From NCBI GenBank assembly GCA_029263125.1, contig JAJCYD010000019.1, forward strand, positions 1-35,340: a stretch of 35,340 nucleotides of DNA, read 5' to 3'. Position numbers and translations under genes: made by a program. The notes below the pieces were generated by a model that was not told where the DNA came from, did not search any database, and saw only the letters and a program-made list of their open reading frames with translations. Position 1 is the stretch's first letter. Every line of letters starts with the position of its first letter. The DNA is from Solirubrobacteraceae bacterium. Its GTDB lineage: Bacteria > Actinomycetota > Thermoleophilia > Solirubrobacterales > Solirubrobacteraceae. This document shows, piece by piece, positions 1 to 35,340 of the stretch.

Positions 1-1
1 A

Positions 2-145
2 TGGCAAATCGCAGGCTCCGCACGCATCCCCCTCCAAGACATGCTCAAACTCGACCACCTCTACGTCACCAACTGGACACTCTGGGGCGACATCAAAATC
101 CTCCTACGCACCATCCCCTACGTCCTCACCCAACGAGGCCAGTGA
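2..145 (+). CDS. Sugar transferase (WcaJ/WbaP-type), C-terminal fragment
   Basis: This is the 3' end of a gene that begins before the window; only 47 codons are visible. The reading frame starting at base 2 ends at TGA 143-145. It contains 'LKLDHLYVTNWTLWGDIKI' followed by 'LLRTIPYVL', the classic C-terminal end of bacterial polyprenyl-phosphate hexose-1-phosphate transferases. In such proteins the LDxxYVxNWSLWxDxxILxRT signature closes the catalytic domain. The family loads the first sugar phosphate onto undecaprenyl phosphate at the inner membrane for exopolysaccharide or O-glycan synthesis. The ATG at base 1 is in a different frame and is not this gene's start. The family call is firm; the sugar and pathway cannot be told from this fragment. 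Confidence 0.85.
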   Translation, partial: WQIAGSARIPLQDMLKLDHLYVTNWTLWGDIKILLRTIPYVLTQRGQ

Positions 146-216
146 CCGCCAGGCCGGCGCGCGACAGGCTCCGCGGCCGTCGGACGCAGACTGTCAGCGC
201 ACGGCGCCCAGCTGCG

Positions 217-222
217 TAGATT
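217..222 (+). promoter_or_regulatory. -10 hexamer TAGATT, leaderless promoter
   Basis: TAGATT lies 5 nt before the ATG at 228, and no Shine-Dalgarno sequence is present. The same hexamer occurs 6 nt before the GTG of the glycosyltransferase that starts at 22425 on the minus strand. A convincing -35 was not found. Confidence 0.5.
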
Positions 223-227
223 GCTGT

Positions 228-665
228 ATGCACCGCCTGCTCACAGTGCTCGTCGTCATCGCGCTGCTCGCCATGCCGTCCGCGGCCTCCGCTCGGTCGG
301 ACGCCACGAATGCGCCGCCCGGCAACTCGGCGATCGACGAGTATCTCGAGACGGTGCCCGGCGCCACCGGCAACCGGGCTCCGGGCCAAGCCGGCGACGG
401 TGGCCTCACGGCGGCACAGCGGGCGCGACTGGAGCGCCAGGGGGCTGACGGCAAGGCCCTCGCCGACGCGATCGACGCCACCGCGCCGAAGCGGACGAAG
501 CCCGCTGCGGACCTCACGGGGACAGGCCGCGCGCCGATCGGATCGGTGCTCGACATCGCCGCCGGCCGCGATGGGGGGATGGGCCTGCTGCTGCCCGCGA
601 TCCTGCTCATCGTCCTGCTCGGCGCCATCACCCTCGCGGTGCTGCGCCGTCGCTCCGCGTCCTGA
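228..665 (+). CDS. Secreted/membrane-anchored hypothetical protein
   Basis: The 145-residue protein has an N-terminal signal peptide (about residues 1-22, hydrophobic 'LLTVLVVIALLAMPSAASA'). A polar Ala/Gly/Asp-rich ectodomain follows (about 23-115). The end is one transmembrane helix ('LLLPAILLIVLLGAITLAVL') and a short basic tail (RRRSAS). This is the layout of a type I membrane protein with the ectodomain outside and the basic tail in the cytoplasm. No enzymatic motif is visible and the family is not recognised. The ATG at 228 is preceded by a TAGATT hexamer 5 nt upstream and has no ribosome binding site, so the mRNA is probably leaderless. The stop codon lies inside a 20-bp tandem duplication. 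Confidence 0.75.
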   Translation: MHRLLTVLVVIALLAMPSAASARSDATNAPPGNSAIDEYLETVPGATGNRAPGQAGDGGLTAAQRARLERQGADGKALADAIDATAPKRTKPAADLTGTGRAPIGSVLDIAAGRDGGMGLLLPAILLIVLLGAITLAVLRRRSAS

Positions 666-688
666 TCGGTCGCTCCGCGTCCTGATCG
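649..688 (+). repeat. 20-bp perfect tandem duplication across a stop codon
   Basis: The 20-mer GTCGCTCCGCGTCCTGATCG occurs at 649-668 and again at 669-688 with no spacer. The first copy encodes the last residues and the TGA stop (663-665) of the preceding gene; the second copy is entirely non-coding. It looks like a recent slippage duplication. Confidence 0.9.
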
Positions 689-751
689 TCGACCTGACCG
701 GGAGTGCCCGGCGCCCCGCAGAATCTGCGCGGCGCCGGGTCGGCCCTCGTC

Positions 752-1609
752 TCAGCTACCGCCGGTGATGCAGCGGAAGCTTGTCGATGTGCCCAGCGGC
801 TTGTTGCCGAACCCGCCGCCATCGCTCACCGTGGTGTAGGCCGGAGTGTTGAGCAGGCCCACGATCCCCTCGGTGACTGTCGTGTCCGCGCTCATCTCGC
901 CGCCGCCGAGGTCGATGCCCGCCATCGCGCGGGCACCCGCGAGCACGTCCGGCGGGACCAGCCGGCGGCCCGAGCCGGCGCACTCCGTGGCGGCATCGCC
1001 GAAGTTCTTCGCGCCGCGCGGCGCGGTCTCCAGGCAGCCACCTCCGGCGAGGACGGTGTTCGTCGGGCAGACGCCGTTGAGCACGCCGGCGCCGCCGGCT
1101 GCCACGACAGCCTGCACTGCCTTGGTCGCGGCCTGCGTGACGATCTCGTCGGCGTTGAGACTGTCCACCCGATCGGCGTTCAGCCCGACGGCGACGGCAG
1201 TGGCGTTGGTGACGAACGGGGCCGTCTTGGGCTGAGGCGTGCGAATGCTGTTGCCGGCCTGCAAGATGCCGATGACCGGGCTCGTCTTGGCCTGGAAGTC
1301 AAACGCCTTGCCGCTTGAGAGGTTGTTGACGCGGATGCAGGGGGTGCTCTTCTTCGGGTCCGCGGGCGCCGAGGTGTCCAGGCTCGATCGGCAGCCGTAG
1401 ATCGCCCCTCCCCCAGCTCCCTTGTTGGATTGACGGGTCCCGTAGGCGTCCTTGCCCGTCTTGGCGATGATCTGCGTCTCCTTCGTCGCATCGCCGCTGG
1501 TGGGGTTGCGGATCCCCTCGCGGATCTCGTCGCGGGTGTCGGCGAACGCCAATGGCGCCGCCAGCAGGGACAGCATTCCGATGGCGATAATGATCGTGCG
1601 GCGAGACAT
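752..1609 (-). CDS. Secreted protein with NADRVDSLNADEI segment
   Basis: The ATG at 1609 was chosen over upstream in-frame starts because AGGAGGAAC precedes it and because 'TIIIAIGMLSLLAAPLAFA' is then a well-formed signal peptide. The 285-residue product is exported. The mature part is Gly/Ala/Thr-rich. It contains 'VGLNADRVDSLNADEIV', a segment type (NADxxDxLxADxI) that I associate with secreted proteins of Solirubrobacterales. It also has six Cys outside the signal peptide that could form disulfides (for example 'YGCRSS', 'TPCIRV', 'GGCLET', 'TECAG', 'RCITGG'). No catalytic motif is seen, so the function is unknown. It is divergent from purC. Confidence 0.8.
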   Translation of the reverse strand: MSRRTIIIAIGMLSLLAAPLAFADTRDEIREGIRNPTSGDATKETQIIAKTGKDAYGTRQSNKGAGGGAIYGCRSSLDTSAPADPKKSTPCIRVNNLSSGKAFDFQAKTSPVIGILQAGNSIRTPQPKTAPFVTNATAVAVGLNADRVDSLNADEIVTQAATKAVQAVVAAGGAGVLNGVCPTNTVLAGGGCLETAPRGAKNFGDAATECAGSGRRLVPPDVLAGARAMAGIDLGGGEMSADTTVTEGIVGLLNTPAYTTVSDGGGFGNKPLGTSTSFRCITGGS

Positions 1610-1710
1610 GGTTCCTCCTGATTCGTGTGGGTTTCCATTCGCAACACAGCCGCAGACCCCTTCGATGCGGGCAAGCCGGCCGGGGCTGATGAAGCAGCCG
1701 GGTCCGTTGG

Positions 1711-1716
1711 TAGCCT
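1711..1716 (+). promoter_or_regulatory. -10 hexamer TAGCCT, leaderless purC promoter
   Basis: TAGCCT is followed by 7 nt and then the GTG start of purC at 1724. The identical hexamer sits 6 nt before tRNA-Val. It is the likely promoter of the purC-S-Q-L operon. Confidence 0.6.
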
Positions 1717-1723
1717 GCGGCGG

Positions 1724-2599
1724 GTGTCGACCGTCGCCACACTCCCGCACATCGCCTCCGGCAAGGTTCGCGACCTGTATGAGCTCGACGACCGCCTGCT
1801 GATGGTGGCCTCCGACCGGATCTCAACATACGACGTCGTGCATCCGACGCCGATCCCAGACAAGGGCAAGGTGCTGACCGGCCTGTCGGTCTTCTGGTTT
1901 GCGCTGACCGAAAAGATCGTCGCAAACCACCTGCTTTCCAGCAAGGCTGGCGTGCCCGCGGAGGTGCGCGGCCGCGCACTCGCCGTGCGCCGGCTGGACA
2001 TGCTGCCGGTCGAGTGCGTCGTACGCGGGTACCTCACCGGATCGGGTTGGAAGGACTACCAGGCGACCGGCGCCGTCGCCGGGATCTCGTTGCCCGAGGG
2101 GCTGCGCGACTCCGAGCGCCTGCCCGAGCCGATCTTCACCCCGTCGACGAAGGCCGACGTCGGACACGACGAGACGATCGACTTCGACCGCGCCGCGGAG
2201 ATCGTCGGCGACCGCGCGGTGATGGAGCGGCTGCGCGACCTCTCGATCGCGCTCTATGCGCGCGCGGCAGACCACGCGGCCTCGCGTGGCGTGATCCTCG
2301 CCGACACGAAGTTCGAGTTCGGCCACGACGCCGACGGCGTGCTGCGCGTCGGCGACGAGGTGCTCACACCCGACTCCTCGCGCTTCTGGCCAGCCGACAC
2401 CTACGAGGTCGGCCGCCCGCAGCCGAGCTTCGACAAGCAGTACGTGCGCGATTGGGCGTCGAACACCGGCTGGGACAAGAAGCCGCCGGCCCCCGAGATC
2501 CCCGGCGACGTCGTCGCCGGCACGCGCGAGCGCTACGTCGAGGCCTACGAGAAGATCACCGGCGAGTCCTTCGACATCTGGCTCGCGAGCGTGGCGTGA
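1724..2599 (+). CDS. purC: SAICAR synthase (phosphoribosylaminoimidazole-succinocarboxamide synthase)
   Basis: The enzyme catalyses ATP-dependent ligation of aspartate to CAIR, the eighth step of IMP synthesis, in the cytosol. The N-terminal nucleotide-binding hairpin 'ASGKVRDLYELDDRLLMVAS' and 'DRISTYDVV' are present. They are followed by the family signatures 'VECVVRGYLTGSGWKDYQ', 'ADTKFEFG' and 'DEVLTPDSSRFWPADTYEVG'. The frame is open from 1625, but the 33 upstream residues match nothing in the family. The GTG at 1724 gives 291 residues, a normal length, and has TAGCCT 7 nt upstream. The TGA overlaps the GTG of purS (GTGA), so the two are translationally coupled. purC heads the purC-S-Q-L operon. 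Confidence 0.95.
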   Translation: MSTVATLPHIASGKVRDLYELDDRLLMVASDRISTYDVVHPTPIPDKGKVLTGLSVFWFALTEKIVANHLLSSKAGVPAEVRGRALAVRRLDMLPVECVVRGYLTGSGWKDYQATGAVAGISLPEGLRDSERLPEPIFTPSTKADVGHDETIDFDRAAEIVGDRAVMERLRDLSIALYARAADHAASRGVILADTKFEFGHDADGVLRVGDEVLTPDSSRFWPADTYEVGRPQPSFDKQYVRDWASNTGWDKKPPAPEIPGDVVAGTRERYVEAYEKITGESFDIWLASVA

Positions 2600-2829
2600 C
2601 GCGCGCGCGCGTGCTGGTTCGCCCGAAGGCGGGGATTCTCGATCCTCAGGGGGTGGCCGTCGAGCGAGCGCTGCCGGCGCTCGGCTTCTCCGGCGTGGCG
2701 AACGTCCACGTCGGCCGCTTGATCGAGCTTGACGTCGAGGACCCATCGCAGCTTCAGGCGATGTGCGAGAAGCTGCTGGTGAATCCGCTGATCGAGGACT
2801 ACGAGATCCTCGAAGACGCCTCCGCCTGA
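2596..2829 (+). CDS. purS: FGAM synthase subunit PurS
   Basis: PurS is the small subunit that bridges PurQ and PurL in the three-component formylglycinamidine ribonucleotide synthase. The 77-residue protein begins at a GTG that overlaps the purC stop. It has the family's β-rich plan: 'ARVLVRPKAGILDPQGVAVE' at the N-terminus, 'GRLIELDV' in the middle and 'LLVNPLIEDYEI' near the end. The length is typical (about 80 residues). It ends one base before the GTG of purQ, which fits production of the subunits from one transcript. Confidence 0.95.
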   Translation: MTRARVLVRPKAGILDPQGVAVERALPALGFSGVANVHVGRLIELDVEDPSQLQAMCEKLLVNPLIEDYEILEDASA

Positions 2830-2830
2830 C

Positions 2831-3499
2831 GTGCGCTTCGGAGTCATCCGCTTTCCGGGCTCGTGCGACGAGACCGACGCCGTGCTGGCCTGTGAGCGCG
2901 TGCCGGGCTGTAGCGCCACGCTGCTATGGCACGGCGACGCCGACCTGCACGGCGTCGATGCGGTCGTCGTGCCGGGCGGCTTCTCCTACGGCGACTACCT
3001 GCGCGTCGGCGCGATCGCGCGCTTCTCGCCGGTCATGGAGTCGGTGATCGCCTTCTCAGAAGAGGGCGGGCTCGTGCTCGGGATCTGCAACGGCTTTCAG
3101 GTGCTCTGCGAGGCGGGCCTGCTGCCGGGAGCGCTGCTGCCCAACGAGGGCCTGCGCTTCCTCTGCCGCCAGGTCGACGTCGAGGTCGTGCGCTCGAGCA
3201 TGCCGTTCACCGCCGACTGCTTCCCGGGCGAACGCCTGTCGATCCCTGTGAAGCACACGACCGGCCGCTACTACGCGCCACCAGCCGAGCTTGAGTCCTT
3301 GCACGCACATGGACAGATCGTCCTGAAGTACGCCGCCGGGCACAACCCCAACGGGTCGCTGGACGACGTCGCGGGCGTGACCAACCAGGCCGGCAACGTG
3401 CTCGGGCTGATGCCCCACCCCGAGCACGCCGTCGATCCGCTGACCGGGTCGCGCGACGGCCTGAAGCTCTTCCTCTCGATGGCCCATGCGCACGGTTGA
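2831..3499 (+). CDS. purQ: FGAM synthase glutaminase subunit PurQ
   Basis: PurQ is a class I glutamine amidotransferase that releases ammonia from glutamine and channels it to PurL. The nucleophile Cys86 lies in 'VLGICNGFQVL'. The His and Glu of the triad are in 'MPHPEHAVDP' (His196, Glu198). 'VVVPGGFSYGDYLRVGA' is the expected oxyanion-side motif. The protein is 222 residues, standard for stand-alone PurQ, and starts at a GTG one base after the purS stop. Its last 14 bases overlap the start of purL. Confidence 0.96.
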   Translation: MRFGVIRFPGSCDETDAVLACERVPGCSATLLWHGDADLHGVDAVVVPGGFSYGDYLRVGAIARFSPVMESVIAFSEEGGLVLGICNGFQVLCEAGLLPGALLPNEGLRFLCRQVDVEVVRSSMPFTADCFPGERLSIPVKHTTGRYYAPPAELESLHAHGQIVLKYAAGHNPNGSLDDVAGVTNQAGNVLGLMPHPEHAVDPLTGSRDGLKLFLSMAHAHG

Positions 3500-5669
3500 C
3501 CGCGCGCTCGCGCTCGGGCTCACCGAGGCCGAGTTCGCCCTCGTCTGCGCGAAGCTCGATCGCGAGCCCAACGAGGTCGAGCTCGCGGTCTTCTCGCTGA
3601 TGTGGAGCGAGCACTGCGCGTACAAGCACTCCAAGAAGCTCCTGCGCCAGCTGCCCAGCGAGGGGCCGCGACTGGCCATGGGGCCGGGCGAGAACGCGGG
3701 CGCGGTGACCGTCGGCGACGGCTACGTGCTCGCCTTCAAGGTCGAGTCACACAACCATCCCTCCGCGGTCGAGCCCTTCCAGGGCGCCGCGACCGGCGTC
3801 GGCGGCATCCTGCGAGACATCTTCGCGATCGGCGCTCGGCCGATCGCGATCCTGGACTCGCTGCGCTTCGGGGACCCCGAGTCGGTGCGCACGCGCTACC
3901 TGCTCGACCACGCCGTCGGCGGCATCGGCCACTACGGCAACTCGATCGGCGTGCCGACCATCGGCGGCGAGGTCTACTTCGAGGGACCCTACGAGCAGAA
4001 CTGCCTCGTCAACGCGATGGCGCTGGGCCTCGCTCGTGCCGACGGCCTGATCCGCAGCGCGGCCTCCGGGGTCGGCAACGCGCTGATCCTGTTCGGCGCC
4101 GCAACCGGCCGCGACGGGATCGGCGGCGCGTCGGTGCTCGCCTCAGCCGAGCTCGGCGAGGAGGATGCGGCCAAGCGCCCGACCGTGCAGGTCGGCGATC
4201 CGTTCGCCGAGAAGAAGCTGCTCGAGTGCTCGCTGGAGCTGCTGGATCGCGGCCTGCTCGTCGCGCTGCAGGATCTCGGCGCGGCCGGACTATCGTCGTC
4301 GTCGGCGGAGATGGCCTCCAAGGGCGAGGTCGGTCTGGACATCGACGTGTCGCGCGTGCCCCTGCGCGAGGCGGGCATGGAGCCGTGGGAGATCATGGTC
4401 TCCGAGTCCCAGGAGCGGATGCTGTGCGTCACCGACCCCGAGACCGTCGCCGCCGTGCTCGCGGTCTGCGAAAAGTGGGAGGTGCACGGCACGGTCATCG
4501 GCTCGGTGACCGAGGAGCGGGTGCTGCGCGTGCTCGACGGCGATGCGATGGTCGGGGAGATGCCCGTCGAGGCGCTCGTCGACGACTGCCCGTTGTATGA
4601 CCTGACGCCGTCGCCGCCGACATCGGCCCTGTATCCGGCGCCGCCGTGCGTGCTGGGCGCGGACGTCACCGACCCGCGGGAGATCCTGCTGGCGCTGCTG
4701 GCCTCGCCGAACATCGCTTCGCGGCGCCCGCTGTTTGAGCAGTACGACTGCATCGTGCAGTCACGAACGGTGCGCCGGCCCGAACAGGCCGACGCGGCCG
4801 TGCTCGCGATGCCGGGCGGCGGCGCGATCGCCGTCTCGATCGACGGCTCGGGCCGCCGCGTGGCCTGCGACCCCTACACCGGCACGGTCGAAGCGGTCCT
4901 GGAGTGCACCGCGAACCTCGCCTGCTGTGGCGCTGAGCCGCTGGGCCTGACCAACTGCCTGAACTTCGGCAATCCCGAGAAGCCGCACATCGCCTGGCAG
5001 CTGACGGAGTCCATCCGCGGCCTGGCCGACGCGTGCCGTGCGCTGGAGGTGCCCGTGGTTGGCGGGAACGTCTCGCTCTACAACGAGAGCGGCGGCGGCC
5101 CGATCTACCCGACGCCGGTCGTCGGCATGGTCGGCGAGCTGCCGGACGCGGCGCGTGCCGGCCGGTCGGGCTTCGCCGTCGCAGGCGACCTCGTCGGCTT
5201 CGCCGGGCCATTTCGACCGTCGCTGCCGGGCTCGGAGCTGGCGAAGCTGCGCGGCGAGGAGCTGCCGTCCTCGCTGCCGCCACTGGACATCGCGGCGCTG
5301 CGAGCGGCGCAGCGCGCGATCTTCGAAGCCGTGCGCGCGGGAGCGCTTGCTAGCGCCCACGATGTCGCCGAGGGTGGCTTCCTCGTGGCGCTGGCGGAGT
5401 GTTGCCTTGCCGGCGGCGTCGGCGCCGTGCTCGACCTGGGCGCGACCGATGACCTGGAGCGGACGCTGTTCGGCGAATCACCCGGCTCGGGCTTCGTCGT
5501 CTCCGGGTCCCCGGACGCGCTCGCCGCGGTCGGCGAGCTCGTCGATCTGGATGTCTTCGGCACGATCGGCGGGGACGTGCTTGACGTCACGAGCGGCAGG
5601 GCCCGGGTGGTCGTCTCGCTAGACGACCTGCGTGGGGCACACAGCGCGCTCGCCCCGCTGTTTCCCTAA
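3486..5669 (+). CDS. purL: FGAM synthase catalytic subunit PurL (small type)
   Basis: PurL converts FGAR, ATP and PurQ-derived ammonia to FGAM. The 727-residue length marks the small PurL type that needs PurS and PurQ, both encoded just upstream. Signatures seen are 'LMWSEHCAYKHSKKLL' near residue 45 (active-site His), 'FKVESHNHPSAVEPFQGAAT', 'GGILRDIFAIGARPIA' and 'DLGAAGLSSSSAEMASKG'. In the second AIRS-like half they are 'TNCLNFGNPEKP' and 'VVGGNVSLYNE'. The start ATG lies inside purQ (14-bp overlap). The gene closes the purC-S-Q-L operon; a 170-bp gap with a large palindrome separates it from the next gene. Confidence 0.96.
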   Translation: MRTVDRALALGLTEAEFALVCAKLDREPNEVELAVFSLMWSEHCAYKHSKKLLRQLPSEGPRLAMGPGENAGAVTVGDGYVLAFKVESHNHPSAVEPFQGAATGVGGILRDIFAIGARPIAILDSLRFGDPESVRTRYLLDHAVGGIGHYGNSIGVPTIGGEVYFEGPYEQNCLVNAMALGLARADGLIRSAASGVGNALILFGAATGRDGIGGASVLASAELGEEDAAKRPTVQVGDPFAEKKLLECSLELLDRGLLVALQDLGAAGLSSSSAEMASKGEVGLDIDVSRVPLREAGMEPWEIMVSESQERMLCVTDPETVAAVLAVCEKWEVHGTVIGSVTEERVLRVLDGDAMVGEMPVEALVDDCPLYDLTPSPPTSALYPAPPCVLGADVTDPREILLALLASPNIASRRPLFEQYDCIVQSRTVRRPEQADAAVLAMPGGGAIAVSIDGSGRRVACDPYTGTVEAVLECTANLACCGAEPLGLTNCLNFGNPEKPHIAWQLTESIRGLADACRALEVPVVGGNVSLYNESGGGPIYPTPVVGMVGELPDAARAGRSGFAVAGDLVGFAGPFRPSLPGSELAKLRGEELPSSLPPLDIAALRAAQRAIFEAVRAGALASAHDVAEGGFLVALAECCLAGGVGAVLDLGATDDLERTLFGESPGSGFVVSGSPDALAAVGELVDLDVFGTIGGDVLDVTSGRARVVVSLDDLRGAHSALAPLFP

Positions 5670-5797
5670 TCGCCCGCCCGCCCGCCGGGCCATTCGCACG
5701 CGATCTGTGCCCAAACGCGCGCGGCTTGTGCCGTGCGGCGCGTGATGTTGTGCCAATTCAGCCTGCGGGGCCGTGCGGTCAGTGGTGGTCATTCAGG

Positions 5798-5841
5798 ATG
5801 AGTAGCACCGGATAGCACGCGTGCTATCACCGGCTACTCAT
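5798..5841 (+). promoter_or_regulatory. 44-bp nested palindrome with four 10-bp-phased half-sites (probable RHH operator)
   Basis: The core GATAGCACGCGTGCTATC (5811-5828) is a perfect 18-bp palindrome. On both sides comes the same ACCG tetramer, then the outer arms ATGAGTAGC (5798-5806) and GCTACTCAT (5833-5841), which are perfect inverted repeats. The four TAGC/GCTA cores begin at 5803, 5813, 5823 and 5833, exactly one DNA turn apart. The outer right arm includes the first two bases of the start codon of the RHH gene (ATG 5840-5842). Ribbon-helix-helix proteins bind arrays of such half-sites cooperatively. The position predicts autorepression of the RHH-purF-GNAT operon. Confidence 0.85.
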
Positions 5842-6358
5842 GCCAGAAGAGCAACCCCTCAACTTCCTCGCGGCAGACGACGATGACGGCGACATCATCG
5901 CGTCGAGGATCGAGCTCGAGAAGATCCCGCGCCGGCTGTGGGAGCAGACGCTGGCGCCGCTGCACTACCAGGAGCGCTACGAGGTCGCCCGGAGGATCTC
6001 CGACGAGGAGCTTCGAGGCGCAGGGCTCGAGCTCGCCTACGAGATGGACTCAGCGGATGTCGCTCGGCGGCGCGAGCGCCTGGAGGCGCAGGGTCAAGCG
6101 CGGCGCGCCGGTGCTCCGCTGCCCACGCCGGACGCCGACCACGCAACCGCCCGGTCGTCGCCGCAGCTCAACTTCCGCCTGCGCCACGACGATCACGCGC
6201 GGCTGAAGGAGGCCGCTGCCGCCGCCGGCATGAGGCCGACGACGCTGGCCCGGGCGCTGGTGCTCAACGGCGTCGCGATGATCTTGCGCGAGCGCGACGC
6301 CGGCCGCGACCCATCCCGCGGTTCGCCGCCGAACCGCGGGCTATCCTTTCGGGAGTGA
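5840..6358 (+). CDS. Ribbon-helix-helix transcriptional regulator lying between purL and purF
   Basis: This 172-residue protein has an acidic, charged N-terminal region (about 1-105). Its C-terminal segment, near 110-155, fits a ribbon-helix-helix DNA-binding domain. The β-strand is 'SPQLNFRLRHDDHARLKEA', helix A runs through 'KEAAAAAG', the turn is 'MRPTT' and helix B is 'LARALVLNGVAMIL'. RHH proteins are dimeric repressors. The start codon sits on the edge of a 44-bp palindrome with four phased half-sites, as expected for autoregulation. The stop overlaps the purF GTG (GTGA), placing the regulator in one operon with purF and the GNAT gene. I infer a role in purine gene control. A decayed mobile-element regulator (MobC-like RHH) is an alternative. 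The long N-terminal part is not recognised and could sense a ligand. Confidence 0.7.
   Translation: MPEEQPLNFLAADDDDGDIIASRIELEKIPRRLWEQTLAPLHYQERYEVARRISDEELRGAGLELAYEMDSADVARRRERLEAQGQARRAGAPLPTPDADHATARSSPQLNFRLRHDDHARLKEAAAAAGMRPTTLARALVLNGVAMILRERDAGRDPSRGSPPNRGLSFRE
6315..6340 (+). promoter_or_regulatory. Perfect 11-bp inverted repeat just upstream of the purF -10
   Basis: CCCGCGGTTCG (6315-6325) and CGAACCGCGGG (6330-6340) are perfect complements separated by 4 nt. The repeat lies inside the last codons of the RHH gene and occupies the -35 region of the TATCCT hexamer at 6342. It could be an operator for purF or an RNA hairpin. There is no T-run, so a classical terminator is unlikely. 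Confidence 0.6.
6342..6347 (+). promoter_or_regulatory. -10 hexamer TATCCT, internal leaderless purF promoter
   Basis: TATCCT is followed by 7 nt and the GTG start of purF at 6355. It would let purF be transcribed apart from the upstream regulator gene. Confidence 0.55.
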
Positions 6359-7797
6359 CCACGCTCGAAGGTCGCGATGGGCCGCGCGACGAGTGCGGCG
6401 TGTTCGGAATCTACGCCCCCGGACACGACGTCTCGCGACTGGCCTACTTCGCGCTGTACGCCCTACAGCACCGCGGACAGGAGTCCGCCGGGATCGCCGC
6501 CGCAGACGTCGGCGGGCACATCATGACCCTGCGCGAGCTGGGGCTCGTCAACCAGGTCTTCGACGAGCAGAAGCTGCGGGCCCTGGGCGGCGAGCTCGTG
6601 GTCGGACATGTGCGCTACTCGACGACCGGGTCAAACGGCTGGGACAACGCGCAGCCGATCCATCGCTCCGACCGCCGCGAGCTCGCGCTGGGCCACAACG
6701 GCAACCTCATCAACGCCGTCGAGCTGCACACCGAGCTGCGCGAGCGCGGCGTGAGCTTCCGCTCGACATCGGACTCGGAGATCATCGCGGCGCTGCTGGC
6801 CTCCCATGAGGCCGAGCGCATCGAGGACGCCGTCGCCGCGGTCATGCCGCGACTGCAGGGCGCCTTCTCGACGGTCCTGATGACCAAGGACACGCTCGTC
6901 GCCTTCCGCGACCCAGCCGGGCTGCGCCCCCTGGTGCTCGGCAGGATCGGCGAGCGCTATTGCGTGGCCAGCGAGTCGTGCGCACTGGACATCATCGGCG
7001 CGACCCGGGTGCGCGACGTGACGCCCGGCGAGATGGTGTGGATGAACGCCGACGGTCTGCACACCCGCCAGATCGTCACCGGCGCCCGCGAGGCCTTCTG
7101 CGTCTTCGAGTACATCTACTTCGCCCGGCCGGACTCGCGCATGGGTGGCGACGTCCTGCAGGCGATGCGCGGGCGGATGGGCGAGATCCTTGCGCGCGAG
7201 TCGCCGGCGCCCGGCGCTGATCTCGTGATCCCGGTGCCCGACTCCGGCGCGCCCGCCGCGCGTGGCTTCGCTCGCGCGAGCGGCCTGCCCCAGGACGACG
7301 GGCTGATCAAGAATCGCTACGTCGGCCGCACGTTCATCGAGCCGGGTCAGGAGCTGCGCAAGCACGGCCTGCGATTGAAGTTCAACCCGTTGCCGGAGAT
7401 CGTCGGTGGCAAGTCGATCGTCGTCGTCGATGACTCGATCGTGCGCGGCAACACGACCCGCCAGATCGTGCAGATGTTGCGCGACGCGGGCGCTCGCGAG
7501 GTCCACCTGCGCATTTCCGCGCCGCCGATCAAGCATCCGTGCCACTACGGGATCGACATGTCCACGCGCGAGGAGATGATCGCCCACGGCCGCACCGTGC
7601 AGGAGATCGCAGCCGAGCTGCATTGCGATTCGCTGGCCTACCTCTCCCTCGGCGGCGTGTACGAAGCGGTGCGCGGCTCGTCCGAACGCCACTGCGACGC
7701 GTGCTTCAGCGGCCGCTATCCGCTGGAGGGCACCGACGAAGCCAACGGCAAGTTCGCGCTCGAGCTGCCGCTGGTCGGCGGCGCCGCCATTCGGTGA
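6355..7797 (+). CDS. purF: Amidophosphoribosyltransferase
   Basis: PurF makes 5-phosphoribosylamine from PRPP and glutamine, the committed step of purine synthesis. With the GTG at 6355 the product has 480 residues. The N-terminal nucleophile is then Cys14 in 'PRDECGVFGIYAP', after a short propeptide that is cut off in this subclass. The glutaminase part shows 'LQHRGQESAGIA' and 'GHVRYSTTGSNGWDNAQPI'. The PRPP motif is 'SIVVVDDSIVRGNTTRQIV'. The C-terminal 'HCDACFSGRYPLE' resembles the Bacillus-type [4Fe-4S] enzymes. The frame is open further upstream but that part has no homology. The start overlaps the RHH stop and the TGA overlaps the GNAT GTG, so it is the middle gene of a three-gene operon with its own TATCCT hexamer. 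Confidence 0.96.
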   Translation: MTTLEGRDGPRDECGVFGIYAPGHDVSRLAYFALYALQHRGQESAGIAAADVGGHIMTLRELGLVNQVFDEQKLRALGGELVVGHVRYSTTGSNGWDNAQPIHRSDRRELALGHNGNLINAVELHTELRERGVSFRSTSDSEIIAALLASHEAERIEDAVAAVMPRLQGAFSTVLMTKDTLVAFRDPAGLRPLVLGRIGERYCVASESCALDIIGATRVRDVTPGEMVWMNADGLHTRQIVTGAREAFCVFEYIYFARPDSRMGGDVLQAMRGRMGEILARESPAPGADLVIPVPDSGAPAARGFARASGLPQDDGLIKNRYVGRTFIEPGQELRKHGLRLKFNPLPEIVGGKSIVVVDDSIVRGNTTRQIVQMLRDAGAREVHLRISAPPIKHPCHYGIDMSTREEMIAHGRTVQEIAAELHCDSLAYLSLGGVYEAVRGSSERHCDACFSGRYPLEGTDEANGKFALELPLVGGAAIR

Positions 7798-8306
7798 CGC
7801 AGGCCGACCCCAACGACGTCACGCTGCACGGCTCGCGCCTGCTCCTGCGGCGAGCAAGCGCGGAGGACGCCGAAGCCCTCTGCGCGATCCTCGCCGAGCC
7901 GTCGGTCGCTCAGTGGTGGGGGCCGTTCGATCGCGCCACCGCACTCGACGAGATCGACACGAGCTTTGTCATCGTCGTCGACGGCGCCGTCGCCGGCTGG
8001 TTGCTCTTCGAGGAGGAGGACTGGTGGCAGTACCCCTGCGTCGGCTTCGACATCGCGCTGACGACCGACTTGCAGGGCCAGGGCTATGGGCGCGAAGCGC
8101 TACGGGTCGCGATCGAGCATTTCATCGGCCGCGGCCATCACCGCTTCACGATCGACCCCGCCGTCGACAACGCGCCGGCGATTCGCACGTACGAGGCGGT
8201 CGGCTTCAAGCCGGTCGGCGTGCTGCGCTCCTACGAGCGCCGCGGCGAGCGGTGGTGCGACGGCCTGATGATGGACCTGCTCAGCGAGGAGTTCGTCGCC
8301 GGCTGA
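7794..8306 (+). CDS. GNAT N-acetyltransferase, AAC(6')-like
   Basis: The 170-residue protein matches the Gcn5-related acetyltransferase fold. It has an N-terminal 'LLLRRASAEDAEALCAILAE' strand-helix, the acetyl-CoA loop 'DLQGQGYGREALRVAIEHFI' (Q/RxxGxG/A type) and the C-terminal 'DPAVDNAPAIRTYEAVGF' segment. The overall pattern 'VAQWWGPFD…DGLMMDLL' resembles aminoglycoside 6'-N-acetyltransferases. Related chromosomal enzymes have varied substrates, so resistance should not be assumed. The start is a GTG overlapping the purF stop (GTGA), implying translational coupling. Why an acetyltransferase would be coupled to PurF is not known. It ends 3 nt from a convergent gene. Confidence 0.88.
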   Translation: MTQADPNDVTLHGSRLLLRRASAEDAEALCAILAEPSVAQWWGPFDRATALDEIDTSFVIVVDGAVAGWLLFEEEDWWQYPCVGFDIALTTDLQGQGYGREALRVAIEHFIGRGHHRFTIDPAVDNAPAIRTYEAVGFKPVGVLRSYERRGERWCDGLMMDLLSEEFVAG

Positions 8307-8309
8307 GAG

Positions 8310-8669
8310 CTACTTGACCTGCGGGCCGTAGCCCCACTTCGGCATCGCCGAGCGGGCGCCGACCCTGACCGCTCGTTCGGTGTCGGCGCTCTTGAGCGTC
8401 GTCGGGTAGGGCGGGCGCTTCCACGGGTGCCAGCCGACCGTGCCGTAGTGCTCTCGCAGGAAGGCGGTCAGGTCGCCGCGGTGCTCGGGGCAGGCGTAGC
8501 GCGTCGGGCCGTAGAGCCCCTTGCCGTGCCAGACGAGCCAGCGCTCGGGCAGCGCGTCGAGGTATGCGCCCCAGACGACCTCGGCGACGGTCTTCTCAAG
8601 GCTGACCTGCGTCAGCGGATCGGGTTGGCGATCGCAGTACTGGCAGCGGAAAAGCAGCCGGACGGACAT
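8310..8669 (-). CDS. Hypothetical protein with possible zinc-binding Cys/His
   Basis: This 119-residue cytosolic protein is rich in Trp, Tyr and Pro. An N-terminal 'FRCQYCDRQ' and a later 'RYACPEHRGD' could form a C-x2-C / C-x2-H metal site. The C-terminal half, 'HYGTVGWHPWKRPPYPTTL', is Pro/aromatic-rich. I do not recognise the family. The ATG at 8669 is preceded by TACGCT, 9 nt upstream. It converges with the GNAT gene with only 3 nt between stops. Coding bias fits its neighbours, so the gene is probably real. Confidence 0.65.
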   Translation of the reverse strand: MSVRLLFRCQYCDRQPDPLTQVSLEKTVAEVVWGAYLDALPERWLVWHGKGLYGPTRYACPEHRGDLTAFLREHYGTVGWHPWKRPPYPTTLKSADTERAVRVGARSAMPKWGYGPQVK

Positions 8670-8796
8670 CTGCCATGCAGCGTACCCACGCCCGGGGTCC
8701 TGTCAATCGACAACGGTTGGCCGCGTCGCTTCAGAACCCGCCGGTCATATCGATTCTCCCGGTTGGGGAGGGGCGGGCTCGGGTAGCGGGGACCGT

Positions 8797-9426
8797 ATGC
8801 CGAGAGCCGTAGCCGCCGCGATCCTTGTCGTCGCGGCCATGACACTCAACGCGTGCGGTGGCGATGGTGATCCCGCCAAGACCGTCGTGCAGACCGTGAC
8901 CGCCCCGGCCGAGCCGCCAGTGCCTGTTCCGCCACCCACACAAACGCGGCCCGACACACAGACCGCACCGTCCGAGCCGTCTGAGCCGCTGCCAGAGGGC
9001 GTCATCGGGGCAGACGGCACCTACGCCGTCCGCTTCAAGAAGTCCGACTACGTGACCGAGAACCTGATCGTTGACGAGCAGTCCCCGTCACAGTCGGAGT
9101 GGCGCTTCGAGACGACGTGCAAAGGCTCGAGCTGCTCGATCGAGATGAAGCGCGAACTGGGCTCGGGCGGGTTCAAGGTCCTGACGATGCGGCCGGCGAA
9201 CGGGCGTTCCCGCGTCTTCGAAGGCAAGACCACCTCGACCGATAAGTGCTTGATCGACCCCGAGAGGGTCAGCACGCGCCAGCGCTACTCGATCCGGCTG
9301 TATGACCCAGTCGACCGTAACGGACGCCAGACGGCCCGACGCATCGATGTCTACATGACCGAGGACCCCGAGGGCTGCGAAGAGGACACCAAGGGCACGA
9401 TCTCCTGGGGCGCCACGCTGAAGTAG
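8797..9426 (+). CDS. Lipoprotein, function unknown
   Basis: The ATG at 8797 was chosen because it starts a lipoprotein signal peptide: 'MPRAVAAAILVVAAMTLNAC' ends in the lipobox LNAC, with Cys20 the expected lipidation site. A Pro/Thr/Glu linker follows (about 30-70). A globular part of about 140 residues comes next, with four Cys, including 'TTCKGSSCSIEM' and 'DPEGCEEDTKGTISW', that may pair as disulfides. The product is 209 residues and should be anchored to the outer face of the membrane. A TAGCGG hexamer lies 7 nt before the start, a weak match to the leaderless -10 used elsewhere. The family is not recognised. Confidence 0.8.
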   Translation: MPRAVAAAILVVAAMTLNACGGDGDPAKTVVQTVTAPAEPPVPVPPPTQTRPDTQTAPSEPSEPLPEGVIGADGTYAVRFKKSDYVTENLIVDEQSPSQSEWRFETTCKGSSCSIEMKRELGSGGFKVLTMRPANGRSRVFEGKTTSTDKCLIDPERVSTRQRYSIRLYDPVDRNGRQTARRIDVYMTEDPEGCEEDTKGTISWGATLK

Positions 9427-9570
9427 CTCCGGCTTCGCCTTCGCCGCAGGCCGTGCACGTGCCCGTCTCGGTCGCGCGTGGAGGGGGTGCGACGAATCTG
9501 CGCAGACATCGCAACGAGTTCGTGCAAGCGGCGGTGACGCGGGGCGCTCCCGGCTACCGTCGGTCGGCCC

Positions 9571-11352
<1,782 letters not shown>

Positions 11353-11361
11353 GCTGCGCCG

Positions 11362-11988
11362 ATGCCCACGGGTCCACTGCGCGTCGGCGTGCTCGCCTCC
11401 GGATCGGGCACGAACCTCCAGGCGCTGATCGACCACGTCCACGGCGCCGAGGCGACCGTCGTCGGCGTCGCCACCGACCGCGCCGCAGCGCCCGCGCTGG
11501 ACCGCGCGCAGGACGCCGGGATCGAGACCGAGGTCTTCGCGCTCGCCGAGCATCCGAATCGCTCGGCGCGCGACATAGCGATCGCCGACTGGATGGTGCG
11601 TCGCGACGCCCAGCTGATCGTGCTCGCCGGCTACATGGCGCTGCTGACCAGCGCGTTTCTCAGCCGCTTCGAGGGGGCGGTGATCAACGTCCACCCGTCG
11701 CTGCTGCCGGCCTTCCCGGGCATCCGCGCGATCGAGCAGGCCCTGGACTACGGGGTCAAGCTCATCGGCGTGACCGTGCACTTCGTCGAGGACGACGGCG
11801 GCGTGGACACCGGCCCGGTGATCCTCCAGCGCGCGATCGAGGTCGTCGACGGCGAGGGACCCGAGGAGGTCCACGAGCGCCTGCGCCCGATCGAGCATGC
11901 GCTGCTGCCCGAGGCCGTCCGCCTGATCGCGCGGGGCGCGGTCTCGCGCGACCCCGGCAACGCGCGCCGGGTCCTGATCAGCTCCTAG
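11362..11988 (+). CDS. purN: Phosphoribosylglycinamide formyltransferase
   Basis: PurN transfers a formyl group from 10-formyl-THF to GAR. The 208-residue protein begins 'RVGVLASGSGTNLQALIDH' (phosphate-binding SGxGTNLQ). It carries the catalytic segment 'AVINVHPSLLPAFPG' (Asn and His of the active site) and 'GVTVHFVEDDGGVDTGPVI', with the third catalytic residue Asp. Length and motifs are standard. It is transcribed from a probable leaderless promoter (TAGGCT, 6 nt) overlapping the recQ stop. It converges with nth and the two coding regions overlap by 11 bp. It is the only purine gene here placed among DNA repair genes. Confidence 0.95.
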   Translation: MPTGPLRVGVLASGSGTNLQALIDHVHGAEATVVGVATDRAAAPALDRAQDAGIETEVFALAEHPNRSARDIAIADWMVRRDAQLIVLAGYMALLTSAFLSRFEGAVINVHPSLLPAFPGIRAIEQALDYGVKLIGVTVHFVEDDGGVDTGPVILQRAIEVVDGEGPEEVHERLRPIEHALLPEAVRLIARGAVSRDPGNARRVLISS

Positions 11989-12673
11989 CCGGCTTGGCCG
12001 CCCGGCGACGACGAGGCGGCGCGGGCAGCGTCGAGGAGGGGCAGAAGTCCGCCAGCACGCACGCCTCACAGCGCGGCTTGCGCGCCGCGCAGACCCGCCG
12101 GCCGTGCAGGATCAGCCGGCTGGAGAACAGGCCGCGCTCGGCCGCCGGCAGCATCGGGCTGAGCTCGAGCTCGACCTTCACCGGGTCCTCCTCGCCGGTC
12201 AGCGCGAGGCGCCGCGACAGGCGCAGCACATGCGTGTCGACCGGCAGTCCCGGCTTGCCGAACGCCACGCTGAGCACGACGTTCGCGGTCTTGCGTCCCA
12301 CGCCCGGCAGGCTCACGAGATCGGCCATGCGAGCGGGGATCTCGCCGTCGAAGCGCTCGACGACGGTCCGCGCCATCCCCAGCAGGCTGCGCGACTTGGC
12401 GTTGAAGAAGCCCGTCGAGCGGATCATCTCGCCGAGCTGCGCCTCGTCGGCCCCCGCGAGCGACTCGGCGTCCGGATAGCGTGCGAAGAGCTTCGGCGTG
12501 ACGGCGTTGATCATCTTGTCGGTGCTCTGCGCGGACAAGATCGTCGCGACCAGCAGCTCGTAGGGGTCGCGATGATGCAGCTCGCACAGCTCCGCGGCGC
12601 TGCCGGGATACTCGCCGGCCAGCCGTGCATGCGTCTCGCGTGCCCTGCCGGCGGCTGTCCGGGGTCTGGCCAT
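11978..12673 (-). CDS. nth: Endonuclease III (DNA glycosylase/AP lyase)
   Basis: The enzyme removes oxidised pyrimidines and cleaves AP sites in base excision repair. The 231-residue protein has the helix-hairpin-helix 'LPGVGRKTANVVLSVAFG' with the catalytic Lys in VGRKTA. It has the catalytic Asp in 'PVDTHVLRLSRRL' and a C-terminal [4Fe-4S] site of spacing C-x6-C-x2-C-x5-C ('CAARKPRCEACVLADFC'). The N-terminal 'LLVATILSAQSTDKMINAVT' is typical. TAGGAT lies 9 nt before the ATG. The gene converges with purN, overlapping by 11 bp, and is divergent from the RTX protein gene. Confidence 0.95.
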   Translation of the reverse strand: MARPRTAAGRARETHARLAGEYPGSAAELCELHHRDPYELLVATILSAQSTDKMINAVTPKLFARYPDAESLAGADEAQLGEMIRSTGFFNAKSRSLLGMARTVVERFDGEIPARMADLVSLPGVGRKTANVVLSVAFGKPGLPVDTHVLRLSRRLALTGEEDPVKVELELSPMLPAAERGLFSSRLILHGRRVCAARKPRCEACVLADFCPSSTLPAPPRRRRAAKPARS

Positions 12674-12747
12674 CGAGACGAGATCCTACGGTCGGCGCGC
12701 ATCGGACATTCGTCCAGTCCAACTTGAGCGCGGAGCGCCGAGACGCC

Positions 12748-14226
12748 ATGATGGCCCACTTGGACCGGGGGTGGGCCAACCGAACGCTGCTGCGCGCGCT
12801 GCTGTGCGGCGTGCTGAGCACCGCGCTGGCCGCAGTGCCCGTCGCCCACGCACTCGTCAGCGACGGCAGCGGCCGCAGCGACCGCATCACCGGCTCCAAC
12901 AAGCGCGACCTGCTCAGCGGCGGCCACGGCTCCGACACGCTGCGCGGCCGCCGCGGCAACGACGTGCTGCTCGGCGGCTTTGGCAACGACAAGCTCTACG
13001 GGCACGCGGGCAACGACCGCCTGCAAGGCGACTCCGGCAACGACCGGCTCGTCGGAGGCGGCGGCGTCGACCAGCTCGACGGCGGCACCGGCAACGACAA
13101 GATTCTCGGAGGGGCCGACCACGATCGCATCGATGGCGGCGACGGTGACGACACGCTGCTCGGCGGCGACGGCGACGACTTCATCCTCGAGAAGGGCTTT
13201 GGCAACGAGAAGCGCGTCGACGGCGGGCCCGGCGACGACTACATCAACACCAACCGCGGCAGCGACCGCGCGGTCTACGGGCGCGACGGCGACGACATCC
13301 TCATCGGCGGCAACGGCGCCGACGGTCTCAACGGCGGCGCGGGCGCCGACGTGCTGGAGGGCGGATCGGGCAACGACGTCCTCGAGGGCGAGGGTGAGGA
13401 CGACACGATCATCGGCGGCGAGGGAGCGGACGTCATCCGCGGCGGTGGCGGCAACGACACGATCTGGACGGGCTTCGTCAACCCCGTCGACATCGACTGC
13501 GGCTCGGGCATCGACACCGTCTACGTCGGCTACCTGACGCTCGCGCTGCTGGAGCGCGGAACGCCCGATCAGGTGCAGGACCGCAGCGTGCGCGAGCCGT
13601 GGAGCTTTTCCAACTGCGAGGTGCTGATCCCGCTCACGGTACGCGACTTCGGCGTCGGCGAGCAACGCATCAACCCGCAGTTCCGCGATCCGCGCGACGA
13701 GGAGGGCAAGGCCTCAAACGCCGGCCTGGAGCGGGCCGGGGCCCCCGGCGCCGAGGCGATCGCGCTCGTCAACTATGCCAACGCCAATCAGCCGTCGCCG
13801 AAGTTCGGCCTGGCGACCTCCGGCAACGACTCGCTCAGCGTTCGCAAGCGCAAGTCGCTGGCCGCCGACGGCGGGCTCTATGGCCTTGCGGGCAACGATC
13901 GCCTCGAGGGCGCCAACAGCTCCGACGTGTTGCACGGCGGCTCGGGCAACGACGGGCTCTACGGGCGCGGCGGCTCCGACGTGCTCTACGGAGGCCCGGG
14001 CAAGGACCGCCTGGAAGGCGGGCGCGGCGAGGACCTCATCTACGGCGGCCCCGGCAAGGACCGCATCAACGGCGGCTTCGACAACGACCTCATCGACGGC
14101 GGCAGCGGCAACGACGTCATCACGTCGGTCGGCGGCGGTCGCGACAGGATCGACTGCGGACCGGGCAACGATCGCGTGATCAAGGACAAGCGCGACGTCG
14201 CGCGCAACTGCGAGCGCTTCGGCTGA
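12748..14226 (+). CDS. Secreted RTX-type calcium-binding repeat protein
   Basis: The 492-residue exoprotein has a signal peptide ('LLRALLCGVLSTALAAVPV', then AHA). Two blocks of RTX nonapeptides (GGxGxDxLx; for example 'LLGGFGNDKLYGHAGNDRLQ') run roughly from residue 45 to 225 and from 375 to 480. Such repeats form calcium-loaded parallel β-rolls that fold after export. An intervening non-repeat segment contains 'FSNCEVLIPLTVRDFGVGE'. The C-terminus 'DRIDCGPGNDRVIKDKRDV' followed by 'ARNCERFG' has a Cys pair common in actinobacterial members. Two adjacent ATGs (12748, 12751) are possible starts. No lipase, protease or toxin domain is present, so an adhesive or structural surface role is an inference. 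Repeats dominate the base composition. Confidence 0.85.
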   Translation: MMAHLDRGWANRTLLRALLCGVLSTALAAVPVAHALVSDGSGRSDRITGSNKRDLLSGGHGSDTLRGRRGNDVLLGGFGNDKLYGHAGNDRLQGDSGNDRLVGGGGVDQLDGGTGNDKILGGADHDRIDGGDGDDTLLGGDGDDFILEKGFGNEKRVDGGPGDDYINTNRGSDRAVYGRDGDDILIGGNGADGLNGGAGADVLEGGSGNDVLEGEGEDDTIIGGEGADVIRGGGGNDTIWTGFVNPVDIDCGSGIDTVYVGYLTLALLERGTPDQVQDRSVREPWSFSNCEVLIPLTVRDFGVGEQRINPQFRDPRDEEGKASNAGLERAGAPGAEAIALVNYANANQPSPKFGLATSGNDSLSVRKRKSLAADGGLYGLAGNDRLEGANSSDVLHGGSGNDGLYGRGGSDVLYGGPGKDRLEGGRGEDLIYGGPGKDRINGGFDNDLIDGGSGNDVITSVGGGRDRIDCGPGNDRVIKDKRDVARNCERFG

Positions 14227-14259
14227 GGGCGCCGGGCAGGGTCATCGGGCCGGGCGGAT

Positions 14260-15846
14260 ATGCTCGCGCCCATCGCTGACACCGCCGACATCCGGTCCAC
14301 CACGACGGTCCGCCGCGCGCTGCTGTCGGTCTCCGACAAGCGCGGCATCGTCGACTTCGCTCGCGGCCTCGCCGATCTCGGCATCGAGCTCGTGTCGACG
14401 GGCGGAACCGCCGCGGCGCTGGCCGGCGCGGGGCTCGACGTGCGCTCGATCGAGGACTTCACCGGCTTCCCGGAGATCATGGACGGCCGCGTCAAGACGC
14501 TGCATCCGCGCCTCTACGCCGGCCTGCTGGCGGTGCGCTCGAACCCCGAGCACGTGGCCGCGCTGCGCGAGCACGGCATCGAGGAGGTCGACCTCGTGTG
14601 CGTGAACCTCTATCCGTTCGAGGCGACGGTCGCGCGCTCGGACGCCAGCGACGCCGAGATCGTCGAGAACATCGACATCGGCGGCCCGACGATGATCCGC
14701 GCGGCGGCCAAGAATCACGACCACGCCGCGGTCGTGACGAGCCCGGAGTCCTACGACGCGATCCTCGACGAGCTGCGCGCATCCGGCGGCGAGCTGTCGC
14801 AGCCCACGAGCGCCTCGCTGGCGGCTGAGGCGTTCGCCTACACCGCGCGCTACGACACGGCGATCGCGCGCTGGTTCGCCGAGAAGTCCGAGGACTTTCC
14901 CCCGCTGCACGTGCGCGCCTACGAGAAGGTCGCCGACCTGCGCTACGGCGAGAACCCCCACCAGCGCGCCGCCTACTACGCCGAGGTGGGTTCGAGCAGG
15001 CATCTGCTGGGCGGTGTCACCCAGCGTCACGGCAAGCAACTGTCGTTCAACAACATGCTGGACTTCGACGCGGTCCGCAGCATGGTCGCGGACTTCGAGG
15101 ACCCCGCGTGCGTGATCGTCAAGCACAACAACCCCTGCGGCGCCGCCCTCGGTGACGGCCCGCTGCAGGCCTACGAGCGCGCCTTCGAGACCGACCCGCT
15201 GAGCGCGTTCGGCGGCGTGATCGCCTTCAACCGCCGCGTCGACCGGGCGACCGCCGAGCGGCTCTCCGAGCAGTTCGTCGAGGTGCTCTTCGCCCCCGGC
15301 TACGACGAGGACGCCCTGGAGATCCTCATGCGCAAGCCTCAGGTCCGGATCATGCAGGACGACGGCACGCAGGCATCCGGCCCGCCCGAGCTCGACGTCA
15401 AGCAGGTCATGGGCGGGCTGCTCGTGCAGGACCACGACGTCGAGCAGGGCGACCGCACCGAGATGGAGGTCGCCACCAAGCGCACGCCGACCGACGACGA
15501 GTGGCGCGACCTGCTGTTCGCGTGGCAGGTCTGCAAGCACGTGCGATCCAACGCGATCGTGCTCGCTCGCGACCTGGCCACGGCCGGCATCGGCGCCGGC
15601 CAGATGAGCCGCGTGGACTCCGTGCGCCTGGCCGTCGACAAGTCGCGCCTGGAGTCCCTGCAGGGTGCGGTGCTCGCCTCCGACGCGTTCTTTCCGTTCA
15701 GCGACGGGCCGGAGATCGCGATCGGCGCGGGCGTCACGGCGATCATCCAGCCGGGAGGCTCGCGCAACGACCCTGAGGTGCGCGACGCGGCCGACGCCGC
15801 CGGCATCGCGATGGTCTACACGAGCCGCAGGCACTTCCGTCATTAG
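14260..15846 (+). CDS. purH: Bifunctional AICAR formyltransferase / IMP cyclohydrolase
   Basis: PurH performs the last two steps to IMP. The N-terminal MGS-like cyclohydrolase domain runs from about residue 20 ('RRALLSVSDKRGIVDFARGL') through 'ELVSTGGTAAAL' and 'GRVKTLHPRLYAGLLAVR'. The transformylase part shows 'GKQLSFNNMLDFDAV', 'IVKHNNPCGAAL' (catalytic Lys-His) and the C-terminal 'AITAI'-type segment 'GAGVTAIIQPGGSRNDPEV'. The length of 528 residues is typical. The ATG at 14260 overlaps a TATGCT hexamer and no other in-frame ATG, GTG or TTG lies before the conserved region, so its start signal is less clear than for other genes here. A superfamily 2 helicase gene follows after 13 nt. Confidence 0.95.
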   Translation: MLAPIADTADIRSTTTVRRALLSVSDKRGIVDFARGLADLGIELVSTGGTAAALAGAGLDVRSIEDFTGFPEIMDGRVKTLHPRLYAGLLAVRSNPEHVAALREHGIEEVDLVCVNLYPFEATVARSDASDAEIVENIDIGGPTMIRAAAKNHDHAAVVTSPESYDAILDELRASGGELSQPTSASLAAEAFAYTARYDTAIARWFAEKSEDFPPLHVRAYEKVADLRYGENPHQRAAYYAEVGSSRHLLGGVTQRHGKQLSFNNMLDFDAVRSMVADFEDPACVIVKHNNPCGAALGDGPLQAYERAFETDPLSAFGGVIAFNRRVDRATAERLSEQFVEVLFAPGYDEDALEILMRKPQVRIMQDDGTQASGPPELDVKQVMGGLLVQDHDVEQGDRTEMEVATKRTPTDDEWRDLLFAWQVCKHVRSNAIVLARDLATAGIGAGQMSRVDSVRLAVDKSRLESLQGAVLASDAFFPFSDGPEIAIGAGVTAIIQPGGSRNDPEVRDAADAAGIAMVYTSRRHFRH

Positions 15847-15859
15847 CCGGGCGCCCTGC

Positions 15860-17452
15860 ATGGTGACCCTGCGGGCGTGGCAGGAGGAGGCGCTCCGGCG
15901 GCTGGCGGACTGGCACGAGGGGCCGTTCCTGCTGTCCGCGGCACCCGGCGCGGGCAAGACGATCCCGAGCCTCGTCTACGCGCACGGGCTGCTGCGCGCC
16001 GGCGTCATCAAGCGCGTGCACGTCATCTGCCCCACGACGCCGCTGACGCGCCAGTGGGCCGAGGCGGCCGGCCGGCTGGGCGTTCAGCTCGCGCCCGACG
16101 CCGAAGAGCTGACCCCGCCGCGCGACTTCGACGGGATCGTGGCGACGTACGCGCGTGTCGCGCAGTCCGCCAAGCGCTGGTCCTCCCAATGCGGCGAGCG
16201 CACGCTCGTGATCGCCGACGAGTGCCACCACCTCGGCGACGAGCTCGCGTGGGGCGAGGGCTTCACCCGAGCGTTCGCCGCCACCGATCGCTGGCTGCTG
16301 CTGTCGGGCACGCCGTTTCGCTCCGACCAGTGCGCGATCGCCGGCGTGCGCTACGAGGACGGGGTCGCGCTGCCGGATGTCAGCTACAGCTACGCCGACG
16401 CCGTCCGCGACGCGATCTGCCGTCCGGTCGCCTTCATCCCCTACGACGGCGCGCTGTCGTGGCAATCCGGCGACGACGTCATCGAGTCCTCCTTCGCGGA
16501 CGCGCTGACCGGGCGCGAGGCCAGCCGCCGCTACCGCACCGCGATCTCCACCGAGCTCGCCGACGGACTGCCGCGCATCCTGCGCGCCGCGCACGAGCGT
16601 CTTGAGGAGGTGCGCGCCGGCGGCCATCCCGACGCCGGCGGCCTCGTCATCGCCGCCGACGGCGCACATGCGCGCCGCGTCGCCGCGGCGCTGAAGGAGA
16701 TCACCGGCTCCTCGCCCGTGGTCGTGCTGCACACCGACGCGCTCGCCGCGCGCAAGCTGCGGGCCTTCGGCACGGGGCGCGAGCGCTGGATCGTCGCGGT
16801 GAACATGGTCTCCGAGGGCGTCGACATCCCGCGGCTGCGCGTCGGCGTCTACGCGACCGCCGCCAAGACGCCGCTGATCTTCCGCCAGATCGTCGGGCGC
16901 TTCGTGCGAACGCTCGCCGGGCGCCCGGCGGACCTGAGCTATCTCTTCCTGCCCGCAGACCGGCTGCTGCGCGAGCACGCCGCCGAGGTCGAGCAGGAGC
17001 TTCGCCACGTGCTCAAGGCAGCCGACGAGCAGGAGGAGGGCCTGCTCGACGAGGTCGGCCAGCGCGAGCGAAGCGAGCCGGAGATCCCCGAGGCCTTCGT
17101 CCCGCTGAACGCCGACGTCGCGCCGCAGCTCGCGCTGTTCGGCGGTGGCCCGCCCCCGCCGGTCGTCAAGCCGCCCGTCGCCTTCCGCGGTCCGCCCGCC
17201 GTGGCGGCCGAGCCCGCCGCCGAGCCGCCGGTCCCCGCCTTCAAGCAGCGCGCGCGCCTGCGCGACAAGCGCCACGGGCTCGTCAAGACGCTCGCGGGGT
17301 TTCAGGGCAGCTCGCACCGCGACGTCAACACGTGGGTGAACCGCAAGACCGGCGTGACGAGCGTCGGCGACGCGTCGATCGAGCAGCTGCAGCACGCCGT
17401 CGAGCTGCTGCTGGCGGAGCTGGACCGCATCAGCCGCCGCCGCGCGAGCTGA
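15860..17452 (+). CDS. Superfamily 2 DEAD/DEAH-type helicase with novel C-terminal region
   Basis: The start was set at ATG 15860 ('MVTLRAWQEEALRRLADW'), where homology begins. The 530-residue protein carries a Q-like motif 'LRAWQEEAL', Walker A 'SAAPGAGKTIPSLVYA', motif II 'VIADECHHLGDEL', motif III 'LLSGTPFRSD', motif V 'VAVNMVSEGVDIPRLRVGVY' and motif VI 'FRQIVGRFVRT'. It thus resembles RadD/SSL2-like DNA-dependent ATPases. Residues from about 400 are unusual: an acidic stretch, a Pro/Ala linker ('GGGPPPPVVKPPVAFRGPP') and a basic C-terminal domain, including 'HGLVKTLAGFQGSSHRDVN', possibly for nucleic-acid binding. It lies 13 nt after purH and ends 4 nt before tRNA-Lys. A DNA repair or processing role is likely, but the substrate is unknown. 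Confidence 0.85.
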   Translation: MVTLRAWQEEALRRLADWHEGPFLLSAAPGAGKTIPSLVYAHGLLRAGVIKRVHVICPTTPLTRQWAEAAGRLGVQLAPDAEELTPPRDFDGIVATYARVAQSAKRWSSQCGERTLVIADECHHLGDELAWGEGFTRAFAATDRWLLLSGTPFRSDQCAIAGVRYEDGVALPDVSYSYADAVRDAICRPVAFIPYDGALSWQSGDDVIESSFADALTGREASRRYRTAISTELADGLPRILRAAHERLEEVRAGGHPDAGGLVIAADGAHARRVAAALKEITGSSPVVVLHTDALAARKLRAFGTGRERWIVAVNMVSEGVDIPRLRVGVYATAAKTPLIFRQIVGRFVRTLAGRPADLSYLFLPADRLLREHAAEVEQELRHVLKAADEQEEGLLDEVGQRERSEPEIPEAFVPLNADVAPQLALFGGGPPPPVVKPPVAFRGPPAVAAEPAAEPPVPAFKQRARLRDKRHGLVKTLAGFQGSSHRDVNTWVNRKTGVTSVGDASIEQLQHAVELLLAELDRISRRRAS

Positions 17453-17456
17453 CCGA

Positions 17457-17529
17457 TGGGCCGTCTGGGACTCGAACCCAGAACCTCGAGGTTAAAAGCC
17501 TCTCGCTCTGCCAATTGAGCTAACGGCCC
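17457..17529 (-). tRNA. tRNA-Lys(UUU)
   Basis: On the minus strand a complete 73-nt cloverleaf can be folded. The acceptor is GGGCCGT/ACGGCCC with discriminator A. The D-arm contains TAGCTCAATTGGCAGAGC. The anticodon loop is CTTTTAA (anticodon TTT) and the T-arm has GGTTCGAGTCC. CCA is not encoded. It sits 4 nt after the helicase stop on the opposite strand and is probably co-transcribed with tRNA-Glu. Confidence 0.96.
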
Positions 17530-17546
17530 GCAAGCCCGACTCCGGA

Positions 17547-17619
17547 TACCCCCAGGGGGAGTTGAACCCCACTCCTCGAGCTTGAAAGGCTCACGTGCTA
17601 ACCGTTACACCATGGGGGC
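17547..17619 (-). tRNA. tRNA-Glu(UUC)
   Basis: The minus strand reads GCCCCCATGGTGTAACGG at the 5' end. The anticodon loop is CTTTCAA (anticodon TTC), flanked by GAGC and GCTC. The T-loop is TTCAACT and the 3' acceptor strand is TGGGGGT plus A. Position 1-72 would be a G-U pair; the T-stem has one weak position. It lies 17 nt upstream of tRNA-Lys on the same strand. Confidence 0.92.
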
Positions 17620-17684
17620 CTGCCAGGCGGGGCATTCTACGGCCCGCTCGGTCGCGAGCCGCCGCGCCCCCCGTGCGGACGGGG

Positions 17685-17690
17685 TAGCCT
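17685..17690 (+). promoter_or_regulatory. -10 hexamer TAGCCT of tRNA-Val
   Basis: TAGCCT ends 6 nt before the first base of tRNA-Val. That spacing equals the distance from -10 to start codon in the leaderless protein genes, so transcription should begin at or next to the mature tRNA 5' end. Confidence 0.6.
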
Positions 17691-17696
17691 GCGCCG

Positions 17697-17769
17697 GCGC
17701 GCGTAGCTCAGCGGCTAGAGCATCGCCCTTACAAGGCGGGGGTCGCCGGTTCGAATCCGGCCGCGCGCA
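17697..17769 (+). tRNA. tRNA-Val(UAC)
   Basis: The 73-nt gene folds with acceptor GCGCGCG/CGCGCGC and discriminator A. The D-arm is TAGCTCAGCGGCTAGAGC. The anticodon loop is CTTACAA (anticodon TAC) and the T-arm has GGTTCGAATCC. CCA is not encoded. A TAGCCT hexamer sits 6 nt upstream. Confidence 0.95.
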
Positions 17770-17853
17770 TCGGGGCCCGCCGCGCAATCGGACATTCGTG
17801 GAGGTCCCCGACTCCCGCTCCGGCCTGGTCGTCCGGCCGTCGACGTCGAGGGC

Positions 17854-19170
17854 ATGCACACATGGTCAAGAGCGCTCGCTCACAACCTCTGGATCGGCCT
17901 CGCGCTCCTGCTCGCCGCTCCCGCGGTGGCGACCGCGGCATCGGACCCGCTGCTGTCTGAACAGTGGGCGCTGACCGATGCGGGCGCGGTCGACGCCCCG
18001 GATGCGTGGACGCGGTCGCTGGGCTCGGGATCGCTCGTCGCCGTGCTGGACACCGGTGTGCAACTCGATCACCCCGACCTCGCGTCGAACATCTGGACCA
18101 ACCCACGCGAGATCCCCGGCAACGGGCGCGACGACGACGCCAACGGCATCGTCGACGACGTCCACGGAGCCAGCATGCTCAGCCTCAACGCCGACGTCAA
18201 CGACGACAACGGGCACGGCACCCACGTCGCCGGGATCGTCGCCGCCAGCCGCGGCAACGGCGTCGGAGGCTCGGGTCTTGCGCCCCTGGCACAGATCATG
18301 CCCGTCAAGGTGCTCGACGGCTCGATGCGCGGCACGACGGACGCGCTGGCGCTTGGCATTCGCTATGCCGTCGACAACGGCGCCCGGATCCTCAACGTCT
18401 CGGTGAACACCGACTACGCGACACAGGTCGTCCGCGCCGCCGTGCAGTACGCCGGCGCGCGCGGAGCGATCATCGTCGCCTCGGCGGGCAACAACTCGCG
18501 CGACATCGACCTGCTGCCCTCCTACCCGGCGTCGCTGCCCGATGCGGGAATCCTGAGTGTCGCCGCCCAGGACGACGAGGGCCTCCTGTCGCGCCTGTCG
18601 AACATCGGCCGTCAGTCCGTCGACCTGTCAGCTCCGGGCGAGAGCATCATCTCGACCACGTCGGGGTCGCGATATGAGTCGCGAACGGGGACATCGGCGG
18701 CCGCGCCGTTCGTCTCCGCGTCGCTCGCCCTGCTGTCCAGCGCCCGCCCGGATCTGCCGATGAGGTCGCTGCGCGACGCGATCACCTCCACGACCCGGCG
18801 CTCGGGCGTGCTCACCCGAGCGCTGCGCAGCGGCGGAAGCCTCGACGCCGGCGCCGCGCTGCGCAGCGTCGGGGCCAGCGCGATACTGCGGGGCAGCCGG
18901 GCGACGCTGAAGCTGAGCACACGATCCAGGACGCGTTCGGGTTCGAAGGCCAAGGTCCGCTGGAAGGCGCGCAACGTACAGAACGTGGCCCGCTGGCGCA
19001 TCTCGCTGGATGGGCGCGTGGTGAAGCGATCGCTGAGCGCCAAGCGCACGCGGTTCAGCAAGCGCATCCGCAAGGTCGGGCGCCACAAGTGGCGCATCGT
19101 CGGCTTCGACAGCAGCGGCGGGAAGGTCGTTGCGGCCAAGCGCTCCTTCCGTATCGTGCGCAAGCGCTGA
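17854..19170 (+). CDS. Secreted subtilisin-like serine protease (S8 family)
   Basis: The 438-residue protein starts with a signal peptide ('LWIGLALLLAAPAVATAAS'). The S8 catalytic triad is intact: Asp66 in 'VAVLDTGVQLDHPD', His121 in 'NGHGTHVAGIVAAS' and Ser281 in 'TGTSAAAPFVSASL'. The oxyanion Asn is in 'IVASAGNNSRDID'. A short segment between signal peptide and catalytic domain ('DPLLSEQWALTDAGAVDAPD') matches S8 proteases of the fervidolysin/thermitase type rather than a full inhibitor prodomain. The last 90 or so residues form a very basic, β-rich domain ('VRWKARNVQNVARWRISLDG') that could bind the cell wall or act as an Ig-like module. It converges with the M23 peptidase gene, 6 nt between stops. 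Confidence 0.93.
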   Translation: MHTWSRALAHNLWIGLALLLAAPAVATAASDPLLSEQWALTDAGAVDAPDAWTRSLGSGSLVAVLDTGVQLDHPDLASNIWTNPREIPGNGRDDDANGIVDDVHGASMLSLNADVNDDNGHGTHVAGIVAASRGNGVGGSGLAPLAQIMPVKVLDGSMRGTTDALALGIRYAVDNGARILNVSVNTDYATQVVRAAVQYAGARGAIIVASAGNNSRDIDLLPSYPASLPDAGILSVAAQDDEGLLSRLSNIGRQSVDLSAPGESIISTTSGSRYESRTGTSAAAPFVSASLALLSSARPDLPMRSLRDAITSTTRRSGVLTRALRSGGSLDAGAALRSVGASAILRGSRATLKLSTRSRTRSGSKAKVRWKARNVQNVARWRISLDGRVVKRSLSAKRTRFSKRIRKVGRHKWRIVGFDSSGGKVVAAKRSFRIVRKR

Positions 19171-19176
19171 CGAGCC

Positions 19177-20643
19177 CTATGGGGCTGGCGACGGGGGCGC
19201 CGGCGGCGCGGCGGCCGGGGCAGCTTGGGCCGGAGTCGACGTCGGACCCGACGCTCCCCCTCCGCTCGTCGATGGCCCCGGAGTCGGCGCTGCCGGCCGC
19301 GGGGCCGGCGCGGGCGCCGGTTGAGCCGACGCCCCCGGGACGGGCTGCTTGGACGCTCCGAGACCGGGCGCCGGATCGTAGTCCGGCACCGCTTCTCGCT
19401 TTCCGGGGCTGCCGGTCGCGCCCCCCGTGCCCCGGCGGGTCACGGGATCGCCAACGGCGCCGGCGTCACCGTCGCCTTCGTCGTCGTCGTGAGAAGCGGG
19501 CGGCGCCGTCGCCGCGGGTGCCGGTGTGGGCACGGGCGTTCGCACCGGCGGGGGCGCCGGGGCCACGGCGGGCGCCCGGGCCGGGCGCGCGGCCCGCGCG
19601 ACGCTCGGCAGGCTCAGCATCTTCGGCACTGTCTCCTGAGGCACTTCTCCGGACAGCAGCGGCAGCGGATCGACCGCGCACCGCTGGCATTCCGCGGGGC
19701 CGCGGCGGACCTCGAAGTGCAGGTGCGGCGCGGTGCTCGAGCCGGTTGATCCCATGAGGCCGATCACCTGGCCACGCTTGACGCGCGACCCGACGCGAAG
19801 CCCGTCGGCGAAGGCGCTCTGATGCGCGTAGCAGCTGGCGAGGTGCGGCCGGTGCTGCACGCAGGTGAAGTTGCCGTAGCCACCGGATTCCCCGGGCGTC
19901 TCGATCAGCACGACCTCGCCGTCGTCGACGGCGTGGATCGGCGTGCCGGACGGCGCGAGGAAGTCGACGCCGTTGTGCAGGTGACCCGGGCGCGGACAGC
20001 CGAAGTAGCCACAGCCGCCGATGACGCCCGCGGCGGGCGTCTGCAGCTCGCCGCGACCGGGCAGCGGGATCGTGCCGAGCACACGCCACGCGCGGGCTCG
20101 CTCGATGACCATCGCCGTCGACACCTCCCCCTGCGGCTCGGAGCCGTAACGCTTGGACACCGCTCGCACCGCGGCTCCGCCGAGGCCTTCGTCGGCCTTC
20201 TCCCGTCGCAGCTGGCGGGCGATCGCCAGCACGTCGCCGCGCGCGCCCTTGCGCTTGGCCTGCTTTCCGAAGCCGGTCTCCTGGTAGTGGACCGCGGCGA
20301 CGAGCACCCACGACACGTCGTAGCGCTGCTGGGCGGCCACGTAGTCGTCATAGAAGGGGTGGCGCTCCAGCATGCGCTGGCGCACGTGCAACGGCAGCCG
20401 CGCGGCACGGATGTCACGCGCGCCCGGCGTGCCCTCGAGCTCGATCGACAGCGCGGTGACGAGCTTGCCGCCGTCGTCGCCGGCGAACAGCGACTTGCCC
20501 TGGCTGGCGCGAGATCCGCTGGCGACCGTCAGCGCCACGGTCGCGAGCACGCCGACGAGCACCGCCCCCGCGAGCATCGGGGGCAGCAGCACCTTGCGGA
20601 CCAGCACAGCCGGCCGCAGACGATCACGCGTCGACGCCTCCAC
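19177..20643 (-). CDS. M23 family peptidase (LytM-type) with lytic transglycosylase-like N-terminal segment
   Basis: The GTG at 20643 starts a 488-residue protein with one N-terminal membrane anchor ('LLPPMLAGAVLVGVLATVAL'). Residues about 75-190 ('RHPFYDDYVAAQQRYDVSWV', 'LVAAVHYQETGFGKQA') resemble a lytic transglycosylase-like region with the ETGFG signature. Residues about 215-330 are the M23 domain: 'GHLHNGVDFLAPSGTPIHAV' (His and Asp zinc ligands), 'CYAHQSAF' and 'STAPHLHFEVRRG' (HxH). The final 140 residues are a low-complexity Pro/Ala/Gly tail, probably wall-spanning. The protein would cut peptidoglycan peptides and perhaps glycan strands during growth or division. The start is a GTG with no clear ribosome binding site. 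Confidence 0.9.
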   Translation of the reverse strand: MEASTRDRLRPAVLVRKVLLPPMLAGAVLVGVLATVALTVASGSRASQGKSLFAGDDGGKLVTALSIELEGTPGARDIRAARLPLHVRQRMLERHPFYDDYVAAQQRYDVSWVLVAAVHYQETGFGKQAKRKGARGDVLAIARQLRREKADEGLGGAAVRAVSKRYGSEPQGEVSTAMVIERARAWRVLGTIPLPGRGELQTPAAGVIGGCGYFGCPRPGHLHNGVDFLAPSGTPIHAVDDGEVVLIETPGESGGYGNFTCVQHRPHLASCYAHQSAFADGLRVGSRVKRGQVIGLMGSTGSSTAPHLHFEVRRGPAECQRCAVDPLPLLSGEVPQETVPKMLSLPSVARAARPARAPAVAPAPPPVRTPVPTPAPAATAPPASHDDDEGDGDAGAVGDPVTRRGTGGATGSPGKREAVPDYDPAPGLGASKQPVPGASAQPAPAPAPRPAAPTPGPSTSGGGASGPTSTPAQAAPAAAPPAPPSPAP

Positions 20644-20716
20644 CGCTGAGATCGTTCGCCGCCGGGCGCGGGTCGCCCTTCGCGTGCAAGAGCGCTGGCA
20701 CGGCGGGTTGGTCGTC

Positions 20717-20722
20717 TAGGCT
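20717..20722 (+). promoter_or_regulatory. -10 hexamer TAGGCT, leaderless glycosyltransferase promoter
   Basis: TAGGCT is followed by GCCGCC and then GTG at 20729. CTGGCA at 20695-20700, 16 nt upstream, is a possible -35. Confidence 0.6.
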
Positions 20723-20728
20723 GCCGCC

Positions 20729-21538
20729 GTGGTCGGCGTCGTGATCCCCGTGCACGGCTTCGCGCCGTACCTCGCCGAGACGCTGGACTGCGTCCTGGCG
20801 CAGCGTCCAGCTCCGGACGCCGTCGTCGTCGTCGATGACGCCTCACCCGAGCCGATCGTCCTGCTGGCAGAGCACGCGTCTCGGTGCAGGCTGCTGCGCC
20901 GTGAGGTCAGCGGCAAGGCGGCCGGCGCCCGCGAGACCGGCTTCCGCGCGCTGCCCTCGGAGGTCCGCTTCATCGCCCTGTGCGACGCCGACGACTCGTG
21001 GGAGGCAGGCAAGCTCGAGGCCCAGCTCGCAGCGTTTGCGGCGTATCCGGAGGCAGGCGTGTGCTTCGGCCGCGCGCTCGTCGTCGGCGCTGACGGGCGG
21101 CAGACGGGCGAGCGCTGGGTGCAGCCCGCGCCCGGCCTGCATCGCGGGGAGGAGTTCGTCGGGAGCCTCTATGAGTCAAACCCGATCCCGACGTCGTGCG
21201 TCATGTTGCGCCGGGAGGCGCTTGAGCGCATCGGCGGGTTCGCCTCTGACGTGCGGATCGTCGAGGACTGGGACATGTGGCTGCGCCTGGCGGCGGCCGG
21301 CGAGGCCTTCGTCTGCGCGCCCAAGGCGGTCGTGCGCTACCGCCGCCATCCCGGCGGCCTGACGGCCGACGTGGCGGCGCTCGCGCGCAACCAGCTCGGC
21401 CTGCATGAGGCGCACGGGGGGCTGGTGGCACCCGAGGTTCGCGAGCGAGCGCTGGCGGCGGATGCCGCGGCGCTGCGGTCGGCGTCCCGGGGCGGGCTGC
21501 GGGCGCTGCTGCCGCGGCGCGACCCCTATCGCCGCTGA
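20729..21538 (+). CDS. Family 2 glycosyltransferase
   Basis: The 269-residue cytosolic protein begins 'VGVVIPVHGFAPYLAETLDC' and continues with 'VVVVDDASPE', the nucleotide-binding start of a GT-A fold. 'FIALCDADDSW' supplies the DxD metal site and 'VRIVEDWDMWLRLAAAGEAF' the ED acceptor/base region. No membrane segment is seen. It would transfer a sugar from a nucleotide donor to a cell-surface glycan or lipid; the substrate is unknown. The start codon is GTG with TAGGCT 6 nt upstream. The 3' end overlaps the convergent glycosyltransferase by 13 bp. Confidence 0.92.
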   Translation: MVGVVIPVHGFAPYLAETLDCVLAQRPAPDAVVVVDDASPEPIVLLAEHASRCRLLRREVSGKAAGARETGFRALPSEVRFIALCDADDSWEAGKLEAQLAAFAAYPEAGVCFGRALVVGADGRQTGERWVQPAPGLHRGEEFVGSLYESNPIPTSCVMLRREALERIGGFASDVRIVEDWDMWLRLAAAGEAFVCAPKAVVRYRRHPGGLTADVAALARNQLGLHEAHGGLVAPEVRERALAADAAALRSASRGGLRALLPRRDPYRR

Positions 21539-22425
21539 GCGTGCCGCAGGCGCGGGCGCGGGCGGTTGGGGATCAGGCGACCGAGCTCGAAGGCCCACAC
21601 GGCAGGGCCGTCGAGCAGGCCGAGCAGCGCCGCGTCGCGGTCTCCTCGTGCGGCGGCGACGAGCCCCTGCGCGGCCCTACGGGTGGCCCACCAGGCGAGG
21701 CCCGCCCAGCGCCTGCGGGGAAGCGCTCCGGGCCAACGCCTGGCCAGCCACGCCGAGCCTGCGCCGTGGCGCGCACGCTGGGCGAGCATGCGCGCGATCG
21801 TGGCGCGGTTGCGATGCACGACCGCGGCGTGCTCGCGGCGCTCCAGCGTCCACCCGGCGGCGCGGATGCGAAAGCACAGGTCGGCGTCGCCGCCAGAGCG
21901 CACGCCGTCCTCGAAGCCGCCGACACGCTCGAAGGCGGCGCGACGCACGGCGGCGTTGGCGGTCTGCGCGAATGCCCAGCCGTCGTGGGCGAGCGTGACC
22001 TCCTGGCTCATCGAGGACTTCAGAAACCCATAGCGCTCGGCCGCGGTGACGTGGGCGGTCCTACCCGGAGGCTCGTCGATGACGGCGCCGGCGAGGATGC
22101 CGACCTCGCTGGGGGGTGTCGAGTGGAAGTAGCGGTCCAGCAGGTCAGTCGGTGGGTGCACATCGGCGTCGAGAAACAGCAGCCACGGCGCGCTCGCGCC
22201 TGACGCCGCCCGGTTGCGCGCGTGATAAGAGGTCTGGCGCTCCCCGGCGCCGATGATGCGCACGGGCCCGCGCTTCGCGTCGGCGGCGCCGGGTCGATTG
22301 TCCGCGATCGTCAGCGTGTCGCCGGGTTGGGTGACCAGCGCCGCGATCCGCTCGGCGACCCGTTCGAGATCGGCGTCGGTGCCCTTGAACGGCAGGACCA
22401 CGTCGACGGCGGGGCGAGCGGGCAC
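21526..22425 (-). CDS. Family 2 glycosyltransferase
   Basis: The 299-residue protein has the GT-A N-terminus 'AVDVVLPFKGTDADLERVAE', a DxD motif in 'PWLLFLDADVHPPTDLLDRY', and the 'GGFEDGVRSGGDADLCFRIR' segment with the ED-like catalytic region. The last 100 residues, Arg/Ala-rich with 'LAWWATRRAAQGLVAAARGD', form an amphipathic membrane-associating tail typical of mycofactocin/rhamnosyl-type transferases; this is an inference. The start is GTG with TAGATT 6 nt upstream. It converges with the previous transferase, which resembles it only at the fold level. Confidence 0.9.
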   Translation of the reverse strand: MPARPAVDVVLPFKGTDADLERVAERIAALVTQPGDTLTIADNRPGAADAKRGPVRIIGAGERQTSYHARNRAASGASAPWLLFLDADVHPPTDLLDRYFHSTPPSEVGILAGAVIDEPPGRTAHVTAAERYGFLKSSMSQEVTLAHDGWAFAQTANAAVRRAAFERVGGFEDGVRSGGDADLCFRIRAAGWTLERREHAAVVHRNRATIARMLAQRARHGAGSAWLARRWPGALPRRRWAGLAWWATRRAAQGLVAAARGDRDAALLGLLDGPAVWAFELGRLIPNRPRPRLRHAQRR

Positions 22426-22431
22426 GCTCGC

Positions 22432-22437
22432 AATCTA
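22432..22437 (-). promoter_or_regulatory. -10 hexamer TAGATT (minus strand), leaderless
   Basis: On the minus strand TAGATT is followed by GCGAGC and the GTG at 22425. The same hexamer precedes the gene at 228. Confidence 0.6.
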
Positions 22438-22513
22438 CGACGAGCCGGTTCGCGACGCGGCTGCGACGGGTGCCGACGGCGCGGTGTTGGCATACTTGCC
22501 CGTCCCCACCCAT

Positions 22514-22587
<74 letters not shown>

Positions 22588-23099
22588 CTTCTCGAGGTTT
22601 CTGCGAATTTGACGCGTTCTCCGCAGCCCGACTCGTACGATCGAGGCGTCGAGAAGCACCGCGCATCGCCGGGTCGCTAGCGCCCCGCATGACGCCCCGA
22701 TCCGGGACTTCCATTCGGTCGGGTCTCCTGGGACGGCCGCTCCCGCACCGCGCATGAGCAACTGCAACACCGTCTCGCGTCCGGTGGTCGACCGGCTTGC
22801 GGGCCAGCCTGTGCCCTAACGTCGCTTCCCGGTGAGATAAAGCGTCAGGTCTGAGCGCCGGCTGCCGACATAGAGAGGGCATGGGCCGCCGCCCAGGTCC
22901 TTATCCGAAGCCGCCCTGCCCAGCGCACCCGTCGTCGCACGTGGTCCTCGACGGCCGCTAGAAACCTCCTGCTGACCGTCTCACACGAGCTTGGCAGAGA
23001 GGGGTCGGCCCATCGTTCCACGCCGCGCCGTCACCGACCGAGAGGATGACCCGTCCCTCTACTCGCCGGCAGCGCGACGTGAGCTGGGCCTCTGAGCCT
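22588..23099 (+). other. Intergenic, no gene supported
   Basis: About 510 bases directly after tRNA-Asp show no reading frame with recognisable content or a start signal. This is the first long non-coding stretch in the window and opens the accessory region. Confidence 0.6.
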
Positions 23100-23354
23100 T
23101 CAGGAGCGTCGGCGCAGCAGCAGCGCCAGGCACACGAGTGAAGCAGCCGACAGAGCGGCGAAGAACCCGCCGAACAGGACGTAGACCCATGCCGGCGAGT
23201 CCTGGTAGTCCGCCCACAGGTTTGACAACGCGCCGTAGGCGGGGAAGGCCGACGCAACCGCGACGCACGCCAGGAGCGCCGCTGCAACCCACCGCAGCCA
23301 GCCCACCGGCTCGTAGCGCCGGTGTCCCTGTGAGTTGCCGTCCTGACGCGCCAC
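23100..23354 (-). CDS. Small two-helix membrane protein
   Basis: The 84-residue protein has two predicted transmembrane helices, 'WVAAALLACVAVASAF' and 'WVYVLFGGFFAALSAASLVC'. Between them lies a short loop with 'LSNLWADYQDSP', and the C-terminus is basic (RRRS). The N-terminal charged part 'MARQDGNSQGHRRYEPVG' should be cytosolic. The family is not recognised. The GTG start at 23354 is preceded by TACCTT exactly 7 nt upstream, the leaderless arrangement of the core genes, which supports it as a real gene. Confidence 0.6.
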   Translation of the reverse strand: MARQDGNSQGHRRYEPVGWLRWVAAALLACVAVASAFPAYGALSNLWADYQDSPAWVYVLFGGFFAALSAASLVCLALLLRRRS

Positions 23355-23361
23355 TCGCCCA

Positions 23362-23367
23362 AAGGTA
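23362..23367 (-). promoter_or_regulatory. -10 hexamer TACCTT (minus strand), leaderless
   Basis: TACCTT, then 7 nt, then the GTG start of the small membrane protein at 23354. Confidence 0.5.
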
Positions 23368-23506
23368 GATGAAACGCAGGACGGCTCATCGAGATTGCGT
23401 CTATGCGCGCCGGATTATCTCAGCGTGAAGCCACGCCGTGGTTGTAGCGGCCAAGCCGCGAGCAGTGCCGCTCGCGCGTACAGGCCGTTTCCAGCATCAC
23501 CACCGC

Positions 23507-23851
23507 CTACTGCGTTAGCCGCGTGCCGAAAGCCGGCCGCTGACCGACGATCTCGTCTGCGACGGAACCGACCCCGCCGCCTGTATCAATGCACGCTGCC
23601 GGCCGCCCACCAATTGGGGCGCGCCCAAAGCGCCAGCGGAGTTCGCGAGCCGCAAGCTTGTCGGTGGCGGTGCATTCGTCGAGTCCGACTAGGTCCCGCA
23701 CCGTTCCGTTGCCGATCCCAAATGGCGTCTCAGCGCGCACCACGACCAGCAACAACACGACCACGATCGCCGCGACAGCAACCCGCCGCGAACTGCCGAA
23801 GAAGAGCGCGATTATCGCGGCAACCAGTAGACACCAGAGAACGACTCCCAC
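23507..23851 (-). CDS. Membrane protein with PASTA-like C-terminal domain
   Basis: The GTG at 23851 gives a 114-residue protein with two adjacent hydrophobic helices ('VGVVLWCLLVAAIIALFF' and 'VAVAAIVVVLLLVVV'). A PASTA-like extracellular segment of about 65 residues follows: 'VRDLVGLDECTATDKLAARE', 'LRWRFGRA', then 'DEIVGQRPAFGTRLTQ', which matches the 'V.DVVG…A…L…GL…V..Q.PAPGT.L' pattern of PASTA. PASTA domains bind peptidoglycan fragments, usually on serine/threonine kinases or PBPs; no kinase is attached here. The frame is open up to 23965, but the upstream part would run through the 49-bp repeat, so it is probably not coding. Confidence 0.5.
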   Translation of the reverse strand: MGVVLWCLLVAAIIALFFGSSRRVAVAAIVVVLLLVVVRAETPFGIGNGTVRDLVGLDECTATDKLAARELRWRFGRAPIGGRPAACIDTGGGVGSVADEIVGQRPAFGTRLTQ

Positions 23852-23853
23852 TC

Positions 23854-23902
23854 GAGCGCAGCGGTGCAAGGTAGCCTGATCGCGACGGCGTCCCCGTAGC
23901 CG
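23854..23902 (+). repeat. 49-bp dispersed direct repeat, copy 1
   Basis: It begins GAGCGCAGCGGTGCAAGG and ends GTAGCCG. It matches copy 2 at 30420-30468 at 47 of 49 positions (T/C at the 19th base and C/G at the 42nd). It lies between the PASTA-like membrane gene and vapBC. The identity stops abruptly on the left edge. Confidence 0.9.
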
Positions 23903-23937
23903 TTCGGCCCGCGGACTTGCGCTAGGCACGCATTGCG

Positions 23938-23951
23938 TCATCATGTGATGA
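23938..23951 (+). promoter_or_regulatory. Inverted repeat upstream of vapB, possible operator
   Basis: TCATCA and TGATGA flank a 2-nt centre (23938-23951), about 30 nt before the vapB start. VapB-VapC complexes usually bind short palindromes in their own promoter. The arms are only 6 bp, so this is tentative. Confidence 0.4.
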
Positions 23952-23980
23952 GTTGATCCATGCACATGAGAGGCGCGGAG

Positions 23981-24178
23981 ATGAGAACCACGCTCGTACT
24001 CGATGACGAACTGCTCGCCGAGGCGCAGCGCCTGACAGGCGTGAAGGAGAAGACCTCGCTCGTGCGGGAGGGGCTCAGCGCGTTGATCGAGCGCGAGAGT
24101 GCCCGACGCCTTGCTCGCCTCGGCGGAACCGAGCCGGCGCTTACGCCGATCCCGCGCCGGCGCTCTGGCGACGAGTGA
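23981..24178 (+). CDS. vapB: VapB-type antitoxin
   Basis: The 65-residue protein 'MRTTLVLDDELLAEAQRLTG' followed by 'VKEKTSLVREGLSALIERES' has the ribbon-helix-helix plan of VapB antitoxins (DUF2191 type). The strand TTLVLDDELL is followed by helix 1 and by helix 2 'KTSLVREGLSALIE'. The C-terminal tail, Arg/Pro-rich, should wrap the toxin. ATG 23981 matches the usual family start and has AGAGG 7 nt upstream; ATGs at 23960 and 23966 are alternatives. The stop overlaps the vapC GTG by 4 bp (GTGA), giving coupled synthesis with antitoxin first. Confidence 0.9.
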   Translation: MRTTLVLDDELLAEAQRLTGVKEKTSLVREGLSALIERESARRLARLGGTEPALTPIPRRRSGDE

Positions 24179-24552
24179 TCCTCGTCGATACCGCGGTGTG
24201 GATCGACCACTTCCGTGATGTCGATCGAACGTTGACCGAGCTGCTCGACAGTAGCGTCGTCCTAGCGCACCCGTGGGTCACCGGAGACCTCGCGCTCGGC
24301 CACCTGCGAGGCCGTGTGGAGATCCTCCGACTACTGGGTGACCTCCCGCAGGCGACGGTCGCGTCGCCTGCCGAGCTCCTGGCGCTGATCGAGCTTCGAG
24401 AGCTGTACGGGCTGGGCATCGGCTACATGGACGCGCAGCTGCTCGCCGCGACCATGCTCACCGAGGACGCGGCGCTCTGGACGCGCGATCGGCGACTACA
24501 CGCGGCGGCTGAACGACTGGGGCTGGCCTTCACACCGCGTACGAGCGGCTGA
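24175..24552 (+). CDS. vapC: VapC-type PIN-domain toxin ribonuclease
   Basis: The 125-residue PIN-domain protein cleaves RNA (often initiator tRNA or rRNA loops in this family) when free of VapB. Acidic residues of the metal site are seen in 'MILVDTAVWIDHFRD' (Asp5), 'VTGDLALGHLRG', 'GIGYMDAQLLAATML' and 'LWTRDRRLHAAAERLG'. The second acidic position, usually Glu in 'GELALG', is Asp here, a conservative change that may still bind Mg2+. Length and the GTGA overlap with vapB are typical. The gene appears intact. Confidence 0.92.
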   Translation: MILVDTAVWIDHFRDVDRTLTELLDSSVVLAHPWVTGDLALGHLRGRVEILRLLGDLPQATVASPAELLALIELRELYGLGIGYMDAQLLAATMLTEDAALWTRDRRLHAAAERLGLAFTPRTSG

Positions 24553-24610
24553 CCCGTCCCACAAGCCGTTCGATCTCGGGACCGCTCGACTACCCGATCG
24601 GCCGTCGATC

Positions 24611-24616
24611 TACGGT
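24611..24616 (+). promoter_or_regulatory. -10 hexamer TACGGT, leaderless nuclease promoter
   Basis: TACGGT is followed by ACGGGC (6 nt) and GTG at 24623. TCGACT at 24586 is a possible, loosely spaced -35. Confidence 0.55.
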
Positions 24617-24622
24617 ACGGGC

Positions 24623-25204
24623 GTGGCGGGGCTCTCTTTGGACTATCAGGCCGTGCTGGCGTCTCTGGATCTTCCCGTGGACGCCGTGGTAATCGGCGCC
24701 GCGTTGTTGAAGGCGTTCGGGGACCGCTACGCCACCGAGCACGAAGCGTCGGCGCTGCACGAATTCGAGCAGTCCGGCGCCACGTACCTATTTGACTTTG
24801 CGAGCTCCGCTGACCTGCCGCAGGAGGATCGAACGGTCGCTGCGTGGGCGTTGTCCCCCGCGACGGTTGCCCAGCGCGACAGCTCCTACCAACGCGGGTT
24901 CCCGCTGGCGCCGCACGCGTACGAAGCGCCAGTTGACCGTGGCCACGTCATACCGCACCTGTCCGGAGGCGAGTTCGGACCCAACATCTTCCGCCAGGAC
25001 CGAGCGCTGAACCGCGGTTGGTCCGAGGAGGGCAAGCGCTACCGCGCGCTAGAGCGTGAGGCGGCAGCGATGCCCGGGACCTTGTACGTCGCGCACCTCA
25101 TCTACACCGACGACTCGGCGCACCCCTCTGAGGTTGAAACCGGCGTGCTCCGCGGCTCCACGCTGCACGTCGAGCGGTTTTGCAACAGGCCCGGCAGCGG
25201 CTGA
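24623..25204 (+). CDS. DNA/RNA non-specific endonuclease-like protein (ββα-metal, DRGH)
   Basis: The 193-residue protein has the ββα-metal nuclease core 'APVDRGHVIPHLSGGEFGPN' followed by 'IFRQDRALNRGWSEEGKRYR'. It contains DRGH with the general-base His and a downstream Asn for metal binding (NIFxQDRxLNRG, compare NLVPQxxxLNQG in NucA-type nucleases). The N-terminal 110 residues are not recognised. No signal peptide or membrane helix exists, so the nuclease would stay in the cytosol unless carried out by another system. No immunity gene is evident next to it. It could be a stand-alone defence or toxin effector. The start is a GTG with TACGGT 6 nt upstream. Confidence 0.75.
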   Translation: MAGLSLDYQAVLASLDLPVDAVVIGAALLKAFGDRYATEHEASALHEFEQSGATYLFDFASSADLPQEDRTVAAWALSPATVAQRDSSYQRGFPLAPHAYEAPVDRGHVIPHLSGGEFGPNIFRQDRALNRGWSEEGKRYRALEREAAAMPGTLYVAHLIYTDDSAHPSEVETGVLRGSTLHVERFCNRPGSG

Positions 25205-25574
25205 GCTGCACCGGATGGAGGGTTCGAACCATCCCACAGCCGAACCGGCTATGGGTGTTGCCCTCGACCGAGGCGCTGCTGCGTTAGCCCAAACGGCAGT
25301 TCCGTGTCAGGCTGCCCTCTAGCCGCGCGGCGGAGGGTGTCGCCGGGGTCGGCCTCGACAGTGTCGTCCACTACAACGATGTCGCCGGGCCGCGAGCTGC
25401 TGCGGCTGCTGGGCTGTTGGGCGCAAGAGGGCCTGCACGAAGTTCTCGAGGCACCCGCAGTGGTCCGGTCATCCCAGACAAATCCAAGCCAGGATCGACT
25501 CCAACAGTCGCCGACGAAGCACCTCGTCCGTCCGCTCGACGTTCCCGTGCGGGGCCGGCGATGGGCATCCGGCT
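25205..25574 (+). other. Intergenic, hairpin but no gene supported
   Basis: The only structure seen is GGATGG (25212-25217) paired with CCATCC across a 10-nt loop holding GGTTCGAA. It resembles a tRNA T-arm but has no cloverleaf around it. No frame in this 370-bp stretch has recognisable coding content. Confidence 0.5.
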
Positions 25575-25772
25575 TCAGCGCGCTCCCGATGGCGAAGGGA
25601 TCGCGAGTTGTCGGCAGATCGCGCGAGCAGTGCCGGTCGGGATCTCGCGGTGCCGGGGCACGGGCGCGCGCAGGTCGGAGGGCGGGTTGTGCCAGATGGT
25701 GTGGTTGGCGCCCTCGCGCAGCACGTCGCAGCCGTGAGCGGTGAGATGGCGCTCGAGTTCGCGGCGTTTCAA
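25575..25772 (-). CDS. hicA: HicA-type toxin (mRNA interferase)
   Basis: The 65-residue protein 'MKRRELERHLTAHGCDVLRE' followed by 'GANHTIWHNPP' and 'APVPRHREIPTGTARAICRQ' is a classic HicA, a dsRBD-like fold whose catalytic His lies in 'GANHTIWHNP'. It cleaves mRNA in the absence of HicB. The ATG overlaps the hicB stop by 4 bp, so the antitoxin is made first. The gene is complete. Confidence 0.94.
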   Translation of the reverse strand: MKRRELERHLTAHGCDVLREGANHTIWHNPPSDLRAPVPRHREIPTGTARAICRQLAIPSPSGAR

Positions 25773-26005
25773 GCCGCGGCGACGTCGATCGTGAGCTGCT
25801 CGACGTGTCCGCCGCCGATCGGCGGCTCGCGGCCCTCGTCGCGGTAGGAAGCGATCATCTCACGTGCGGCATCAAGGAGCATCGCGCGGGCCTCCTCCAC
25901 GGTGCGTCCGCACGTGACGACCGCCGGCCATTCGGCCAGCTGGGCCATGGTCCAGCCGTCGTCATCGGGAGTGAAGACCGCGGTCAGCGTCAGCGCGTCG
26001 CTCAT
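25769..26005 (-). CDS. hicB: HicB-type antitoxin
   Basis: The 78-residue protein 'LTAVFTPDDDGWTMAQLAEW' followed by 'PAVVTCGRTVEEARAMLLDA' shows the partial RNase H-like fold of HicB, with the G.T.EEA helix. It is a short version with no separate RHH or HTH DNA-binding domain after 'GHVEQLTIDVAAA'. The antitoxin gene precedes the toxin (the reverse of E. coli hicAB). TACCGT lies 7 nt upstream of the ATG. A decayed recombinase gene follows 33 bp upstream. Confidence 0.9.
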   Translation of the reverse strand: MSDALTLTAVFTPDDDGWTMAQLAEWPAVVTCGRTVEEARAMLLDAAREMIASYRDEGREPPIGGGHVEQLTIDVAAA

Positions 26006-26012
26006 CCTGTGA

Positions 26013-26018
26013 ACGGTA
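26013..26018 (-). promoter_or_regulatory. -10 hexamer TACCGT (minus strand) of hicBA
   Basis: TACCGT is followed by 7 nt and the hicB ATG at 26005. The identical hexamer is found before recQ. Confidence 0.5.
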
Positions 26019-26038
26019 CTGCTCGATCGATGACGTGA

Positions 26039-26656
26039 CTACCGGCGAGCGACGCTGGCCGCAACGGCGGCCTGCTCGGTGCGTCGTGCGTCTCGCTCGA
26101 TCGCGCGGTAGACAGTCGAGCGTCCGACGCCGAACAGGTCGCCCAGTTCGGCCGTGCTGTGCTCGCCGGCGCGGTGCAGCGCGACGAGGTGCGCTTCCTG
26201 GCGCTCGTTGAGCTTGGGCTGCCTGCCCCGCAGGCGTCCTTTGGCCTTGGCAACGCGCATACCCTCCTTCGTTCGCAGCCGGATGAGGTCGGACTCAAAT
26301 TCGGCGACCATCGCCAGCACGTTGAACAGCAGTCGTCCAACGGGATCGGTCGGGTCATGCACTGACCCGCCGATGCTGAGCTTGACCTCGCGCCTGGTGA
26401 GGTTCCTCGAGAATTAGGCGGGCGTCCGGCAGCGGCCGCGCCAGACGATCAAGCTTCGTGACGACCAACGTGTCGCCACCGAGGCACGCCGCGAGCGCTT
26501 CACGAAGGCCGGCACCCGCGCGGTTCGTGCCGGCAGGCCGTGATCGACGTAGGTTCGCTCGGCACTCACTCCGAGCGTCGCCAACGCATCTCGCTGCGCC
26601 GTGAGGTCCTGGTCGTGAGTTCAGACACAGGCATAACCAACCAGCAACGCGGACAT
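26039..26656 (-). pseudogene. Serine recombinase (resolvase/invertase family), decayed
   Basis: The gene begins at ATG 26656 (preceded by GGAGGA) with 'MSALLVGYACV', then an in-frame TGA where the catalytic Ser is expected ('YARVST' in intact relatives), then 'THDQDLTAQRDALATLGVSA'. A frame change follows before 'LREALAACLGGDTLVVTKLD', a second one near 'LPDARLILEE', and then 'NLTRREVKLSIGGSVHDPTD' in the frame of the intact C-terminal part. The last 107 codons are open: 'LLFNVLAMVAEFESDLIRLR' and the HTH 'TAELGDLFGVGRSTVYRAIE'. Loss of the catalytic Ser plus two frameshifts make it inactive. It points to a past transposon or invertible element. Confidence 0.88.
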
Positions 26657-27130
26657 GACTTCCTCCTTCGGACGAGCCCGCCGAAGGTCGCCACCGTCGC
26701 GAGCCGTTCCTGAGCGCGGAAGATCTCAAGCGGCCCCGCTTGGCCGACGATTCGGGCGCACGGATATCCGAGCATCATCCTTAACACCATCTGACCGGGC
26801 CATCGTCTCGCTGAAGGACCGTCTATATCAGAGGCTTGCCACTTGCCCCGCTCGACGCGTGTTGTTGGTTCCGGCGAAAGCGCAAGGCTCGGGGACCCCT
26901 CGCGTCTCTCTGCACGTACAACTACCGATGAATGAACATCGCCGCATGAAGCTCTGCTTGCCCTTGGTCGTCTCGTTCGTCGGCGTCGGCTGCGCAGCCG
27001 CGTTCCCGATCTCAAGCTCGACGTCTCGGAAGGTGACATCAGGCGAGCGCGGTCCGGTCTTTCGCCCTCGCGCGGCGTGCGCCTCACAAACGGCATGCTG
27101 GCAATCGGCGTGCTGGCGGGCGGGAGCCTC
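26657..27130 (+). other. Intergenic, no gene supported
   Basis: Reading frames exist on both strands across this 470-bp stretch, but none has recognisable sequence, a signal peptide or a start signal. It is AT-richer than core intergenic DNA in places. Confidence 0.5.
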
Positions 27131-27796
27131 ATGATGCGCATTCGCCTGTTGGTCGTGCTCGTCGTCGCGCTGGTCGGCTGCGGGTCAAGCGGTGACTCAG
27201 ATCCCGCTCGGCCCGCGTCAGCCGACGACCGCTCGGCGCCGGCGAGCGAGCCTCCCGTCGTGGCACTGTCCGTCGAACCGCGGATGCCCGCCGACGCACG
27301 AACGCACATCGACCGCAAGGATCGACTTCGGGTGAAGCTACCGGCAGATTGGCGCCCCGCGAGCGACCGCGCGACCGACCGAATCTCGCCCGTGGAGGGC
27401 AACCTCCTCGCGGTCGGCACCTTTCCGATCCGCCCGCGCCCGGAGGATGCGTGCAGTGACGACGTCGCAGAACCGCGCGTGGATGTCGGCCCCACCGATG
27501 CCATGGTCGTCGTCGAAGAGGACGTTCGCGCGCCGGCGGACCTCGCCCGCACACGGCCGCGCTTCCGCCTCCTCAAGCAGGTGGCTCCGCCTGGCGAACC
27601 GCGCCGCGCGCGAACAGGCGTCTTCCCGGCCTGGAACTGCCGCAACCAGGTGGGCATCTCGGGCTTGTGGGAGACGTCGTTCTCCGACCGCGGCCGCGTC
27701 TTCAGCGTCACGGCCATCGTCGGCAAGGCCGCGACCGAGAAGACCCGACGTGAGACGCTCGCTGTCCTGAACAGCCTGAAGCCCCTCGAGGACTAG
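27131..27796 (+). CDS. Lipoprotein, function unknown
   Basis: The tandem ATGs at 27131 and 27134 follow GGGAG and start a lipoprotein signal peptide ending in the lipobox LVGC ('IRLLVVLVVALVGC'). The 221-residue product has a Ser/Pro/Asp linker. Its globular domain starts near 'DRLRVKLPADWRPASDRATD' and ends with 'FSVTAIVGKAATEKTRRETL' and 'AVLNSLKPLED'. This resembles small actinobacterial lipoproteins with a PsbP/Mog1-like fold, an inference from pattern only. Two Cys ('DACSDD', 'WNCRNQ') may pair. No obvious partner gene adjoins. Confidence 0.72.
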   Translation: MMRIRLLVVLVVALVGCGSSGDSDPARPASADDRSAPASEPPVVALSVEPRMPADARTHIDRKDRLRVKLPADWRPASDRATDRISPVEGNLLAVGTFPIRPRPEDACSDDVAEPRVDVGPTDAMVVVEEDVRAPADLARTRPRFRLLKQVAPPGEPRRARTGVFPAWNCRNQVGISGLWETSFSDRGRVFSVTAIVGKAATEKTRRETLAVLNSLKPLED

Positions 27797-28476
27797 CGTT
27801 CGTTGACAGCGGTGTTCGGCTCCGTCCGGAATCACGAGGCTTCAGGCGGCGCAGTCGATCCAAGCCGACGTCCCGAATCCCGCTCGCCAGCGAGATGCAC
27901 CCCGACGTCGCGGTGAGCTCGCCGGCCGGCATTCTCACGTCCGCTGTAGGACCGGCTTGCGGGCACCGGCCCGCGCCCCCGACGAACCGCTCCATTCAGG
28001 CAGGCGAAAGCATCAGCGGAGCACCAGGGGCGCGAGCGCCAACGCCGTGCGTCGTCCTCGTCGGGTCGGCCACTGAAGCGGGGCCCACCTATCTTGGCGG
28101 TCGGCAGGCGCGGCCAAGCGGCAGACCGAAGTTCCGCCTCGGAGTTGGGCTGTCGACGGTCACCGTGGCGCAGTGAGGATCGTCGATGACGAACCCACCC
28201 GGCCAGCCGGTGCGACCCGCTGCTCGACGTCGCGGACAGGCGGTGAACCGGATCGCCCGATCAGCGCGTCCGACCCCGTCGCGTCGCACGCGCAGCTGGG
28301 CCCGCCGAGGTGAACACCAATCCCAGCTGGCCACGCGCTGGGTCATGTCGATATCAGCTCCAGCACGCGGACGGCATCGACCGGCCGCCGGGAGGTGCCG
28401 TTGGGCAGGCTGATCGGCACCTTGTAGCCGTGGCGGCCAAACGCGTCCGCGGTCCTGTCGATCCCACGCTTCGAGC
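27797..28476 (+). other. Intergenic, no gene supported
   Basis: This 680-bp gap shows no frame with recognisable content on either strand. A segment near 27930-27961 loosely resembles 22770-22801 (about 26 of 31 bases), too weak to call a repeat. Confidence 0.5.
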
Positions 28477-29037
28477 ATGGGGCGATTGCAGAAACTCTCG
28501 GATGTCGAGTTGCTTCGGTCGGCTCGAGCTGGCCAGCCGGCCGCGTTTGCGTGCTTCTACCGCCGGTATCAGGATCCGGTTGTGGCGTACCTTGTCCGCC
28601 GGGTACGGCGCGCTGATCTGGCCGCGGACCTGACAGCGGAGACGTTCACCGCCGCGCTTGTCGCCTTGCATCGCAGCGACTTCACCGTGCCCGACGTGCC
28701 GGTCGCCTGGCTGTTCGTGATCGCCCGCAACAAACTTCTGGATGCGAACCGGCGGCACCAGGTTGAAGACCGAGCCCGACGCGAGGCCAATCTCGCGCCT
28801 CTCGTCCTGGATGACAGCGACATACAACGCATCGATTCGCTGATCGGCGAGGGGCGGGTGCTCACCCTGTTGGAGCGCCTGCCAGAAGAACAGCGTGACG
28901 CGGTCCACGCCTACATCGTCGATGACCGCACCTATCCCGAGATCGCTGCAGACGCGCAAACGTCGCAGATGGTCATACGCAAGCGCGTAAGCCGTGGGCT
29001 GCGTCGTCTGCGCAAACTGCTGGAGGCCCAGACATGA
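28477..29037 (+). CDS. ECF-type RNA polymerase sigma factor
   Basis: The 186-residue protein has a region σ2 ('ACFYRRYQDPVVAYLVRRVR', 'DLTAETFTAALVAL', then 'PVAWLFVIARNKLLDANRR', the -10 recognition helix) and a region σ4 ('LERLPEEQRDAVHAYIVDDR', 'YPEIAADAQTSQMVIRKRV', a helix-turn-helix for the -35). It would direct RNA polymerase to a small regulon. The stop overlaps the ATG of the next gene by 4 bp, the usual layout for a sigma factor and its regulator. No leaderless -10 hexamer is seen before the ATG. The target promoter is not known. Confidence 0.92.
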   Translation: MGRLQKLSDVELLRSARAGQPAAFACFYRRYQDPVVAYLVRRVRRADLAADLTAETFTAALVALHRSDFTVPDVPVAWLFVIARNKLLDANRRHQVEDRARREANLAPLVLDDSDIQRIDSLIGEGRVLTLLERLPEEQRDAVHAYIVDDRTYPEIAADAQTSQMVIRKRVSRGLRRLRKLLEAQT

Positions 29038-29729
29038 CCGACTTCTTTGATCGCTTCGAAGGCCAGCTCATCAAAGCTGGCAAGCGCCTAGCTCGGCCGT
29101 CCGCTCGTCGCAATCGACGCCTCATCGGCCCACCCGTCGTTGTCGTCGGACTCGTGCTGGCGCTCGGCGGCGTCGCGACGGCCACCGTGCTACGCGATTC
29201 ATCGTTCGAGCAGTTCCGAAGCCTGGCAAAGAAAGGTGGCGACGACCCCTACATCTTCGCGCGAGCGCATGGCGTGGATCCGGCGAACGCTAGAAAGGTC
29301 TTCGAAGCTGGCGGATTTGTGTTCTCGATCGCCCGATCAGGCGATACGACATGCATGTTCCACCACCGTGGTGTCGACTCATGCAACACGACCGCGGAGA
29401 TCGCTGCCGGTCAAGGACTGCAGGTGCAAGCCAACTGTTCGACGATCGGTCCCCGCCAGCACACGATGATGATTCGCGGCTTGGTTCCACCGGAAGTCGC
29501 CGAGCTTCGGGTTGGCTACAACGACGACAGCATCAAACGCGCACCGGTGGTTCAGGGCGCCGTGGTCCTGGAAGCCAAGACACCTGAGGCGCGCGACCCC
29601 TATCCCACCTCCATCGTGTGGGTCGACGCCGACGGACGGTTGCTGCGCGCCGCACCCTTCCCGTTTGACGGACAGAAACTGTGTTTGCCCGTCTCGACGA
29701 CGCCCGACGTTTCAGACGATGATCGGTGA
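29034..29729 (+). CDS. Membrane protein partner of the ECF sigma factor (possible anti-sigma)
   Basis: The 231-residue protein has a short cytosolic N-terminus ('TDFFDRFEGQLIKAGKRLAR'), one transmembrane helix ('PPVVVVGLVLALGGVATATV') and a 170-residue extracellular domain with four Cys ('DTTCMFHHRGVDSCNTTAEI', 'VQANCSTIG', 'QKLCLPVST'). Translation is coupled to the sigma gene (ATGA). This matches a transmembrane anti-sigma factor that binds the sigma through its cytosolic part and senses outside conditions. However, the cytosolic part (about 35 residues) is short and lacks a recognisable zinc-binding anti-sigma motif. It could instead be the sigma's main target. Confidence 0.7.
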   Translation: MTDFFDRFEGQLIKAGKRLARPSARRNRRLIGPPVVVVGLVLALGGVATATVLRDSSFEQFRSLAKKGGDDPYIFARAHGVDPANARKVFEAGGFVFSIARSGDTTCMFHHRGVDSCNTTAEIAAGQGLQVQANCSTIGPRQHTMMIRGLVPPEVAELRVGYNDDSIKRAPVVQGAVVLEAKTPEARDPYPTSIVWVDADGRLLRAAPFPFDGQKLCLPVSTTPDVSDDDR

Positions 29730-29899
29730 CGCCTGTGTCGCCCTCGTTACTTGTGTTGAAAGCTGACGTTGTGTGTGCCAGGGTGTTATCCGTCAGTCGC
29801 GAAGGAGCAACACGCGCTGTCGGTATGCGTGGATACGTTGGCTGGCACGCACCCAACCGAAAAAAGGTGGCAGATGATGAGGCGATCGACGATGTTTGC

Positions 29900-30419
29900 G
29901 GCTCTCCCAGGGTGATCGTAGGTGAAGTTAAACGGCGTGTTCGTGTGGGAGCGTGAGCGTGATCGGGCCGAAGGTCAGATGGTTCAGGCAAGCGCGGCTC
30001 GGGCGGAGTGAAACCCGCAGGCGCGGCGGACGATCAGCTTGGCCTTGTTGTTGAGCGCTTCGGCGCGGACGTTGCTGAGCTTCGTGCGGCTGGCGGCGAG
30101 GATGCCCTCGCGGTGTTTGCGGATCGTGCGTCCGAGCCGTACGAACGGTTTTGAGGCGGCTGCATGACAGGCGGCCCAGGAGGCGGTCGATCAGCTCGTC
30201 GACGGATCGCCGCTCAGTCCGGGCGCGAAGATCGCGCGGACCATCTCCTTCATCGCCCAGGCACGCGGGATCTTTCTGCCGGCGGCGTGCAGCGCGATGA
30301 GCGTGTCGGCCTGGCAGGCGGTGAGGTCGGCGTCGAGATCACCACTGCCGAGCAGCACATCGCGAACCGACTGGGGATCGATTCCCACCGCGACCTCTCC
30401 TCTTCGCTTGCACGCGCGT
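29900..30419 (-). mobile_element. ISL3-family insertion sequence remnant (right end kept, left part lost)
   Basis: The right terminus is visible at 29900 as GGCTCTCCCAGGGTGATCG, which fits ISL3 ends (GGCTCTTC-type). The transposase pseudogene lies immediately inside. The left half of the element, including the N-terminal transposase domain and left terminus, is missing. Homology stops near 30418, exactly where copy 2 of the 49-bp repeat begins. Confidence 0.75.
29938..30419 (-). pseudogene. ISL3-family transposase, C-terminal part with stop and frameshift
   Basis: On the minus strand a frame reads 'RGEVAVGIDPQSVRDVLLGS', 'DLTACQADTLIALHAAGRKI', then 'PRAWAMKEMVRAIFAPGLSG' up to an in-frame TGA at 30193-30191. 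The same frame then continues with 'KPFVRLGRTIRKHREGILAA', 'SNVRAEALNNKAKLIVRRAC' and 'GFHSARAALA'. These are diagnostic of the DDE domain end of ISL3 (IS204/IS1001/IS1096) transposases: the LSN.R.E..N.K motif with the catalytic Glu. A shift then leads to 'LTFGPITLTLPHEHAV' and the final TAA (29940-29938). The N-terminal half is absent. The element cannot move itself. Confidence 0.88.
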
Positions 30420-30468
30420 GAGCGCAGCGGTGCAAGGCAGCCTGATCGCGACGGCGTCCCGGTAGCCG
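30420..30468 (+). repeat. 49-bp dispersed direct repeat, copy 2
   Basis: It is identical to copy 1 (23854-23902) at 47 of 49 positions and has the same orientation. It abuts the truncated ISL3 transposase on its left and the region downstream of the ECF42 sigma gene on its right. The two copies bracket 6.5 kb. Confidence 0.9.
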
Positions 30469-30495
30469 GCTTGTGGGAATGGTTGACCCACAGGC

Positions 30496-31671
30496 TCAAC
30501 CGCGCAGCGCTTGACTGACCCGCGCTGCCTGCCGGGTGAGGTGGTGACGTTCGGCGAGGTTGGGGGCTGACCAGGCGGCGTCGGCATACAGCCGCGCCGC
30601 GGTCAGAAGGTCGCCCGCCTTCTCGTGGAGGTACGCCGAGGCGGCGGTGTGGCGGGGCAGGCCAGGGTCCACCGTGGCCAGGGCCGCAAGGCCGGCAACG
30701 GCGCCATCGGCCTCGCCGATCGCGATCGCACGGTTGAGCTGCACGATCGGGCTTTCGGTGAGCCGTAGCAGCTCGTCATACCAGCTGACGATCTGCACCC
30801 AGTCGGTCTCCTCGGCGCGTCGTGCGTCGGCGTGCAGGGCGGCGATAGCTGCCTGTGCTTGGAACTCACCGAGTCGGTCGCGACCCAGCGCTGTCTGCAG
30901 GACTGCAACGCCCTCGGCGATGAGCGACGTGTTCCAGCGGGAGCGGTCCTGCTCGGCCAAGGGGACCAGGCTGCCGTCGCGCCGGGTCCGCGCCGGTCGC
31001 CGAGCGTGGTGCAGCAGCATCAACGCCAGCAGCCCGGAGGCCTCCTCGTCATCGGTCATCGACGCCAACTGCCGGGCGAGCCGGATCGCCTCGGCCGCCA
31101 TGTCGACGTCGCCGGTGTACCCCTCGTTGAAGACCAGGTAGAGCACCCGTCGTACCGTCGCCGGGTCGCCTGGCTCCTCGAACCGCACGTCGCCCACCGT
31201 GCGTTTGGCCCGGCTGATCCGCTGCGCCATTGTCTCCTCCGGCACGAGGTAGGCCTGGGCGATCTGCCGGGTGGTCAAGCCACCGACGGCGCGCAGCGTG
31301 AGGGCCACGGCAGACGCCGGGGTCAGCGACGGATGGGCGCACAAGAAGAAGAGCGCCAACGTGTCGTCTGCGGTCTCGGTCGGTCCGGGCGGCGGCTCGA
31401 CCGCGACCCGCTGTTCCCGCTCGCGACGGGAGGCCTCGGAACGGTGGGTGTCGAGGAACTTGCGCCAGGCAACCGTGACCATCCAGCCTTTCGGGTCGGC
31501 GGGCTGCCGTTCCGGCCAGGTCAGCGCGGCCTGAATCAGTGCTTCCTGCACGGCGTCCTCGGCCGTCGTGAAGTCAACTCCGCGATGCACGAGGACGCCG
31601 ATCACCGCGGGAGTCATCTCCCGCAGCAGCAGTTCGTCCAGCACCTGCCGTGCCCTGGCCGGTCCGGTCAC
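30496..31671 (-). CDS. ECF42-type sigma factor with C-terminal TPR-like extension
   Basis: The GTG at 31671, overlapping the stop of the YCII gene (GTGA), fits the family start better than the GTG at 31719. The 391-residue protein has σ2 ('HRGVDFTTAEDAVQEALIQA', 'PKGWMVTVAWRKFLDTHRSE') and σ4 ('VGGLTTRQIAQAYLVPEETM', 'AQRISRAKRTV'). A long C-terminal helical extension from about residue 170 ('YLVFNEGYTGDVDMAAEAIR', 'IVQLNRAIAIGEADGAVAGL') is characteristic of ECF42. In this group the extension, not an anti-sigma, controls activity and the partner is a DGPF/YCII protein, as found here. A hairpin lies just after its stop. Confidence 0.94.
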   Translation of the reverse strand: MTGPARARQVLDELLLREMTPAVIGVLVHRGVDFTTAEDAVQEALIQAALTWPERQPADPKGWMVTVAWRKFLDTHRSEASRREREQRVAVEPPPGPTETADDTLALFFLCAHPSLTPASAVALTLRAVGGLTTRQIAQAYLVPEETMAQRISRAKRTVGDVRFEEPGDPATVRRVLYLVFNEGYTGDVDMAAEAIRLARQLASMTDDEEASGLLALMLLHHARRPARTRRDGSLVPLAEQDRSRWNTSLIAEGVAVLQTALGRDRLGEFQAQAAIAALHADARRAEETDWVQIVSWYDELLRLTESPIVQLNRAIAIGEADGAVAGLAALATVDPGLPRHTAASAYLHEKAGDLLTAARLYADAAWSAPNLAERHHLTRQAARVSQALRG

Positions 31672-32075
31672 TCGGTGACCGTCGGCGGTGCGCTCAGGAA
31701 CGGGCGTACCTCGAGCCACTCGTGGATCGGCTTGCCGCCGGCTCCGGGGGCTGCCGACAACTCGCCGGCGAGCGCGAGCGCGCGCTCGTAGGTGTCGACG
31801 TCGATCACCATCCAGCCGGCGATCAGGTCCTTGGTCTCCGCGAAGGGCCCGTCGGTGACCGGCGGTCGGCCCTCTCCGTCATACCGGACGAACGTGCCCT
31901 CGGGCGAGAGCGCCTGGCCGTCGACGTACTCTCCGGTGCCCTTTAGCCGGGTGGCGAAGTCGCGCATGAACTGCACGTGGTCCTCGATCTCCTCCGGGGT
32001 CCACTGGTCCATCGGCACGTCGTTGACGGCCTCGGGGGAGCCGCGGTAGTGCTTGAGAAGCAGGTACTTCGCCAT
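31668..32075 (-). CDS. YCII-related / DGPF-domain protein
   Basis: The ATG at 32075 has AAGGAG upstream and begins the family start 'MAKYLLLKHYRGSPEAVNDV'. The 135-residue protein carries the diagnostic 'VTDGPFAETKDLIAGWMVID' and 'YERALALAGEL' with the C-terminal 'IHEWLEVRPF'. DGPF proteins are small dimeric α/β-barrel proteins of unknown reaction, almost always beside ECF42 sigma factors, whose regulon they belong to. It is translationally coupled to the sigma gene. An 8-bp inverted repeat lies 20 nt upstream of the start codon. Confidence 0.93.
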   Translation of the reverse strand: MAKYLLLKHYRGSPEAVNDVPMDQWTPEEIEDHVQFMRDFATRLKGTGEYVDGQALSPEGTFVRYDGEGRPPVTDGPFAETKDLIAGWMVIDVDTYERALALAGELSAAPGAGGKPIHEWLEVRPFLSAPPTVTE

Positions 32076-32095
32076 GGTGGGTCTCCTTGCTGTGG

Positions 32096-32114
32096 TGCGG
32101 CCACGGTGGCCGCA
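32096..32114 (-). promoter_or_regulatory. Perfect 8-bp inverted repeat in front of the DGPF-sigma operon
   Basis: TGCGGCCA and TGGCCGCA flank CGG. The repeat sits between a CATATG-type element and the ribosome binding site of the DGPF gene. It could be an operator or a 5'-leader hairpin. Confidence 0.5.
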
Positions 32115-32437
32115 TATGCCCCTGGGACGCAGCCGCCGGGCCGGTCTCGACATCCTCGCCACATCTTCGTCGAGAACCTCCGACGCAGCACGGTCGAAGC
32201 GACACATCGATCGCTGTGCACGAATCCCGCTTAACGGGCGGTTGCTGACAGCCACCTGTAGCCGCTGTTGTCGACGCTTCCCAACCGACCAGCGCGCCGT
32301 CCGGTTGACGTTCGTCGCTGGAACGATGTCCGGCTACGTCCGCAGACGAGACGCCTCGGCCCGGGCGGTCGCCCGCCGGAGTCCTGCCTGCGGCCGGAGC
32401 TCGCGCGGCCGGCGCTCGCGCAGCACATGGGGCGAAG
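32115..32437 (+). other. Intergenic, no gene supported
   Basis: This 320-bp gap between divergent parts of the island shows no frame with recognisable content. It should include the DGPF-sigma promoter (CATATG near 32114) on the minus strand. Confidence 0.5.
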
Positions 32438-32728
32438 CTAGTCGAGCAGTTCGGCGATGTCGTGACGATCGATCCGCAGGCGCCGCCCGTCTCGCTGGGT
32501 CGCTACGAGCTCGCCGTGCTGATCGAGCAGCCATCGTGCGTTGATCGCGGTCACGTGCGTCACGCGACCGTCGCGGTCCAGTCGCACGGCGTGTCCCTCC
32601 GGCGTCTGTTGTGCCGGCGCACTCTTCTCGTCGCTGGCGGCCGAGAGGTACAGGACATCGCCGTTCGCCTCATAGGAGCCGGTGAGGTGGAGATCGTCGG
32701 CGGCAACGTGAACCGTGGCGGATGGCAT
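32438..32728 (-). CDS. DUF2283-like small protein, possible antitoxin
   Basis: The 96-residue protein has the plan 'GSYEANGDVLYLSAASDEKS' followed by 'EGHAVRLDRDGRVTHVTAIN' and 'ARWLLDQHGELVA'. It resembles DUF2283 proteins (YDxxADVLYLSL…..DxDGxVxGIEIL). DUF2283 genes often sit directly after DUF4258-type toxin genes, and here such a gene (frameshifted) ends one base before this ATG. I infer an antitoxin left without a working toxin. It ends 'DIAELLD'. The similarity is from pattern only. Confidence 0.6.
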   Translation of the reverse strand: MPSATVHVAADDLHLTGSYEANGDVLYLSAASDEKSAPAQQTPEGHAVRLDRDGRVTHVTAINARWLLDQHGELVATQRDGRRLRIDRHDIAELLD

Positions 32729-32729
32729 C

Positions 32730-32971
32730 TCAGGTGGGCGGACGCTCGGTGGAAAAGACCGTGACGATGATGGCAGGAACGCCCTCGAAGTTCACCACGG
32801 CAAGGACCCAGAGGTCGCGTTCACGACGGAAGAACCGCTCGCGGCCATGGCGCGGTTCGGGCCGGCGCTCGTCCGGTTCACGAACGGTGTATCGATGAGG
32901 TCGAGGTCGGCGACCGCCGCGTGCTCCTCAAGAATCTTCGCGTAGACAAGCGCCGAGAGAACGACCTCCAC
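32730..32971 (-). pseudogene. DUF4258/BrnT-like toxin, frameshifted
   Basis: From GTG 32971 one frame reads 'VEVVLSALVYAKILEEHAAV' and 'ADLDLI', then becomes meaningless. Another frame picks up near 32895 with 'YTVREPDERRPEPRHGRERF', then 'FRRERDLWVLAVVNFEGVPA', and ends 'IIVTVFSTERPPT' at TGA 32732-32730. Joined, these give an 80-residue protein of the 'xILxEHxE…REPDERRPDPRPGRERFYR…DxWLxVVVxF' pattern of small RelE-like toxins (DUF4258 relatives). A single-base indel near 32895 splits it. The stop is one base before the DUF2283-like gene, an operon layout. Confidence 0.65.
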
Positions 32972-33198
32972 GCATCGGGCGTTCGCGTGCGCAGTACGAC
33001 CTTCATGGCGTCCATCGTCGCGACGGAGGCGGACACCATGCGGCGTCCATCGTCGCGGTTGGCCAGCGGCGCGGATCACCCCTTTGTCCCGCCTTGCCTC
33101 GATGGAAGGATGTCCGGCCGCGTCCCGGAATTTCACGGGCTTGAGGACGCGCAGCCGGCAGCAGGAGTCGTCCCGGTTTCCGTTCCGTGGGGGCGTCG

Positions 33199-33332
33199 AT
33201 GGAGGAACTTGTCACGATCTGGGGCCACCGCGCGATTGGCTCGGCGCGCACGCTGGACTCGCGCGCCTGCTGGCTGCGCCACAAGCTCGAGGCGCAAGGG
33301 GCCGCTACATCCTCAACCTGTGGGGCGTCGCC
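33199..33332 (+). pseudogene. OmpR-type winged-helix domain fragment, frameshifted
   Basis: One frame reads 'MEELVTIWGHRAIGSARTLD' then 'SRACWLRHKLEAQG'. A shifted frame continues 'ARGRYILNLWGV' and then diverges. Together they match the end of response-regulator DNA-binding domains (ELLxxVWG…TRTLDSHxxRLRxKL……VxNVWGVGYRL). There is no receiver domain, no full helix set and the GYRL end is corrupted, so this is a decayed piece of a regulator. Confidence 0.6.
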
Positions 33333-33466
33333 TCCGCCAGTTACCGACGATCCCGGCGCAACACGCTAATGCGGCCATCAGCGGCTCGCCGCGTGACCGC
33401 GCACGGCGACCGCGCGTTCCCGTCGCCGTGGCCGGAGGCGGCTACGATGGCGCCACGGCAGTCGCT

Positions 33467-33678
33467 GTGAAGAAGCTCGATGTCCAGCTTGGTGATGTCG
33501 TCGAGATCGGCGGTCGTCGCTATGACGTCGTGCCGGACAAACAGGGCGGCGGCGTGCGCTGGAGCCGGCGATCACGAGGACTGTCGCGCACATCCAGCGC
33601 GAGCACGGCGGTCGCCCGCTGATGCAGGCGGAGTTCGACGAGTTCTTCGGCGATCTGCCCTCCGACGGCGAAGGCTGA
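33467..33678 (+). pseudogene. Small antitoxin-like protein, frameshifted
   Basis: From GTG 33467 the frame reads 'VKKLDVQLGDVVEIGGRRYD' and 'VVPDKQGG', then loses sense. A second frame continues with 'ALEPAITRTVAHIQREHGGR' and 'PLMQAEFDEFFGDLPSDGEG' and ends at TGA 33676-33678. The junction lies in a GGCGGCGGCG run near 33545-33555, typical for a slippage indel or a sequencing error. Joined, it would encode about 70 residues. The acidic C-terminus and small size resemble antitoxins, but I do not recognise the family with confidence. Confidence 0.5.
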
Positions 33679-33681
33679 GCC

Positions 33682-33882
33682 GTGGCGCCAGCGCGCCGCG
33701 TCGCGGTGCGCGTCGGCGCGGCGACCTGGCAGGAGGAGGTCGAGCGCTTCGCGCCACGTTCGCTGTCCCGAGCGGCAGCCGACCGCGAGCGCCGGCGCCT
33801 GGAGCAGGACGACCTGAACGTCACCGACCGGCAGCCGTGTGAGGCCGTCGGCCTGACGGCACGCGACTTGAGGGCCTCGTGA
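33682..33882 (+). CDS. Hypothetical small basic protein
   Basis: A 66-residue frame starts at GTG 33682, 3 nt after the previous stop, and holds 'TWQEEVERFAPRSLSRAAAD' and 'RERRRLEQDDLNVTDRQPCE'. It looks helical and charged. The tight spacing suggests it was the second gene of the preceding pair (toxin position), yet no toxin family is recognised. Its stop overlaps a further GTG frame at 33879 (starting 'VKAYVPIWDTAASQRPYGFV') that soon runs into the opposite-strand gene. Confidence 0.35.
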   Translation: MAPARRVAVRVGAATWQEEVERFAPRSLSRAAADRERRRLEQDDLNVTDRQPCEAVGLTARDLRAS

Positions 33883-33972
33883 AGGCCTACGTGCCGATCT
33901 GGGACACTGCGGCGTCGCAGCGGCCGTACGGCTTCGTGTTCTCACCGGGTCGGGGCGCCGCCGGCTGCCCGG

Positions 33973-34254
33973 TCAGGCGGGCGTCTTGGCGGCGAATCGC
34001 TGGCGCGCTGCCTGCCGCGAGACGCCGAGGGCGACCGCGATCTGGTTCCATGATCGGCCTTGTGCGCGGGCGATCTGGACTGCTGCTCGTAGCCGGGCCT
34101 CGTCTGTCCGTACGGCGTCGCACGCGGCCGCGATCTGCCTGAGATCCTCGGTCCGGTCAACGACGGCAGTCGCCGGGTCGAGCCTGTCGGCGAGCTCTGC
34201 AAAGCGCGCCGCCGCCTGCTCGATCTCTCCGTCTGTATGTCGCATCGTGGTCAC
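33973..34254 (-). CDS. Helix-turn-helix protein, probable antitoxin/regulator
   Basis: The start is uncertain: GTG 34254 follows the upstream stop by 4 nt, ATG 34245 and TTG 34266 are alternatives. The 93-residue protein has a helical N-terminal part ('EIEQAAARFAELADRLDPAT', 'LRQIAAACDAVRTDEARLRA'). Its C-terminal HTH is 'RSWNQIAVALGVSRQAARQR', of a type frequent in actinobacterial toxin-antitoxin antitoxins. It is coupled to the small toxin-like gene upstream. Its likely binding site is the 18-bp palindrome at 34486-34503. Confidence 0.75.
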   Translation of the reverse strand: MTTMRHTDGEIEQAAARFAELADRLDPATAVVDRTEDLRQIAAACDAVRTDEARLRAAVQIARAQGRSWNQIAVALGVSRQAARQRFAAKTPA

Positions 34255-34258
34255 CTGT

Positions 34259-34483
34259 TCATTCAAGGAATCGATGGAAGGTCGGTCGGAGTGCCATGGC
34301 GTGGATCACGACAGGATCGTCACCCTCGATGTCAAGAACACCGATCTCCACGCCGGTGGCTGCCGGCCCGATCAGCATGGTCAGGTCCTCGGCCATCGCG
34401 ACGCGACGGATCGCATGACGAACCGCGTGCCAGACGTCTGCATCGCTAACGCCGTGCTTTCGGGCTGGCCCACCGATCCGCAC
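34259..34483 (-). CDS. Small toxin-like protein paired with HTH protein
   Basis: The 74-residue protein begins at GTG 34483. It shows 'GPARKHGVSDADVWHAVRHA', 'DLTMLIGPAATGVEIGVLDI' and 'DDPVVIHAMALRPTFHRFLE'. This pattern (KHGVSxxDVxHAV…LxIGPxxxGxxxEVGVL…DDPxVIHAMxLRxxFxRFL) matches a small protein type I know from actinobacteria next to HTH or RHH antitoxins, with a plan like BrnT. Toxin activity is an inference. The start codon is 6 nt from a TAGCTT -10 inside a perfect palindrome. The HTH gene follows after 4 nt. Confidence 0.65.
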   Translation of the reverse strand: MRIGGPARKHGVSDADVWHAVRHAIRRVAMAEDLTMLIGPAATGVEIGVLDIEGDDPVVIHAMALRPTFHRFLE

Positions 34484-34485
34484 CT

Positions 34486-34503
34486 AGACAAGCTAGCTTG
34501 TCT
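34486..34503 (-). promoter_or_regulatory. Perfect 18-bp palindrome containing the -10 of the toxin-like/HTH operon
   Basis: AGACAAGCTAGCTTGTCT is fully self-complementary and ends 2 bp before the GTG start. On the minus strand the hexamer TAGCTT (34495-34490) inside it lies exactly 6 nt before the GTG, the leaderless spacing of other genes here. A dimeric HTH protein bound to it would block transcription directly. Confidence 0.8.
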
Positions 34504-34622
34504 CGCCGCCTGCGTCAACGAGTGTTGTCTGCCGAGTCGCACTCCTGCCTCCATGACGATTCCCGCTTGACGTTCGGCTGCGGGATGCCGGGCGGCGACG
34601 GGTAGGCGCGTCGCGGGTGTAG

Positions 34623-34634
34623 ACGGGATCCCGT
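34623..34634 (+). promoter_or_regulatory. 12-bp palindrome upstream of the BrnT-like operon
   Basis: ACGGGATCCCGT is a perfect palindrome 28 bp before GTG 34663. It is a candidate operator for the RHH protein encoded by the second gene, but the sequence is short. Confidence 0.4.
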
Positions 34635-34662
34635 TGAGGTTGGCCTCTGGGCGTATGGGCGT

Positions 34663-34977
34663 GTGGCGGGTACGGCGGTGCTGATCGCGGTCTTGCTGTT
34701 CTCCGAGACGACTGTCGCGAAGCTCGCCGTGCACGCCATCACGCCTGAGGAGGTGCGTCAGGTCAGCGACGGCGATCGGATCGTGGTCGCCAACTCACGG
34801 CCGCGGGTCGCTGGCTCGGTGCTCATGATCGGCCCGACACACGGTGGCCGGATCCTCACCGTTGTGCTGAACCCAGAGCCACTGGACACCGGTTCATGGC
34901 ATGTCCGCACTGCATGGGCTTCGAGCGCGGCGCAGATCAATCGCTACCGTCGCGATCGCTCGACGAGCATGATGTAG
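34663..34977 (+). CDS. BrnT-like small toxin
   Basis: The frame from GTG 34663 encodes 104 residues; GTG 34678 would also serve. After a short N-terminus ('LLFSETTVAKLAVHAITPEE') come 'SVLMIGPTHGGRILTVVLNP' and 'GSWHVRTAWASSAAQINRYR'. This follows the BrnT/RelE-like layout (xHGIxxEEV……IGRTxxGRxLxVVL…..xITARxAxxxExRRYRR). A ribonuclease toxin role is inferred. The TAG stop is 2 nt before the ATG of the RHH gene. No leaderless hexamer at standard spacing is seen. Confidence 0.65.
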   Translation: MAGTAVLIAVLLFSETTVAKLAVHAITPEEVRQVSDGDRIVVANSRPRVAGSVLMIGPTHGGRILTVVLNPEPLDTGSWHVRTAWASSAAQINRYRRDRSTSMM

Positions 34978-34979
34978 CC

Positions 34980-35198
34980 ATGAACGACGACGAGATCACT
35001 TCCAAGGAGCTCGACGACCTCCTCGACACGGCCCAGACGCTGCACGTCGACGGCGCGGCGGACAGCACCGAGGTACGCCTCTACGTCGCGGTTGATCCCG
35101 CCACGATGCACGAGCTCGAGCAGCGCGCGGCCGCCCGCGGCACAGATGTCAGTGTCGCTGCCGCCGAAGCGCTGCGCGCCGGCGCCCACGCCGCCTGA
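34980..35198 (+). CDS. RHH antitoxin partner of the BrnT-like protein
   Basis: The 72-residue protein has an acidic N-terminus ('MNDDEITSKELDDLLDTAQT', toxin-binding in type). A ribbon-helix-helix domain follows: strand 'TEVRLYVAVDPATMHELEQR', then helix 'AAARGTDVSVAAAEALRAGA'. BrnA-type antitoxins likewise carry an RHH and follow the toxin gene. ATG 34980 comes 2 nt after the toxin stop. The gene is intact. Confidence 0.75.
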   Translation: MNDDEITSKELDDLLDTAQTLHVDGAADSTEVRLYVAVDPATMHELEQRAAARGTDVSVAAAEALRAGAHAA

Positions 35199-35340
35199 CG
35201 TCCCGGTAGCCGTTCCCGAGTGGGACGTCGGATGGCGCTGGATGACGCCCGGCCGGTGCTCGGTGACCATGGCGCGTCGCATGTCGACGTCTACGTCGTT
35301 CTCGGAGTGGGGTGGGGGTCGGCAAGGCCAGCCTGAAGGT

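What the first reader, a model, noticed from the sequence alone, without database searches (positions are those of the whole stretch)
5798..5841. Four half-sites at exact 10-bp phasing form an operator for an RHH regulator inserted between purL and purF
The TAGC/GCTA cores begin at 5803, 5813, 5823 and 5833, the inner 18 bp are a perfect palindrome and the outer arms are perfect too. The array overlaps the start codon of the RHH gene, whose stop overlaps purF. An RHH regulator coupled to the committed enzyme of purine synthesis would be a control device different from PurR (LacI or B. subtilis type). The acidic 105-residue N-terminal part could be a sensor.
Basis: partly seen in the sequence, partly recalled or inferred. 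Interest (0 to 1): 0.85.

Follow-up and report, generated by a model that had tools for sequence, protein, structure and literature searches.

The report
Protein with scattered genome-wide docking sites
The four-part DNA site next to two purine genes is one of about eleven closely similar sites scattered over this soil bacterium's chromosome, most likely docking points for the small DNA-binding protein encoded beside it; the purine neighbourhood looks incidental.

Summary
In detail: TAGC/TAGC/GCTA/GCTA lie at 5803/5813/5823/5833 in a 44-bp dyad over the start codon of a ribbon-helix-helix (RHH)-like gene between purL and purF. The purine reading does not hold. The same site occurs at about 11 dispersed places in this 3.75-Mb genome; the ten others adjoin unrelated genes, and 4 of the 11 lie between convergent genes. 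Four other genomes of the family carry a full-length-like homologue, and each has its own 10-bp-phased TAGC-type sites (G032 10, G002 7, G015 8, G069 2). In three of them one lies just upstream of the RHH gene; none of the four genes is at purL-purF. A same-genus relative keeps only an RHH relic in the purL-purF gap and shows no site. Arms are no more complementary within sites than between sites in 3 of 4 genomes, which favours a double-stranded protein site. Best reading: an autoregulated RHH-like protein with dispersed sites, working like SegB, CdbA or MatP. Binding and function are untested.

The parts
5798..5841 (.). 44-bp dyad with four TAGC/GCTA half-sites at 10-bp phase (5803, 5813, 5823, 5833); one of about 11 copies in the genome
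5840..6358 (+). RHH-like DNA-binding protein gene, 172 aa (P0001); only full copy found in this genome, plus a 5' relic at C14 (L011)
6158..6304 (+). C-terminal RHH-like region (residues 107-155): weak Pfam NikA-like match (108-144) and predicted strand-helix-helix (112-155)
5912..6019 (+). N-terminal motif shared by most homologues (residues 25-60, IPRxxWxxxLxPL...)
3486..5669 (+). purL, upstream neighbour; not part of the system
6355..7797 (+). purF, downstream neighbour, likely GTG start overlapping the RHH stop; not part of the system

Best explanation
The site is the autoregulatory copy of a small family of dispersed chromosomal binding sites for the RHH-like protein encoded beside it. 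Inferred mechanism: RHH dimers occupy four half-sites spaced about one helical turn apart, so all lie on one face of the DNA, and form a compact multimer. At the 5840 start codon this represses the protein's own gene. At the ten other places (4 convergent, 4 same-strand and 2 divergent gaps beside unrelated genes) the complex serves a chromosome-level role such as bridging or marking loci, in the manner of archaeal SegB, Myxococcus CdbA or E. coli MatP. Shown here: the dispersed family, its occurrence in genomes that carry the protein, a site at the RHH start in four of five genomes, and arm statistics that favour a double-stranded protein site. Inferred: binding, repression and the architectural role.
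For: Own genome: 9 sites at up to 1 mismatch, control 0, plus two degenerate copies. Of 146 family genomes the exact N6-centre pattern is in 2, G000 and G032. Of 399 class genomes the exact N4-7-centre pattern is in 2, G000 and G002, both among the 4 of 399 with strong profile hits (G000, G002, G015, G069); G000 is there by construction, so the independent case in each scan is one genome. A stricter pattern over the genome-contig collection (84,980 species) hit 5 stretches, all of Solirubrobacteraceae MAG85, at the same contig positions as G032 (the own genome may be left out there). G002 and G015 have 7 and 8 dispersed variants, G069 two, control 0. A site lies over or just before the RHH start in G000, G002, G015 and G069. 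G001 has an RHH relic and no site by either pattern. Spacers vary while half-sites and neighbouring bases stay. Arms are not more complementary within than between sites in G000, G015 and G032. Of 43 classifiable places 17 are convergent and 3 divergent, against 6 and 27 of 64 other gaps in the same loci (Fisher p 2.6e-4 for convergent).
Against: No binding data. 16 of 31 TAGC sites have a gene start within 300 bp pointing away, so a mixed regulon is possible; for TAGC sites alone the convergent excess is weak (10 of 30, p 0.068) and in the own genome 4 of 11 is not significant (p 0.17). The gap baseline comes from the same small loci and a home-made gene caller. Orthologues of flanking genes spread from about 0.1 to 0.9 of the origin-terminus distance in complete relatives, so no macrodomain is seen. 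G032's one detected homologue has a GTAAGC pair, not a TAGC site, at its start. Not every genome was tested with every variant: the 5-bp-centre pattern with mismatches was run on 9 genomes only. One of 7 G002 hits has 3 mismatches, where the reversed control gave 6. The RHH assignment is below Pfam's cut-off (22.1 of 27 bits), the single-sequence model is poor (mean pLDDT 56) and the fold search gave nothing at E 0.001 or better.
Confidence: 0.5

Rival explanations
1. A dispersed repeat (REP/MITE-like) family that spreads in the genome and is bound, or was once carried, by the RHH gene: site plus gene copies move, then decay to solo sites. It works like REPIN-RAYT, but with a partner in which no catalytic family was found.
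For: In G032, 19 of 22 other loci align with locus L041 at E 1e-6 or better, best alignments up to about 465-480 bp at 70-85% identity. 8 of 10 G032 TAGC loci also hold GTAAGC palindromes 33-37 bp away, and by eye some copies seem to have inverted terminal repeats. L011 is a site followed by a frameshifted relic of the RHH 5' end, 77.5% identical over 160 nt including the site. The RHH gene occupies at least four different chromosomal slots.
Against: In the window's genome the flanks beyond 44 bp are only slightly conserved (information 22.8; 60 null sets gave 17.0 +- 1.3, largest 20.2), while half-sites are kept and spacers vary, which looks like selection on binding. I did not search for a transposase.
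Confidence: 0.27
2. A conventional RHH repressor with a small, fast-changing regulon, the sites being promoter operators.
For: One site overlaps the RHH start; 16 of 31 TAGC sites have a gene start within 300 bp; a site precedes an addB-like gene in G000 (Pfam) and in G032 (by eye).
Against: 17 of 43 places lie between convergent genes and only 3 between divergent genes; flanking functions are unrelated; one G015 site is inside a glycosyltransferase gene. By my rough estimate (no call) one shared flanking gene is expected about 0.2 times by chance.
Confidence: 0.15
3. One reading: an RHH sensor-regulator dedicated to purF/purL control.
For: Gene and site lie in the purL-purF gap, with the RHH stop overlapping the likely purF start.
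Against: Four other genomes hold the gene elsewhere; the ten other sites are not at recognised pur genes; G001 kept purL-purF but has only an RHH relic and no site.
Confidence: 0.04
4. RNA or DNA hairpin element (terminator, attenuator) rather than a protein site.
For: Dyad symmetry; many copies at gene ends; in G002 the spacers are more complementary within sites than between (p 0.004, 7 sites).
Against: In G000, G015 and G032 within-site arm complementarity is not above random pairing of arms.
Confidence: 0.04

Closest known systems
Archaeal SegB (SegAB system)
   Same: RHH DNA-binding domain; a palindromic site just upstream of its own operon; tens of palindromic sites scattered over the chromosome; DNA looping (PMC12284271: abstract and found passages seen)
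   Different: SegB works with the ParA-like SegA, and its 13-bp sites are mostly inside genes; here a 44-bp four-half-site dyad, intergenic in 35 of 36 TAGC sites as far as the gene calls go. No ParA partner was looked for genome-wide.
CdbA of Myxococcus xanthus
   Same: RHH nucleoid protein binding many chromosomal sites with modest effect on transcription (PMC7156744: abstract and section list seen)
   Different: c-di-GMP-binding, essential, moderate sequence specificity; here about 11 highly specific sites
MatP-matS of E. coli
   Same: One protein with about two dozen dispersed specific sites that organise DNA (PMC3330122: found passages seen; that MatP has an RHH domain is recalled)
   Different: matS is 13 bp and confined to an 800-kb Ter domain; orthologues of the site-flanking genes here are spread over most of the origin-terminus axis
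REPIN-RAYT
   Same: Single-copy gene with a dispersed palindromic extragenic repeat population (PMC8049555: found passages seen)
   Different: RAYT is a transposase; P0001 matches no catalytic family in Pfam above cut-off or in NCBIfam, and arm complementarity is not selected in 3 of 4 genomes
Pfam NikA-like / CopG-type RHH proteins
   Same: Weak profile similarity of the C-terminal part, NikA-like in 3 of 5 members
   Different: Below the curated cut-off; extra N-terminal conserved part; immediate neighbours are purL and purF, not mobilisation genes

Membership tests
RHH superfamily | strand-helix-helix DNA-binding fold | tested here: inconclusive
   Pfam NikA-like E 1.7e-4 but 22.1 bits against a cut-off of 27; NikA-like weak in 3 of 5 homologues, RHH_7 in 1; single-sequence model has E112-114, H116-128, H133-155, ten-residue pLDDT means 51-78 there; no fold match at E 0.001 or better; one PDB sequence match, E 0.006, to a peptide-synthetase chain, judged chance
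Purine repressor (PurR-like function) | gene or sites linked to pur genes in relatives or across the genome | tested here: not met
   exception: RHH relic at purL-purF in G001
MatP-matS | sites confined to the terminus region | tested here: not met
   flanking-gene orthologues at about 0.1-0.9 of origin-terminus distance in four single-contig relatives; indirect, other genera, fragments for 18 of 49 loci
SegB | RHH protein with dispersed palindromic sites including one at its own promoter | tested here: met
   as sequence anatomy only, and RHH-like only:
SegB | operon with a ParA-like ATPase (SegA) | tested here: not met
   adjacent genes are purL and purF here, fmt and rsmB in G002 and G069
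REPIN-RAYT | partner is a tyrosine transposase | tested here: not met
   no such family in Pfam or NCBIfam for P0001
REPIN-RAYT | repeat forms a hairpin (arm complementarity) | tested here: not met
   G000, G015, G032; exception: G002 spacer, p 0.004
Nucleoid-associated / chromosome-organising protein | binds and bridges the sites in vivo | not testable with these tools
   no binding data

The most novel reading that the evidence does not exclude
A fast-evolving, selfish-like or architectural protein-site system in Solirubrobacteraceae. A non-catalytic RHH-like protein maintains its own lineage-specific population of phased four-half-site elements in each genome, with protein and sites changing together between genera and disappearing together. 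This would be a REPIN-like population of DNA sites kept by binding alone.
Probability: 0.2. Interest if true: 0.75.

Novelty: new variant of a known kind. Interest (0 to 1): 0.55.

Why it matters
If right, it is an apparently unnamed DNA-binding family in a poorly studied deep actinobacterial class, with a clean, short list of chromosomal sites. That offers a small natural model for how a site-specific chromosome organiser, or a repeat population, arises, changes its specificity across 7-11 sites, and is lost. It also corrects a tempting but unsupported reading (a new purine regulator).

Tried and rejected
Purine operator: rejected on neighbours and dispersal. Macrodomain-limited (matS-like) placement: not seen; this used fragments for 18 of the 49 loci prepared (G000 and G002; G015 and G032 left out), not every fragment hit in every genome, some best hits may be paralogues, and distances were worked out by hand from rounded genome sizes. 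Hairpin element: disfavoured by the arm-pairing test in 3 of 4 genomes. Extended element in this genome: flanks above all 60 null sets but only slightly (22.8; null 17.0 +- 1.3, largest 20.2), part of which comes from the two copies with RHH sequence. Arms in G002 and G015 share a pyrimidine tract and GCGAA-like bases at about -17 to -4. RHH relics beside other sites of the own genome: only L011 convinces. The G021 hit was set aside as spurious (by eye it falls inside an oxidase-like frame). Weak RHH-only hits in G011, G057, G139, G182, G262, G322 and G428 were not counted as family members; of these I printed only the G057 and G428 loci. Dropped before counts: of 36 TAGC sites, 5 lacked a flank on their contig and 1 was intragenic, leaving 30 classified; 13 further G032 loci with GTAAGC (including the RHH locus) were classified as well. 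The RHH genes of G002 and G032 were missed by my gene caller, so the next gene stands as their flank. Structure: single-sequence model poor, no significant fold match. Papers: no description of such a family appeared in the listings of searches, which are narrow and cover only an open-licence library.

Full report
Observation. The array is as described: half-sites at 5803, 5813, 5823 and 5833, inner 18-bp perfect palindrome, perfect outer arms, overlapping the ATG at 5840 of a 172-aa ORF whose TGA overlaps the likely purF GTG. It is not chance: one match in the window at up to 2 mismatches against none in 100 shuffles.

It is one of a family. In the own genome (3.75 Mb, 53 contigs) the full pattern at up to one mismatch occurs at nine places with zero for the reversed control. 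Two weaker copies (C14:213117, C35:131463) appear and align with the rest, giving about eleven. The consensus is roughly RTGAGTAGC-N6-TAGCAC-NN-GTGCTA-N6-GCTACTCAY. The shorter patterns at two mismatches are not significant by count alone (controls 638 and 595).

Neighbours. By a simple codon-usage gene caller, the eleven sites lie between same-strand genes (5), convergent genes (4) and divergent genes (2). The ten sites outside the window adjoin: an RNase R-like gene (RNB domain) and thiC (by eye); CobU-aminotransferase and CobB/CobQ-like genes; HNH and AddB-like genes; an epimerase and a DUF6572 gene; a class I tRNA synthetase (1.5 kb away) and a glycine dehydrogenase subunit (by eye); two glycosyltransferases; an enoyl-CoA hydratase and an ORF without family; DHH-CBS and DoxX genes; a protein kinase and a PASTA protein; a phage-type integrase and a protein without family. 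Sites in G002 and G015 adjoin equally mixed genes, among them ribosomal L17, histone-deacetylase-like, PrmC and RF-1, D-Ala ligase and gyrase A.

Protein. P0001 is the only full copy found in its genome. Homologues in relatives are 28-39% identical and mostly share an N-terminal IPRxxW...L.PL motif and a C-terminal RHH-like region. Pfam's NikA-like model matches below its cut-off, weakly in 3 of 5 members. A single-sequence prediction of low confidence gives strand-helix-helix at 112-155. I call it RHH-like.

Co-occurrence. Of 61 genomes (own plus 60 relatives) searched with P0001, six hit; G021 I judge spurious and G001 is a relic. Of the same 61, G000 and G032 carry the N6-centre pattern at up to one mismatch. 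A 5-bp-centre pattern, drawn from the site before the G002 RHH gene and run on 9 genomes at up to 3 mismatches, found 7 sites in G002 (6 at up to 1 mismatch, 1 at 3; control 6) and 8 nearly identical ones in G015 (all at 2; control 2). It found none in G000, G001, G004, G006, G008, G021 and G032, where the reversed control gave 4-11 hits. So of the 61, the four with a credible homologue (G000, G002, G015, G032) all have sites. In the class sample the exact N4-7-centre pattern hit 2 of 399 genomes, G000 and G002, and strong profile hits were in G000, G002, G015 and G069 (G032 was not in that sample; G015's third half-site is AGTA, so it fails the exact pattern). Leaving out G000, which is there by construction, the one other exact-pattern genome is one of three homologue carriers among 398, a chance of about 0.8%; in the family scan the one other genome with sites, G032 (of 145), also has a homologue. 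G069 has a related dyad with altered inner half-sites 12 bp before its RHH ATG and a second copy elsewhere, control 0. Not every genome was tested with every variant.

Genome slots. The gene lies between purL and purF here; between fmt and rsmB in G002 and G069; between a methyltransferase and a LOG-like gene in G032; and near a P450 gene in G015, where the site is about 62 or 77 bp before the start depending on the start codon chosen (most names by eye). In G001 the purL-purF gap keeps only the last 31 or so residues of an RHH, and G001 shows no site. L011 in the own genome is a site followed by a frameshifted RHH 5' relic.

What kind of site. Spacers vary but half-sites are mostly kept. Spacers within one site are no more alike than spacers drawn from different sites in G000 (p 0.93), G015 (1.00) and G032 (0.97); only G002's are (p 0.004, 7 sites); outer arms show no excess in any of the four. 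This points to each arm meeting a protein consensus in double-stranded DNA, not to a hairpin. Over 43 classifiable places in four genomes (30 TAGC sites, 13 further G032 loci) 17 are convergent and 3 divergent, against 6 and 27 of 64 other gaps (Fisher p 2.6e-4); for TAGC sites alone the excess is weak (10 of 30, p 0.068), and 16 of 31 have a gene start within 300 bp. One of the eight G015 sites is intragenic.

Where on the chromosome. Orthologues of flanking genes in four single-contig relatives (G014, G024, G030, G036) lie from about 0.1 (purL) to 0.9 (the L013 gene) of the origin-terminus distance, taking the DnaA hit as origin (distances by hand). There is no sign of a Ter domain, with the caveat of rearrangement between genera and of paralogous best hits.

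G032. Of 10 TAGC loci, 8 also hold GTAAGC palindromes 33-37 bp away; of 21 places with GTAAGC, 19 have a pair 22-23 bp apart and 10 have a TAGC site at up to 2 mismatches. The GTAAGC motif has 34 copies at up to 1 mismatch in G032 and none in six other genomes, control 0, and it also marks the start of G032's RHH gene. 19 of 22 other loci align with L041 at E 1e-6 or better, the best over 465 bp. This is the best evidence for a mobile or repeat-population reading. The genome is 79% complete, so a second RHH may be missing.

Judgement. I place about 0.85 on 'dispersed sites bound by this protein family', 0.5 on a chromosome-level role as the main one, 0.27 on a repeat-population reading, 0.15 on a regulon. 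Known parallels are SegB, CdbA and MatP. By the tests made it is not a member of MatP-matS or REPIN-RAYT, and it lacks SegB's ATPase neighbour; membership in the CdbA family was not tested.

Noticed in passing
G032 (L039-L048, L053-L064): Long intergenic repeats (alignments up to about 465-480 bp) with GTAAGC....GCTTAC palindromes, mostly paired, in 8 of 10 TAGC loci 33-37 bp from the TAGC site; 34 motif copies, none in six other genomes.
   Followed up: partly
L011 4054-4196 (G000 C14): Dispersed site followed by a frameshifted relic of the RHH gene 5' end, in front of an addB-like gene; G032 also has a site before an addB-like gene (by eye).
   Followed up: partly
L023 / G001 C3:546258-546395: RHH relic (3' end only) in the purL-purF gap of a same-genus genome in which no site was found.
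   Followed up: yes
L083 about 1228-1320 (G428): A distant RHH-like protein with three GATGGGTACCCG repeats at 21-bp period near its 5' end; dispersal not searched.
   Followed up: no
window 12625-14226: ORF rich in GGxGxDxLxGG-type repeats that recall calcium-binding (RTX-like) repeats; name from memory, not tested.
   Followed up: no
G015 C587, C66, C399: Further RHH-like fragments besides the C277 gene, perhaps extra or decayed paralogues.
   Followed up: no
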